Shown here piece by piece: positions 1 through 49,453 of a stretch of DNA of 49,453 bases. A program made the position numbers and the translations under genes. Within the stretch, counting starts at the first letter, position 1. Each line of letters begins with the position of its first letter. Under the pieces are notes generated by a model. The model saw nothing but the letters and a program-made list of their open reading frames with translations. It did not search any database and was not told where the DNA came from. Source of the stretch: a virus; the IMG/VR virus record IMGVR_UViG_3300005581_000020, positions 1 through 49,453 of that record. One strand, 5' to 3'.

Positions 1-20
1 AGAAGCATCTGATACAAAAT

Positions 21-575
21 ATGAAACCATACATCTTTATTCATGTTCCAAAGACTGGCGGAACTTCTATATCGCACGCTCTAAACTTGTATGGACACTG
101 TTGTCATGAACCAATTTCAAAGTATCCGAGATATTTAACTGAGAAGGTTTTTACCTTTGCGTTTGTTAGAAATCCGTTTGATAGAATTTTAAGCGCATAC
201 AACTATCTGCGGGGCGGTTATGGCAACAATGGCGACACGAGTTGGGCACAATCTAATTTATCATGCTTTACTGATTTTAACGATTTTGTGAGGGAATTTG
301 AAACAAACAAAAAGTTACAATCCTATATTCACTTTAGGTCAGTATTTAGCTTTATCGATCGACCAATAGACTTTATTGGCCGTTACGAAAATATTGTTAG
401 TGATTTTGACGTTGTATGCAATAAAATTGAATTATATGACGGCCGGCTTGAGCATAGAAATAAGAGTTCACACAAACACTACTCAGCATATTATGACGAG
501 CAATCTGTGAGTATTATAGAGAAGCTGTTTTCTATAGAATTAGAAGAGTTTCAATATACGTTTGAACGTCTCTAA
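21..575 (+). CDS. Sulfotransferase-family protein
   Basis: 184 aa. The N-terminus carries the PAPS 5'-phosphosulfate loop (HVPKTGGTSI, residues 8-17) and the 3'-phosphate motif FVRNPFDR (48-55) followed by Ser58, as in sulfotransferases that move sulfate from PAPS to a glycan or other acceptor. The length is short, about that of a minimal single-domain enzyme. The acceptor cannot be told from sequence; phage copies may modify a virion or host-surface glycan (inference). Start chosen at the first ATG, directly before the conserved beta-strand. It is followed by the UvsE promoter, so it probably ends an upstream operon that lies outside the window. The family call is firm; the substrate is unknown. 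Confidence 0.82.
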   Translation: MKPYIFIHVPKTGGTSISHALNLYGHCCHEPISKYPRYLTEKVFTFAFVRNPFDRILSAYNYLRGGYGNNGDTSWAQSNLSCFTDFNDFVREFETNKKLQSYIHFRSVFSFIDRPIDFIGRYENIVSDFDVVCNKIELYDGRLEHRNKSSHKHYSAYYDEQSVSIIEKLFSIELEEFQYTFERL

Positions 576-583
576 TAATTTTG

Positions 584-612
584 TGTACAAACCCTGAAAA
601 ATGGTGTATTAT
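584..612 (+). promoter_or_regulatory. Probable sigma70-type promoter for uvsE
   Basis: TGTACA (584-589), 17-bp spacer, TATTAT (607-612). The -35 is the same hexamer used at six other early promoters here. The uvsE ATG lies at 618, which is about where transcription should begin, so the mRNA may be leaderless. Confidence 0.55.
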
Positions 613-617
613 ACATC

Positions 618-1535
618 ATGACACCACGACTTGGCCTAGTTTGTATTAGTGAAAGACTAACTCAGCAAAAACTCACCGCAAAAACGATGACTCGAAAGCA
701 GTTTTGCTCATTGGGACGCACTGCTGGGTTACAAGTTCTTTCTCAGCGAATCTTACATAATTCTCAGCATCTACTGCGCACGTTACAAGCATGCAATGAA
801 TCGGGTGCTCGGCACTACCGCGTAAGCAGTTCACTTTTCCCACTGATTACCGACCACACTCTCGAACTCAAATATTCTGATATACACGAATTTGACGCTA
901 TTGTAGCAAACTTAAAGGCAGCGGGTGACTATTCTAGGGCACATGACATTACACTAAGCTCCCATCCAGACCAGTTTAATGTCTTATCGAGTTATAGGCC
1001 AGACGTAGTAGACAAAACTATTCGAGAACTGGATCACCAGTCGTATGCGCTTGATATGATGGGTTGTAAGCAGGACTATACGTCACCAATGTGTCTGCAT
1101 CTAAATAAAACACCCGACTTTAAACAAGAGACAGTCGAAGAATATGTCAGTCGCTTTCTCACAAACCTTGCACGCTGTAGCGATGGCGTTCGTGCCCGTC
1201 TTGTATTAGAAAATGAAGACAAAGCATATTGGAACTGCGAAAACCTGTACACTCATTTTGCTGGTCATCTCCCACTAGTCTATGATAACCTTCATGACAT
1301 GTGCAATCCGTCATGCGATCCAGGGCAAAGTGTTGACCGTTTTCGCAAAAGTTGGGGAAAATATGTTCCAGTGTTTCATTGGAGCGAAGGTATTGGCAGC
1401 AAACGCAGTCACACAGACTATGTCACCCACCTTCCACACATGGTCGATCTCAACAGGGACGTCACATGGGAAGTCGAATTAAAGGCAAAAGACAATGCAA
1501 TTGCTCATATTTTGAGCACATATTTTGCATCCTAA
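618..1535 (+). CDS. uvsE: UV damage endonuclease UvsE/UvdE
   Basis: 305 aa, the usual size for the bacterial UVDE family, a TIM-barrel metal-dependent endonuclease that nicks DNA 5' of UV photoproducts and starts excision repair. Seen: N-terminal RLGLVCISE; HDITLSSHPDQFNVLSS in the middle; LVLENEDKAYW; PLVYDNLHDMCNP; and HWSEG near the end. These supply the His/Asp/Glu metal ligands of the family. It plays the role that DenV plays in T4 but is an unrelated enzyme. Start at ATG 618 keeps the family-typical N-terminus; the predicted promoter is immediately upstream, with no room for a Shine-Dalgarno site. A conserved early-promoter cassette follows the stop codon. Confidence 0.93.
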   Translation: MTPRLGLVCISERLTQQKLTAKTMTRKQFCSLGRTAGLQVLSQRILHNSQHLLRTLQACNESGARHYRVSSSLFPLITDHTLELKYSDIHEFDAIVANLKAAGDYSRAHDITLSSHPDQFNVLSSYRPDVVDKTIRELDHQSYALDMMGCKQDYTSPMCLHLNKTPDFKQETVEEYVSRFLTNLARCSDGVRARLVLENEDKAYWNCENLYTHFAGHLPLVYDNLHDMCNPSCDPGQSVDRFRKSWGKYVPVFHWSEGIGSKRSHTDYVTHLPHMVDLNRDVTWEVELKAKDNAIAHILSTYFAS

Positions 1536-1581
1536 GACTATTTTTCTCTATACCAGGTATACGTCCGGCAACTATTTTCAC
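1536..1581 (+). repeat. Regulatory repeat, copy 1
   Basis: These 46 bases match 13945-13990 at 40 of 46 positions. Both copies begin right after a stop codon with GACTATTTTTCT, contain GGTATACGTCCGG, end in CTATTTTCAC, and stand just upstream of an early promoter. An AT-rich inverted repeat (TATTTTC 1573-1579 / GAAAATA 1588-1594) lies at the junction with the promoter. Confidence 0.7.
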
Positions 1582-1598
1582 TTTCTCGAAAATAAAGG

Positions 1599-1627
1599 TG
1601 TACATTTGCCGCGGTTTATGATAGAAT
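1599..1627 (+). promoter_or_regulatory. Early promoter, extended -10 class
   Basis: TGTACA (1599-1604), 17-bp spacer, TAGAAT (1622-1627) preceded by TGA (extended -10). The bases after the -10, CTATGTAAGC, recur after most promoters of this class in the window. It drives the 49-aa gene at 1652. Confidence 0.8.
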
Positions 1628-1651
1628 AACTATGTAAGCCAACCACAAAAT

Positions 1652-1801
1652 ATGAAAAACATGAAATCGCTAGATGTCGCAGCCCAAGTTCAGTTCCTCT
1701 TTTATGATGGAAATACCCCTATCGGTCAACTCGTCGACGGTCGCGAGGTCGTTCTGACTAAAGCCCAAGTTAAAGCCATTATGGCCAAGATTCTCGGCTA
1801 A
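1652..1801 (+). CDS. Small hypothetical protein (49 aa)
   Basis: ATG at 1652 follows an early promoter with a leader of about 18 nt. The product begins MKNMKSLDVAAQVQF and ends in a basic helix with VVLTKAQVKAIMAKILG. I do not recognise a family. It shares the MKNM start and the bases CAAAATATGAAAAACATGA with the next gene at 1888, so the two 5' regions look duplicated. Probably an early host-takeover or regulatory peptide by position only. No Shine-Dalgarno site is visible. Confidence 0.6.
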   Translation: MKNMKSLDVAAQVQFLFYDGNTPIGQLVDGREVVLTKAQVKAIMAKILG

Positions 1802-1821
1802 ACTTGGTCCAAAGTATTTTC

Positions 1822-1861
1822 GCCTTTGATGTAAAAAGGCATATACAAATTTTGATAGAAT
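1822..1861 (+). promoter_or_regulatory. Weak promoter-like region
   Basis: TGATAGAAT (1853-1861) matches the extended -10 of the other early promoters, but no TGTACA lies 17 bp upstream. A small inverted repeat GCCTTT (1822-1827) / AAAGGC (1835-1840) occupies that place. It could be a decayed or regulated copy of the promoter. Confidence 0.4.
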
Positions 1862-1887
1862 AACCGCATAAACAACCACTGCAAAAT

Positions 1888-2244
1888 ATGAAAAACATGA
1901 CTGAAGACAATCACGACTTATTTGAATCCTATCTTGACCAAGAATTCGGCGCATCCTTCCGGACTGAAGGTACCGAAGGTGTTCACAATTTGGAACAGCT
2001 TTGCGAGGGAATTGGTTATGGTGAAGGCCAATTTGTTGGTCGACATTACATTGCTAATTTCCTCGCGGATAATCCCGGTGCAGTTGAACTGCTGGTTGAG
2101 TTTATTCGTGACGGTGTTTGCGATCAATACAATACTGAATGGCGGGAATCGCTCAATCTCGAAGATTATCGTAATGACGACGAGGATGAGGACGAGATGA
2201 ATGAGTTTACCGTCGAAGAAGATGAGATGGTCTTCTCAGCATAA
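1888..2244 (+). CDS. Acidic hypothetical protein (118 aa)
   Basis: Begins MKNMTEDNHDLFESYLDQEF. A central glycine-containing part (CEGIGYGEGQFVGRHYIANF) is followed by a very acidic tail with runs of Asp/Glu (residues about 95-113). No family recognised. Strong acidity with a small size is common among early phage proteins that bind basic host surfaces, but that is inference. The 5' region resembles that of the 49-aa gene upstream. Start at ATG 1888 follows AAAAT, as at many starts in this genome. Confidence 0.7.
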   Translation: MKNMTEDNHDLFESYLDQEFGASFRTEGTEGVHNLEQLCEGIGYGEGQFVGRHYIANFLADNPGAVELLVEFIRDGVCDQYNTEWRESLNLEDYRNDDEDEDEMNEFTVEEDEMVFSA

Positions 2245-2259
2245 AGAAAGTTTAAAAAC

Positions 2260-2394
2260 ATGAAAAAGAATAAGACAGTTACCTTTGATTACAGCCCAAT
2301 AGCACTTCGTGCGTTAACTCGCCACAAGTGTGCCCCCGCTACTGTCTATTTTAAAGACCGCAAAAAAGAAGCTGCTAAGAAAGCCTGCCGATAA
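2260..2394 (+). CDS. Small basic hypothetical protein (44 aa)
   Basis: ATG 2260 to TAA 2394. Product starts MKKNKTVTFDYSP and ends in a Lys/Arg/Ala-rich helix (KKEAAKKACR). It sits in a 155-nt gap between the acidic protein and RtcB and ends 4 nt before the RtcB start, so it is probably cotranscribed with both. No family recognised; a nucleic-acid-binding role would fit the charge but is not shown. Confidence 0.5.
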   Translation: MKKNKTVTFDYSPIALRALTRHKCAPATVYFKDRKKEAAKKACR

Positions 2395-2398
2395 TACT

Positions 2399-3583
2399 AT
2401 GAAAATCATAAATGACATAGCCGTTTTTGGCGATCCTCTTCAGAACGCAGTGGATCAAATGGATAATTGCCTTCGTAAAGGAGCCCACAAAGCTGCCTTA
2501 ATGGCAGATCATCACCTAGGTTACTCGGTACCTGTCGGTGGAGTCGTTGCGTATGAGGGATATATTTCACCAAGCGCAGTCGGGTTCGATATTTCATGCG
2601 GCAACAAGGCCGTGCTCACTGATGCTACCTTATCGGACGTGAAGGGTGATATCTCACGCATCATGGATGAGGTTGTTGCCAATATCTCGTTTGGTGTAGG
2701 TCGCGTCAACAAGACTAAGGTCGATCATTCCCTTTTTGATGCTTCAGAGTGGGATGACATTGAGATGTTGTCGCCTCTTAAAGATATGGCTCGATCGCAA
2801 CTTGGTACCGTAGGAAGCGGTAACCATTATGTCGACATCTTCGTTGACGAGGCAGAGCGAGTATGGATCGGGGTTCACTTCGGATCACGCGGTCTTGGCC
2901 ACAAAATTGCCTCGCATTACATCAAGGCTGGTGGTGGGACTGACGGAATCCTTGTGGATCCAGTGTTGCTTGACGTAAATACTGATCTTGGCAGTGAATA
3001 TATCGCTGCAATGCAACTTGCCGGAGATTATGCCTATGCCGGTCGCGATTGGGTATGCTCTGAGGTTGCTCGTATCCTTGGTGGAAACATAATCGACGAA
3101 GTTCATAACCATCACAACTATGCTTGGCAAGAACAACATGATGGCGTTGACTTGTGGGTCGTTCGTAAAGGGGCGACTCCTGCTTGGCCAGACCAACGTG
3201 GATTTGTCGGTGGTACCATGGGCGAAAATAGTGTCATCTTAAAAGGCATGCAAAGCGACCTATCACGTGATTCACTCTATTCGACCGTACACGGCGCCGG
3301 TCGAGTGATGTCACGCACTGAGGCTGCCGGTAAATCTAAGTGGAAAGGTGGCCAAAAAGTCCGCATCAGCGGAGGTAAAGTTTCGCAAAGTATGATGGAC
3401 GAATGGTTAACCGAGGCATGTGTTGAGTTACGTGGAGGAGGATGCGACGAAAGTCCTCACGCTTATAAGCGCCTTACCGAGGTATTGGCCGCTCAAGGAG
3501 ACACTATACAAGTCTTGCATCAGTTAACTCCATTAGGCGTTGCTATGGCAGGAGCCGATGTCTATGACCCGTATAAAGACTAA
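2399..3583 (+). CDS. rtcB: RtcB-type RNA-splicing ligase
   Basis: 394 aa from ATG 2399, close to the 408 aa of E. coli RtcB. RtcB joins 2',3'-cyclic phosphate (or 3'-phosphate) and 5'-OH RNA ends using GTP and Mn2+. Seen: DISCG with the metal Cys (residue 67), GNH (141-143), GVHFGSRGLGH (158-168), EVHNHHN (234-240) and STVHGAGR with the His to be guanylylated at 298. All key residues appear intact. Longer in-frame starts upstream would overlap the 44-aa gene and add a non-conserved basic tail. In phages the enzyme is thought to repair tRNAs cut by host anticodon nucleases; no RtcA or archease is seen nearby. Confidence 0.93.
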   Translation: MKIINDIAVFGDPLQNAVDQMDNCLRKGAHKAALMADHHLGYSVPVGGVVAYEGYISPSAVGFDISCGNKAVLTDATLSDVKGDISRIMDEVVANISFGVGRVNKTKVDHSLFDASEWDDIEMLSPLKDMARSQLGTVGSGNHYVDIFVDEAERVWIGVHFGSRGLGHKIASHYIKAGGGTDGILVDPVLLDVNTDLGSEYIAAMQLAGDYAYAGRDWVCSEVARILGGNIIDEVHNHHNYAWQEQHDGVDLWVVRKGATPAWPDQRGFVGGTMGENSVILKGMQSDLSRDSLYSTVHGAGRVMSRTEAAGKSKWKGGQKVRISGGKVSQSMMDEWLTEACVELRGGGCDESPHAYKRLTEVLAAQGDTIQVLHQLTPLGVAMAGADVYDPYKD

Positions 3584-3611
3584 ACTATTTTTACCAAAGT
3601 GAAAATAAAGG

Positions 3612-3640
3612 TGTACATTTGCTGCGGTTTATGATAGAAT
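3612..3640 (+). promoter_or_regulatory. Early promoter, extended -10 class
   Basis: TGTACA (3612-3617), 17-bp spacer, TAGAAT (3635-3640) with TGA in front, then GCTATGTAAGC. It is nearly identical to the promoters at 1599 and 16832. GAAAATAAAG lies just upstream, as at 1588. Confidence 0.8.
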
Positions 3641-3669
3641 AGCTATGTAAGCAATAGCAACCACAAAAT

Positions 3670-3837
3670 ATGGACAACACTGAATTACTACAAGCGCTAG
3701 AAAATTTATATGCAGTACTCGACACAAAAACTGAAAACGGCCTATCGGTAAATCAGAAGTTACCGCAAGAGATTTTTGATCTCTTCTATGGTCCAGCCAT
3801 GGCTGCTCGGATTGCGATTGCAAAATTTAAGATCTAA
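3670..3837 (+). CDS. Small hypothetical protein (55 aa)
   Basis: ATG 3670 follows an early promoter and the leader AACCACAAAAT also seen before the gene at 1652. Product begins MDNTELLQALENLYAVLD and has a second part, PQEIFDLFYGPAMAARIA; mostly helical. No family recognised. First gene of a run that ends at the terminator at 4774. Confidence 0.6.
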   Translation: MDNTELLQALENLYAVLDTKTENGLSVNQKLPQEIFDLFYGPAMAARIAIAKFKI

Positions 3838-3856
3838 ATAACAACACCACTAAACT

Positions 3857-4282
3857 ATGCAAACTATTGATACTCCAAAACTGTACAAAACAGCCGTTAA
3901 GCTTATATCATATGACGAACTGACTAAAAAGTGTAATGCACTTATTGATAGCAACAAAAAACGCGTTACATTTTCAATCTTTACTGATGCTGGCACTACA
4001 AATGGTGTTTGGATGGTAAAGTCTCCAGACATCCAATCAACCAAACCGGTTATTGAAGGAAATGTAGTGTTCCATTCTAATTATTGGCGCATCACGGAGT
4101 ATACTGATGAAGAAACGGTGTATTCTAAATTCTTTACAAACCCAACATGGAAGGACATTATCAATGCCGCAAATGATATGCTGGTGCACACATGCAACTA
4201 TGAATTGTTTCTCGAGGGACTTACACTAGAAAACAGTACTGTTGGTGGTCGCCAACTGATTCGTTTTGACTTTGGTTCTTAA
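3857..4282 (+). CDS. Hypothetical protein (141 aa)
   Basis: Mixed alpha/beta composition with no signal peptide or membrane segment. Begins MQTIDTPKLYKTAVKLISYD and ends GGRQLIRFDFGS. No motif that I can tie to a known family. It follows the 55-aa gene by 19 nt and is followed by a small gene conserved in T4-like phages, so it is likely part of one early operon. Confidence 0.7.
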   Translation: MQTIDTPKLYKTAVKLISYDELTKKCNALIDSNKKRVTFSIFTDAGTTNGVWMVKSPDIQSTKPVIEGNVVFHSNYWRITEYTDEETVYSKFFTNPTWKDIINAANDMLVHTCNYELFLEGLTLENSTVGGRQLIRFDFGS

Positions 4283-4297
4283 TAAATATAACCAGTT

Positions 4298-4555
4298 ATG
4301 TTAGAAGAAGAAGTATTTGATTTTGGATTTACTGCTGTAGCTGAGGACGAACTTGAAGTAGTTCGTGCAGCAAATGCGAAGGGTGATGAGGTGATTGAAC
4401 TTCAAGCTCGTCTTGATTCTTTGTATAAATCAATTTTGCCACTCGTCGCAAATTTAAAGAAAAACCCAGAGAAGGATTACATTTATTGGCCAAATCGGCT
4501 TGATAAGGTAAAGTCCTTTGAAGGAATTATCTCTAAAATATATAATGGAGCATGA
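4298..4555 (+). CDS. Small acidic coiled-coil protein of the T4-like phage type
   Basis: 85 aa: acidic N-terminus (MLEEEVFDF), then a predicted helix or coiled coil and a C-terminal motif KNPEKDYIYWPNRLDKV. I recall this motif from small uncharacterised proteins of T4-like aquatic phages; that is memory, not a search. Function unknown. A near-late box AATAAATA lies at 4281-4288. The stop overlaps the next start (ATGA), indicating translational coupling. Confidence 0.75.
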   Translation: MLEEEVFDFGFTAVAEDELEVVRAANAKGDEVIELQARLDSLYKSILPLVANLKKNPEKDYIYWPNRLDKVKSFEGIISKIYNGA

Positions 4556-4764
4556 GCGAGAGCGCAATAAAAGACGCAATTGTTGTACTTATGAAGTGGT
4601 CTGATGGATCACATGCCTGCTTTTTTGAAAATGACTCGGTTGCCATTGATGAATATATACAGCAAAAAAACCGCAAAAATCGTGGTTTAAATTTAGAGTG
4701 TAAAGTAAAAAAATATTTAAAGAGTGAATACGACAAATTAAAATGGTCGAGTTTAGACCTATAG
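4552..4764 (+). CDS. Small hypothetical protein (70 aa)
   Basis: Starts in the ATGA overlap with the preceding gene. Begins MSESAIKDAIVVLMKWSDGS and becomes strongly basic after residue 35 (QQKNRKNRG, KVKKYLK). No family recognised. It is the last gene before the terminator at 4774, closing this early block. Confidence 0.6.
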   Translation: MSESAIKDAIVVLMKWSDGSHACFFENDSVAIDEYIQQKNRKNRGLNLECKVKKYLKSEYDKLKWSSLDL

Positions 4765-4773
4765 CAATTGAAG

Positions 4774-4800
4774 AGGCATATCATTTTGATATGCCTTTTT
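4774..4800 (+). terminator. Rho-independent terminator
   Basis: Perfect 10-bp stem AGGCATATCA (4774-4783) / TGATATGCCT (4787-4796) with a 3-nt loop and a following T run. It separates the early block from the late lysis cassette. Confidence 0.9.
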
Positions 4801-4801
4801 G

Positions 4802-4809
4802 TATAAATA
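4802..4809 (+). promoter_or_regulatory. T4-type late promoter box
   Basis: TATAAATA directly after the terminator, 50 nt before the first lysis gene. It matches the T4 late consensus used by gp55-RNA polymerase with gp33; a gp33 gene is at 19951. Confidence 0.75.
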
Positions 4810-4859
4810 CTATTAGTGAATGCATTTATATTATGTTTAATAACAAATAATAAAAATAT

Positions 4860-5048
4860 ATGGAAACATTAATCACACTATTTAAGGACCAATCATGGTT
4901 TACAATTGTTACCGCAGCCATAGCTCTCGCCAGCGCAATTGCTGCTGCGACACCAACTCCAGCTCCAGGAACATTTCTAGCCAAGCTCTATTCGATTGTT
5001 GACTTACTCGCGCTTAACATTGGCAAGGCTAAGGACAAGGGACTTTAA
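4860..5048 (+). CDS. Holin-like small membrane protein
   Basis: 62 aa with one hydrophobic segment at about residues 12-32 (WFTIVTAAIALASAIAAAT), a Pro-rich turn (TPTPAPG) and an amphipathic C-terminus. It is the first gene after a late promoter and sits directly before the spanin pair and the amidase, so a holin or pinholin role is likely from context. Only one clear membrane segment is present, so a class III-like holin or another lysis accessory remains possible. Its stop overlaps the next start (TAATG). Confidence 0.6.
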   Translation: METLITLFKDQSWFTIVTAAIALASAIAAATPTPAPGTFLAKLYSIVDLLALNIGKAKDKGL

Positions 5049-5248
5049 TGAATGCTTTGCTACTTGCAATCTCAGCAGCATGTAATGCATATGCTGCATG
5101 GGTGCAGTGGCAAAGAGAAACTGAAATAGATCGAATTGAAGATGAAATTGATAAACTTGCTGCTATTGGTGACGCTGCTTCAAAGTTGCGCATTGAACGA
5201 CTCGCTCAACGCAAAAAAAGAAAGCGTGAACAATTCGGCGCTCTATGA
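5048..5248 (+). CDS. i-spanin (Rz-like)
   Basis: 66 aa with an N-terminal membrane segment (ALLLAISAACNAYAAW) and a charged coiled-coil C-terminal part (RETEIDRIEDEIDKLA). This is the layout of inner-membrane spanins, which fuse the inner and outer membranes at the end of lysis. AAGGACAAGGG just upstream gives one of the few Shine-Dalgarno-like sites in the window. The partner o-spanin begins inside this gene in the +1 frame, the classic Rz/Rz1 arrangement. A Gram-negative host follows from this. Confidence 0.78.
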   Translation: MNALLLAISAACNAYAAWVQWQRETEIDRIEDEIDKLAAIGDAASKLRIERLAQRKKRKREQFGAL

Positions 5249-5381
5249 CCCGGTAACAATAACGTTGTTGCCAGATACTCAATATAATTTTGTAGAGGGA
5301 TCAATTACTGGTCGTGGACAAAAGTTTCATAGTGACTGGTCATATCGTCGCGCGATAGTTATAGGAAACTCCAATAATTAA
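5142..5381 (+). CDS. o-spanin (Rz1-like lipoprotein)
   Basis: 79 aa from ATG 5142, nested out of frame in the i-spanin gene and extending 133 nt beyond it. The N-terminus MKLINLLLLVTLLQSC is a lipoprotein signal with the lipobox LLQSC; Cys16 should be lipidated and anchored in the outer membrane. The mature part is about 64 residues, not notably Pro-rich. A TTG at 5136 would add two residues but is less likely. The amidase gene starts 5 nt after the stop. Confidence 0.78.
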   Translation: MKLINLLLLVTLLQSCALNDSLNAKKESVNNSALYDPVTITLLPDTQYNFVEGSITGRGQKFHSDWSYRRAIVIGNSNN

Positions 5382-5386
5382 GACAT

Positions 5387-6148
5387 ATGTCATACGCAAA
5401 CGTTGGTAAAGTTTGGACTGTAGAGTCATTTAGAGAATATCTAAAGGGAGTTAAGCGCCCTGCATATGTGAAGAGTGTTACGATACACCACACTGGAGCT
5501 CCATCCCTAGCACAGCGGCCAAACGGTTTCCTGGCTCAACATATACTAAACATAAAGTCGTACTATATGTCACTTGGCTGGAATCGTGGGCCGCATCTTT
5601 TTACTGATGACGATCAGATTTTTGGTATGACCCCGTTGAATGTCCCTGGCATACACGCAGTTTCATTTAATCGCAGTTCTATAGGCATTGAAGTATTGGG
5701 TGAATATGACACTGAAGATCCATGTAGTGGTCGCGGTTTGGCATGCATGAAAAATGCAGCTGCAACAGCAAAAGCTCTCTTCGAGTGGCTTGATATTCCC
5801 GCCAATGAAAACACTCTAAAGTTTCATCGCGATGACCCAAAGACGAACAAAACTTGTCCAGGTAAAAAAGTTAAAAAGGATTGGTTTATTTCGTTGATGC
5901 AATCAAATACAGCTACGACTCCAGCACCACATTCTATCACAAGCACTGAAGTTCCAGTTATAGAGTACGTAATAAAGCAAAAAGGTTATACCCTATCAGC
6001 AGCAACAAAGTTACTAAAGACTCATAAAGAAATAACTACGTTTGACGGCGTATGGATTGAAAGTGCGCGCTACGACCCAACCCTTCAATTTACGTTGGCA
6101 GCAACTACTGAACTAGACGCTGACGTACAACCTATAAATAAAGTATAA
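5387..6148 (+). CDS. Endolysin, N-acetylmuramoyl-L-alanine amidase (Amidase_2)
   Basis: 253 aa. Residues 27-165 form an Amidase_2/PGRP-type zinc amidase that cuts the amide bond between MurNAc and L-Ala in peptidoglycan. Seen: VTIHHTG with zinc His34 (or 35), SSIGIEVLGEYD, KFHRD with His147 and TCPGK with Cys157. Residues about 180-253 form an extra C-terminal part after a Thr/Pro linker, perhaps wall-binding. No signal peptide, so export depends on the holin. It completes the late lysis cassette with the holin-like protein and the spanins. Confidence 0.9.
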   Translation: MSYANVGKVWTVESFREYLKGVKRPAYVKSVTIHHTGAPSLAQRPNGFLAQHILNIKSYYMSLGWNRGPHLFTDDDQIFGMTPLNVPGIHAVSFNRSSIGIEVLGEYDTEDPCSGRGLACMKNAAATAKALFEWLDIPANENTLKFHRDDPKTNKTCPGKKVKKDWFISLMQSNTATTPAPHSITSTEVPVIEYVIKQKGYTLSAATKLLKTHKEITTFDGVWIESARYDPTLQFTLAATTELDADVQPINKV

Positions 6149-6149
6149 T

Positions 6150-7043
6150 ATGTCAAAGACTTCACAGTTAAACGAATTAACAACAGCGCCCACCGGTCCA
6201 GCCGAAACAGATTTAGTACAAATTGTTGATGTTAGCGATAACACTACAATGACTGGCGGCGCCGGCACAAATAAAAAAATTACATTAGGTAATTTGGCGA
6301 CTGGCTTAATTACATTTGGCGGGGTGCAAGGTAATATCCCGGTTGCCGCCGCGGATCAATACTATGCTGGAACCAAGACTTGGAAAAAGTTAGATAAGGC
6401 TGCAGTCGGTCTTAGCGCGGTTACAAACGAGAGTAAACAAACAATGTTCACCAACCCAATATTTACTGGGTTAGTAAATTTGCCAATTACAACTTCGATT
6501 GGAAACGTTTCTAGCGATGAATTGGCTCATTTGAATAGTGTTACTAGTCCTATTCAAACACAGTTAGACTCAAAACAACCATTGATTACTGGCGCGGCAA
6601 TAACTATAGCTACAAATCTATTAACGGCGAATGCAGTTTTAGTGTCAACTGCTAGTGGCAATGTTGCAGCGTCATCAATAACTGCGGCTGAACTAGGTTA
6701 CTTGGATACCGTAACTAGTAATATTCAAACACAGTTAGACTCGTTTAGATATTCGGCTTTTCCAGTTTCCACATCTACACTAACTTTAGGACTTATACAT
6801 GTCAATAAATATATTCAATGCAGTCATGTCACACAAACTAATGTTACTATTAATTCTCAAACAGCAGTTAATTGGTCAATAGATTCTATTGTCTATTTTA
6901 GACGACTGTCTGGCGCCGGTCCAATTTATATAACTACAAGCCCCGAAGTTATAGTGAATGGCAAGTCTTTTGCGCCGACTGTTTTAGAGAATCAAAATTT
7001 TGCTCTAAAAAGAGTAGGTTTAAATACCTGGGATCTAATTTAA
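6150..7043 (+). CDS. Fibre-like structural protein, short paralogue
   Basis: 297 aa. The N-terminal ~45 residues (DLVQIVDVSDNTTM, GTNKKITLGNLATGL) match those of the long fibre genes at 41271, 43460 and 47848. The middle repeats the TSIGNVSSDELAHL and SPIQTQLDSK modules, and the C-terminus (FALKRVGLNTWDLI) matches the fibre tip module of the 41271 and 43460 products. It lacks the long variable centre. It lies inside the lysis region rather than with the other fibres, 1 nt after the amidase. Likely a virion fibre or adhesin of late expression; partner unknown. Confidence 0.75.
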   Translation: MSKTSQLNELTTAPTGPAETDLVQIVDVSDNTTMTGGAGTNKKITLGNLATGLITFGGVQGNIPVAAADQYYAGTKTWKKLDKAAVGLSAVTNESKQTMFTNPIFTGLVNLPITTSIGNVSSDELAHLNSVTSPIQTQLDSKQPLITGAAITIATNLLTANAVLVSTASGNVAASSITAAELGYLDTVTSNIQTQLDSFRYSAFPVSTSTLTLGLIHVNKYIQCSHVTQTNVTINSQTAVNWSIDSIVYFRRLSGAGPIYITTSPEVIVNGKSFAPTVLENQNFALKRVGLNTWDLI

Positions 7044-7047
7044 ATAT

Positions 7048-7728
7048 ATGCAAACTCATAACATACAAGACGACCCATTGGTAGAGATTGCGCGTGCAAT
7101 GCTTGAAGGCAGCACTCATAAGTTTGGTGATACTGTGCCAGCATCTAGTATTAATTCCGACAACTTAGTATATGAAATTGACAAGCTTGACCACAGGCAG
7201 GGCAACTTTAGTCAATACCTTGATCCTACTGAAGGTGGTGGTGGCGGTACAGCAGATATGTTTATTGACAAACAATGGGAGAAATTCTATAAAGCAAACG
7301 ACTTGCGTTCTACTGTATTTGGTTATATGCTTGATCTATTTACTCCTAAGAGCAAGACCTTATTAGCCTTTGCAAAGCGTATGAGTGAATGGCCTCCATT
7401 TAAAAATACTCCGGAAAAATATGATTTGATTGATGAGGTAAAGGAAACATACACCCATGTAGGAGTTGTTCGTACAACAGAAAGCTATCGACTAATTGTT
7501 GACGAAGCAGCCTATAAGGCATTGCCGCAGGACACAATTGGTAATACATCATATGACTATAGTTTTCATGCTGGCGAAGGAGTCATTGACAGTTTTCTTA
7601 TGGCAATTGGCAACAGCGAAAGCGATGTAAAAAGTAAACTTAAAAAAGGACTAAGCAAAGTTAAGGCCGAATATATCGGCAATGCAATGGAACTCAAGTA
7701 TGCGCAAAAACGCGCGGTGGGTCGTTAA
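7048..7728 (+). CDS. Hypothetical protein sharing an N-terminal motif with the lysozyme
   Basis: 226 aa, not recognised. Residues 5-20 (NIQDDPLVEIARAMLE) closely match the N-terminus of the following lysozyme (NIQDDSLVKVARVILE), so the two proteins probably share a docking or targeting segment. A poly-Gly stretch lies near residue 65. The C-terminal half is helical and Lys-rich. No signal peptide. It lies between a fibre-like gene and a muralytic gene, so it is likely a late virion or lysis-related protein. Confidence 0.7.
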   Translation: MQTHNIQDDPLVEIARAMLEGSTHKFGDTVPASSINSDNLVYEIDKLDHRQGNFSQYLDPTEGGGGGTADMFIDKQWEKFYKANDLRSTVFGYMLDLFTPKSKTLLAFAKRMSEWPPFKNTPEKYDLIDEVKETYTHVGVVRTTESYRLIVDEAAYKALPQDTIGNTSYDYSFHAGEGVIDSFLMAIGNSESDVKSKLKKGLSKVKAEYIGNAMELKYAQKRAVGR

Positions 7729-7729
7729 T

Positions 7730-8560
7730 ATGAATTCTATAAACATACAAGATGATTCACTGGTAAAGGTTGCTCGAGTCATTCTTGAGTCGCCACAATT
7801 AGATGAGGGCTTTAAGGAGGTATTATTTGCATTATTTTCGCTTGGAGCGAGTATGTATGAAGTTGACTATGTAATGGATCTATTGGATAAGCAACGTGTT
7901 CCAGTTACTCAACAAGTTGACCTCGTACAACAATTGCAGCATCAGGTTAAAGATGCTAAATTTACCTCTACCGCAAAAAAAGTTATAGGTAAATTACAGC
8001 AACAGGAGGTTGGTGCAAGTAGTAAATCTCAGGTGCTAAAGCAGGCGCGGTCTCATATACTACCAAACGAGGTATTTGGTAGAAATATAGAAAATGAAAA
8101 AAATGATCGCTTTATGACTCCATATCGTGATGACGTGGGTCTATGGACTGTTGGAGTTGGCCATTTGATAGGAAATGGCTCTGATGCCGCAAAAGCAGCA
8201 TGGGTAAAAGATAGAGTTGCGTCTAACAAATCTACGACTCTATCTCGTGCCGAGGCGCTGCAAATGTTTGATGCCGACGTCGAAAAACATTATAAGCGGG
8301 CAAATATACTGTTTAAGGGCGTATGGGATGGCCTATCTTTACCGCTAAAAGTAGCACTAGTTGATATATCATATCGAGGAGATCTTGATAAAGTTGGGGC
8401 AAAGGATTTTGACTTTGTAACATCTATAAAAAAGGGAATGTTTAAAACTGCGGCAAAACAATACCTAGACCACTCTGAATATAAAAAACGCTCATCTATA
8501 AAAACTGATGGAGTAGTTAAGCGCATGCAAGCCAATGCTAATCTTATAGCAAATGGTTAG
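7730..8560 (+). CDS. GH24-type lysozyme (muramidase) with N-terminal extension
   Basis: 276 aa from ATG 7730; an upstream in-frame start would overlap the previous gene by 48 nt. Residues ~115-270 resemble T4 lysozyme: Glu121 or Glu123, then PYRDDVGLWTVGVGHLIG giving Asp134 and Thr140, the counterparts of T4 Glu11, Asp20 and Thr26. It should hydrolyse the MurNAc-GlcNAc bond. Residues 1-110 are helical and Gln-rich and begin with the NIQDD..LV..AR..LE motif shared with the upstream protein. No signal peptide. With an amidase already present at 5387, this may be a virion-associated lysozyme rather than a second endolysin (inference). Confidence 0.8.
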   Translation: MNSINIQDDSLVKVARVILESPQLDEGFKEVLFALFSLGASMYEVDYVMDLLDKQRVPVTQQVDLVQQLQHQVKDAKFTSTAKKVIGKLQQQEVGASSKSQVLKQARSHILPNEVFGRNIENEKNDRFMTPYRDDVGLWTVGVGHLIGNGSDAAKAAWVKDRVASNKSTTLSRAEALQMFDADVEKHYKRANILFKGVWDGLSLPLKVALVDISYRGDLDKVGAKDFDFVTSIKKGMFKTAAKQYLDHSEYKKRSSIKTDGVVKRMQANANLIANG

Positions 8561-8620
8561 CGGTGTAAAAATAATAGATTTCGTCTGATATAGAAAATTA
8601 TAACCCCAACACATAACATT

Positions 8621-9379
8621 ATGTCTACAGCAAAAAAGGAAAGAAAGAAAAGAGTATCTACACCAAAATCTGATTTCGTAACCGAGGACTCAACTATTGA
8701 GTCCTCGATTGCTTTAAATTTCTGCTTTAATTTTAAGATTAAAAAGCCGTTTCACTTTAATGAGGCTCATAAGTCTTTTTATGATACTATAAAAGCTGAA
8801 GACACAAACATGGTATTTGTTGATGGTCCAGCCGGGAGCGCTAAGAGTTATATTGCTGTACTTGCTGCACTTGAACTTTTTAAAGATAAAAAGATTAAGC
8901 ATATAAACTATATACGCAGCGTAATTGAAAGTGCCTCTCGCAGCATAGGAGCCTTGCCTGGAGAGGTTGATGATAAGTTTTTGCCATACGCAATGCCATG
9001 CCTTGAAAAGATTCGTGAGATTACTGACGAGAGTACCTGTCTGCAACTTCGCAACGCAAATGTCGTGAGTGCGACTCCAGTAAATTTTGTTCGCGGCCTT
9101 ACGTTTAATGACAGTATTGTAATTGTCGACGAGGCTCAAAACTTAACTCGCAGTGAACTTGTTACAATACTAACTCGATTTGGAAAAAATACCAAATATG
9201 TAATATGCGGAGATCTTAAGCAGTCAGACATTGGCAAACTCTCAGGTTATTCGGACGTATACTCTCGATTTAATACCGAAAGTGCAATAAGAAACAATAT
9301 TCACGCCTTTAAGTTTGGTGATAGTGAAATTGTGCGTAGCAAAATATTGCGTTATATTGTACAGGTTCTAGAGGCATAA
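8621..9379 (+). CDS. phoH: PhoH-like ATPase
   Basis: 252 aa. Walker A GPAGSAKS (69-76), the conserved IRSVIESASRSIGALPG segment that follows, and Walker B IVIVDEAQN (about 166-174), then CGDLKQSD. This is the PhoH/RNA-helicase-like ATPase family found in very many aquatic phages; the cellular role is unresolved. A 40-residue Lys-rich tail precedes the domain. The region upstream (8561-8620) has a possible TGATATAGA extended -10 at 8586-8594. A strong inverted repeat follows the stop. Confidence 0.92.
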   Translation: MSTAKKERKKRVSTPKSDFVTEDSTIESSIALNFCFNFKIKKPFHFNEAHKSFYDTIKAEDTNMVFVDGPAGSAKSYIAVLAALELFKDKKIKHINYIRSVIESASRSIGALPGEVDDKFLPYAMPCLEKIREITDESTCLQLRNANVVSATPVNFVRGLTFNDSIVIVDEAQNLTRSELVTILTRFGKNTKYVICGDLKQSDIGKLSGYSDVYSRFNTESAIRNNIHAFKFGDSEIVRSKILRYIVQVLEA

Positions 9380-9405
9380 AAAAAATAAACTTTTTTCACT
9401 TTTAT

Positions 9406-9459
9406 TTGGGTTTTCTATGTTTTTCCATATAGATAATCTATGGTATATAGAAAACCCAA
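9406..9459 (+). repeat. Long inverted repeat after phoH
   Basis: Arms of 13 bp, TTGGGTTTTCTAT (9406-9418) and ATAGAAAACCCAA (9447-9459), with a second inner pair CCATA/TATGG. No T run follows on either strand beyond a few bases, so it may be an mRNA end structure between convergent genes or a protein site. It overlaps the start of a 42-codon reading frame. Confidence 0.7.
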
Positions 9460-9545
9460 TAGAAGAGGAGTATAAATACTGGTCAATCTTAATATTGCCC
9501 AACGGTTCCGGAACGGATGATCTAGTATCTGTTAAGGTGGATTAG
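9417..9545 (+). CDS. Possible small protein (42 aa)
   Basis: ATG 9417 to TAG 9545, product starting MFFHIDNLWYIENPIEEEY and ending GTDDLVSVKVD. Composition is protein-like (acidic, aromatic). The start lies inside the inverted repeat arm and no ribosome site is visible; a TATAAATA box occurs within the frame at 9471. It ends 13 nt from the stop of the convergent helicase gene. Reality uncertain. Confidence 0.35.
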   Translation: MFFHIDNLWYIENPIEEEYKYWSILILPNGSGTDDLVSVKVD

Positions 9546-9558
9546 ACATTTATCCAAA

Positions 9559-11274
9559 CTATAACGTCCGGGCTAAAAACGATTTGCTAAAGTATCGTTT
9601 ATTGCCACTTATAAACTTTTCGGCTCGATTATCGAGAATATAGGTGGTGCTATAATCGTCGGCATTTCGCGTGCTACGCCCAGCACTTTGTTCAAGCACA
9701 GCAGCTGTTTCGCCAAAGTACACGTCTTTTTGAAATTTATAGCGGCGACTCCATAATTGGCTGCTTACATTTGGAAAGCTTAGCTTAAATATAATATTAA
9801 ATCGTGCAAGCTCGTCGCTCAAGTCGATGCCGGTGTATAGCGAGGGCCCGCACAATACAGCATCATGCGGCAATTCTTTTAATCGCTTTAACAAGTCGAG
9901 TTTTTCACTTGTCCCGCTGTAAGTGTATAAACGATTAGCGTGTCGTGAGCTGACAAGCAGGGTATTCATAATTAGGTTGGTTGTTGTATGAATAACGCCG
10001 CGTTCGCTGCTATGGGAATCAAGCAATCGATCAATTTTCTTTATAGCAGCATCAACGCTGGCGCGACCATTGCCGTATGACATGTTGCTTGTCGCGCAGC
10101 AAACAATTGGACTTTTAAGTGGGTCCCAGTCGCTTTGTATATCAATTATATGTGTTGTGGCTGGGTTTAAGTTCCACCGCTGTATTAGCAATTCAGGCTG
10201 CAGCGTCGCGCTCATGTATATTCGCACGTTTGCATGACGACGAAAATGTTTATGAAACAGGTTATAGTCAGAAAGATTATGATATGAGCGATCGCCGCCA
10301 TCACCGTTACATGCAACAAGATTTTTAAGGCCGTGCACTTCAATCATGTTTGTATAGTCTTCAACTTTACAATGTTGGTCTTTAATGTCGTCAGCGAGTA
10401 CAAATAGCGCACGAGCTTCACGAGGTAGTTTAGCACTATATTGTTTTAATGCTTCAGGCGATAGGTTGAGTGGCAAGTATTTTGCGGTGATTGCTGATTT
10501 TACTTCATACACCGAGTTTAGTAACTTTGTGTAGGCTTCATAAACACGTTTGAGTGCGTCATGATGCACGGCCGGTAGTGCGCCTTCAGCATGCCCTAAA
10601 GCGTGTTTTAATGCCGTTTGCAGCTCCTTTGTGGAGACGGTAAAATTAAAACCTAAATTGCCTAATGCGCCTATTATGCTTTCAACACGATTAACGATTT
10701 TCTCGTTGAGACGACATGCAAAATGATTTTCGATAATATCAGGTATTTTATGAGCCTCATCGCATATAACAACATCGCGTCGATTAAATGGCGGGCTTTT
10801 ATACATTTTGGGCAATACATAATTCATTTGAATTAGCCAATAGGAATAATTCATTAGGACTCGATCACTTTGTCGAGCCTTGTCCCACCGTGTTAAATAG
10901 CCACAACTCGCGGCGCAAGGCATTGAAGCTATTGCTTCTCTGTTGCTTAGGCCCAAATTGCGGCAAACGCCTAATGAGAATTTTTCGCCATTTACGTCAC
11001 ATGTGTATGTGTCAATGCCCGAAATACTCATAACATCAGAATGATGTGTTGAGAATTTTCCCGTGCAGTCAGTTTCATATTGTTGCTGCAAACTTTTTTC
11101 ACTCGTCAAAATATACGACTTTTGCCCATTCGCCTTAAGCAGGCGAGAAATTTCAAGCGCAATAAGACTTTTGCCGGTGCCAGTTGGGGCCTGAATAAAA
11201 ATGTCGCGTTTACCATTTTCAATAGCCACGCGTATTTCCTCGAGCGCCTCCTTTTGTGCATTACGTAATTCCAT
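9559..11274 (-). CDS. DinG/XPD-like superfamily 2 helicase
   Basis: 571 aa. Walker A APTGTGKS (29-36), DEAH box CDEAH (171-175), motif III YMSATL and motif VI QSAGRSTRN near residue 530. Cys92, Cys104, Cys120 and Cys124 lie between motifs I and II in the place of the 4Fe-4S cluster of XPD/DinG helicases, so a 5'-3' iron-sulfur DNA helicase is likely. It is the only minus-strand gene in the first 22 kb and converges on phoH. Start at ATG 11274 puts the helicase Q-like motif RNAQKEAL at the N-terminus. The role is probably replication or repair. Confidence 0.88.
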   Translation of the reverse strand: MELRNAQKEALEEIRVAIENGKRDIFIQAPTGTGKSLIALEISRLLKANGQKSYILTSEKSLQQQYETDCTGKFSTHHSDVMSISGIDTYTCDVNGEKFSLGVCRNLGLSNREAIASMPCAASCGYLTRWDKARQSDRVLMNYSYWLIQMNYVLPKMYKSPPFNRRDVVICDEAHKIPDIIENHFACRLNEKIVNRVESIIGALGNLGFNFTVSTKELQTALKHALGHAEGALPAVHHDALKRVYEAYTKLLNSVYEVKSAITAKYLPLNLSPEALKQYSAKLPREARALFVLADDIKDQHCKVEDYTNMIEVHGLKNLVACNGDGGDRSYHNLSDYNLFHKHFRRHANVRIYMSATLQPELLIQRWNLNPATTHIIDIQSDWDPLKSPIVCCATSNMSYGNGRASVDAAIKKIDRLLDSHSSERGVIHTTTNLIMNTLLVSSRHANRLYTYSGTSEKLDLLKRLKELPHDAVLCGPSLYTGIDLSDELARFNIIFKLSFPNVSSQLWSRRYKFQKDVYFGETAAVLEQSAGRSTRNADDYSTTYILDNRAEKFISGNKRYFSKSFLARTL

Positions 11275-11349
11275 TATGCTAATATTGTATCAAGAATGCG
11301 ATTTGATGTAAATAAGAAAAATTATTTTTTATAATATGGTAAAAAGTTG

Positions 11350-11378
11350 TGTACATTTGTCGCGGTTTATGATATAAT
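11350..11378 (+). promoter_or_regulatory. Early promoter, extended -10 class
   Basis: TGTACA (11350-11355), 17-bp spacer, perfect TATAAT (11373-11378) with TGA in front, then CCTGTAAGC. It lies between the divergent helicase and the 74-aa gene and faces the latter. The start-stop element here reads CTGTAA instead of ATGTAA. Confidence 0.85.
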
Positions 11379-11396
11379 TACCCTGTAAGCAACAAT

Positions 11397-11621
11397 ATGA
11401 CACACCTCGAAACATTAAAGACGGACCTTGAACTTCTTGTAAAAAGTCGTGAAAAGTTGAAAGATGGCACCTCTGGTTTTTTTATCAAACGTGAAGGCTA
11501 TAGTGTCGACGCAGTCATTCATTCCTATGACAAGATTATTCTTTCCATAGAACTGGAAATTGCTAGCATTGAAGCAAAACCACGTAAAAAAACAAAAGTG
11601 AAAACTTTGCCTAATCTATAA
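11397..11621 (+). CDS. Small coiled-coil protein (74 aa)
   Basis: Begins MTHLETLKTDLELLVKSREK, ends in a basic tail (KPRKKTKVKTLPNL). Two predicted helices flank a GTSGFFIKREGY segment. No family recognised. First gene behind an early promoter; the next gene starts 1 nt after its stop. Confidence 0.65.
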   Translation: MTHLETLKTDLELLVKSREKLKDGTSGFFIKREGYSVDAVIHSYDKIILSIELEIASIEAKPRKKTKVKTLPNL

Positions 11622-11622
11622 T

Positions 11623-11874
11623 ATGATACGAATTACATCAAAGCCATGGGCACTGACGCTGATAGGCATCTTTTTTGCGCTTATGTGTGCTGGAGTTTAT
11701 CTCCAAGTATTGTGGACAGACTGGGCAGTACATGAAATTTTTAAAAAGGACTTTAACAATTTTTTAATTTATGCAGCGCTGCTTGCTGTTGAGGCAGCGG
11801 CACCAAAGTCTATGAAGGGCATTACCTTGCTTATTTTAATTTTAATGACTCTTTATATTTTTTTGCTGGCTTAA
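11623..11874 (+). CDS. Small membrane protein (83 aa)
   Basis: Three hydrophobic segments: about residues 9-29 (WALTLIGIFFALMCAGVYL), 46-60 and 66-83 (ITLLILILMTLYIFLLA). No signal peptidase site. No family recognised. It lies in a run of early small genes that also encodes a lipoprotein, so a host-envelope function such as superinfection exclusion is possible but not shown. Confidence 0.65.
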   Translation: MIRITSKPWALTLIGIFFALMCAGVYLQVLWTDWAVHEIFKKDFNNFLIYAALLAVEAAAPKSMKGITLLILILMTLYIFLLA

Positions 11875-11880
11875 GTTAAC

Positions 11881-12027
11881 ATGCAAACTCCAACTTTTAT
11901 TGCGCACCTTCGTGGCTATGATGTCTACTATTCAAACGGGTGCTTTACATTGGACCCCCAACCAGACTTAGTGACTCTGCAGTCAATTGTGTCCTATCTT
12001 GTGGCCGAGGGGTTTATAAATGTATAA
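11881..12027 (+). CDS. Small hypothetical protein (48 aa)
   Basis: ATG 11881 to TAA 12027. Begins MQTPTFIAHLRGYDVYYSNG. Follows the membrane protein gene by 6 nt and is followed by the lipoprotein gene. No family recognised; size and spacing fit this early cluster. Confidence 0.55.
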   Translation: MQTPTFIAHLRGYDVYYSNGCFTLDPQPDLVTLQSIVSYLVAEGFINV

Positions 12028-12038
12028 ATTCTTATAGT

Positions 12039-12299
12039 ATGAAATTAATCTCTATTTGTTGCCTAGCGTGCTGCTTAACTAGTTGCGTAGTCGAGTATGT
12101 TCCCACTAATTATTTGATAACTCCTGGATACTCCAGTCATTATTTTTACTCTCACCGATTAAGACCACATAGTTACTATAAGAGTTATTATCGTCCTTCG
12201 CGAGTATGTAATGATATTGATCTTTATCCCACGACACGAACGGTGAAAAGATTCAACTACATTGGTTGGGACGGTTGTATATATTCTTCCGGGCATTAA
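12039..12299 (+). CDS. Small lipoprotein
   Basis: 86 aa from ATG 12039. The N-terminus MKLISICCLACCLTSC is a lipoprotein signal with lipobox CLTSC and Cys16 as the lipidated residue. The mature part is rich in Tyr, Ser, His and Arg (HSYYKSYYRPSR) with two more Cys. An upstream in-frame ATG at 11940 would bury the signal, so 12039 is preferred. Small phage lipoproteins can block superinfection at a receptor (T5 Llp is the known case); that role is only a possibility here. Confidence 0.7.
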   Translation: MKLISICCLACCLTSCVVEYVPTNYLITPGYSSHYFYSHRLRPHSYYKSYYRPSRVCNDIDLYPTTRTVKRFNYIGWDGCIYSSGH

Positions 12300-12310
12300 A
12301 TACACACTTT

Positions 12311-12850
12311 ATGTTAACATTAGATGATCTTAGAAAGGTTTGTACTGATTCCTATATATTGGAACTATGTTTACCTGTACTCGATGACAGTCGATTTGCG
12401 GTGTGCCCGCTAAACCTTCAAGAAAATTCGCATGGCGCATATGAAGGTGGACTTTTACATAATACCGCTGAACTTGTAAGTTATGGAACGCTGATGAGTT
12501 CACTCTATACAAACTATAACGCCACTCGTATTAATGTATTAGAGTATATTGTGAGTGCGGTGTGGTATAACTATGGAAAATGTTTTGAATATGAAGTTGT
12601 AGATGACTCGTGGTGTAGGGTTGCGTCAGCGTCTAAATTAAACACATCTTGGCGCAGCGCACTTGAGTTTCAAAAACATGTTCAAACTAATGAGTTAGTG
12701 GAAACTGACTTTAATATATCTTATACCAATATACTACATAATATACTTTCGCAGGCGACTCAGACTGAGTCTAGCGCAGAGTCAATTCTTCTTTCGTCAG
12801 CAATCTCGCTATCACGACAACTATACCCATTCAAAACATATGAGCGCTAA
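12311..12850 (+). CDS. HD-domain-like protein with altered catalytic residues
   Basis: 179 aa from ATG 12311. HGAYEGGLLHNTAELVSYG resembles the H.AY.GGLLEHT signature of YhaM-type HD phosphohydrolases. The segment that should carry the HD pair (LLHDIGK in relatives) reads AVWYNYGKCFEY, so His and Asp appear to be Tyr and Asn. Metal-dependent hydrolysis may be lost. It overlaps the next gene, a DEDDh exonuclease, by 11 nt, so the two are coupled. Family assignment rests on motif memory. Confidence 0.55.
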   Translation: MLTLDDLRKVCTDSYILELCLPVLDDSRFAVCPLNLQENSHGAYEGGLLHNTAELVSYGTLMSSLYTNYNATRINVLEYIVSAVWYNYGKCFEYEVVDDSWCRVASASKLNTSWRSALEFQKHVQTNELVETDFNISYTNILHNILSQATQTESSAESILLSSAISLSRQLYPFKTYER

Positions 12851-13445
12851 ATATCCTGGATACAAATACTTTTTTCTAGACACCGAGACAACTGGACTTG
12901 ATACTCGCATTCACAATATTTTTCAAATTAGCGGAATATTGACTGATGCAAATTTAAATGTTCTTGAAACAATTGACTACCGGTTTACTCCATTCTTTTC
13001 TCTTGATGGCGCGGACCCTCAGGCGCTCGAAAAAACTGGAATGACACTTGAGAGTTTGGCTGCATTACCGTTGTCACCACGCGAAGCCTATACAAACCTT
13101 ATCTCTATTTTAGAAAAACATTGCGATAGATACAACAAAGCAGATAAACTTCATTTTGTCGCATACAACGCGCGATTTGATGCTGATTTTATTCGAGCAT
13201 TTTTTGAAAAGAATGGAGACGCCTACTTCGGTAGTTGGTTTTGGAACCCACCAATTTGTGTTATGCAAGCCGCAGCATGGATGACTACTCGAGTCCGGGG
13301 TGCCCTCCCAAATTTCAAACTTGGTACACTATGTCAATGTGCTGAACTTGGATGGGACGAGGCAGCTGCGCACGATGCATCTTATGACATCACAAAAACA
13401 CTTGAACTTTATCGTTACTTGAGACGCGATATTCCACAACTATAA
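12840..13445 (+). CDS. DEDDh 3'-5' exonuclease (DnaQ/RNase T-like)
   Basis: 201 aa. Exo I FFLDTETTG with Asp14 and Glu16, Exo II VAYNARFDADF with Asp114, Exo III HDASYD with His178 and Asp183: the full DEDDh set for two-metal 3'-5' exonuclease action on DNA or RNA. It is a stand-alone domain, as in RNase T or the DnaQ epsilon subunit; the substrate cannot be told. Its start lies inside the last codons of the HD-like gene, suggesting a joint function in nucleic-acid turnover. Confidence 0.9.
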   Translation: MSAKYPGYKYFFLDTETTGLDTRIHNIFQISGILTDANLNVLETIDYRFTPFFSLDGADPQALEKTGMTLESLAALPLSPREAYTNLISILEKHCDRYNKADKLHFVAYNARFDADFIRAFFEKNGDAYFGSWFWNPPICVMQAAAWMTTRVRGALPNFKLGTLCQCAELGWDEAAAHDASYDITKTLELYRYLRRDIPQL

Positions 13446-13456
13446 TATAACTAATT

Positions 13457-13621
13457 ATGTCTACCCCACCCAACAACAAACACGGTTCATTTGATTTATC
13501 TGATACAATGACACTTGTAGCAGGAATATTCCTAATGATCGACTCACTTGATAATACATACGGTCTATTAGGAGGGCTATTCCTCACCCTCGCAGCTTCG
13601 TTTAGAATTAATAGAAAATAA
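13457..13621 (+). CDS. Small membrane protein (54 aa)
   Basis: ATG 13457 to TAA 13621. Two hydrophobic stretches (MTLVAGIFLMIDSL and YGLLGGLFLTLAASF) make a likely helical hairpin; the C-terminus is basic (RINRK), so it probably faces the cytoplasm. No family recognised. It lies between the exonuclease and the 105-aa gene with gaps of 11 and 1 nt. Confidence 0.55.
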   Translation: MSTPPNNKHGSFDLSDTMTLVAGIFLMIDSLDNTYGLLGGLFLTLAASFRINRK

Positions 13622-13622
13622 T

Positions 13623-13940
13623 ATGGATAAATTTGCTATATCTCTAAATAACTTTAAGGACCATATATTGTATGAATGTATCTTACGTGGAAGCGCAGTA
13701 GCCGTAAAAGATAAGTTTAAGGATTATTATACGCACAATGGAGAACCAGAGAATTGGAAAGATGATTTTCTTGAAGACGTAAATACTGCTGAACGAGTTG
13801 AGTATCGTGGATCAGTATTTTACACACACATGTTTTTAGGCGAGATTGCCTTTATTTTCTATGACGGTCACGTATATTCATTTGATCGATACTTTACTGA
13901 CTGCGAAGTTTTTCGTGAAATTATCAAGGAAAACTTCTAA
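13623..13940 (+). CDS. Hypothetical protein (105 aa)
   Basis: Begins MDKFAISLNNFKDHILYECI and contains many aromatic residues (VFYTHMFLGEIAFIFYDGHV, then FDRYF). Soluble, slightly acidic. No family recognised. Last gene of the block; a copy of the regulatory repeat and a new early promoter follow. Confidence 0.65.
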   Translation: MDKFAISLNNFKDHILYECILRGSAVAVKDKFKDYYTHNGEPENWKDDFLEDVNTAERVEYRGSVFYTHMFLGEIAFIFYDGHVYSFDRYFTDCEVFREIIKENF

Positions 13941-13944
13941 AACA

Positions 13945-13990
13945 GACTATTTTTCTATATACGGGGTATACGTCCGGGGCCTATTTTCAC
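13945..13990 (+). repeat. Regulatory repeat, copy 2
   Basis: Matches 1536-1581 at 40 of 46 positions and, like it, starts 4 nt or fewer after a stop codon. Its end forms a perfect 9-bp inverted repeat CTATTTTCA (13981-13989) / TGAAAATAG (13996-14004) that stands 3 nt before the -35 hexamer, a position suited to an operator or a weak terminator. Confidence 0.7.
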
Positions 13991-14007
13991 ATCTATGAAA
14001 ATAGTTG

Positions 14008-14036
14008 TGTACAAGTGATGCATTTCATGCTATAAT
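14008..14036 (+). promoter_or_regulatory. Early promoter, extended -10 class
   Basis: TGTACA (14008-14013), 17-bp spacer, TATAAT (14031-14036) preceded by TGC, then GACTATGTAAGC. The spacer (CATTTCATGC at its 3' side) matches the promoter at 15092 rather than the TTTGC.GCGG spacer type, giving two subclasses. Confidence 0.85.
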
Positions 14037-14061
14037 GACTATGTAAGCCAACTATTACATT

Positions 14062-14397
14062 ATGACTATGACAAACAACGCACGTTCACACAATTATCGC
14101 TTCACGACCACAAATGACACTGTGGGTCATGACAAAATTGCTCAACTTCGAAAGGAAATTCGCATTTGGAACCTTGAGGAAAAGATCAAGTCATTGAAGG
14201 ATCCTAATATTATTAGGCACACCGCCAAGGTTGATCTCTTTGGTCGTCTCGGCAAGAATAACCCCAATGCTCAATGTTATCGTGACTCAGCAAAAAAGAA
14301 TAAGAACCGATGGTTTGGTGCTGGCGCCTATCAGCGTATTGCCATTGCTGATGCTGCAACTATTGACGTCTATGTGCGCGTCATTAGAAATCGATAA
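14062..14397 (+). CDS. Basic hypothetical protein (111 aa)
   Basis: Begins MTMTNNARSHNYRFTTTND and contains a charged helix (KIAQLRKEIRIWNLEEKIKS); rich in Arg, Lys and Asn. A second ATG at 14068 is an alternative start. No family recognised. It lies behind an early promoter and in front of the tRNA gene, so the tRNA is probably part of the same transcript. Confidence 0.65.
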   Translation: MTMTNNARSHNYRFTTTNDTVGHDKIAQLRKEIRIWNLEEKIKSLKDPNIIRHTAKVDLFGRLGKNNPNAQCYRDSAKKNKNRWFGAGAYQRIAIADAATIDVYVRVIRNR

Positions 14398-14411
14398 ATA
14401 AATCTAATATT

Positions 14412-14486
14412 GGGTCGTTCGTTCAACGGATAGGACTTCGGATTTCTAATCCGCCAATGCAGGTTCGATTCCTGCACGACCCACCA
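14412..14486 (+). tRNA. tRNA-Arg (anticodon TCT)
   Basis: A full cloverleaf can be drawn. Acceptor GGGTCGT / ACGACCC, D stem GTTC / GGAC, anticodon loop TTTCTAA with anticodon TCT, T arm GCAGG-TTCGATT-CCTGC, and an encoded CCA at 14484-14486. The only flaw is a T-C mismatch at the base of the anticodon stem (positions 27-43). It reads AGA and AGG codons. Confidence 0.95.
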
Positions 14487-14499
14487 TACGCTATACAAT

Positions 14500-14796
14500 A
14501 TGACAAACATTGAAAAACTAACAAAGGCGATTAACTTCATTGCTTCAAATGGCCAATCCCTCAACGATTTTGTTGTTGTAGACGGTTTGCCTTATAGGGT
14601 TACTGGATATTTTCATGACTATCAAAAGGGAACATATGAAGTTACGAAAAAGGACGCCATTAGCGAGGAACAGGCTGGTGTAACCATTACCTGTTCTTCG
14701 ACTACAAATAAGATCAACACAATATTGGTCGAAAAAGAGGAACGTACCGCTAAACAACTCCGCCTCGCTAATTTTTATGCCTCAGAAGAATACTGA
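14500..14796 (+). CDS. Hypothetical protein (98 aa)
   Basis: Begins MTNIEKLTKAINFIASNGQS, with a beta-rich middle (FVVVDGLPYRVTGYFHDYQ). Soluble. No family recognised. Starts 13 nt after the tRNA and overlaps the next gene by 20 nt, so the two are likely coupled. Confidence 0.65.
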   Translation: MTNIEKLTKAINFIASNGQSLNDFVVVDGLPYRVTGYFHDYQKGTYEVTKKDAISEEQAGVTITCSSTTNKINTILVEKEERTAKQLRLANFYASEEY

Positions 14797-15049
14797 AGAA
14801 TCTCCTAAATACTCGATTCCAGTACAGATCTTTGGGTTTGGAATTTTCTGGCTGTTGCCGTCAATTTGGATCAGCCACCTATTTGGGAAAATTTGCGGGC
14901 TCTACCCAAACGATATTTTACTTTGGATTGGCGTAATTATGCTAAATATGGCAGCATACTCAGTTAATGACGAATTGTCTGAAAAACTTGCTGCCCACAC
15001 ATTGTGGATCCTAATAGTTCTCCAAATACTCGTGTGGGTCTTGTCCTAA
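14777..15049 (+). CDS. Small membrane protein (90 aa)
   Basis: Three hydrophobic segments: about residues 14-34 (VQIFGFGIFWLLPSIWISHL), 46-62 (ILLWIGVIMLNMAAYSV) and 72-89 (HTLWILIVLQILVWVLS). No signal peptide. No family recognised. It overlaps the upstream gene by 20 nt; an early promoter follows. Confidence 0.6.
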   Translation: MPQKNTEESPKYSIPVQIFGFGIFWLLPSIWISHLFGKICGLYPNDILLWIGVIMLNMAAYSVNDELSEKLAAHTLWILIVLQILVWVLS

Positions 15050-15091
15050 CTCATTATTTTCACACAAAATGCACGTTTTCGAAAATAAATG

Positions 15092-15120
15092 TGTACAAAG
15101 CCCTGATTTCATGCTATAAT
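15092..15120 (+). promoter_or_regulatory. Early promoter, extended -10 class
   Basis: TGTACA (15092-15097), 17-bp spacer, TATAAT (15115-15120) preceded by TGC, then GACTATGTAAGC. An inverted repeat TTTTCGAAAA (15077-15086) stands just upstream, as at other promoters of this class. Confidence 0.85.
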
Positions 15121-15145
15121 GACTATGTAAGCAATAGCAACTAAT

Positions 15146-15382
15146 ATGGATAAAGAATACATCGTAAAGACAAAAACTGGTGAAGAAGTGACTGTTCTCG
15201 GTCGGACCCCCGCCGAAGCCCTCGGCATCTTCATGAAACGTGGTAGGTTTGGCGTCGGAGCCGCTTGGACGTTTACTCGCCAGCCTGATGGTTGGATTGT
15301 ATGCATCAATACTGGATTGAGAACGCTTGAGCGAACCTATCATAAGCTTCGCGAAAAGGAATATTCCCGCGGTATGCGCTAA
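15146..15382 (+). CDS. Small basic hypothetical protein (78 aa)
   Basis: Begins MDKEYIVKTKTGEEVTVLGR; a short beta-rich domain (VGAAWTFTRQPDGWIVCI) and a basic C-terminal helix (YHKLREKEYSRGMR). No family recognised. First gene of the transcript that leads to the DNA ligase. Confidence 0.65.
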   Translation: MDKEYIVKTKTGEEVTVLGRTPAEALGIFMKRGRFGVGAAWTFTRQPDGWIVCINTGLRTLERTYHKLREKEYSRGMR

Positions 15383-15400
15383 TTCTAACCTAATAACTAT

Positions 15401-15682
15401 ATGAAAATTGGAGACACTCTAGTATCAATCTTTGGCTATGACGCCCGTATTGCAACCTTTTATAAGGTCGTCGGCTTTACGCCAAAAAGCGTAAAAGTTG
15501 CGCAATTTATCGATACACTCAACACTGGAAATTGGGATGACGGCACATGCATCCCAAACCCCCAGTCAAGAATGGGAAAAGTAATGACTAAACGCCTAAA
15601 GGGCGAAGCGCTTGACATGGGAACATATGGATTTGCCCGAGTTTGGAATGGCACCCCAGTACGCATATACAACCACCACTAA
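15401..15682 (+). CDS. Small phage protein (93 aa)
   Basis: Begins MKIGDTLVSIFGYDARIATF followed by YKVVGFTPKSVKV, a pattern I recall from small uncharacterised proteins in unrelated phages (a gene-product domain that starts with GD.L.S..GY). Beta-rich and basic. Its stop codon overlaps the ligase start (TAATG), so the two are translationally coupled and may work together. Function unknown. Confidence 0.65.
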   Translation: MKIGDTLVSIFGYDARIATFYKVVGFTPKSVKVAQFIDTLNTGNWDDGTCIPNPQSRMGKVMTKRLKGEALDMGTYGFARVWNGTPVRIYNHH

Positions 15683-16794
15683 TGAAATTACCTACACTAT
15701 ACAGTCGCACGTCGACCGGTAGCGTTCAAGAATGGACCATTGAAATCGAAGATGGGCGGTGTCGTACCCATCATGGCAAGGTTGGAGGCAAGATTGTGAC
15801 CACACTGTGGACCACATGCGAAGCCACCAATGTCGGCCGAGCCAATGAGCGCGACATTTCAGCTCAAGCACTTTTTGAAGCAACTGCACTTTGGAAAAAG
15901 AAAAATGAGAGTGGCTGCTTCGAGTCAATTGGCGACATTGATCAGTCTTTCTATATCGAGCCAATGCTCGCTAAAAAGTGGGAAGATGTCGAGAAAAAGG
16001 TATCGTTTCCACTCTTTTGTCAACCAAAGCTTGATGGCATGCGAGCAGTGATTAGTCGTCATGGGGCATTCACGCGCAACGGAAAACCGTGGTTGACAAT
16101 CCCCCATATCTTAGCTGATCTTGCTCCGCTCTTTGAGCGCTATCCTGATCTCATTTTAGATGGCGAACTTTACTGTCATGGCTTGCACGACGATTTCAAC
16201 AAAATTTCTTCGTTGATTAAAAAGACTAAACCGACTCTGGAAGACATTATCGAATCCTCTGAAATTATCGAGTTTTGGTGGTATGATGTCGCTGACTCAA
16301 CTCGCTGTTTTAAGCAACGTACGGCATTTATTCGAGAAGCATACGATCAACTCAACCTTAACGAAGGCAGCATTGTTCTCGTTGACACCCACGAGGTTGC
16401 GACTAAGTTAGAATTAGACAACCTCTATGGTAAATTTATGGAGGACGGATTTGAGGGTCAAATGATACGTATTGATAAACCATATGAGTTTAAGCGCTCG
16501 GCTACCCTGCTCAAGCGTAAGGAGTTTCAGGACGAGGAATATGAAATTGTTGGGATTCACGAAGGCAACGGAAATAAGTCTGGAATGGCGGGCTATGCCG
16601 TAATGAAACGTGAAGATGGCGTGACTTTTCGCTCAAACATCAAGGGATCCCACGAATTCCTGAAGGAACTCCTCCCTCGAGCCTCATCCCTCGTTGGAAC
16701 ATATGCCACAATCAAATATTTCAACCTCACGCCCGACGGCATTCCACGCTTCCCATACTTGATCCGCCTAAGATCTGGGGCTGGAATTGACTAA
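15682..16794 (+). CDS. ATP-dependent DNA ligase with N-terminal WGR-like domain
   Basis: 370 aa from ATG 15682 (a longer frame from 15643 would overlap the preceding gene). Residues 1-80 resemble WGR domains: LYSRTSTGSVQEWTIEI, then HHGKVGG where WGR relatives have the Trp-Gly-Arg loop, then ALWKKK. Residues ~90-370 form the ligase: motif I CQPKLDGMR with Lys116 to be adenylylated, DGELY (160-164), the EGQMIR segment and LLKRKEF. It seals nicks in duplex DNA during replication and repair. An OB-fold with FRSNIKGS and IKYFNLTPDGIPRFP completes it. Key residues look intact. Confidence 0.9.
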   Translation: MKLPTLYSRTSTGSVQEWTIEIEDGRCRTHHGKVGGKIVTTLWTTCEATNVGRANERDISAQALFEATALWKKKNESGCFESIGDIDQSFYIEPMLAKKWEDVEKKVSFPLFCQPKLDGMRAVISRHGAFTRNGKPWLTIPHILADLAPLFERYPDLILDGELYCHGLHDDFNKISSLIKKTKPTLEDIIESSEIIEFWWYDVADSTRCFKQRTAFIREAYDQLNLNEGSIVLVDTHEVATKLELDNLYGKFMEDGFEGQMIRIDKPYEFKRSATLLKRKEFQDEEYEIVGIHEGNGNKSGMAGYAVMKREDGVTFRSNIKGSHEFLKELLPRASSLVGTYATIKYFNLTPDGIPRFPYLIRLRSGAGID

Positions 16795-16831
16795 AAAGGT
16801 GAAAATAAGTCACTTTTCGTGAAAATAGTTG

Positions 16832-16860
16832 TGTACATTTGCTGCGGTTTATGATAGAAT
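16832..16860 (+). promoter_or_regulatory. Early promoter, extended -10 class
   Basis: TGTACA (16832-16837), 17-bp spacer, TAGAAT (16855-16860) with TGA in front, then AACTATGTAAGC. GTGAAAATAAGTCACTTTTC upstream contains a GTGA/TCAC hairpin between the ligase stop and this promoter. Confidence 0.8.
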
Positions 16861-16878
16861 AACTATGTAAGCAATAGT

Positions 16879-17106
16879 ATGACAAAAGCACGCATTAATA
16901 AAGCCATTCGCCACCTAGGTATTGAAATCATCGGACGTCGAGGAGCTGGGTATTTTTACTTTGTGGACCTTGACGAAAAGATTGGTCAAGTAGGCAATAG
17001 TGTAATGGTTTGCTACCTCAATCAACAATCGCTCTCGCGGTGGGTGTCTGATGCCGAAGCTGCAATGCGTGAATATAAAGAAGAACTTGCACGAATCTTG
17101 GGCTAA
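16879..17106 (+). CDS. Small hypothetical protein (75 aa)
   Basis: Begins MTKARINKAIRHLGIEIIGR; then a beta-rich part (GAGYFYFVDLDEKIGQVG, SVMVCYLNQQSLSRWVSDA) and a C-terminal helix. I recall similar small proteins in other phages, all uncharacterised. Its leader is very short (about 7 nt after ATGTAAGC). First gene of the transcript that leads to thyX. Confidence 0.7.
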   Translation: MTKARINKAIRHLGIEIIGRRGAGYFYFVDLDEKIGQVGNSVMVCYLNQQSLSRWVSDAEAAMREYKEELARILG

Positions 17107-17133
17107 ACGATCATAAATTTAACGAAAACAAAA

Positions 17134-17457
17134 ATGACTATTTCCGAAACAAGCACAGTGAGTATTTATCGCAGCCTAAGCAACCCATTTGCGGATGATG
17201 CCAGTGACCGCCAGCGCCATGTTACATTTAAGTGTTGCCCCGAGACCTCAGACATTCTGGAATGGTTGTTTGAAGCCACTAATGCGCCACACAGTTTTCT
17301 CAACGAGGAACAGCTATTTGTACGTGAGGTTTTTGCAGACGCAAAAATGCATTCACTTTGCAATGGTGACGTTGTTTTAGTGAATGATACGTTTTACAAA
17401 TGTAAACCTATTGGATGGGAAAAAGTTGAAAATGCTAACGATGCAGTCGAATATTAA
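17134..17457 (+). CDS. Hypothetical protein (107 aa)
   Basis: Begins MTISETSTVSIYRSLSNPFA. Contains four Cys, two adjacent (FKCCPE), one in HSLCNGD and one in YKCKP, but no obvious zinc-finger spacing. Soluble, acidic. No family recognised. The next gene begins 4 nt after its stop. Confidence 0.65.
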   Translation: MTISETSTVSIYRSLSNPFADDASDRQRHVTFKCCPETSDILEWLFEATNAPHSFLNEEQLFVREVFADAKMHSLCNGDVVLVNDTFYKCKPIGWEKVENANDAVEY

Positions 17458-17461
17458 GCAA

Positions 17462-17629
17462 ATGAAAAACGCTTGGGTATACACCGACACTCAGCATGGG
17501 TGGGTAAATGTCGATGACACTAAATTTCTCGATATTGAGGAGACGCCATACGGAGACTCTATGACGTTCGAGTATTTCGGCGAAGAATATTCGTCCAAGG
17601 TGGTAATTGGATCCAAGCCTGGACGCTAA
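17462..17629 (+). CDS. Small conserved-type phage protein (55 aa)
   Basis: ATG 17462 is preferred to an ATG at 17384 that would overlap the previous gene by 74 nt. Begins MKNAWVYTDTQHGWVNVDD and contains FLDIEETPYGDSMTFEYF and a C-terminal SKPGR. This pattern resembles small uncharacterised T4-like phage proteins as I recall them. Probably one compact beta domain. Function unknown. Confidence 0.65.
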   Translation: MKNAWVYTDTQHGWVNVDDTKFLDIEETPYGDSMTFEYFGEEYSSKVVIGSKPGR

Positions 17630-17633
17630 GGAT

Positions 17634-17723
17634 ATGTTTGATATACTACTAGCAATTTTGCTGGGAACTTTTATAGTCTTTTGTGTTGTTTATAACGCTT
17701 CTGACGACGACTACTGGTACTAA
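17634..17723 (+). CDS. Tiny membrane peptide (29 aa)
   Basis: ATG 17634 has AAGGA 4 nt upstream in TAAGGATATG, one of the few good Shine-Dalgarno sites in the window. Residues 2-20 (FDILLAILLGTFIVFCVVY) form one membrane helix followed by an acidic tail (ASDDDYWY). The next gene, thyX, starts 4 nt later. Function unknown. Confidence 0.5.
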   Translation: MFDILLAILLGTFIVFCVVYNASDDDYWY

Positions 17724-17727
17724 ACTT

Positions 17728-18417
17728 ATGAAAAATAAAATAGAATTAATTGGGCATTATGGATCAGATGAAACTATTGCATGCAGTGCATGGACGAGTA
17801 CTTCGCGTGACTTAAATGACTCGAAAATTTCCCGCATCCCTCACCTCATTGATATGCTGTGGTCAAACGGACATGAGACTCCGTTTGAAAAGGGAATAGT
17901 CCATTTTCTAGTAGACACTGAAATTGCCTCTCACATTCATCTGCTCAAACACAGAATTTCTTCTATGAATGCAGAATCTGCGCGGTATAAAGAACTTCAA
18001 GAAGACAAGTATTATATTCCAGAAGACTGGAATGACACCTATCCATCAAAGGACATTGGCCCTAACCCAGATTTCCCTTGGGCAACAACTCAGCAATCTT
18101 GGCCAGACATTCTTAAAGAGTATACGCGAATTGGCAACGATCTCTATCATCAATGTGTAAAAGATCTTGAGCCTATACTTGGTCGCGTACGCGCTAAAGA
18201 AAGTGCTCGATTTTTCAAGACCTATAATTCTCAAATTCAAGCAGATATATCATTTAATATGCGGGCATTTGCGAACTTTTTGAAATTGCGCAACTCTGAA
18301 CACGCCCAAAAAGAGATTAGAGAGGTTGCTGCTGAAATGCTTCGACTTGTAGAGGAAATTGAAGGCGAGCCATTTAAACATACGGTGGCGGCTTGGAAAA
18401 TGCACAAAAAGAATTAA
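17728..18417 (+). CDS. thyX: Flavin-dependent thymidylate synthase ThyX
   Basis: 229 aa from ATG 17728. The ThyX signature RHRxxSxNxxSxRY appears as KHRISSMNAESARY (74-87), with Lys in place of the first Arg. NGHETPFEKG (48-57) is the second family motif. The enzyme makes dTMP from dUMP with methylene-tetrahydrofolate and FAD/NADPH and supplies thymidine for phage DNA. The length is normal. An upstream in-frame start at 17683 would overlap the 29-aa gene and adds no conserved residues. Followed by a separate promoter at 18428. Confidence 0.92.
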   Translation: MKNKIELIGHYGSDETIACSAWTSTSRDLNDSKISRIPHLIDMLWSNGHETPFEKGIVHFLVDTEIASHIHLLKHRISSMNAESARYKELQEDKYYIPEDWNDTYPSKDIGPNPDFPWATTQQSWPDILKEYTRIGNDLYHQCVKDLEPILGRVRAKESARFFKTYNSQIQADISFNMRAFANFLKLRNSEHAQKEIREVAAEMLRLVEEIEGEPFKHTVAAWKMHKKN

Positions 18418-18427
18418 AGTTTGTCAT

Positions 18428-18456
18428 TTACATATTTAAATAATTAATGTATAATA
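18428..18456 (+). promoter_or_regulatory. Sigma70-type promoter before the gp33-gp59 cluster
   Basis: TTTACA (18428-18433), 17-bp spacer, perfect TATAAT (18451-18456). The ATG of the next gene is at 18463, about the expected start of transcription, so this mRNA may be leaderless, as for uvsE. Confidence 0.75.
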
Positions 18457-18462
18457 TATCAT

Positions 18463-18732
18463 ATGGAAATTGAATTGAATAAAGAAAGTATTAAGGCTGC
18501 CCTACAACTTGGCGCTCATGCAGTAACATTTACTAAGAAGGATGGTACAATCCGCGAAATGATTGCCTCGCTATGTCCGGTTGATATTCCAAGCGAACAC
18601 ACCCCTAAGGGAACTGGAATTGTTAGTGATGCATCTGACTCTCCGCTACGCGTCTATGACGTTGCGAATGAAGGTTGGCGGTCAATTAATATTGATACTG
18701 TCACGAGTGCAGTTCCATTTATCTACGCATGA
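18463..18732 (+). CDS. SH3-like beta-barrel protein (WYL_2/DUF2693 type)
   Basis: 89 aa. VTFTKKDGTIREMIASL in the first half and LRVYDVANEGWRSINIDTV in the second match the pattern of the small Sm/SH3-like phage family named WYL_2 (DUF2693), known from T4-like phages and of unknown function. One compact barrel, possibly nucleic-acid binding. Start fixed by the promoter 6 nt upstream. The stop overlaps the next start by 4 nt. Confidence 0.75.
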   Translation: MEIELNKESIKAALQLGAHAVTFTKKDGTIREMIASLCPVDIPSEHTPKGTGIVSDASDSPLRVYDVANEGWRSINIDTVTSAVPFIYA

Positions 18733-19949
18733 GTACTCAATTTAAAGCTGGGCGCGTATTAGCCCCTGATAGCAAATGGACTGGCGAAGAGCCAGACTGG
18801 CACGGCTGGGAAAAGTGGGACACTGAAAAGTTTTATCGCACTCGCTTTCGCGCATTGCAGTTCTATAACTATTATCTTGACGCAACTTCAATGAAGCCAT
18901 TGGTGCTGACTTGGATGAAAAAAGAAGGTTATACACAAACCGAAATTAATGCGATTAGAGAGGCACATCCAAATGTGTTGCCTAGTACTGTTGGTAAACT
19001 CGTTCGGTGTCTCGAACACGGCATGCCAAGCATTCACCCAGACGCACATGAGTATTATGCTGCGCTCCCTGGTCATGAGACTCCACCAATTCCCAAAGAT
19101 GACCGTAGTATTGCTAAGAGTGAAATTAATGCAGCTTTGGTCATTCTTAATAATGCTAAATATACTGCTGCTCAGGAAAATAGTGAACCCAAGGCGTATG
19201 TCCCATCACCACTTGAGCGCATTAGGAGTAAAGTTGAAAAGGAAATTATTGGCACTCTATTAGACCCGCTCATTGATGCATGGTGTGATACCAGCGTCGA
19301 GGTTGCTACAGTAAATCTCGTTAGTTACTTACGCGATGGTAAGGTTCCAACTCAGGGGTGTAAATATATTCTTGAGTGGCTAAATGCTATACACGCTGAA
19401 TATAATGGCGCATACACCAAAGAAGATCCACAGCTTATTGAAGGCTATAACCACTTGTCTCGGGCAGACCTTCGTAAGATTGTGAAGAACATTGAAGTTA
19501 TGATTGGCGATGTTAACTCTCATGCGCGAATCAAGGTTAGTATGCGCAAGCCACGAACCAAAAAGGTTAAGGATGCAAGCAAACAGGTTTCTAAACTAAA
19601 GTATCAAACTAATAGCGTTGAATATAACATTGACAGCATTAACCCATCACGCATTCCAACGGCGCAACGGCTCTATGTATTTAATACAAAGACTCGCCAA
19701 CTTGGAGTGTATATTGCAAAAGGAAGCGCTGGGTTTGAAGTAAAAGGCACCTCACTAAAAGGATTTGATGAGTCAAATAGTTTTATCGCGACACTGCGTA
19801 AACCACAAGAAATTCTAAATAGTATTTTAAGTTCTACACCAAAACAACTTGAAAAATTGTTTGTTAACTTATCAGTAAAGAAAAAGCCAGCAAATGGGCG
19901 CATAAACGAACAAATCATAATCTTAAAAGTAGTTGAACACAAAATCTAA
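18729..19949 (+). CDS. Conserved T4-like phage protein of unknown function (406 aa)
   Basis: Begins MSTQFKAGRVLAPDSKWTGE. A middle helical part is followed by a C-terminal region with RLYVFNTKTRQLGVYIA, GFEVKGTSLKGFDES and ATLRKPQEIL. I recall this combination from T4-like aquatic phages in the same place upstream of gp33; no function is known to me. The protein is basic in the linker at ~270-295 (RKPRTKKVKD). It is coupled to the SH3-like gene before it and followed closely by gp33, so a role in transcription or replication is plausible. Confidence 0.75.
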   Translation: MSTQFKAGRVLAPDSKWTGEEPDWHGWEKWDTEKFYRTRFRALQFYNYYLDATSMKPLVLTWMKKEGYTQTEINAIREAHPNVLPSTVGKLVRCLEHGMPSIHPDAHEYYAALPGHETPPIPKDDRSIAKSEINAALVILNNAKYTAAQENSEPKAYVPSPLERIRSKVEKEIIGTLLDPLIDAWCDTSVEVATVNLVSYLRDGKVPTQGCKYILEWLNAIHAEYNGAYTKEDPQLIEGYNHLSRADLRKIVKNIEVMIGDVNSHARIKVSMRKPRTKKVKDASKQVSKLKYQTNSVEYNIDSINPSRIPTAQRLYVFNTKTRQLGVYIAKGSAGFEVKGTSLKGFDESNSFIATLRKPQEILNSILSSTPKQLEKLFVNLSVKKKPANGRINEQIIILKVVEHKI

Positions 19950-19950
19950 T

Positions 19951-20187
19951 ATGTCTGAAGAATTACCAGTAAAAATCCTAACAAAGCAAGAGTTTGCTCT
20001 TGATATTGAACGCCGAGTCCGTCACAAGTCTATGGGATATCTCGAAGCCATTATAGACTATTGCGATGACTTGAAGATTGACCCAGAAGATATTTCCAAA
20101 CTTGTAGTTGGTAGCCTAAAGGAAAAACTTGAAGCTGAAGCTCAGCGTAATAACTTATTGCCTAGAAGTTCATCATTATTCGCATGA
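19951..20187 (+). CDS. gp33: gp33-like late-transcription coactivator
   Basis: 78 aa from ATG 19951. Pattern FALDIERRV..., GYLEAIIDYCDDLKIDPEDI, SLKEKLEAEAQRNNLLPRSS matches gp33 proteins of T4-like phages. In T4, gp33 links RNA polymerase to the sliding clamp gp45 and, with gp55, activates TATAAATA late promoters; its C-terminal hydrophobic tail (here ending SSLFA) is the clamp-binding end. The order gp33-gp59-gp32 is exactly that of T4. The stop overlaps the gp59 start by 4 nt. Its presence supports the late boxes annotated here. Confidence 0.82.
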   Translation: MSEELPVKILTKQEFALDIERRVRHKSMGYLEAIIDYCDDLKIDPEDISKLVVGSLKEKLEAEAQRNNLLPRSSSLFA

Positions 20188-20801
20188 TAGTTGAAGACAC
20201 CCGAGTATCTGGTTTTGAAACGTGGTCAATCTATATGGCCATGAAGCTACACTTTGGCGAAAGTAACTATGATGCCTTTAAGTTTAATTTTAAGGGGCCG
20301 CGCCTAAAGGAAAGTACATTTCAGTGCCGGCGTGATCGTTACTTCTTTGAAAAACTTGCTCGTCGTTACATTAAAAAGAAAATAGTTATAGACTTTTTCT
20401 TAGCAAATATACTCATCGGCAATGAATGGGTTGGAAATATGACTGACGAAGCATACACACTATGGACCTCTAAAATACAGCGACTGCAGTATAGCTTTAA
20501 AGAAGAAATGACCTCGGTCGCTCCACATGTGGAAAATTTTGATGCGTTACTGCGCCCGCAACATTCGCAAATCCCACTCTATGACCTACACATGATGGGA
20601 AAAATTTCTTTAGAGTCGCTCTGCGCACTTGATATATTATGCAACTATTCTGGTCGCATAAATAAAAACGTAATTGATCCAATGGGGATGTATCGAGAAT
20701 TAACCCTAAAGGTAAAAGGCTATAAACAATTTATTCGTAACTTACCGTTACAACAAAAATCTTTTCAGGAAATTGTAATAAATGCATTTACAAAGCCTTG
20801 A
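20184..20801 (+). CDS. gp59: gp59-like helicase loader
   Basis: 205 aa, near the 217 aa of T4 gp59. Seen: ETWSIYMAMKLHF at the start, CRRDRYFFEKLARRYIKKK (T4 has a closely similar RRDKYFFQKLSEKYK), then FLANILIGNEWVGNM. gp59 binds forked DNA and gp32 and loads the gp41 helicase. All-helical composition agrees. It starts in the gp33 stop (ATGA) and its last codons contain the gp32 promoter. Confidence 0.85.
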   Translation: MIVEDTRVSGFETWSIYMAMKLHFGESNYDAFKFNFKGPRLKESTFQCRRDRYFFEKLARRYIKKKIVIDFFLANILIGNEWVGNMTDEAYTLWTSKIQRLQYSFKEEMTSVAPHVENFDALLRPQHSQIPLYDLHMMGKISLESLCALDILCNYSGRINKNVIDPMGMYRELTLKVKGYKQFIRNLPLQQKSFQEIVINAFTKP

Positions 20802-20830
20802 AAATAGGTTATAATAACCAAGTGGTTATT
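20787..20830 (+). promoter_or_regulatory. gp32 promoter with overlapping inverted repeat
   Basis: TTTACA (20787-20792), 17-bp spacer, TATAAT (20810-20815). AATAACC (20813-20819) and GGTTATT (20824-20830) form a 7-bp inverted repeat over the -10 and start site, a possible operator. The leader that follows (20831-20873) is A-rich and unstructured, which resembles the gp32 autoregulatory site of T4 in character. Confidence 0.65.
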
Positions 20831-20873
20831 GTAACAACACAATAATACAAACAATACACTGCAATACGAAAAT

Positions 20874-21791
20874 ATGTCATTTGAAAAACTAAAACAAAAT
20901 CGTTCAACTAGTATCAATAAACTTGTTGAAGCCGCTGAAAAAATTAATACAACTAAAACCTATGGCGATGATCGTCTGTGGAGCCCAGTTGTAGACAAAG
21001 CTGGAAACGGTTATGCCGTGATTCGCTTTTTGCCTGCCCTTGAAGGTGAAGACCTCCCATGGGTTCGCTTTTGGGATCATGGTTTTAAGGGACCTACTGG
21101 TCGTTGGTACATTGAAAACTCCCTTACTAGTATTGGCCAGCCCGATCCAGTAAGCGAAATTAACAGCGTACTTTGGAACAGTGGTAATGAAAAAGACAAG
21201 GAAATTGCTCGTGAACGCAAGCGTCGTTTGCATTACATTAGTAATATTCTAGTCATTAGCGATCCGTCAAATCCAGACAACGAAGGCAAAGTTTTCTTGT
21301 ACAAGTTTGGCAAGAAAATCTTTGATAAGATTATGGATATTATGCAACCACAGTTTCAAGACGAGTCCCCAATCAACCCGTTTGATTTTTGGGCTGGTGC
21401 AAACTTTAAGTTGAAGATCCGTAACTTTGAAGGCTATCGTAATTACGACAAGTCGGAGTTTGAAGGTGTCTCTGAACTCTTTGCAGCAGATGAAGCAAAG
21501 CTTGAAAAAGTTTACAACTCGTTGTACTCTTTGAAGGACTTTACTGACCCGTCAAATTACAAGTCATATGCTGATCTTAAACGTAAACTTGTCGAGGTGC
21601 TTGGCGCTGATGCGCTTGCTGGCTCTTCAACCGAACCAGCAAGTGTTAACATTGCTGCAGCAGCAGTCGGTAAGTCTACTGAACCAGCGCAAACCTATAC
21701 AAGTTCGGAGTCTACATTTGCCGCGTCAACTAGCGATGACGATGATGATGAGTCACTTAGCTATTTTGCAAAACTCGCGCAAGGCGGCTGA
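20874..21791 (+). CDS. gp32: gp32-like single-stranded DNA-binding protein
   Basis: 305 aa, as in T4 (301). The N-terminal LAST-type motif NRSTSINKL (9-17) mediates cooperativity; the OB core includes YAVIRFLPALEGEDLPWVRF, NPFDFWAGANFKLKIRNFEG and RNYDKS; the tail is very acidic (DDDDDESLSYFAKLAQGG). The T4 zinc Cys residues are absent: the loop reads WYIENSLTSIGQPDPVSE, as I recall for aquatic T4-like phages. It covers ssDNA in replication, recombination and repair. A strong terminator follows. Confidence 0.93.
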   Translation: MSFEKLKQNRSTSINKLVEAAEKINTTKTYGDDRLWSPVVDKAGNGYAVIRFLPALEGEDLPWVRFWDHGFKGPTGRWYIENSLTSIGQPDPVSEINSVLWNSGNEKDKEIARERKRRLHYISNILVISDPSNPDNEGKVFLYKFGKKIFDKIMDIMQPQFQDESPINPFDFWAGANFKLKIRNFEGYRNYDKSEFEGVSELFAADEAKLEKVYNSLYSLKDFTDPSNYKSYADLKRKLVEVLGADALAGSSTEPASVNIAAAAVGKSTEPAQTYTSSESTFAASTSDDDDDESLSYFAKLAQGG

Positions 21792-21808
21792 TCATTAACG
21801 CTCAATTA

Positions 21809-21842
21809 AACGGGGGATAGAGCAATTCTATCCCCCGTTTTC
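21809..21842 (+). terminator. Rho-independent terminator after gp32
   Basis: Perfect 13-bp stem AACGGGGGATAGA (21809-21821) / TCTATCCCCCGTT (21827-21839) with a 5-nt loop and a short T run. Confidence 0.93.
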
Positions 21843-21854
21843 ATATATACTCCT

Positions 21855-22133
21855 ATGATATTTCTAATAAAAGTATTTACATATTTAAACTGTAAAGACT
21901 GTTTGCGTCACATACAAACGCTTCGCGAATATTGTGATCGCACCCCAACCCGTCTAGAGATTATTGACGTTGACGTGGAAGAAAATCTACCGCTTATATT
22001 TGAATATAAAATAGCGGGTGTACCTCATACTATATGTTATAACATACGGGGTGAAATTATGTACAGCTTTTTTGGTGTAAAGACACCCGAAGAATTTGAT
22101 GATATTGTCTACTATGGAATAAGCAATCAATAA
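21855..22133 (+). CDS. Thioredoxin/glutaredoxin-like protein
   Basis: 92 aa. Redox pair Cys13 and Cys16 in NCKDC, an Asp/Glu-rich strand (LEIIDVDVEEN) and the cis-Pro motif AGVPHT (Pro57) identify the thioredoxin fold. It may reduce the phage ribonucleotide reductase, as T4 NrdC does; no reductase gene is in the window. Starts 13 nt after the gp32 terminator, which may read through. Its end overlaps the convergent tape-measure gene by 7 nt. Confidence 0.82.
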   Translation: MIFLIKVFTYLNCKDCLRHIQTLREYCDRTPTRLEIIDVDVEENLPLIFEYKIAGVPHTICYNIRGEIMYSFFGVKTPEEFDDIVYYGISNQ

Positions 22134-25100
22134 CCCATTGCGCTACCAGTTACTATTGGCATCATTGGAGCCGCATTGTTATTAACGTTACTGCTGCTGA
22201 CGTTACTCACGTTTCCACCACTATTATTGTTTACTACTATTGTTGGAGAGACGTTGGAAATATTTCCAGCGGTTGCTAACATATTGCCAGTAGTTGGCGG
22301 AATTGTTTGTATATTATCTTTCCCCTTCCACGCAAACTTTGCTTTTTCATATTCATCATATGATTTATAGCCCGCTTCCGCAGCTTTTTCCTCCTTAGAC
22401 ATCTTTGAAAATTTATCTTTCCCCTTCCACGCAAACTTTGCTTTTTCATATTCATCCCATGAACCATAACCAGCTGCCGAAGCTTTTTGCTCATTAGACA
22501 TATTTGAAAAGCTATTTGTTGAAGTGGCCTTTGCGATTTTTTCAATCTTATCAATTGGGAATTCATCTAGCGCCTCAATTTCATCTCCAAGTCCAGCCAA
22601 TGAAGCTATTCCCTTTGATAGATTTAATACGCCTTCGCCCGCAGACTTTAAACTTTCTCCAATAGCCGCAAATTTTTGAAACTGTTCTAGTGGACTATCA
22701 GAACCAAACCTTAATAGTTTTCCAACTAAATTTCCTAATCCTTCGGCAGCTTGAGCGGCGCCAAATCCTGCAATCGCAAGTGCAAGTGCAGTAATGGCCA
22801 CCGCTGAATTATATATTTTTGCTGGATCTAACCCATCTGAAAACAATGTAAATTTTTCAAAGAAATCTCCTAGACCGTCTCCAACTAAAGCAGTTGCTGC
22901 TCCGAGTGCAAGTACACCAAGCGAAAATGGTATTAGAGCGATCCCGCCCAATGCTAAACCAAGAGCGCCCTTAAGTAGCCCCATACCTAACGATGCAATT
23001 GCTGGGCCAAGATTATATAGGGCTTTAGGATCAACCTCACTTATTTTCTTTAATGAGTATGCTAGCGGAATTAATGCTGCTCCAAGTACTGCGATCACCG
23101 CGGCACCAATTAAAGCGAGTCCGGCTACGGCTGGAATTCCTAATGCAACTGCAGCCAGTCCTAATCCGGTGATAGCTGCGGCGACAATACCCAATGTTTC
23201 CCACTTTACTCCTTGAATCATTTTAAGCGAGTATGCAAGTGGAATTAATGCAGCTCCAAGACCAGCAATAACAAGAGCACCAATCGCGGCTGGACCTGCT
23301 ACTGCTGGAATTCCTAATGCAACTGCGGCAAGTCCAAGTCCAGTAATTGCCGTAGCAACTATGCCTAAAGTTTCCCATTTTACTCCTTGAATCATTTTAA
23401 GGGAGTATGCCAATGGGATTATTGATGCACCGAGAGCTGCAATAAGGAGAGTGCCTTTTAAAACCATACCCATATTTTTACCAAGTGCTGATGCAGCAAG
23501 TGCCAATCCGCCAAGGGCCACGCCAGCAATAGTTACACTTTTTAAATCAATATCCTTAAGTAAATTTAGTGAGTAGGCGAGTGGAATTATTGCTGCACTG
23601 AGCGCAGCAATACCAAGAGCACCCTTTAAAACTCCACTAAGATTTTTGCCTAACTTTGTTCCGACCATGGTCAATAACGTAATTGCACCAGCAGCAATTG
23701 CTACACTTTTTAATTCTATTCCTTTAAGCATTTTTAACCCATATGCAAGTGGAATTATTGATGCACTCAGTGCCAATATGCCTAAAGCGCCCTTAATTAA
23801 TGCTCCAGAAACTTTTCCAAGTTTTTCGCCAAAATAACCAATTGAATCGCTAATTAGTTTCATTGGCTTAACAATACCACTCGCTATTTTTTTAATTACA
23901 TCCGTAAATTTTTTAATTATTTCTATAGGCAACTTAGAGAGTGAACCTAAAAATAACTTTAATGCCTTTACTGATAAAAGAGTTTTAACCCATTTTATAT
24001 TTGCAAATGCAGTCAATGACTCGCCAATCTTTTCTAACGGAGACAGGGCGGCAGAAAGCTGTTTTAAATTTTTAGTGGCTTCTGGTGAGGCTGCGCCTTT
24101 AAAAGCTATCATTAGCACCTTACTGAATATTTTAAATTTAACTAAGCCTATCATAGCTCTAGTCAAGTTAATATTTGCAATGCCATCAATAGCTGATGAC
24201 AGCAAATTCAACGGTTTTATTATTCCTTCTATAGTTGATTTGTCAATTCGTATTTTTGAAACTTCGTCAACTAATTTTTGTATACCGCCAACGTAAGATT
24301 TAATAAGCGAAGTCGGTATTGCCTTTAGCATTACCCCTTTTGCTAAATTTTTAAAGTCTGGTAATTGTATATTGCCAACACTAGTACTAGGAGCAGCCTT
24401 TGGTATCTGCCTTAACGTATTGGTACTAGGAGCAGCCTTTGATCTCCGGCTTAACGTATTGGTATTAGTGTTTGACGAGGTATTATTCGCACCTGACGAG
24501 GTATTATTTGCGACTAATGAGGTGTTATTCGCACTTGACGAAGCATTGTTTGCAATTAACGAAGTGTTATTTGAAGTTGGTGAAGCATTGTTTGCAATTA
24601 ACGAAGTGTTAGCAATCGCTGACGATATACTATCTAAGATTGACGACGTATTACTTGTAATAGTCGATGCTATATCACTTAATATTGACGAGGTATTATT
24701 CGCGACTGTTGATGAGGTATTACTTAATATTGTTGACGTATTATTCGCGACTGTTGACGATATACTATCTAAGATTGACGAGGTATTATTCGCAATCGAT
24801 GACGAGGTATCATTTAAGATTGACGAGGTATTATTCGCAATCGATGACGAGGTATCATTTAAGATTGACGAGGTATTATTCGCAATCGATGACGATATAC
24901 TATCTAAGATTGTTGACGTATTATTCGCGACTGTTGACGAGGTATTACTTAATATTGACGAGGTATTATTCGCAATCGATGACGATATACTATCTAAGAT
25001 TGTTGAGGTATTACTTAATATTGATGAGGTATTACTTGTAATCGCTGACGAGGTATCATTTAAGATTGATGAGGTATTACTTGTAATAGTCGATGCTATA

Positions 25101-25627
25101 TCACTTAAGATTGATGACGTATTATTCGCGACTGTTGACGATATACTATCTAAGATTGATGACGTATTATTCGCGACTGTTGACGATATACTATCTAAGA
25201 TTGATGACGTATTATTCGCGACTGTTGACGAGGTATCATTTAAGATTGATGAGGTATTATTTAAGATTGACGATGCCGTATCATTTAAGATTGATGAGGT
25301 ATTATTTAAGATTGACGATGCCGTATCATTTAAGATTGTTGACGTATTATTCGCGGCTGTTGACGAGGTATTATTCGCGACTGTTGACGATGTATTATTT
25401 ACATTTGCTAAATTTAACCTTACTAATGTACTTAATTGTTTCTTTAAATCTGACGCAATATTTAATAGTCTTTCTAAAAAGACCGGAACATCACTAATAT
25501 TTTCTCTCGCAGCAGCTGACGCTAACGTAAAATTATAGTCATCAATTGTATCAAGAATTAGTTCTTGAGACAAATTGGAACTTTGTAATTCTTTTACTAC
25601 CTGTATTAGCGTCGTATTTTCGTTCAT
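22127..25627 (-). CDS. Probable tail tape measure protein
   Basis: 1166 aa. Residues 1-75: helical head. Residues ~76-385: Asn/Ser/Thr-rich repeats of mostly 15 residues (NNTSSILNDTASSIL type). Residues ~430-930: repeated hydrophobic blocks such as ALIPLAYSLKMIQGVKWETL, common in phage tape measures and able to cross membranes. C-terminus: two near-identical copies of a short SWDEYEKAKFAWKGKDK-type repeat (about residues 1055-1110), then an Asn/Gly-rich end. Its place directly after the gp26/gp51 chaperone pair is the usual place of the tape measure. The start overlaps the gp51-frame stop (ATGA). It should set tail length and act in genome delivery. Confidence 0.75.
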   Translation of the reverse strand: MNENTTLIQVVKELQSSNLSQELILDTIDDYNFTLASAAARENISDVPVFLERLLNIASDLKKQLSTLVRLNLANVNNTSSTVANNTSSTAANNTSTILNDTASSILNNTSSILNDTASSILNNTSSILNDTSSTVANNTSSILDSISSTVANNTSSILDSISSTVANNTSSILSDIASTITSNTSSILNDTSSAITSNTSSILSNTSTILDSISSSIANNTSSILSNTSSTVANNTSTILDSISSSIANNTSSILNDTSSSIANNTSSILNDTSSSIANNTSSILDSISSTVANNTSTILSNTSSTVANNTSSILSDIASTITSNTSSILDSISSAIANTSLIANNASPTSNNTSLIANNASSSANNTSLVANNTSSGANNTSSNTNTNTLSRRSKAAPSTNTLRQIPKAAPSTSVGNIQLPDFKNLAKGVMLKAIPTSLIKSYVGGIQKLVDEVSKIRIDKSTIEGIIKPLNLLSSAIDGIANINLTRAMIGLVKFKIFSKVLMIAFKGAASPEATKNLKQLSAALSPLEKIGESLTAFANIKWVKTLLSVKALKLFLGSLSKLPIEIIKKFTDVIKKIASGIVKPMKLISDSIGYFGEKLGKVSGALIKGALGILALSASIIPLAYGLKMLKGIELKSVAIAAGAITLLTMVGTKLGKNLSGVLKGALGIAALSAAIIPLAYSLNLLKDIDLKSVTIAGVALGGLALAASALGKNMGMVLKGTLLIAALGASIIPLAYSLKMIQGVKWETLGIVATAITGLGLAAVALGIPAVAGPAAIGALVIAGLGAALIPLAYSLKMIQGVKWETLGIVAAAITGLGLAAVALGIPAVAGLALIGAAVIAVLGAALIPLAYSLKKISEVDPKALYNLGPAIASLGMGLLKGALGLALGGIALIPFSLGVLALGAATALVGDGLGDFFEKFTLFSDGLDPAKIYNSAVAITALALAIAGFGAAQAAEGLGNLVGKLLRFGSDSPLEQFQKFAAIGESLKSAGEGVLNLSKGIASLAGLGDEIEALDEFPIDKIEKIAKATSTNSFSNMSNEQKASAAGYGSWDEYEKAKFAWKGKDKFSKMSKEEKAAEAGYKSYDEYEKAKFAWKGKDNIQTIPPTTGNMLATAGNISNVSPTIVVNNNSGGNVSNVSSSNVNNNAAPMMPIVTGSAMGY
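24470..25405 (-). repeat. Tandem repeats inside the tape measure gene
   Basis: About 310 codons of degenerate repeats, mostly 15 codons (45 nt), with some 7- or 22-codon steps. On the plus strand the words GACGAGGTATTATTCGC and AAGATTGACGA recur many times. The lack of stop codons in the repeats also leaves long meaningless frames open on the plus strand. Confidence 0.85.
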
Positions 25628-25812
25628 TTTTTATTTTTTGCTTTCGCTTCTTCTTCTTTTATATGATTTATTAATAGCGTAATATAAATCTCCCTCTCCC
25701 ACGGCAACATATTATCCAATTCTGTTAAACTATACTTGTGGTGTTGAAGTAGTGAAAAATTAGTTTGATAATAATTACTTAATGATTCATGTGAGAGGGC
25801 TATTCGAAAAAA
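25624..25812 (-). CDS. gp51: gp51-like extension read by -1 frameshift from gp26
   Basis: After the slippery heptamer at 25806-25812 the -1 frame stays open for 60 codons to TGA at 25624: RIALSHESLSNYYQTNF..., then YSLTELDNMLPWEREIYI and a Lys/Glu-rich end. The frame has no ATG before the one at DNMLPW, so a frameshift from gp26 is the simplest way to make it. T4 gene 51 also lies directly after 26. The motif LPWER.IY resembles the gp51-type or GT-type chaperone ends as I recall them. Its stop overlaps the tape measure start (ATGA). Fusion length about 295 aa. Confidence 0.65.
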   Translation of the reverse strand, partial: FFRIALSHESLSNYYQTNFSLLQHHKYSLTELDNMLPWEREIYITLLINHIKEEEAKAKNKK

Positions 25813-26510
25813 GATTGTATTCCAGAAAGAGTTATATTATTATCTTTTTTACAGCCACTACATTTAAAAGCAACAGGATGTTGAAGTTTAGGAGACTGCG
25901 CGATATATTGTTCTATTTTAGAAAGTTGTGTTCGATTTAAGCTATTAACAAATGTTAATAATTCCTCATGTGACGTTTCATCAGTTCTATAAACTCCAGT
26001 GTCATCAAAAATTGTTTCGATTGACGCAATAATCATATTTGTTATTACATCCATATTAACGTCAGAGTCACTTGCAACTGCAGGCACATCATTTATTTTA
26101 ATAAACTGTAAAATTACGCCTATTTTATCAGTTAGCATAATTTTATTACTTAATTTTTCTTTAGGCCAAACTAATTGTATTTCATCAATGTTTATGGAAA
26201 CTTCATTGTATGTTTCACAATCTTCGCACTTACATTTAATATTACTAATTTCTCCTACGCTTTTTGCTCGTAATTTTAAGAAAATATATTCAAGATCAAA
26301 CGAAGTTAACTGCTCAGTCTTTATAGTATTAAACGTACATACTTGTATAATTTCTTTAATAGCTGAAATCATTTCAGCTGAGTTATTTGATTCTTGTGCA
26401 AGTAGTAGTATCTTTTCTTCTTTTACGAGAAATGGGCGGTATTCAATTGACTGCAACGTTGATGGTACAGTTAATATATATTTTGGCGATTCAAGTGTTG
26501 GTAATGGCAT
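25800..26510 (-). CDS. gp26: gp26-like baseplate hub assembly chaperone
   Basis: 236 aa. RPFLVKEEKILLLAQES near residue 26 is the signature of the T4 gp26 family; two CxC/CxxC pairs (CKCEDCE in the middle, FKCSGCKKD near the end) suggest a zinc site. In T4, gp26 is needed to build the central baseplate hub and is not clearly part of the finished virion. It lies upstream of the tape measure gene, as tail chaperones do in many phages. It ends at TAG one codon after a T TTT TTC heptamer. A late-type box lies 5 nt before the start. Confidence 0.85.
   Translation of the reverse strand: MPLPTLESPKYILTVPSTLQSIEYRPFLVKEEKILLLAQESNNSAEMISAIKEIIQVCTFNTIKTEQLTSFDLEYIFLKLRAKSVGEISNIKCKCEDCETYNEVSINIDEIQLVWPKEKLSNKIMLTDKIGVILQFIKINDVPAVASDSDVNMDVITNMIIASIETIFDDTGVYRTDETSHEELLTFVNSLNRTQLSKIEQYIAQSPKLQHPVAFKCSGCKKDNNITLSGIQSFFE
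25806..25812 (-). other. Candidate -1 ribosomal slippery site
   Basis: T TTT TTC read in the gp26 frame (last T of TCT, then TTT TTC), one codon before the gp26 stop. It fits the X XXY YYZ rule for -1 slippage. Confidence 0.65.
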
Positions 26511-26515
26511 AATGT

Positions 26516-26523
26516 TATTTATT
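26516..26523 (-). promoter_or_regulatory. Late-promoter-like box before gp26
   Basis: AATAAATA on the minus strand, one mismatch to TATAAATA, with 5 nt between it and the gp26 ATG. Spacing is the same as at the exact boxes. Confidence 0.5.
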
Positions 26524-26549
26524 ATATAGTTTTTGTTTTTGTGTTTAGG

Positions 26550-26642
26550 CTAAAGTGATATTGCCTCGGCTGAAACTGTTATCATCAATTGTTGCAGTTT
26601 TAGCTGAGCTTCAAGAGGTTGGTTTAGTTTTAAGTTCGTCAT
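26550..26642 (-). CDS. Possible small peptide (30 aa)
   Basis: ATG at 26642 inside the end of the tube gene, stop at 26550. Helical product beginning MTNLKLNQPLEAQLKLQQLM. It includes a 14-bp imperfect inverted repeat (26565-26578 / 26595-26608). It fills most of the gap between the tube gene and gp26. Reality uncertain. Confidence 0.3.
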   Translation of the reverse strand: MTNLKLNQPLEAQLKLQQLMITVSAEAISL

Positions 26643-27147
26643 ATGTAAATACGACAGTTACTTTCGAGATACTTGATTCGGCGCTGTTATCTAAGTCAAT
26701 TGAACCCACTGAAATGGGATAAGCATTTACTAGTTGTACAGCATAAACTATGCGGTTGTTTTCATCTAGTTGCGCAATTGATATGTCTCGTTTATATTCT
26801 ATATCATACGAGAGTAAATAGGACGCGCTGCTTATTATTTTTTCCATCCAAGCATCTAATGCGGTTTTAACTATATAGTTATTTGTTAGGTTAAAGTTCA
26901 TGGTAACATCATCCTCAGTATATCCTGTTGGTATTTTTAAAGGACGAGCCATACCTATTCTATCATACTCTATAGTGTTAATTTGCTTGCTTGGTATATT
27001 AACAGTTTCACACAAAAAATTTAAATCTTGTGTGTCGATACCACCACTGCCTGGGATGTCAGTAATTTGTATTTGGAACCGGTTTGAACGAGCAAATCCT
27101 CCATTTTTTAAAATGACGTTTTTAAAATCTGTTATTGAAGATGACAT
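26611..27147 (-). CDS. gp19: Tail tube family protein (gp19/gp54-like)
   Basis: 178 aa. GGFARSNRFQIQI, then LDAWMEKII, YKRDISIAQLDENNRIVYAVQL and AYPISVGSIDLD follow the T4 gp19 tube pattern of beta-barrel tube subunits (T4 gp19 is 163 aa). LCETVNIPSKQINTIEYDR is also seen in tube-initiator relatives. Just upstream of the chaperones and tape measure, it may be the major tube protein or a gp54-type initiator; the sheath gene that normally accompanies gp19 is not in the window. The start lies 1 nt from the stop of the gene before it. Confidence 0.75.
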   Translation of the reverse strand: MSSSITDFKNVILKNGGFARSNRFQIQITDIPGSGGIDTQDLNFLCETVNIPSKQINTIEYDRIGMARPLKIPTGYTEDDVTMNFNLTNNYIVKTALDAWMEKIISSASYLLSYDIEYKRDISIAQLDENNRIVYAVQLVNAYPISVGSIDLDNSAESSISKVTVVFTYDELKTKPTS

Positions 27148-27148
27148 A

Positions 27149-27733
27149 TTAGATTAATGTGCGCGTTTTTTGCCAAATTGAAACGTTCTTTTGACCGACA
27201 AAAGAATCTGTTGGTAGAAACAATGCTATTTCCCATTCGTTGGGAAGCACCTCAACTGTTTTAGAGACGATATGTTTATATAAGTAATGCTTAAAACACG
27301 GAGCATATGCCCGTAGTTTTGCAGTGCTGCTTAACATATTGTAAGACAACCTGAATCGTGTAGTCTCGTCTAATTTTTTATTATTCATATTATCCATTAG
27401 ACGATCAAAAAACATTGCGCGTTGACGTGGTGGTAAGTAATGTAAGTTTAGACCATAGAACCCTTTCTCGGCTGGTCCTATCATGAGTATAAGCGGAAAG
27501 CGGTCATAGTATGGCAATGTCTCTTTATGTTTTGGATCATATAAAAACATAAACATGCGGCCAATAAGAGGTCTGCTTCTAACTTCTAGTGAATCATCAT
27601 TTAGTATTCTCGTGGCGGGTATGTTTGTTATACTGCGTATTTTACGCAAGAACCAGTCACGCGACTCTTTAGTGCGCGGCAAAAACCCTGCACGTTCAGC
27701 GTCAGATTGTATCTTTGAAAAAAGAGACGGCAT
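27149..27733 (-). CDS. Conserved T4-like virion protein, possibly gp2-like
   Basis: 194 aa. Core pattern FMFLYDPKHKETLPYYDRFP, LILMIGPAEKGFYGLNLHYL and PCFKHYLYKHIVSKTVEVLP. I recall this pattern from T4-like aquatic phages but not its firm name. In T4, gene 2 (DNA end protector) lies next to gene 4, and here the gene directly follows gp4, so gp2 or a neck protein is a guess from position. Basic, soluble. A perfect late box lies 5 nt before the ATG. Confidence 0.6.
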   Translation of the reverse strand: MPSLFSKIQSDAERAGFLPRTKESRDWFLRKIRSITNIPATRILNDDSLEVRSRPLIGRMFMFLYDPKHKETLPYYDRFPLILMIGPAEKGFYGLNLHYLPPRQRAMFFDRLMDNMNNKKLDETTRFRLSYNMLSSTAKLRAYAPCFKHYLYKHIVSKTVEVLPNEWEIALFLPTDSFVGQKNVSIWQKTRTLI

Positions 27734-27738
27734 ATATC

Positions 27739-27746
27739 TATTTATA
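27739..27746 (-). promoter_or_regulatory. T4-type late promoter box
   Basis: TATAAATA on the minus strand, 5 nt before ATG 27733. Transcription should begin at or next to the start codon. Confidence 0.8.
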
Positions 27747-27752
27747 ATGGTT

Positions 27753-28208
27753 TTATGTCAATAGCTTAATGCCAAGACCTTTAATTACGTCTTCTGTCCA
27801 AATTTCAAATACCCATCCGCGGTCAGCACAATATTCTTTTGCTGCTTCCCACTTTGATATATTTTTAGCATAGGTTAGTACCTCTGTAATATATCTTTTT
27901 GTTTTTATTGCGCGGACAACCGGTTCCTGTGTTTGCTTTTTTGGTTTTATTTCAATAAGATATGTAGTTCCAGTTTTAAATGTTACTTTTAAGTCTACAA
28001 AATATCTATGGCTTTTTCCATCTGACCGGCATCGGTATGGTACAATTGTTTCTTCGCTACTCCAAGATTTGACTGCCTGGTTTTCATCACACCATTTGAA
28101 AACCTGACGTTCCCAAAGTGATCGATACACGACTCCAGACGCGTCACCATCATATTTTTCTCTATGTATTACGCGATATTTACCGCTATAATAATGCTTT
28201 TTTGCCAT
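27753..28208 (-). CDS. gp4: gp4-like head completion protein
   Basis: 151 aa from ATG 28208 (T4 gp4: 150 aa). HYYSGKYRVIHREKYDGD, VYRSLWERQVFKWCDENQ, SEETIVPYRC, SHRYFVDLKV and YLIEIKPKKQT match T4 gp4 nearly block by block, including the PD-(D/E)xK-like Asp and Glu-x-Lys (D in YFVDL, EIK). gp4 is required to finish filled heads before tail joining. Upstream in-frame ATGs would run into the divergent promoter. The start lies within a near-perfect palindrome shared with gp48. Confidence 0.88.
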   Translation of the reverse strand: MAKKHYYSGKYRVIHREKYDGDASGVVYRSLWERQVFKWCDENQAVKSWSSEETIVPYRCRSDGKSHRYFVDLKVTFKTGTTYLIEIKPKKQTQEPVVRAIKTKRYITEVLTYAKNISKWEAAKEYCADRGWVFEIWTEDVIKGLGIKLLT

Positions 28209-28229
28209 ATAAATATACTTATATGGCAA
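28202..28229. promoter_or_regulatory. Palindromic bidirectional late promoter
   Basis: 28-bp near-palindrome (26 of 28 positions symmetric). Plus strand: TATAAATA (28208-28215), 7 nt, ATG of gp48 (28223). Minus strand: TATAAGTA (28223-28216), 7 nt, ATG of gp4 (28208). Both genes begin ATGGCAA, which is part of the symmetry. Confidence 0.8.
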
Positions 28230-28969
28230 CTATTTCTTTTCCAAGCAACCGAGAGAAAATGGTTGGGCGACCAACCATTAGATTTTCATGTGATGGAAGT
28301 AACTCTTCTATTGTACTGTTACCTATGCCGGGATCATTACAGTTTGGCGATGGGGCGTCATATAACAATGCTGAGTTGGGAGTTAAAGGACAGATGATTG
28401 CGGGGGCCGCTGGTTCTGCGGCAAATGCTTCGATGGCCGGTGCAGATTCTGCTTCACTTGCAAATACATTTTCTGGAATACAAGAAGCAGGATCAAATGC
28501 TTCTGTTGCAAGTATACTACAAGGAATCGCTAGTACTATAAGCGGTATTGGTGATACGGCTGCAAGCGCAATTAGTATTGGTACTGGAACGACATTAAAT
28601 AAAAACATAACTACAGAATTTACTGCAACAAATACACGAGTCTTTTCTTTTGTCTTTCAATTAATTTCTACTAGTGCGGCGGAAACGGCAGACATTAGAG
28701 AAATAGTAAATGCATTTAGGTTAAATCTGTATCCAGAAGGAGATGAATTACAATTAAAATATCCACCAAAGTGGGATATAAAGTTTTTGTCTGGCGGAGG
28801 CGATATACCAGATATACCTAAAATAGGAAAAACATATTTAACTGAAGTTAGTACAACATTTAATAGCACAGCTAATATGTGGAGGGTAGATGGTTCGCCA
28901 CTTGAAACGTCTATTCAATTGCAATTTATGGAAACTAAAGCTCACACACGAGGCACTTTACCAAAATAA
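28223..28969 (+). CDS. gp48: gp48-like baseplate tail-tube cap protein
   Basis: 248 aa from ATG 28223. N-terminal strand MVGRPTIRFSCDG, then MPGSLQFGDGASYNNAELG, a long Ala/Ser-rich helical insert (~60-130), then tube-fold strands FSFVFQLIS, LNLYPEGDELQLKYPPKWDI and TYLTEVSTTFNS. This is the pattern of T4-like gp48/gp54 proteins that cap the baseplate and start the tail tube. gp48 fits the pattern best, but gp54 cannot be excluded. Shorter than T4 gp48 (364 aa). It starts the plus-strand baseplate operon from the bidirectional late promoter. Confidence 0.75.
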   Translation: MATISFPSNREKMVGRPTIRFSCDGSNSSIVLLPMPGSLQFGDGASYNNAELGVKGQMIAGAAGSAANASMAGADSASLANTFSGIQEAGSNASVASILQGIASTISGIGDTAASAISIGTGTTLNKNITTEFTATNTRVFSFVFQLISTSAAETADIREIVNAFRLNLYPEGDELQLKYPPKWDIKFLSGGGDIPDIPKIGKTYLTEVSTTFNSTANMWRVDGSPLETSIQLQFMETKAHTRGTLPK

Positions 28970-28972
28970 ACA

Positions 28973-30013
28973 ATGTCATTTTTTTCAAAGTATCCTAAAG
29001 TAAACTATGATTTATTCTCAGACGGTTCAATATTTGAACTTACTGATATTTCTCGTGGTATTATTCTAAATTCAAACCAAATAGGTGATGATAGCACTCC
29101 CTATACATACTATACTATAGATAATGGCGATAGACCAGATATAGTTTCACACAAGCTTTATGGTGACTCTTCTTATTATTGGACGTTTTTCGTGTTAAAT
29201 AATTCTTTACGTGATGGTTATACATCATCTTGGCCGCTCTCGTATCACAATTTTATAAAAATGATAGAGCGCGATTATAGTAAGTTTTCATCAATATCCA
29301 TACTTCCAACAGTTGAACCAGAAAAAGACCTCAATGGTACTGGCACACTTGATATATCATTTATACCATTAACTTCACAATATACACCATATTTGAAATT
29401 TGTATCAGATGATGATGTATATGCTTCAACATTTGTTAGGTATGATGCTAGTCGTAATCATTGTATTATAAGTGACATATATAAAATTAATAAAAGTACC
29501 GGAGTCGATACACGAATTTATACTATACCTAGAGAAAATTTTGTAGAAAATGAATCGATGGCGTATAAAATAACATGGGATGATACTATACGCGAACATG
29601 GGTTGTCTTCTGTTGATGCAGAAAATAAGAATATTGCACTTAAAGCAGAATGGATTGATATTATCTATTCTAATATTAAGAAATATGATCCAATTGGTAT
29701 AGCGGAACATATAGCTGGTACCACAACAAAGAAATCATATGTTACTTCAAAAACATTACGAGTTGCAAAAAAAGAATTTAGGTGGAGTGATTATGCAAAT
29801 GCGCCATACCAGTACCTTTCCCCAGATGACAATATTTTATCGTCATATGACATATTAACAAATCCAAATATAATTAATCCACAACTAACATCATTTTATG
29901 ATTACGAGACGTCACTCAATGACTCAAAGCGTACGATAAAAACAATGCGTCCAGAATTTATAATTGACTTTTCTGATAAATATTTTGAAGAATTAAACGA
30001 TAAGTTATTATAA
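28973..30013 (+). CDS. gp53: gp53-like baseplate wedge protein
   Basis: 346 aa. The N-terminal ~100 residues carry the gp53 signature: KYPKVNYDL, TYYTIDNGDRPDIVSHKLYG, SSYYWTFFVLNN and DGYTSSWPLSYHNF. T4 gp53 is 196 aa, so residues ~110-346 are an extension typical of aquatic relatives. gp53 joins baseplate wedges together around the hub. Starts 3 nt after gp48 and ends 2 nt before the hub gene. Confidence 0.88.
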   Translation: MSFFSKYPKVNYDLFSDGSIFELTDISRGIILNSNQIGDDSTPYTYYTIDNGDRPDIVSHKLYGDSSYYWTFFVLNNSLRDGYTSSWPLSYHNFIKMIERDYSKFSSISILPTVEPEKDLNGTGTLDISFIPLTSQYTPYLKFVSDDDVYASTFVRYDASRNHCIISDIYKINKSTGVDTRIYTIPRENFVENESMAYKITWDDTIREHGLSSVDAENKNIALKAEWIDIIYSNIKKYDPIGIAEHIAGTTTKKSYVTSKTLRVAKKEFRWSDYANAPYQYLSPDDNILSSYDILTNPNIINPQLTSFYDYETSLNDSKRTIKTMRPEFIIDFSDKYFEELNDKLL

Positions 30014-30015
30014 CT

Positions 30016-31905
30016 ATGTCAACTCCTTTAAAAGCGCCGCCACCAACTAGAAATACTCCAAAATCGGGATATTCTGGGCAAGGTGATGTGACACCGCCTG
30101 GCGCGTTTAAAGTGATAAAAATGAACTTAATTAGTTCGACGGGAATATCAAAAGATATAAGAAACCTAGTCGAATCATTTACAATTACTTCAGAATTATT
30201 TTCTCCAGTAGTAACATTTTCTGCAACGATACGCGATAATCAAAATTTATTTGAGCCAGTTAATGGCGAGGCATTTAAAATATGCGGCCAAGAAAATATT
30301 GAAATAGAAATTGATGTACTTGACCCAGTCATTGACGGCGCCCCTACAATTAAACACACATTTTCAGTAAAGGAGTATCCAACACTTACACGCACTTTAG
30401 ACTTTCCAGACGTTCAAATTTATACTGTTTTGGCAATATCGGATTTTGCATATCGCAGCAGCCTAATGAAGATATGTAGACCACTTTTTCAAGGACAACC
30501 TTTAGAAAAAAATATAGAAAGTATTTTTAAAGATGATTTAGGTCTGACTGAATTTAAAGTTTATGGAACAGTAGAAAATAACTTTGATGGAATTATAAAC
30601 ATTCAGAGACCATTACAGGCCGCAGAATGGTTGAGATCGCGATCATTTCATGGCAACTCTCCATTCTTTTTACATAGTGATACTACCAAGTCGGGAGAAA
30701 TATTTATGTCATCATGGACACAGTTGTCTTTAGGGCCTTTACGAGCAAAATTTACTTTTAGACCATTTTCTACTAAAGAACCCGGTACCCGCAAGCATAC
30801 TCTTGAAGAGCGAAGTAAAATACTGAGTATGACGTCTTCAATTAAACTCGATCGGTTAAAGTCTGCAAATTCTGGAGCATATGCTAGTCGATATAATATT
30901 ACAGATTTCACAGCAAAGTCATTTTATATTTCAGACTTTATAAGTGCAACGCCAGACGCAGAAAATGATTGGATTCCACGAAAATATAAAATTACGAAAA
31001 GAGATGGAACGGTTGCGTCAGAACCAATGAATAACATACCAAGTTCTGCTATTGTGAGCGCACACACAAATAGCAGTTCACTGGGTGGTGGACTAGACTA
31101 TAACTCTATTACGTCAAGTACTGACAAATTGCCATATGCTAGAGCACTTCAAGCTAGGTTAAATGAATCAACACACGAGATTGTCGTTTATGGTCGCTTT
31201 TCGATGCAAGCCGGATCAAAAATAGAATTAAAGGTGATGAAAACCAAGGTGGGAAATGACAAAGCAGTAACATCAGAACCTGACCCACTTGCTTCTGGAA
31301 AATATATTATACTTGTTTCATCATCAATTTTTTCAGAAGGAATATATACAAATAAACTAAAACTTGCTAAATTAGTCCCAGGACTAATTGGCGAAATTAT
31401 GGAACCAACAGGAGCAATGACAGCAAATAAAAGTGGAATAGAAGGCATTACTAGCATCACAAACCCACCACCATCCGCTGACGCAAATAACGACGGTACT
31501 ATCAGTGACTCTGAACGCGATAATTATGTCAAGAGTTTAGGCAACACTACACGGGGTGGAACTGGGGTTAAAATAACTAGTTATGGTCAAGCGAATGACA
31601 GCACCGGAGACAGCAACACGCAGGCGCAGAGGGGATTTGCCAACAACCTACTCAGGGAGGGATCTGTTGCGCTTTCCCCAGACATTTACAACCAGTACAA
31701 ACCGGCGATTGGTTCGGCGGTGTATGTTAACGGTCAACACGTCGGTTATTATGAAGATAGAACTCCAGCTGGTTATAATGGACAAAATTTTGGCCAGACT
31801 ATTGACGTCTATGACCCCAACAACCGCTTAGGTCCTGTTCTAAAAAACGCCGGTGATGCGCAGCTCACTTTTGGACCGGCACGTCCACAAATTTCAAATC
31901 CATGA
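30016..31905 (+). CDS. gp27: gp27-like baseplate hub protein with C-terminal wall-directed domain
   Basis: 629 aa. Residues ~25-470 are a gp27-type hub: VESFTITSELFSPVVTFSAT, TRTLDFPDVQIYTVLAI, INIQRPLQAAEWLR and LPYARALQARLNE. Residues ~488-505 (DANNDGTISDSERDNYV) form an EF-hand/dockerin-like calcium loop. Residues ~515-610 resemble a 3D/double-psi barrel domain (VALSPDIY, GYYEDRT, QTIDVYDPNN, supplying three Asp). T4 gp27 is only 391 aa and lacks these. The 3' part (31590-31840) is visibly richer in G+C than the rest. Coupled to gp5 by ATGA. Confidence 0.75.
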   Translation: MSTPLKAPPPTRNTPKSGYSGQGDVTPPGAFKVIKMNLISSTGISKDIRNLVESFTITSELFSPVVTFSATIRDNQNLFEPVNGEAFKICGQENIEIEIDVLDPVIDGAPTIKHTFSVKEYPTLTRTLDFPDVQIYTVLAISDFAYRSSLMKICRPLFQGQPLEKNIESIFKDDLGLTEFKVYGTVENNFDGIINIQRPLQAAEWLRSRSFHGNSPFFLHSDTTKSGEIFMSSWTQLSLGPLRAKFTFRPFSTKEPGTRKHTLEERSKILSMTSSIKLDRLKSANSGAYASRYNITDFTAKSFYISDFISATPDAENDWIPRKYKITKRDGTVASEPMNNIPSSAIVSAHTNSSSLGGGLDYNSITSSTDKLPYARALQARLNESTHEIVVYGRFSMQAGSKIELKVMKTKVGNDKAVTSEPDPLASGKYIILVSSSIFSEGIYTNKLKLAKLVPGLIGEIMEPTGAMTANKSGIEGITSITNPPPSADANNDGTISDSERDNYVKSLGNTTRGGTGVKITSYGQANDSTGDSNTQAQRGFANNLLREGSVALSPDIYNQYKPAIGSAVYVNGQHVGYYEDRTPAGYNGQNFGQTIDVYDPNNRLGPVLKNAGDAQLTFGPARPQISNP

Positions 31906-32855
31906 GAATTGATCATTGGTTTGCTGCTATTGTAACAAATATCGCCGATCCGCTTGGTGCAGGTCGCGTGCAGGTTCGCTGCTATGAGTATCATGAACTT
32001 GACGATGCAAATAGAATACCAGACGAAAGATTACCTTGGGCCACGCCAATGTTGCCAATTACGAGTGCCAGTAGTTCTGGGGTAGGCACTAGCGCTACGG
32101 GATTAATGGTCGGCAGTTGGGTATTTGGTTTTTTTAGAGACGAAGATTTACAAGATCCAGTTGTAATTGCAACAATACCTGGAGCTACAAACTTAAGTGG
32201 TGGCGGGGCCGATGTTCCAGGCGATGCATCCGCATTTTCTGTTGGTGCTTCATTTGCAAGCGCAACAAATACTTCTCAATATGTGGGAGATGCGCCAATA
32301 GCAAATACTGCAAACACTACAGCCTTTGGTGACAAAGCTATGCCTGGAGCGGCAGGCGGGATTGTAGGACCACCTGCACCGGCCACTGTATATACAAAGA
32401 CTCTTGAGAATAAATCTAATTTTGTTACTAACGGCGCAAATATGGCTGGCCTAAATTCTGAATTTAGACAGCGGTGTGAAAATATGGCAGCGGAATACAC
32501 GCAAATAACTGGTAAAAGAATGACTGTAACCGGTAAAAGAAGCGCTTATAGAACATATGACGAACAAGTTCAGATTTATAATACTGCTAGAAAAGGATAT
32601 GCAGCAACACCAGGAACATCCAATCATGGGTTTGGATTTGCCCTCGATGTTAATTCTGCAGACGTTAATAAAGCTGCACAACTAGGTCTTTTAGCAAAAC
32701 ACCGTTTATTTAGACCAATGTTAAGTAGTAAACTATATGAGCCATGGCATATAGAACCTATAGGACTTGACAGAAATTATCTGGCGCAATATCGTGGCCG
32801 AAAAGAGTCTGGGAAATTTACTGGAGATCAACTTGGCATTGCCTTGCCAACATAA
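31902..32855 (+). CDS. gp5: gp5-like central spike protein with M15 (VanY-type) peptidase
   Basis: 317 aa. Residues 1-95: OB-fold of gp5/VgrG type (HWFAAIVTNIADPLGAGRVQ, LPWATPMLP, GSWVFGFFRD). Residues 96-165: Ala/Gly-rich linker. Residues ~170-300: M15 D,D-peptidase with SAYRTYDEQ (Arg217), SNHGFGFALD giving zinc His242 and Asp249, and EPWH giving His283. T4 gp5 carries a lysozyme here; this phage has a peptide-cutting enzyme instead to open the peptidoglycan during injection. The T4 beta-helix part is absent and encoded by the next gene. Confidence 0.87.
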   Translation: MRIDHWFAAIVTNIADPLGAGRVQVRCYEYHELDDANRIPDERLPWATPMLPITSASSSGVGTSATGLMVGSWVFGFFRDEDLQDPVVIATIPGATNLSGGGADVPGDASAFSVGASFASATNTSQYVGDAPIANTANTTAFGDKAMPGAAGGIVGPPAPATVYTKTLENKSNFVTNGANMAGLNSEFRQRCENMAAEYTQITGKRMTVTGKRSAYRTYDEQVQIYNTARKGYAATPGTSNHGFGFALDVNSADVNKAAQLGLLAKHRLFRPMLSSKLYEPWHIEPIGLDRNYLAQYRGRKESGKFTGDQLGIALPT

Positions 32856-32890
32856 CAGTTAATTTTAATTATATATAGAATACGTAAACT

Positions 32891-33727
32891 ATGTCAAATA
32901 ATACATATAATCAGCCATTCCCAGTTGATCAGTCAGTGTATCCATACAATCATGTGACACAGACTAGAGCTGGACATATATTTGAAGTTGATGACACGCT
33001 TGGTAATGAACGCATACATGAAAAACATAAGACTGGTACATTTCGTGAAATACGTCCTGATGGGTCAAAGGTTACGGTCGTAGTGTCTGATCGACACACC
33101 ACAGTTTGTGGAAGTGACTTTGTAACAATTACTGGCGACGCAAATATTACAATAAATGGTTCTGCAAACTTAACAGTTAATGGAAACTACAACCTAGAAG
33201 TTAATGGTAGTATGAATACAACCGTAAAAGGTGAATATAAATTAAAGGTTGGCGCATCATATAAAAATGAAGTTGGTGGCGACAAAGCGGAAAATATTGT
33301 TGGTAAAAAGGATAGTATAGTTGGTAATGGTGTAAGTAATACAGTTCGAGCTGGAGGAGTAATTAGTATGGTGATTGGTAGCATTGAGGAAACTGTCCTC
33401 GGTGGTTATACTGGGGCATTTACCGGTTCATGCGACATAACAGGAGCGCTTGGAGTAAGTCTATCAGCACCAGCCGGAGCAGCTACCCTTGGTGGACTCT
33501 CTGCTTCGGTCGACAGTGCAACAGTACTGAATTTAACTTCACTCGCCGCAACAAACATGACTTCAACTTATACTAATATATCTACTGCATTAGTAACTAT
33601 ATTAGTGGGTTCACTAATTGCCACTGGAGACGTTAGATCATTGGCTGGCACCCGAGGTTTAAATACTCACATGCATGCTGCTGGCGGATATATGAGTGGC
33701 TTAACTACTATACCATTGGTTGGATAA
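32891..33727 (+). CDS. gp5C-like beta-helical spike protein
   Basis: 278 aa. HIFEVDDTLGNERI, HKTGTFREIRPDGSKV and DRHTTVCGSDF are followed by octad-like beta repeats (ITINGSANLTVNGNYNLEVN) typical of the triple-stranded needle of T4 gp5C and VgrG tips. Residues ~165-250 continue as Ser/Ala/Thr-rich strands; a HMHAAGG motif near the end could bind a metal at the tip. In T4 this part arises by cleavage of gp5; here it is its own gene 35 nt after the gp5-like gene. It should form the membrane-piercing spike. Confidence 0.82.
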   Translation: MSNNTYNQPFPVDQSVYPYNHVTQTRAGHIFEVDDTLGNERIHEKHKTGTFREIRPDGSKVTVVVSDRHTTVCGSDFVTITGDANITINGSANLTVNGNYNLEVNGSMNTTVKGEYKLKVGASYKNEVGGDKAENIVGKKDSIVGNGVSNTVRAGGVISMVIGSIEETVLGGYTGAFTGSCDITGALGVSLSAPAGAATLGGLSASVDSATVLNLTSLAATNMTSTYTNISTALVTILVGSLIATGDVRSLAGTRGLNTHMHAAGGYMSGLTTIPLVG

Positions 33728-33731
33728 TATT

Positions 33732-35882
33732 ATGGCACAAATTGATCCATTTTTATATATTGTACTTGCTGACGAACCGGGACGCAAGTATGATAAGTGG
33801 AGTCCGGTTGAAAAAACATACGACGGAACTACAAAGGATGTTATAGATCTAATTGATACAATCTTTATAGTTACCCAGGTGGCAGAAGACTTGCCGCTAG
33901 GTGGACGTATTCCATGGGAGATTCAAGAAATACCATTAAATCAAATAACGTATGAATTAGAATATAATAGCGGAATAGAAGCATTGCCAAATGATCCGAT
34001 AAATGTCGGTCGCTATGACTATACCTTTTCTGCTACATACGTTCGTACTTCCGGGCCATATAGCGGAACATATAAATGTTATTTTAGTACAAATTATAAT
34101 GCGGTTATTCCAACAGGCATACCTACTCCAAATATCGAATTAGTTAGTTTTGCTCCCGGTCCCAATCCAGATCCAAATTTTGACAATGATACTGGTTTAC
34201 AATATCCTGAAGCGCGTATAAATCAATACAAGTATCTTATTATAGAGCCTGCTCTGCTGACCATTACATTTACTGATACTGAAATATCATATACTGGAAG
34301 TCCATTAAATCCAGAATATGTTACAGTTCCCGAAAATGTACCAGTAAGACTGCAATACACTGGTGATAACGTACTTTCTCCACTTGCTGCGCCAATAGAA
34401 ATTGGCACATATTCAGTAACTGCAATATCTCTCGATTTTAATTATACCGGAAAGCAGACGGCGTCATTTAATATTATTCCAATATCTACTACCGCGGCAG
34501 CGGCCACTGCCGCTGTGGATCAGCGGAAAATAGATATTCTTGAGGTAGAAGTGCTGCCTGCACTTTATGGGTCATCCAACAGGTCATCTACTGGTTCATC
34601 TACAGAAAAAATGACAGCAAAAGAGTTTGCGCAGACTGGAGTATTGAGTATACTAGATGAAACTGATATACGCGGACTTGTGGGTGGTGCTGTTGGCTTG
34701 GCAGGAACCGCAAATGCTATTGCTGACTGTGCTAAAAATTTACCACAAAAATTAATGAAAGCGGTAATTGCAAAGGTTGCCACTCTTCTATTAAGTTATA
34801 TACCAGGACTAGCTATTATAAACTTAATAACAAAAGTATTAGAACTCATAAACACGGTACAAAAAATATTAGCTCTTATTGAATTTATCAAAAACAACCC
34901 ATATGCATTTTTAAATATGGTATTAGAGGCAAGCGGAGCCTATGCCGCAGTTGGCCAACTTGCAAATGATGCAGTTGCATCACTTACAACCCAATTTCCA
35001 GCTGTCACTGGGGCGATTGGAGATGTTGGCGGCTTTGTGAAAGGCATAGCTGATGGAGCCATAGATCTTTGTAATGCCCTAGATGCGGCGGGCAATCCGA
35101 TTTCTCAATTCGTAAAGGCAGATAATACAAAGTCACCAGAACCAGTTATTGGATTTAATCCAGCGGTGTTTCGTCAACCTTTAGAAGCAAAAGCAAAGTA
35201 TGATCAATTTCAACTTCAAATTCGCGGATCGCTTAATAAAGATAATGATAAACTTAATGCCTTACGAAATGAAGGAAATGAAATTGGCTTATATGAATAT
35301 GCTGCAATGCTCACATCTGTACATGAACTTGCATACAATTACCATGACCAAGTTGCCTCTAGGGGCGGTGGAACAGGACTAATGACTGGAAATAGTCTGT
35401 CATCGGGTGGATTGGATTCTGACTCGTTGTATGATATGCTTGGTGAAGCTGCTGGTACAATAGCAGCACTAACACCAGCTGGCTCAAGTTCAACAAACTC
35501 CGGTTTAAGTTCTGGCATAAATGCCGCTTCAAATGCTATTGGTGGAGTAACAACTGGCGCTTCAGCTGTTGGAAATTTCTTAGCTGGAGGAAACATTGCT
35601 TCTCTAGCTGGACTAAAGAGCGGTTTTAATTTTGCCGTAAAAGATACTCTAACTAAAAACCCAACATGGTCATCTGAAACTATTAATGACTATAACAAGC
35701 GAGTAAATGCAATAAAGGGCGACATAGAAAGTAATGCTGACGCAATACAAAATAATCCCGCAAATCTCACGTTGACACCTGCATCACAGATTAGTTCATC
35801 TAGTTCATCGTCATCTAGTTCGTCTTCACTGACTGCAAGTTTATCCAAGTCTTCACCGCTGTTTGCCAGTATTGGAAAATAA
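33732..35882 (+). CDS. Baseplate-associated structural protein with MBG-like domain
   Basis: 716 aa from ATG 33732 (a TTG at 33720 would overlap the previous gene). Residues ~85-170: beta-sandwich-like part. Residues ~174-250: MBG/bacterial Ig-like domain (EISYTGSPLNPEYVTVPE, EIGTYSVTAISLDFNYTG). Residues ~290-640: helical, with a hydrophobic segment (LLLSYIPGLAIINLITKVLE). C-terminus: run of Ser. It lies between the spike and gp25 in the late operon, so a virion role is likely. Family not recognised as a whole. Confidence 0.65.
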   Translation: MAQIDPFLYIVLADEPGRKYDKWSPVEKTYDGTTKDVIDLIDTIFIVTQVAEDLPLGGRIPWEIQEIPLNQITYELEYNSGIEALPNDPINVGRYDYTFSATYVRTSGPYSGTYKCYFSTNYNAVIPTGIPTPNIELVSFAPGPNPDPNFDNDTGLQYPEARINQYKYLIIEPALLTITFTDTEISYTGSPLNPEYVTVPENVPVRLQYTGDNVLSPLAAPIEIGTYSVTAISLDFNYTGKQTASFNIIPISTTAAAATAAVDQRKIDILEVEVLPALYGSSNRSSTGSSTEKMTAKEFAQTGVLSILDETDIRGLVGGAVGLAGTANAIADCAKNLPQKLMKAVIAKVATLLLSYIPGLAIINLITKVLELINTVQKILALIEFIKNNPYAFLNMVLEASGAYAAVGQLANDAVASLTTQFPAVTGAIGDVGGFVKGIADGAIDLCNALDAAGNPISQFVKADNTKSPEPVIGFNPAVFRQPLEAKAKYDQFQLQIRGSLNKDNDKLNALRNEGNEIGLYEYAAMLTSVHELAYNYHDQVASRGGGTGLMTGNSLSSGGLDSDSLYDMLGEAAGTIAALTPAGSSSTNSGLSSGINAASNAIGGVTTGASAVGNFLAGGNIASLAGLKSGFNFAVKDTLTKNPTWSSETINDYNKRVNAIKGDIESNADAIQNNPANLTLTPASQISSSSSSSSSSSSLTASLSKSSPLFASIGK

Positions 35883-35890
35883 ATAACTTG

Positions 35891-35898
35891 TATAAATA
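35891..35898 (+). promoter_or_regulatory. T4-type late promoter box
   Basis: TATAAATA with only 4 nt before the gp25 ATG (35903). A transcript from it would be leaderless. Confidence 0.8.
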
Positions 35899-35902
35899 GA
35901 AT

Positions 35903-36334
35903 ATGAGCCGTAACTTGTCAGACTACAATGACTCCAGAGCAACAGTTGTTGCTAGGAAAAATTTGTACTCAGATATTGATAATAGTTTTAATGTACATCC
36001 AATTTATAACGATATATTGCCAATATTTGATATTGACTCAGTAAAACAAAGTTTAAAAAACTTGTTACTAACTAATCAATATGACCGATGTTTTCAACCA
36101 AACGTATATTCCAATATATCAGCCCTATTGTTTGAAAATGCTGATATATTTTCTGAACTGGAATTAAAAGAAAAAATAGAAAACGTAATTGATATATATG
36201 AACCGCGAATAAGTAACTATGAAGTTACAGTTTCCGATGACTCTGACAGAAATGCATATAAAGTTTTTATTAAATTTGAAACATCATATGATTCATCTTC
36301 TGAAATAACAATATATTTAACTCGTATACGATAA
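35903..36334 (+). CDS. gp25: gp25-like baseplate wedge protein
   Basis: 143 aa (T4 gp25: 132). SVKQSLKNLLLTNQYDRCFQ and NVYSNISALLFENAD match the gp25/GpW family: the start of the sheath-like handle that links gp6 wedges to the sheath. A conserved acid-rich segment YEPRISNYEVTV follows. Located right before gp6 with a 1-nt overlap (TAATG), the usual order in contractile systems. Confidence 0.88.
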   Translation: MSRNLSDYNDSRATVVARKNLYSDIDNSFNVHPIYNDILPIFDIDSVKQSLKNLLLTNQYDRCFQPNVYSNISALLFENADIFSELELKEKIENVIDIYEPRISNYEVTVSDDSDRNAYKVFIKFETSYDSSSEITIYLTRIR

Positions 36335-38220
36335 TGGAAATTCCTACACAATCAGTAGCAGTCACAGAATTAGATTTTGATGCCATAAAGGCATCACTTA
36401 TAGATTATTTTAAAACGCAAGACAGTCCATTTAAGGATTGGGACTATACTGGTTCTGGTTTGAATATGTTGGTTGATGTGCTTTCTCATAACACCCACTA
36501 CAACGCGATACTCGCCCACATGGCAGTAAATGAGAGTTTTATTGATTCTGCTCAATTGCGGCAAAACGTTGTATCTGCAGCAAAATTGATTGGATATACA
36601 CCACGCAGCGCAGCAGCATCAAAGGCAACGGTTTCGATTGAAGTAACCCCCCGCACTAATAATGTAAATGAGTTTATATTACCAGCTGGTGGGATTTTCT
36701 CTTCAAATATAAGCAATCAACCGCGCAGTAATACAACATACAGATTTACTAATCTGTATGATATCGTTTGTCGTAGAAATTCAAGGGGAACATTAACTGC
36801 GTCAAATGTTGATATTTTTCAAGGAGAAATAGTAACAAAAAGAATTCAAATAAATTCTGCACAAAGCAATAATGAGTATATTATAGACGACAAAAACATA
36901 GATATAAGCACATTAAAGGTAGCAGTCTTTCAAAATGGACGATCAGAAATAAATGAAGTATATTATAGATTTTCTGATATAAACACTACTAATAGTTTGT
37001 CACCAATTTATTTCTTGTATGAAAATTATAATGGAAACTATGTAATATCATTTGGTAATGGAGTTATTGGTAAAAAACCAGACAACCTTAATATTTTACA
37101 ACTTGATTACCTGATTACAGATGGCGATGCGTCAAATGGAGCAAATAATTTCAACTATGTTAGTTCTTTATCTAGTACTGAAATTATTGGTAACCCAAAC
37201 CCAGTTACTATATTTTCTGCGCGAGGCGGATCAACGCGAGAATCAACTAATAGTATAAAATATAATGCGCCGCTGCAATATATCTCACAAAATCGTGCCG
37301 TAACAGCAGATGACTACAAAACTTTAATATATGGAAATTTTCCAAATATAAAATCTATATCTGTATGGGGCGGAGAAGAAAATGACCCGCCACGATATGG
37401 AACAGTTTTTGTTTCAATCCGAAAAAATAAAGATGTTAATACGGAATCTGACTTTTTGACAAATGGCGAAAAGGAAGATATATTAACTTATCTACGAGAT
37501 AAGAAAGTACTCTCTATATTTCCAGAAATAATTGATCCAGACTATGTAAATATTGTGCTTGACGTGTTGTTTAAGTATAACCGAAACCTTACTACGTATA
37601 GTAAGGTTGGCCTTGAAACTAAGGTCAAAGAGGCAATATCTAATTTTAATACACAATATTTAGATTCATTTGATGGCGTATTTCGTCATTCATTTTTAAC
37701 AAAAACAGTTGATGGCTCAAACCCAGCCATATTAAATTCACATGTTAGAATTTATGTTTCTAAAAGTGCATATTTTATTGTTGACCGCCCGGAAAAAATA
37801 ACTATTAAGTATGGTGTTCCCCTTACCGTAGATAATGGTGTCTCTATTACATATTCTAGTAGTTGGAATTATGACGGAGTGACATACTACATAGGAGACA
37901 CTGAAAGTACTAAATCAAGTGATATTAGATCACTATTCATATACTACTATGACTCTAATAATATACCAATTATAAAGGAAGCAAATGTTGGAACAATTAC
38001 ATTAAGCACCGGAACTGTTGAATTAGACCCAATACTCACTGATGAAACTACCAAAATAACCCTAGATCTTATACCTCTTTCAAATGATATTGCTCCTAAG
38101 AGAAATCAACTTATACAAATTGATACTACACGACTAAATGTGTATGGCGAAGTTGATACAATAGCAGTTGGAGGATCAAGTCGGGCAGTTGAATACAAAA
38201 CATTTAATAGAGACCGATAA
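36334..38220 (+). CDS. gp6: gp6-like baseplate wedge protein
   Basis: 628 aa (T4 gp6: 660). N-terminal TELDFDAIKASLIDYFKTQD, then YTGSGLNMLVDVLSHNTHYN and MAVNESFIDSAQLRQNVVSA are family hallmarks of gp6/baseplate J-like proteins. Middle: GNGVIGKKP and RAVTADDYKTLIYGNFPNI. gp6 dimers form the ring that ties wedges together and changes shape on contraction. Start overlaps the gp25 stop. The next gene begins 2 nt after its stop. Confidence 0.93.
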   Translation: MEIPTQSVAVTELDFDAIKASLIDYFKTQDSPFKDWDYTGSGLNMLVDVLSHNTHYNAILAHMAVNESFIDSAQLRQNVVSAAKLIGYTPRSAAASKATVSIEVTPRTNNVNEFILPAGGIFSSNISNQPRSNTTYRFTNLYDIVCRRNSRGTLTASNVDIFQGEIVTKRIQINSAQSNNEYIIDDKNIDISTLKVAVFQNGRSEINEVYYRFSDINTTNSLSPIYFLYENYNGNYVISFGNGVIGKKPDNLNILQLDYLITDGDASNGANNFNYVSSLSSTEIIGNPNPVTIFSARGGSTRESTNSIKYNAPLQYISQNRAVTADDYKTLIYGNFPNIKSISVWGGEENDPPRYGTVFVSIRKNKDVNTESDFLTNGEKEDILTYLRDKKVLSIFPEIIDPDYVNIVLDVLFKYNRNLTTYSKVGLETKVKEAISNFNTQYLDSFDGVFRHSFLTKTVDGSNPAILNSHVRIYVSKSAYFIVDRPEKITIKYGVPLTVDNGVSITYSSSWNYDGVTYYIGDTESTKSSDIRSLFIYYYDSNNIPIIKEANVGTITLSTGTVELDPILTDETTKITLDLIPLSNDIAPKRNQLIQIDTTRLNVYGEVDTIAVGGSSRAVEYKTFNRDR

Positions 38221-38222
38221 AT

Positions 38223-41200
38223 ATGCTTCTAAGTATAGCAAATTCTCGTCCACGTAATATGGAGTCTATTGGAGTCGCTGGACTCTATCCGCCTTCTTTG
38301 CAAGAATCAGCGACTTCGATTATAGAATTTATTGAGTTATACTATGATTATTTAAATACTACCGGTTTGCCATCAAATGAGATTGCAAACATTACACGAG
38401 ATAAGGATATTGATATTGTATCAAACAAGTATTTAACAGAAATACAGAGTTTAATAGGACGAAATATACCAAACAGTCGTGTAATTGATAAAGTTACGTT
38501 GTACAGAGTTATTATACAGTATTATCGTACTCGCGGGTCAGAAGACAGTATACATACATTTTTTAAAATTTTCTTTGATGAAATTGTAGATATATTCTAT
38601 CCTCGCGAGTATCTTTTTGACTTGTCTGGCGGTCGAGGTAAGTGGAGTCCAATTAATATACCAACTCGGCGCAAAACATATACAAATCCAAATAAAGTTA
38701 CGCTGCAGATAAAGTCAGATTATAAAATAGGACCATTCCCGCTATCAGATATTGGTCCATATTCAGTAACACTAAAGGCAATTAAAAAGAATATATGGAC
38801 GTATGGTGGCGGCGCGCAATCCGTCAACTTGCCATATGTTGAAAAAACAAATATTGCTGACGAGGAGGAGGACCCAATTTATCGATGGGTTTATAGGTAT
38901 AAAGATTTTAGTATCTTTAGTACAAATGACACAAATTGGCCAGACGAAGCTGTATGGGAAATAGTGTCTCGCAATATTGAGTATTCTCCGCTTCCGTCTG
39001 GATTTTCACTCTTAGAGTCTGGATCGTCTGCTATGCTACAAAATGGTCAATCTGCTTTACTTGAAAATGCAGATATTAACGCACCAATTGAAACTAAAAA
39101 TATTGATTATAGCACACTCACTATCACAGAAGATAAGCCTGTATTTGAAGACGAATTAATCGTTGATGAAACTAAAATCGTTGATGAGACCGGGACTGTG
39201 TTAATCCCCGGTAACTCTTTGATTGACGAAAAGACGTCGCCAAACTTATTTGCAACAGAACGCATAATACAAAGTCGCACTGAACTTGATGATTTAATTG
39301 ATATTGCAACGTTTGGTATTACTACTGAAGCAGATACACAGTTGCAAGTTGAACGCGGTGCAGAGCTCAGAGTAACTGCAATTGTAACAGAAAAAGCTGG
39401 TGGATTTACCTATATAGTTAATAATACAAATATTGAGTATTACCATACATTTGAAGTGGCGGCTTTTCCAGAATATACTTTTAAAGCTGGAGATATTGTT
39501 CATTCACTTGAAGATGTTACGGATCTAACTGATAATACTGATTTTTCTTATTCAAGAATTTACCGTTCTAGTGATTTAGACCCTATAACTTGGGTCGAAA
39601 TTGATAAGAATACTGAAGTTTGGAATTATGACGATAACAGATCATTTGCGTCAGACTTATATAAACTACATGACGGTGAATATTGGCAAAAATATTCATA
39701 TCGTATACGCTCACGACTTCCACAAGAAGACTGGGTAAATGACTATCTACGATTTATCCACCCAGCTGGATTAAAACTATTTAGTGCAATACTTTACGAA
39801 TTTATTTCACGTGCAACCTGGAACAATTTAATCGATTACTCAGTTAAAAAGCCGCAGGACAGTTATCGCTGGCTAAATGTATATGACCCCCCAGTCATTG
39901 GTTACCACACCCCTAGGCATCAACCAGGTTGGCTATCGGGTAATAACCGTCTACTAACTGTAATTCTAGAATATTTAAAGAGCAGCAGCACTGAAGACGA
40001 CTATGTAAGACTAATGACTTACGTTATCACTATCTTCTCTCAAAATAGCAACCTGCGAGATAAGACAGTATACGCAAACTATCAAGGGTGGTTAAAATAT
40101 CTTGATCCAAATGAGCTTATATGTGGAATAAGCGATAAGACTATTGATGAAGCGAGCTCTGTTTGGGACAAGACAAAAAGAAATGTATTTAGTAATATTT
40201 CATCTTTTGTCAATTTTAAAATTAAAGACCAATCATACTACCCATGGTTCTACAGTGAACTTATTGGTCTTGACCTGGTATACGAAGACACTGATTTAAA
40301 TTATTTTGAAGGTTTAATTGAATTAGTTAGCGATGAATTAGAACCGAATTACGTTGGTAGCACACTTGAAGAAAAGGAATCACTTATATATCGACATGCG
40401 CTTGAAAAACAAGACGGCATAGATGATTTTATAACAGAAAATGTAATAGATTCATTTGTCACAGAAGGTCAAATCAATCCTAGCATAGTATCAAGCCTAT
40501 TTTCTAATAAGGAGGTACTAAATGAAAATGAAGTTGTACGTTTCTATGCACTCACTAAATATATACCAAACGATACTGTTTTGTATTGGGGCGTTTCAGA
40601 CTCAAATGTGTCTCAGCAGTATGGGGAATGCGTTGTAAAAAATGGTGTAGCCGTCTTTAAGTTAGTTCCGCTGTTAAATATGTCAACCGGATCACCTCAA
40701 ACATTTACGGCAACGATTCGTCAAGGATCACCTACTGGACCAATACTTGCTCATAGCGCACCAGTTACAGTAAATGATAACACTGCTGCTCCAACATACT
40801 CGATAGTTTCAACAGCAAACAGCGTAATTGAGGGTGGAGCGATACCATTTACGGTGTCGACCTCGAATGTTGACGATACCGAAGCACTATACTACAGCGT
40901 GACACTTCCAAATGATTTGACTCCAATATTGGGAGGACTAGTCATTAAGAATGGTACCGCGTCATTTACACTTATTGCGATTCCAGACACTCTAAACACA
41001 GAAGAACCTGAATCATTTAATGTTAAGTTGTATGCTTGTGATAGCGCTGGATTAGTTGCGGCGACTAGCACTGATATAGAAATATTAGACGCATATAAAT
41101 TATGGGATTTTTCCACAACATCTTCGTCTACTTTAATTGGATTTAAAGTTACCACGGCGGCAGCAATAGACGTTAGTATTGGTTGGACTGATGGCTCACT

Positions 41201-41249
41201 AGAACAAACAGTGGGTAGCGACGTCGCTATTACACACACCTACTCGTAA
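38223..41249 (+). CDS. Baseplate wedge-associated protein with Calx-beta-like repeats
   Basis: 1008 aa. N-terminus: ESATSIIEFIELYYDYLNTT, RVIIQYYRTRGSEDSIHTFF and FFDEIVDIFYPREYL, a pattern I know from large proteins next to gp6 in aquatic T4-like phages (place of gp7/gp8/gp10). Residues ~370-560: beta-rich part. Residues ~760-960: two Calx-beta-like domains (LNENEVVRFYALT... and SVIEGGAIPFTVST), each with a TLYW/LYYSV strand, which bind Ca2+ in other proteins. It probably links the baseplate rim to fibres. No T4 name can be given safely. Confidence 0.7.
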   Translation: MLLSIANSRPRNMESIGVAGLYPPSLQESATSIIEFIELYYDYLNTTGLPSNEIANITRDKDIDIVSNKYLTEIQSLIGRNIPNSRVIDKVTLYRVIIQYYRTRGSEDSIHTFFKIFFDEIVDIFYPREYLFDLSGGRGKWSPINIPTRRKTYTNPNKVTLQIKSDYKIGPFPLSDIGPYSVTLKAIKKNIWTYGGGAQSVNLPYVEKTNIADEEEDPIYRWVYRYKDFSIFSTNDTNWPDEAVWEIVSRNIEYSPLPSGFSLLESGSSAMLQNGQSALLENADINAPIETKNIDYSTLTITEDKPVFEDELIVDETKIVDETGTVLIPGNSLIDEKTSPNLFATERIIQSRTELDDLIDIATFGITTEADTQLQVERGAELRVTAIVTEKAGGFTYIVNNTNIEYYHTFEVAAFPEYTFKAGDIVHSLEDVTDLTDNTDFSYSRIYRSSDLDPITWVEIDKNTEVWNYDDNRSFASDLYKLHDGEYWQKYSYRIRSRLPQEDWVNDYLRFIHPAGLKLFSAILYEFISRATWNNLIDYSVKKPQDSYRWLNVYDPPVIGYHTPRHQPGWLSGNNRLLTVILEYLKSSSTEDDYVRLMTYVITIFSQNSNLRDKTVYANYQGWLKYLDPNELICGISDKTIDEASSVWDKTKRNVFSNISSFVNFKIKDQSYYPWFYSELIGLDLVYEDTDLNYFEGLIELVSDELEPNYVGSTLEEKESLIYRHALEKQDGIDDFITENVIDSFVTEGQINPSIVSSLFSNKEVLNENEVVRFYALTKYIPNDTVLYWGVSDSNVSQQYGECVVKNGVAVFKLVPLLNMSTGSPQTFTATIRQGSPTGPILAHSAPVTVNDNTAAPTYSIVSTANSVIEGGAIPFTVSTSNVDDTEALYYSVTLPNDLTPILGGLVIKNGTASFTLIAIPDTLNTEEPESFNVKLYACDSAGLVAATSTDIEILDAYKLWDFSTTSSSTLIGFKVTTAAAIDVSIGWTDGSLEQTVGSDVAITHTYS

Positions 41250-41255
41250 CTACAA

Positions 41256-41263
41256 TATAAATA
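41256..41263 (+). promoter_or_regulatory. T4-type late promoter box
   Basis: TATAAATA, 7 nt before the fibre gene ATG (41271). Confidence 0.8.
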
Positions 41264-41270
41264 ATAGTAT

Positions 41271-43424
41271 ATGTCAGACATAAAATTTTCACAGCTTACG
41301 CAAATAACAGATGCTTCGTCATTAGATCTCGTACCTATAATTGACGTCTCTAATGCGCTTATGTCTGAGAATGGAAGTAATGCTATTATTAGTATAGGCG
41401 ACCTCACATCTTCATTTTTTAATAGTATTGGAAATGGGTCAATAAGTAGCGCAAAGATACAGACGAGTCCAGAATTCTTAGGCAACGTGAAGTTACCAGT
41501 CACCACGACTATTGGGGACGTAAATGCAACTGAGATTGGCTTTTTAACCGGTTTACGTAATAACATACAATATCAGTTAGACAACCCAGTTTATTCTGGC
41601 GGCACATTAACTCTTGGACCAGGAACAACCGCTGGCGCGCCACTTAAAATTGTAGTAGGCGCACTGACATCAACACCAATTGCCGGAAATATTGAGTTTA
41701 ATGGTGCAGACTTGTACTATACAAAAAGTAACCAAGTGCGTCAAACTCTAGCGACTACAACCTATGTAGACGGCGCATTATTAAATATAATAGACGCCGC
41801 GCCTGAAGCTTTAAACACACTTAATGAATTGGCCGCTGCTCTTGGCGACGACGCTAACTATGCGACTACAATAACGAATTCACTTCTAACGAAAGCGCCG
41901 CTTGATTCACCGTCTTTTACTGGTAATGTAACATTTGGTACAGGAGCAACAATAACACTTCCAAATAACAGCATTACGGGTGCTATGATTGCAAGCGGCA
42001 CAATTGTTGATGCAGACATTAGTACAACAGCAGCGATTGCGGGAAGTAAGATAACGCCGGCCTTCGCAACCGGAGACATTTCGACCACAACCGGATCACT
42101 CACTATTGGAAACGCCACCCAGTTTGAGAGTCGTATTGGAACCACTGTTGTCACACCACAAGTACAAATTATTGCATTAGGAAACGATAGCGCGGGAGCT
42201 CTCTTTGGACGCTTTTCAGCTGACGCTGCTGCTTCTCGTCATAGCTTCATAAAATCACGCGCCACAACAAAGGGTGGCCACGCTATAGTACATACTGGTG
42301 ACGACTTAGGTATGATTGTATTTGGCGGGTCAGACGGCGGAAAAATAGTAGAGGCGGCTCGTATACACGCTGAAGTTGATATTGGCGCTACAGTGACTGG
42401 TGGCTCATTTGTTATTGGAAAGCGATATCGAATAGTGTCTCTTGGAAACACTGTTTGGGCTGGAGTTGGCTGGGTCGCTGTCCCACCGGCAACGTCCCCG
42501 GTGGTTGGTGATATTTTTACCGCAATAGCAAATGGAGCCGGTACTACTGGAACTGCGAGTGAAGAGCCAAATGTCAGTGATATGCCTGGTCGTTTGATAT
42601 TTAGCACAACATCAAAGGGCAGCCAAACAGGCACTGAGCGTATGCGCATCACCTCTGCTGGTAATGTTGGTATTGGAACAACAACACCAAGCGTTAAACT
42701 TGACGTTGATGGCGGTGACATCAAGTTTAAAAATGCTGATACCGGATCAAGTATCACTACTGGAGAGTCTAATATACGACTGGGCTATGCTAGAACTGGT
42801 GTCGGACTGTCTAAGTTAGAAATATACAGTTCGGCCGGAACAACCGCGTTAGGAAAAGCTGTAATTGAACGCGCTTCTGGTAATGACGGCGTACTCACCC
42901 TGTCAGATACTGGTACTAGTGATATTATAATTCATAAAAATAATGCCACCGGAAACATAATCCTTAGAACTGGAACGGGAACTCCAACTGATCGTCTAAC
43001 TGTCAATGGCGTTGATGGATCAGTAAGACTGGCTACAAACCCCGCCTTTAGTGCTGTTGGTGGCACACAGGTTGCTACAACTTCCTTTGTAGCTCAAAGT
43101 ATTGCCGCGCCTATTATAGGACCTGTTACGGCTGGACGAGATCTCATCAGTGGCGATGTTGGTAAGTATATCAGATACAATGGAATGTCAGCAGCAACTT
43201 TCACTGTACCATTTGGGCTAACTGGAATTATAGTCGGATCTGTTATTACATTTAGACGCTGTACAGGTGCGGGAGCTATAACATTAAATACTAGTGGTGC
43301 TGGGGGTGGAGAAAGCATTACCATACATGATAATGGTGCATCTTCAGTAGCGGCAGGCAAAACATTTTCAATTAAATGTATCGTCGCCTCTGGTCTTACA
43401 CGAGAATGGGACTTTATTGGTTAA
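41271..43424 (+). CDS. Tail fibre protein, paralogue A
   Basis: 717 aa. N-terminal module MSDIKFSQLTQITDASSLDL with PIIDVSN is shared with the genes at 6150, 43460 and 47848. Then a KLPVTTTIGDVNATEIGFL module, a long repetitive shaft, and RMRITSAGNVGIGTTTPSVK, a motif typical of aquatic phage fibres. The C-terminal ~100 residues (KYIRYNGMSAATFTVPFG, ending REWDFIG) match the tip module of the 43460 product. Likely a trimeric adhesin attached to the baseplate by its N-terminus. Own late promoter. Confidence 0.8.
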   Translation: MSDIKFSQLTQITDASSLDLVPIIDVSNALMSENGSNAIISIGDLTSSFFNSIGNGSISSAKIQTSPEFLGNVKLPVTTTIGDVNATEIGFLTGLRNNIQYQLDNPVYSGGTLTLGPGTTAGAPLKIVVGALTSTPIAGNIEFNGADLYYTKSNQVRQTLATTTYVDGALLNIIDAAPEALNTLNELAAALGDDANYATTITNSLLTKAPLDSPSFTGNVTFGTGATITLPNNSITGAMIASGTIVDADISTTAAIAGSKITPAFATGDISTTTGSLTIGNATQFESRIGTTVVTPQVQIIALGNDSAGALFGRFSADAAASRHSFIKSRATTKGGHAIVHTGDDLGMIVFGGSDGGKIVEAARIHAEVDIGATVTGGSFVIGKRYRIVSLGNTVWAGVGWVAVPPATSPVVGDIFTAIANGAGTTGTASEEPNVSDMPGRLIFSTTSKGSQTGTERMRITSAGNVGIGTTTPSVKLDVDGGDIKFKNADTGSSITTGESNIRLGYARTGVGLSKLEIYSSAGTTALGKAVIERASGNDGVLTLSDTGTSDIIIHKNNATGNIILRTGTGTPTDRLTVNGVDGSVRLATNPAFSAVGGTQVATTSFVAQSIAAPIIGPVTAGRDLISGDVGKYIRYNGMSAATFTVPFGLTGIIVGSVITFRRCTGAGAITLNTSGAGGGESITIHDNGASSVAAGKTFSIKCIVASGLTREWDFIG

Positions 43425-43445
43425 TTTACAGCATCAATATTACAC

Positions 43446-43453
43446 TATAAATA
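43446..43453 (+). promoter_or_regulatory. T4-type late promoter box
   Basis: TATAAATA, 6 nt before the fibre gene ATG (43460). Confidence 0.8.
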
Positions 43454-43459
43454 TAGCAT

Positions 43460-45466
43460 ATGGCCACAGTAAAAATTACAGGATTACCACTAATTGAATC
43501 TGCTAATGTAACCGCAAATGATCTTTTTCATGTTATTGATGTAGACGCCACGAGTGGAACATATCCCACTGGCACAAACAAAAGGGTAACTGCAACAGAT
43601 TTAGCAAATCGCCTTGCTGCACTTAATACCGCTACAATGCCTCCAGTAGTACAAACCGAGTTAGACCTTAAGTTATCGATCGCCGACTTTAATAGCGCTG
43701 GGCTTAAAATAGCGGCTCCGGTTGTTGCCGCTACAGTTGCGCCAATCACTCTATCTACTACTGTTGCTGGTAACAGTATTGACGGAGTAACTCTTGTGGC
43801 TGGCAATCGCCTCTTAGTAAAAAACCAAAGTGTTGCGTCAGAAAATGGTATCTATATCATAAACTCTACCGGTCTCACTGAGGCCAATCGAGCGACTGAC
43901 TTTGACACAGCGGGCGAAATTAATAACGGTTTTGTGCTTGTAAATGGAGGCCTGACTCAGGCAGGCAGTGGTTGGGCAGTAACAAGCACTCTAACCACTG
44001 CACAAAATGCAGTGGGAACAGAATCAATTGTTTTTACTCAATTTGCTGCGGGTCTTTCCGGTCTTTCAAAGGCGTCTGTAGGGTTGGGCAATGTTGACAA
44101 CACGAACGATCTTAGTAAGCCGCTATCGACAGCAACGATCACCGCCTTAGCTGACAAGCAAGGCACTTTAACGGGTTCGGCATCGACGATAGCAACCGTG
44201 AACCTAACTGCTAGTCGAGTATTAATTACGGACACCAGCGGTAAAGTGGCGGTGAGCCCAGTAACAAGCACTGAGTTAGGGCACTTAAGTGGAACCTCAA
44301 GCAACATTTTAACCAGCCTGAGTAACATTTCAACCAGCCTGAGTAACAAGGCGAATAGCGCAAACCCGATCTTTACTGGTACAGTGAACCTTCCAACAGG
44401 AACCGCGACGGCCTCGCCGCTCAAGTTCACGGCTGGCACCGAGCTGTTGGGGACGTCCACATCTGGGTCAGTTGAATTCGACGGCACTAACCTCTATTTT
44501 ACGCCTGCCTCAACCCGCAAGACAATTGCCTTCACCGACTCCGCGCTTGGGGCTGGCGTAGTTGGTAACGCCCAACTAGCATCTGGGCTGACCCTCGGTG
44601 GCACGACGTCGGGCACCTTCAGCGGTCCTTTGACGGGCAATGCGACGACCGCAACGACAGCGGGAAGCACGACTTCTTTTACTGGCAATCTGGCTGGCGA
44701 TGTGACCGGCACGCAGGGCGCGACGGCAATCTCCGCAGCAACGATCACGGGCAAAGCACTGACGGGTTATGTTTCTGGAGCAGGCACAGTTTCCACGAGC
44801 GATACGATTCTAACGGCAATCAACAAACTCAATGGCAATGACGGGCTCAAGGCGCCGCTCGCCAGCCCGGTTTTTACGGGAACCGTCGTGTTGCCGGCAG
44901 GAACCAGCTCGGTGGCTCCGCTCAGGATCCCGACCGCCGTTGCGCTGTTGACGACGCCCGTGGCTGGATCGTTCGAATTCAGTAGCCCCACCCTTTATTT
45001 TACGCCTGTTAGTTCAACCCGCAAGATAATTGCCTTCACCAGCGATATAACAAACTATACTCATCCCACTGGCGATGGCAACCTTCACGTGCCAGCAACC
45101 TCAACCACCAATAATGGTAAGGTATTGACAGCTGGTTCCACCGCTGGCAGTATTAGTTGGGCTACACCAGTAATTTATGATACTATTATACCCAAAACTG
45201 GCAACTTCACGTTAGTACTTGGTGATGCCGGCAGTTATATTAGAATAATTGCCGGCACCAGTAACACCGTTATAACCATACCGACGCATACTTCTGTGCC
45301 ATTCCCAATTGGAACAGACATTAAATTTTATAACCGTGATGCCGGCGGAAATTTATCTTTCAGCAAAGCTGGGGTGACAGTAAATAATGATCAAATAGCG
45401 TTAATTACTGCTGGCGAAGTATTTGCAATTAAGAAGGTAGCTCAGAACGAATGGGATTTTATTTGA
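43460..45466 (+). CDS. Tail fibre protein, paralogue B (mosaic)
   Basis: 668 aa. N-terminal module (NDLFHVIDVDATSGTYPTGT, NKRVTATDLANRLAAL) as in its paralogues. Residues ~80-190: ATVAPITLSTTVAGNSIDGV, LVAGNRLLVKNQ and GIYIINS, a widespread phage fibre domain. Residues ~305-525 hold two copies of a ~60-residue unit (FTGTV.LP.GT...SPL, then LYFTP.S.TRK.IAFT) and a TTAGSTTSF-type linker; the DNA here is strongly GC-rich. C-terminal tip (ITIPTHTSVPFPIGTDIKFY, ending NEWDFI) matches its paralogues. Receptor-binding fibre by inference. Confidence 0.8.
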   Translation: MATVKITGLPLIESANVTANDLFHVIDVDATSGTYPTGTNKRVTATDLANRLAALNTATMPPVVQTELDLKLSIADFNSAGLKIAAPVVAATVAPITLSTTVAGNSIDGVTLVAGNRLLVKNQSVASENGIYIINSTGLTEANRATDFDTAGEINNGFVLVNGGLTQAGSGWAVTSTLTTAQNAVGTESIVFTQFAAGLSGLSKASVGLGNVDNTNDLSKPLSTATITALADKQGTLTGSASTIATVNLTASRVLITDTSGKVAVSPVTSTELGHLSGTSSNILTSLSNISTSLSNKANSANPIFTGTVNLPTGTATASPLKFTAGTELLGTSTSGSVEFDGTNLYFTPASTRKTIAFTDSALGAGVVGNAQLASGLTLGGTTSGTFSGPLTGNATTATTAGSTTSFTGNLAGDVTGTQGATAISAATITGKALTGYVSGAGTVSTSDTILTAINKLNGNDGLKAPLASPVFTGTVVLPAGTSSVAPLRIPTAVALLTTPVAGSFEFSSPTLYFTPVSSTRKIIAFTSDITNYTHPTGDGNLHVPATSTTNNGKVLTAGSTAGSISWATPVIYDTIIPKTGNFTLVLGDAGSYIRIIAGTSNTVITIPTHTSVPFPIGTDIKFYNRDAGGNLSFSKAGVTVNNDQIALITAGEVFAIKKVAQNEWDFI

Positions 45467-45472
45467 TAACGT

Positions 45473-47716
45473 ATGAATCAGAATTTAATAACAAGTAGCC
45501 GGACACGTCGAAAAAAATTAACAACGGGGAATATATTTACTGGTAATGCCTATTATGGTGATATTGATAGCGAGATCGTGGAATCACAGGTGGACTCGCC
45601 GTTTGCGATTGCTAGTGATATGAATGCTGATGGCAATGTTATAGTAGTTGGGCAATCATTTCATTCGTCATCTACAAAAGTTGGGGTTGGAGTTGTACGC
45701 GTATATAGTTGGAGTAGTTCAAGTTGGGTCCAAAAGGGCGGAGATATTATTCCTTCAAATGCAAGTAGTAATGTTGGCGCTAAGGTGCAAATAAGCCATG
45801 ACGGAAATACGGTATTATTTATATACTTAAATTCAACCAGTCCGACACCGGCCGGGGAGATGGCAGCATATAGATTCGCTAACGGCGCTTGGACTGCAAT
45901 TACATTAACTCAGACACCGTCGTCTGGTGTTCGCGATATCGCATTAAGTGGTGATGGAAATACAGCCGTGGCGGCCGCCACATTCAATATAATTGTGCAG
46001 GATTTGGTAAATGATACTATCACAGCAATATCAATGCCTACTACAGTGTCTAGTTTTCTTTCATGTAATATAAATGAAAATGGGACTGTACTAGTAGTCA
46101 CCGCCGCGCCGCTTTCGGGAGGATTTAACACGCTAGTATATAAAAAAATAGCTGGTGAATGGACATACTCATTTGGTTTATCCACTGATACTGGCAATAG
46201 CTACTATTCAGCAATTTCTAATGATGGTTTTACAATCTCTGGCAGTACTTTCACTTCATTGCGGGTGTATAATATTAATACTGGCACAGCAGTACTAAAA
46301 TCATCACAAGAACTTTCAGCCAGGTATGGCGGTATGTGTGATTTTAATGGAGACGCGTCAATGATAATAATTAGCGACGCAGCCTCTAGCCAACAGAATA
46401 ATGGTGGGTGTGTTGTATATAAATGGAACGCAAATAATAATACATGGGAAAAATATGGTAATACTATTACTGATGGACTTTTTAGTACCAGAGGAAATCC
46501 ATCTAAATCGGTTAGCATTAACGCTGCGGGCACTAGAGTATTGATTTCCGGCAGTAATTATTATCAATATGACGGCGGGACGAATAGTAATAATTTCTCA
46601 CCGCAGGTATACCAGTATAATTCAGCCACGGGAATGTGGGATAAGTTGGGCGGCCCTATTTTAGCAGACGCTATGATTGATAAGCCTTGGCTTAGCGCGG
46701 ACATTAATGGTGATGGATCAATTGTTGCGTATGGTTTGTCAAATTTAGTTCATGCTAATAAACTTTCAGTAGACGTTAATACAAAGTTCCCACAATACAG
46801 TAAAGTTTGCATATATGACAAAGCATTAAATACTAAAACGTATATAAATCCGCCGAACAGTCCAAATGATCGATCTGGATTTGGTTGGAAAATTGCATTA
46901 AACGATGCTGGTGATACGTTTATCACGAGTACACAAAGAGATGGTGGAATATATGTGTACAAAAAATCAGGTACGACATGGGCCCGCTTGGGTAATATTA
47001 TACCATCATACATCAATTCAAATAATAGTGTTAGTATAAATGCTGCTGGTGACCGCGTTGCTGTATGTAGAGTCAATACTGTAGATGTGTATGCATACGT
47101 TTCAGGTACAAACACTTGGAATCTATTGGGTAGCACAATCACTGTAACCACAGTTAAAGATGTATCGCTTAACGCGAATGGAGACCGAATTGCAATTGCG
47201 CACTCTGCAAAAATTTCGGTATATTCATATATATCGTCGGCATGGAGTCTATTGGGCACTCAGGCTATATTTAATTCTCCAAGCCCTGGATGGGGACATA
47301 GCGTATCATTTAATGATATAGGTGACACTGTTGCTGTTGGCTGCACTGACGGATCCGCGTCAGTATTCTCGTGGAATGGCACTACGTGGACAAAAATTAG
47401 TAAAGATGAATTTGCTTTTGGAACCAACGTGTCACTTAACGCAGTAGGTGACCGATTATTAATAGGTTACCCAACTCTTGGTGTGGGTGGCGTGGTTGGA
47501 TTATATTGGTGGAATGGTACCGAATGGATAGCAGTATTAAATCGTCGTGATAACTATAATAGTCTCACCGGAGGCTGGGCCGCGGCGGAAGCACACGCGT
47601 TTATAGAGGCTGGTATTAATAATCACGGTAGCGTATGCAAATTAAATAAAGGCGGTAAAAAGCTTTTGGTTGGTAGCCAACGTCGTGGATTGGATTATGG
47701 CACCTCACCACGATAA
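45473..47716 (+). CDS. Beta-propeller virion protein
   Basis: 747 aa. After a basic ~20-residue start, about 14 repeats of ~50 residues follow, each with a strand like VSINAAGDRVAV and a second like VYVYKKSGTTWARLG. The S.N..GD...V pattern resembles integrin-alpha/WD-like blades, so two seven-bladed propellers or one large one are expected. Propellers bind proteins or glycans; between two fibre genes, a host-recognition or fibre-tip role is likely (inference). Starts 6 nt after fibre B. No signal peptide. Confidence 0.7.
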   Translation: MNQNLITSSRTRRKKLTTGNIFTGNAYYGDIDSEIVESQVDSPFAIASDMNADGNVIVVGQSFHSSSTKVGVGVVRVYSWSSSSWVQKGGDIIPSNASSNVGAKVQISHDGNTVLFIYLNSTSPTPAGEMAAYRFANGAWTAITLTQTPSSGVRDIALSGDGNTAVAAATFNIIVQDLVNDTITAISMPTTVSSFLSCNINENGTVLVVTAAPLSGGFNTLVYKKIAGEWTYSFGLSTDTGNSYYSAISNDGFTISGSTFTSLRVYNINTGTAVLKSSQELSARYGGMCDFNGDASMIIISDAASSQQNNGGCVVYKWNANNNTWEKYGNTITDGLFSTRGNPSKSVSINAAGTRVLISGSNYYQYDGGTNSNNFSPQVYQYNSATGMWDKLGGPILADAMIDKPWLSADINGDGSIVAYGLSNLVHANKLSVDVNTKFPQYSKVCIYDKALNTKTYINPPNSPNDRSGFGWKIALNDAGDTFITSTQRDGGIYVYKKSGTTWARLGNIIPSYINSNNSVSINAAGDRVAVCRVNTVDVYAYVSGTNTWNLLGSTITVTTVKDVSLNANGDRIAIAHSAKISVYSYISSAWSLLGTQAIFNSPSPGWGHSVSFNDIGDTVAVGCTDGSASVFSWNGTTWTKISKDEFAFGTNVSLNAVGDRLLIGYPTLGVGGVVGLYWWNGTEWIAVLNRRDNYNSLTGGWAAAEAHAFIEAGINNHGSVCKLNKGGKKLLVGSQRRGLDYGTSPR

Positions 47717-47719
47717 CAT

Positions 47720-47757
47720 TATAAATAGAGTATATGTGGGTCATATACTCTAATTTT
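47720..47757 (+). promoter_or_regulatory. Late promoter box joined to a hairpin
   Basis: TATAAATA (47720-47727), then a perfect 10-bp stem AGAGTATATG (47727-47736) / CATATACTCT (47742-47751) with a 5-nt loop, then AATTTT. The hairpin could end the upstream transcript or cap the 5' end of the fibre mRNA. A nine-codon frame from ATG 47734 has the same box-to-ATG spacing as the other late genes. Confidence 0.65.
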
Positions 47758-47847
47758 AAGTAGATTATCTTAATATAACAGATAAGTAATAGTTCAATAA
47801 GATCTAATATTTTAAATAAAAAACTTTAACAATCAAATATAATAACT

Positions 47848-49453
47848 ATGTCAGTTAAAATTACAGCACTAGACCCAAGTGAGTCAATCACGACCAATGA
47901 TCTTATACAAATCATTGATGTTGATGATACCACCACGATGTCTAGCGCAAGTGGAACAAATAAGAAAGTAAAGGCTGGTGTTGCGGCAAATCAATTAGGC
48001 GCCTTGCTGACTGCTATTCCAGCTATTATACAGACTGAAATTGATGAAAAGGCTCCAATAGTAAGTCCTACTTTTAGCGGCAATGTAGAGTTGCCAAACA
48101 CTACATCTATTGGCGACGTTACTGCTGCCGAAATTGGATATGTACATGACGTTACAGGTCCAATTCAAGTTCAACTAGACAGTAAAGTACCCTCATCTAA
48201 TTCGGCTTTTACTGGAACAATTACTTCGTCAAATGTTGCCGCTCAGTCGTTAACTTCTGCTGCATTACATTGCATAGGAACGACTGGTGCCATATTAATT
48301 GACAGCGAAGGGCACAAAAGAATCTCATGGAATGACGGCGACGGCAACTTTAACATACGTGCTGGACATTATCACAATGGCACAGTTGTTGTCTATGCTA
48401 AGTCCACATCTGAACTCGACGGTGGCGCATCAGTCATAACATTTGGTTCAGACGGCACCGACGGCAACATCAGGATGAGTGCCGCACCGATTGGCGTGCC
48501 TGCCACAACATTAACGTGGGCAAACAACTTTGTACTAAACAAAGACGCTGCATACACAAATAAAAAGTTTGGAATTGGAACAGTCGCCCCGGCCGACACG
48601 CTTGACGTGAACGGATCGGTAGTGTTACGCGGTAACTCCGATGGAGCCATAATGTTTGCTCCTAAATTCGGAACACCACCATCTGGCACCAACTATGATA
48701 GGTTTGAAATCTATGTAGATCCAACTACACAAATTACAACTATTGGAAACTCTAATAGCGGAACTGGCGAAGCAAGAGCGCTTGGTCTTAAAACAACGGG
48801 CCAGACCAGAATGACAGTTACAACTGATGGCAAAATCGGTATTGGAACAAGTGACCCCGCTACTGAGCTTGAAGTAATTGGCACAATTAAAGCAACTGAA
48901 TTTAATGGGACATTCACTGGATCGTTTGCTGGAAATACAACTACCTCTACGCTTTCATCAAAAGCAAGCACTCTTGCTGCTGGCGGTGGTGACGGCACAG
49001 CAATGACATTTAACTGGGATAGTCGTCCAAATCAACCACTATGGTTATTAGGTGGTTCTGATGCTGCAAACATATATATCTATGACCCTAGCAGCTTCAA
49101 TGTAGCCTACGCGACAACTGCAGGCAGCGCGACAACTGCTACCACTGCGACAAGCGCTACCACTGCGACAAGCGCTGGGAAACTAACCACACCAATAAAA
49201 ATCAATGGCGTATCCTTTGATGGTACACAAGACATAACAGTTCCAACAAGTGGTAGTGTTAGTTATGCAACGGCTGCGGGGAGTGCAGCAACTGCCACAA
49301 ATGCAACAAATGCAACTTATGCGACAAGCGCGGGTAGCGCGTTAACTATGCCTATTGGTACAAACACGACCAATATTGCCACCACTGCATTTGTGCTTGG
49401 CCAAGGGAGCGCTAGCACTCCGTTAGCTAATAGCACCACTGCTGCGATTGGTA
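47848..49453 (+). CDS. Tail fibre protein, paralogue C (partial, runs off window)
   Basis: At least 535 aa; no stop before the window end. N-terminal module SVKITALDPSESITTNDLIQ, IIDVDDTTTM and SGTNKKVKAG, then NVELPNTTSIGDVTAAEIGY and GPIQVQLDSK as in the paralogues. The shaft has KFGIGTVAPADTLDVNG and GKIGIGTSDPATELEVIG, the fibre motif also seen in paralogue A, and late in the window Ala/Thr repeats (SATTATTATSATTATSAGKL) before INGVSFDGTQDITVP, common in phage fibres. The leader is long (120 nt from the late box), unlike the other late genes. Confidence 0.8.
   Translation, partial: MSVKITALDPSESITTNDLIQIIDVDDTTTMSSASGTNKKVKAGVAANQLGALLTAIPAIIQTEIDEKAPIVSPTFSGNVELPNTTSIGDVTAAEIGYVHDVTGPIQVQLDSKVPSSNSAFTGTITSSNVAAQSLTSAALHCIGTTGAILIDSEGHKRISWNDGDGNFNIRAGHYHNGTVVVYAKSTSELDGGASVITFGSDGTDGNIRMSAAPIGVPATTLTWANNFVLNKDAAYTNKKFGIGTVAPADTLDVNGSVVLRGNSDGAIMFAPKFGTPPSGTNYDRFEIYVDPTTQITTIGNSNSGTGEARALGLKTTGQTRMTVTTDGKIGIGTSDPATELEVIGTIKATEFNGTFTGSFAGNTTTSTLSSKASTLAAGGGDGTAMTFNWDSRPNQPLWLLGGSDAANIYIYDPSSFNVAYATTAGSATTATTATSATTATSAGKLTTPIKINGVSFDGTQDITVPTSGSVSYATAAGSAATATNATNATYATSAGSALTMPIGTNTTNIATTAFVLGQGSASTPLANSTTAAIG

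Follow-up and report, generated by a model that had tools for sequence, protein, structure and literature searches.

The stretch of DNA analyzed here (the window) comprises all 49,453 nt given for the IMG/VR virus record IMGVR_UViG_3300005581_000020. Within it, a gp26-like gene ends one codon after the heptamer TTTTTTC, and a second reading frame continues in the -1 register up to the start of a long open reading frame (ORF). This raises the question as to whether a programmed -1 frameshift joins the two frames and, if so, which features of the RNA might promote the slip and what the two products might do.

Anatomy of the locus

An earlier note on this DNA proposed the frameshift from the letters alone and named no strand; the whole arrangement lies on the minus strand. 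TAC refers here to the tail assembly chaperone.

26510-25800, minus strand: TAC-N gene, gp26-like, 236 aa (25803..26510 plus stop); recognized by PF12322, phrog_150, an AlphaFold model and similarity to S-PM2
25806..25812, minus strand: slippery heptamer T TTT TTC, in the gp26 frame TC[T TTT TTC] GAA TAG; register kept in relatives
25624..25806, minus strand: -1 frame extension, the TAC-C or "gp51-like" part, 60 codons plus TGA; recognized by phrog_634, the C-terminal end of phrog_150 and tblastn
25793..25799, minus strand: 5' arm CCCTCTC of a proposed stimulatory stem; RNAfold, alifold and compensatory changes with the 3' arm
25692..25698, minus strand: 3' arm GAGAGGG of the proposed stem, codons GAG AGG GAG of PWEREI; folding and compensatory changes
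25818..25825, minus strand: position of a Shine-Dalgarno-like element (GAGGG region in most relatives), here weak, CTGGAATA
22127..25627, minus strand: 1166-aa ORF, probable tape measure protein; position and synteny with an ORF of HTVC008M

The gp26 frame ends in CAA TCT TTT TTC GAA TAG. As the earlier note had described, TTTTTTC (25812-25806) is in phase in this frame, with GAA alone separating it from the TAG at 25802-25800. The -1 frame remains open for 60 sense codons after the two Phe codons (RIALSHES...AKNKK), and its TGA (25626-25624) overlaps the ATG (25627-25625) of the 1166-aa ORF as ATGA. We likewise found this frame to be without a usable start, since it is open for just 8 codons 5' of the heptamer and its first ATG, GTG or TTG falls 93 nt 3' of it, within the conserved part of the extension. 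Because of this late position, the conserved HHKYSLTEL part is out of reach of an ordinary start. A ribosome changing frame at the heptamer is predicted to make a fusion of about 295 aa (...GIQSFF-RIALSHES...KNKK). No separate ATG-started full-length gp51 paralogue was found at this locus, the window being a genome fragment.

With 22 copies versus 18.7 expected, TTTTTTC occurs at an ordinary frequency in this AT-rich window, and 60 stop-free codons in the -1 frame arise in 0.46% of dinucleotide shuffles. Since the heptamer alone is unremarkable and the open frame alone has a p of about 0.005, the weight of the evidence lies in comparison with relatives.

The short product and its extension resemble T4-like tail assembly chaperones

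The short product belongs to the T4 gp26 family, matching PF12322 at 1.2e-57 and phrog_150 at 5.3e-62. It aligns with T4 gp26 itself at an E-value of 3e-12, and its similarity to other gp26 proteins, for instance that of S-PM2 (40.6%), extends over the full length. An AlphaFold model of the protein has a pLDDT of 92, and a fold search of BFVD returned matches to gp26 proteins. In a Foldseek search of the PDB, the HK97 TAC 2ob9 had the highest probability among the matches listed, and this match is weak (0.25, E 0.95, TMt 0.40); a sequence profile search of the PDB gave no relative.

The -1 extension has a hit at 3.5e-28 to phrog_634, a family named "baseplate hub assembly catalyst" that represents cyanophage gp51; a further hit, at 5.6e-6, falls on the C-terminal end of phrog_150. 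A tblastn search with the extension reached 763 phage records (E up to 10), and its length is 57-68 aa in all clusters measured. The locus is best read as encoding the T4-like short and long tail assembly chaperones TAC-N and TAC-NC, whose role in tail assembly would follow by analogy with characterized chaperones.

The slippery site is conserved across relatives

We assembled 412 usable loci from scans of viral contigs, 14 regions of named non-T-even T4-like phages and the window, which together represent 297 distinct sequences or 132 clusters at 85% identity. These loci were collected through similarity to the extension protein, a procedure that could select the two Phe residues, but not their codons. 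TTTTTTN is present in the matching register in 410 of the 412 (TTTTTTC in 368, TTTTTTT in 38 and TTTTTTA in 4), with the two Phe codons sitting exactly 36 codons 5' of a PWE-type motif. The two exceptions are an incomplete contig and HTVC008M, whose run is T8 and whose spacing differs. Every one of the 14 cultured non-T-even T4-like phages examined carries T6-T8 at the junction.

The codon preceding the heptamer ends in T in 132/132 clusters (AGT, AAT, GAT, TCT, GCT and others), an invariance that holds although Asn, Asp and Ser have alternative codons. The earlier note had suggested alignment of the -1 frame across relatives as a check, with missing conservation of the heptamer and this frame counting against the shift. 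Both turned out to be conserved, the extension as protein. Taken together, the heptamer register, the preceding T and the conserved extension strongly support a programmed -1 shift that joins gp26 to its gp51-like extension.

A long-range stem is predicted downstream of the heptamer

RNAfold pairs CCCUCUC (25799-25793) with GAGAGGG (25698-25692) in the window. This stem opens 6 nt after the heptamer, its arms lie 94 nt apart, and the zero-frame stop falls in the spacer between heptamer and stem. The window stem alone is unremarkable, with a z of -2.2 against dinucleotide shuffles (7/200 as good), and the window sequence has a p of 0.067 against synonymous shuffles.

Substitutions in relatives are compensatory. 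Among 116 sequences with a window-type stem, the wobble positions of Leu5 and Glu38, which pair with each other, are CTC/GAG in 77, CTT/GAA in 34, G-U in 3 and mismatched in 2. In a phylogeny-aware scan of column pairs, Leu5-Glu38 ranks first of 8515 (pointwise about 6e-6), at an E-value, the best of the whole scan, of just 0.05. The pair of codon 4 and Arg39 ranks ninth (about 2e-4), the wobble position of codon 4 covarying with Arg AGG/AGA in the same 116 sequences. Independent-pairs tests on starred branches gave about 4-5:0, 3:1 and 2:0 changes, with no single stem pair significant. In an alignment of 18 sequences, 94% of cells are paired and 15 double changes are seen versus a shuffled mean of 5.6 (0/500 as high); sliding the stem along this alignment lowers pairing to 41-70%.

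Codon choice in the two arms is also skewed. Leu5 is CTY in 115/117 sequences, although TTR and CTA predominate at the remaining Leu codons of the region, and Arg39 is AGR in 116/117, compared with CGN in 14/18 of a clade with a local hairpin. Joint substitutions at codon 4 and Glu40 (to Gln) turn a C-G pair of the stem into G-C, and it seems that the RNA structure constrains a conserved protein motif at codons 4 and 40 of the extension. In several loci, codon 4 goes from Ala to Cys or Gly together with Glu40 to Gln, and a G-C stem pair is retained. A search of Rfam with the region gave nothing near any gathering score.

Stems with different partners occur across clades

We compared the 119 nt 3' of the heptamer with each cluster's own synonymous-codon shuffles. 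Across 132 clusters the mean z is -1.78, versus -0.58 and -0.44 in upstream control stretches (paired Wilcoxon, 3e-11), and 55% of clusters reach p<=0.05 downstream versus 12-14% in the upstream controls. A helix of 5 bp or more opens at +4 to +14 in 109 of these clusters, chiefly at +6 to +8, and pairing over all 132 is raised at +7 to +16 and depleted at +5. With a stem from +7, the downstream structure lies at a spacing of 5-9 nt.

The pairing partners differ between clades. At one extreme are local hairpins whose loops measure about 9 nt, at the other the long-range stem closing about 94 nt. P-SSM2 and S-SKS1 have an 11-bp hairpin, S-PM2 a 14-bp hairpin and S-CRM01 a 7-bp hairpin; P-RSM6 has the stem GCGUUAAUGC/GCAUUAAUGC, and Melnitz and BUCT-ZZ01 share the window-type stem. 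For the P-SSM2-type hairpin, 94% of cells are paired in 81 sequences, versus 25-45% when the hairpin is slid, and one of its pairs occurs as U-A, A-U and G-C. RNAalifold returned no structure for the mixed clades (xMA, xF, xM) despite the strong P-SSM2-type hairpin there, and pairing in these clades was assessed by direct count instead. The stem is not universal, a clear one being absent in 23/132 clusters, mainly of the "xF" clade. That clade retains the heptamer, yet mostly has no clear downstream stem.

These observations suggest that an RNA stem after the heptamer probably stimulates the -1 slip. Alternatively, the shift may be real and the CCCTCTC/GAGAGGG stem may serve some other role, for instance in stabilizing the mRNA or in regulating the next gene. 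The stemless clades, and the fact that the stem's function is itself a prediction, leave some room for this explanation. We nevertheless consider it unlikely, given that, whichever partner a clade uses, the stem mostly opens at +6 to +8 from the heptamer, where a -1 stimulator would be expected.

A Shine-Dalgarno-like element precedes the heptamer in most relatives

Upstream of the heptamer, the predicted energy of pairing to the anti-Shine-Dalgarno (aSD) sequence averages -6.6 kcal/mol over clusters, compared with -1.95 kcal/mol in control windows. The best aSD match ends about 7-9 nt 5' of the heptamer, in the GAGGG region, and the Glu codon is GAG in 67% of cases there versus 27% elsewhere. 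Such an element probably helps the slip in most relatives, though it is weak in the window, where the energy is -3.3 kcal/mol.

Proposed mechanism

From sequence comparison, we infer that the gene very probably belongs to a T4-like myovirus and encodes its tail assembly chaperones, with a -1 slip, probably aided by the stem, yielding TAC-NC beside TAC-N. Most ribosomes would terminate at the TAG and release the 236-aa TAC-N. A smaller fraction would, while the two Phe tRNAs occupy TTT TTC, slip one base back to TTT TTT and continue into TAC-NC, which would carry the additional C-terminal domain annotated elsewhere as gp51. The slip would be promoted by the CCCUCUC/GAGAGGG stem opening 6 nt past the heptamer. 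By analogy with lambda gpG/gpGT, the tape measure protein would be covered by many copies of TAC-N, and a few copies of TAC-NC would recruit tail-tube subunits through their C-terminal domain. The ATGA overlap may, in addition, couple translation of the next gene to the shifted ribosomes.

On a broader scale, we lean towards a three-part signal in T4-like phages, with a slippery site and a roughly 6-nt spacing that are nearly fixed, and a stem for which each clade would have evolved its own 3' partners, at the expense of free choice of synonymous codons, and even of amino acids, in the conserved protein encoded there. On this view, the split genes of T4 would be derived and represent an escape from the signal. 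If so, these phages offer a natural experiment, in which one shift seemingly has a different stimulatory stem from clade to clade and, in T4, has given way to gene duplication.

gp51 of T4 corresponds to the whole fusion

The earlier note had drawn on T4, in which genes 26 and 51 are neighbors, and had called the extension gp51-like. The two genes are indeed adjacent; they are transcribed divergently, however, and gp51 is not the extension. T4 gp51 is a protein of 249 aa with its own ATG, and it is homologous to the whole of gp26 plus extension. The fusion aligns with it at 7e-7 over 261 columns (gp51 residues 16-244), and the extension alone at 2e-5. T4 gp26 and gp51 are themselves paralogous (E 1e-5). 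From the homology of gp51 to the entire fusion, it follows that T4 encodes the long form as a separate gene, gene 26 being the short form and gp51 the same N-terminal domain with the C-terminal extension. A related genome with an independent ATG-started gp51 had been expected to speak against the shift. T4 and Aeromonas phage 25 are such genomes, but they do not refute it, because their gp51 is the full long form. Both carry two divergent paralogous genes and no frameshift, unlike the window.

In a tree, the split T4-type genes lie to one side of a moderately supported branch (87/82). Vibrio phage phi-ST2 (Schizotequatrovirus, Straboviridae) has the frameshift arrangement with TTTTTTC, and T4 and Aeromonas phage 25 have split paralogues. 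The Straboviridae would thus include a switch between recoding and gene duplication.

Other ways of expressing or joining the two frames

Another possibility is that the -1 frame constitutes a small gene in its own right (gp51), translated by reinitiation or from its own start codon. Annotations favor this reading in P-RSM6, P-SSM2, S-PM2, S-SM1 and others, where an ATG-started gp51 of about 45-66 codons is placed right after the gp26 stop. Yet 135 of the 297 sequences, the window included, have no ATG, GTG or TTG upstream of the extension or in its first 14 codons, and the annotated starts in Mosig, HTVC008M and BUCT-ZZ01 remove conserved residues. The heptamer, the preceding T and the stem are kept regardless, and T4 has these residues fused in frame with a gp26-like domain. 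We therefore regard an independent gene as very unlikely. Many cyanophage records contain short ORFs named "gp51 / baseplate hub assembly catalyst", and these are probably fragments of the frameshift product annotated in error. Short gp51 genes after gp26 in cyanophage and pelagiphage records resemble such fragments, and one record has an unnamed ORF there.

The T6-T8 run at the junction, with at least seven T in 38 of 410 loci, could also allow the frames to be joined by slippage of RNA polymerase rather than of the ribosome. Transcriptional slippage usually needs longer runs, and most loci have just six T followed by C. The T before the Phe codons, the near-fixed stem spacing and the Shine-Dalgarno-like element are instead features of ribosomal frameshifting, which makes slippage by the polymerase highly improbable. 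A sequencing or assembly error or a decayed gene, which the single reading frame of T4 gp51 might suggest, has a negligible chance of being correct and was rejected, given that the same frame relation recurs in hundreds of independent contigs and many isolates, with both frames conserved as protein.

Relation to known frameshift systems

A programmed ribosomal shift in a chaperone gene of this kind has precedent. The earlier note took the pair to be the T4-like counterpart of lambda G/GT, and T4-like phages have been read in this way in print: the tail assembly chaperones of this group were identified by Vladimirov, Gautam & Davidson (Virology 2022;566:9-15), as cited in PMC12846349 and PMC10885494. 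According to these citing passages, TAC-N genes of T4-like phages contain poly-T slippery sites (PMC12846349), and some T4-like phages have short and long chaperone genes (PMC10885494). The same passages make no mention of an RNA stem, its rewiring between clades or a Shine-Dalgarno-like element. As far as they indicate, the core result, a frameshifted TAC in T4-like phages, is already known, and the stem with clade-specific partners is apparently the new part. The proteins described here are the same TAC-N/TAC-NC, from an uncultured phage with at most about 40% identity to cultured gp26. Our analysis thus extends the published chaperone to an uncultured lineage and makes explicit a recoding signal, with predicted pairs, that is common to about 100 clusters of T4-like sequences.

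The slippery heptamer of lambda G/GT differs from TTTTTTC. Lambda G and G-T likewise form a short/long pair arising from a -1 shift, and we found no sequence relation between them and the present proteins. In lambda, the short part binds the tape measure protein, and the -1 shift has been described as conserved in long-tailed phages "except T4" (PMC5009743). In phage Adele (Vandenendeviridae/Andersonviridae), from a different phage group, a -1 shift is likewise predicted at a conserved poly-T motif, GTTTTT, 5' of the tape measure gene (PMC12846349).

The overall plan is also that of E. coli dnaX, whose signal combines a Shine-Dalgarno-like sequence, a slippery heptamer and a downstream stem. 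The heptamer of dnaX is different; in the present signal, the loop closed by the stem is about 94 nt long, and the pairing partner varies between clades.

The adjacent ORF and its neighborhood

The 1166-aa ORF at 22127..25627 is probably the tape measure protein, as its position and the annotation of the syntenic HTVC008M ORF ("putative tail tape measure") suggest; the ORF itself did not match any PHROG. In 87/127 clusters, the ORF that follows overlaps the -1 stop or lies directly next to it.

The N-terminal third of the 1166-aa ORF contains about 1 kb of degenerate tandem repeat (24384-25400, minus strand), with units of 45 and 21 nt that correspond to 15 and 7 aa of NNTSSIL type. Two more large repeats lie in the same ORF, at 23124-23445 (174 nt) and 22314-22510 (99 nt). 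Repeat number in this probable tape measure protein could alter tail length.

The ORF belongs to a minus-strand block (22127-28229) that comprises the probable tape measure gene, TAC, tail tube, DNA end protector and head closure. The genes flanking this block are on the plus strand, with baseplate tube cap, wedge and tail lysozyme after it.
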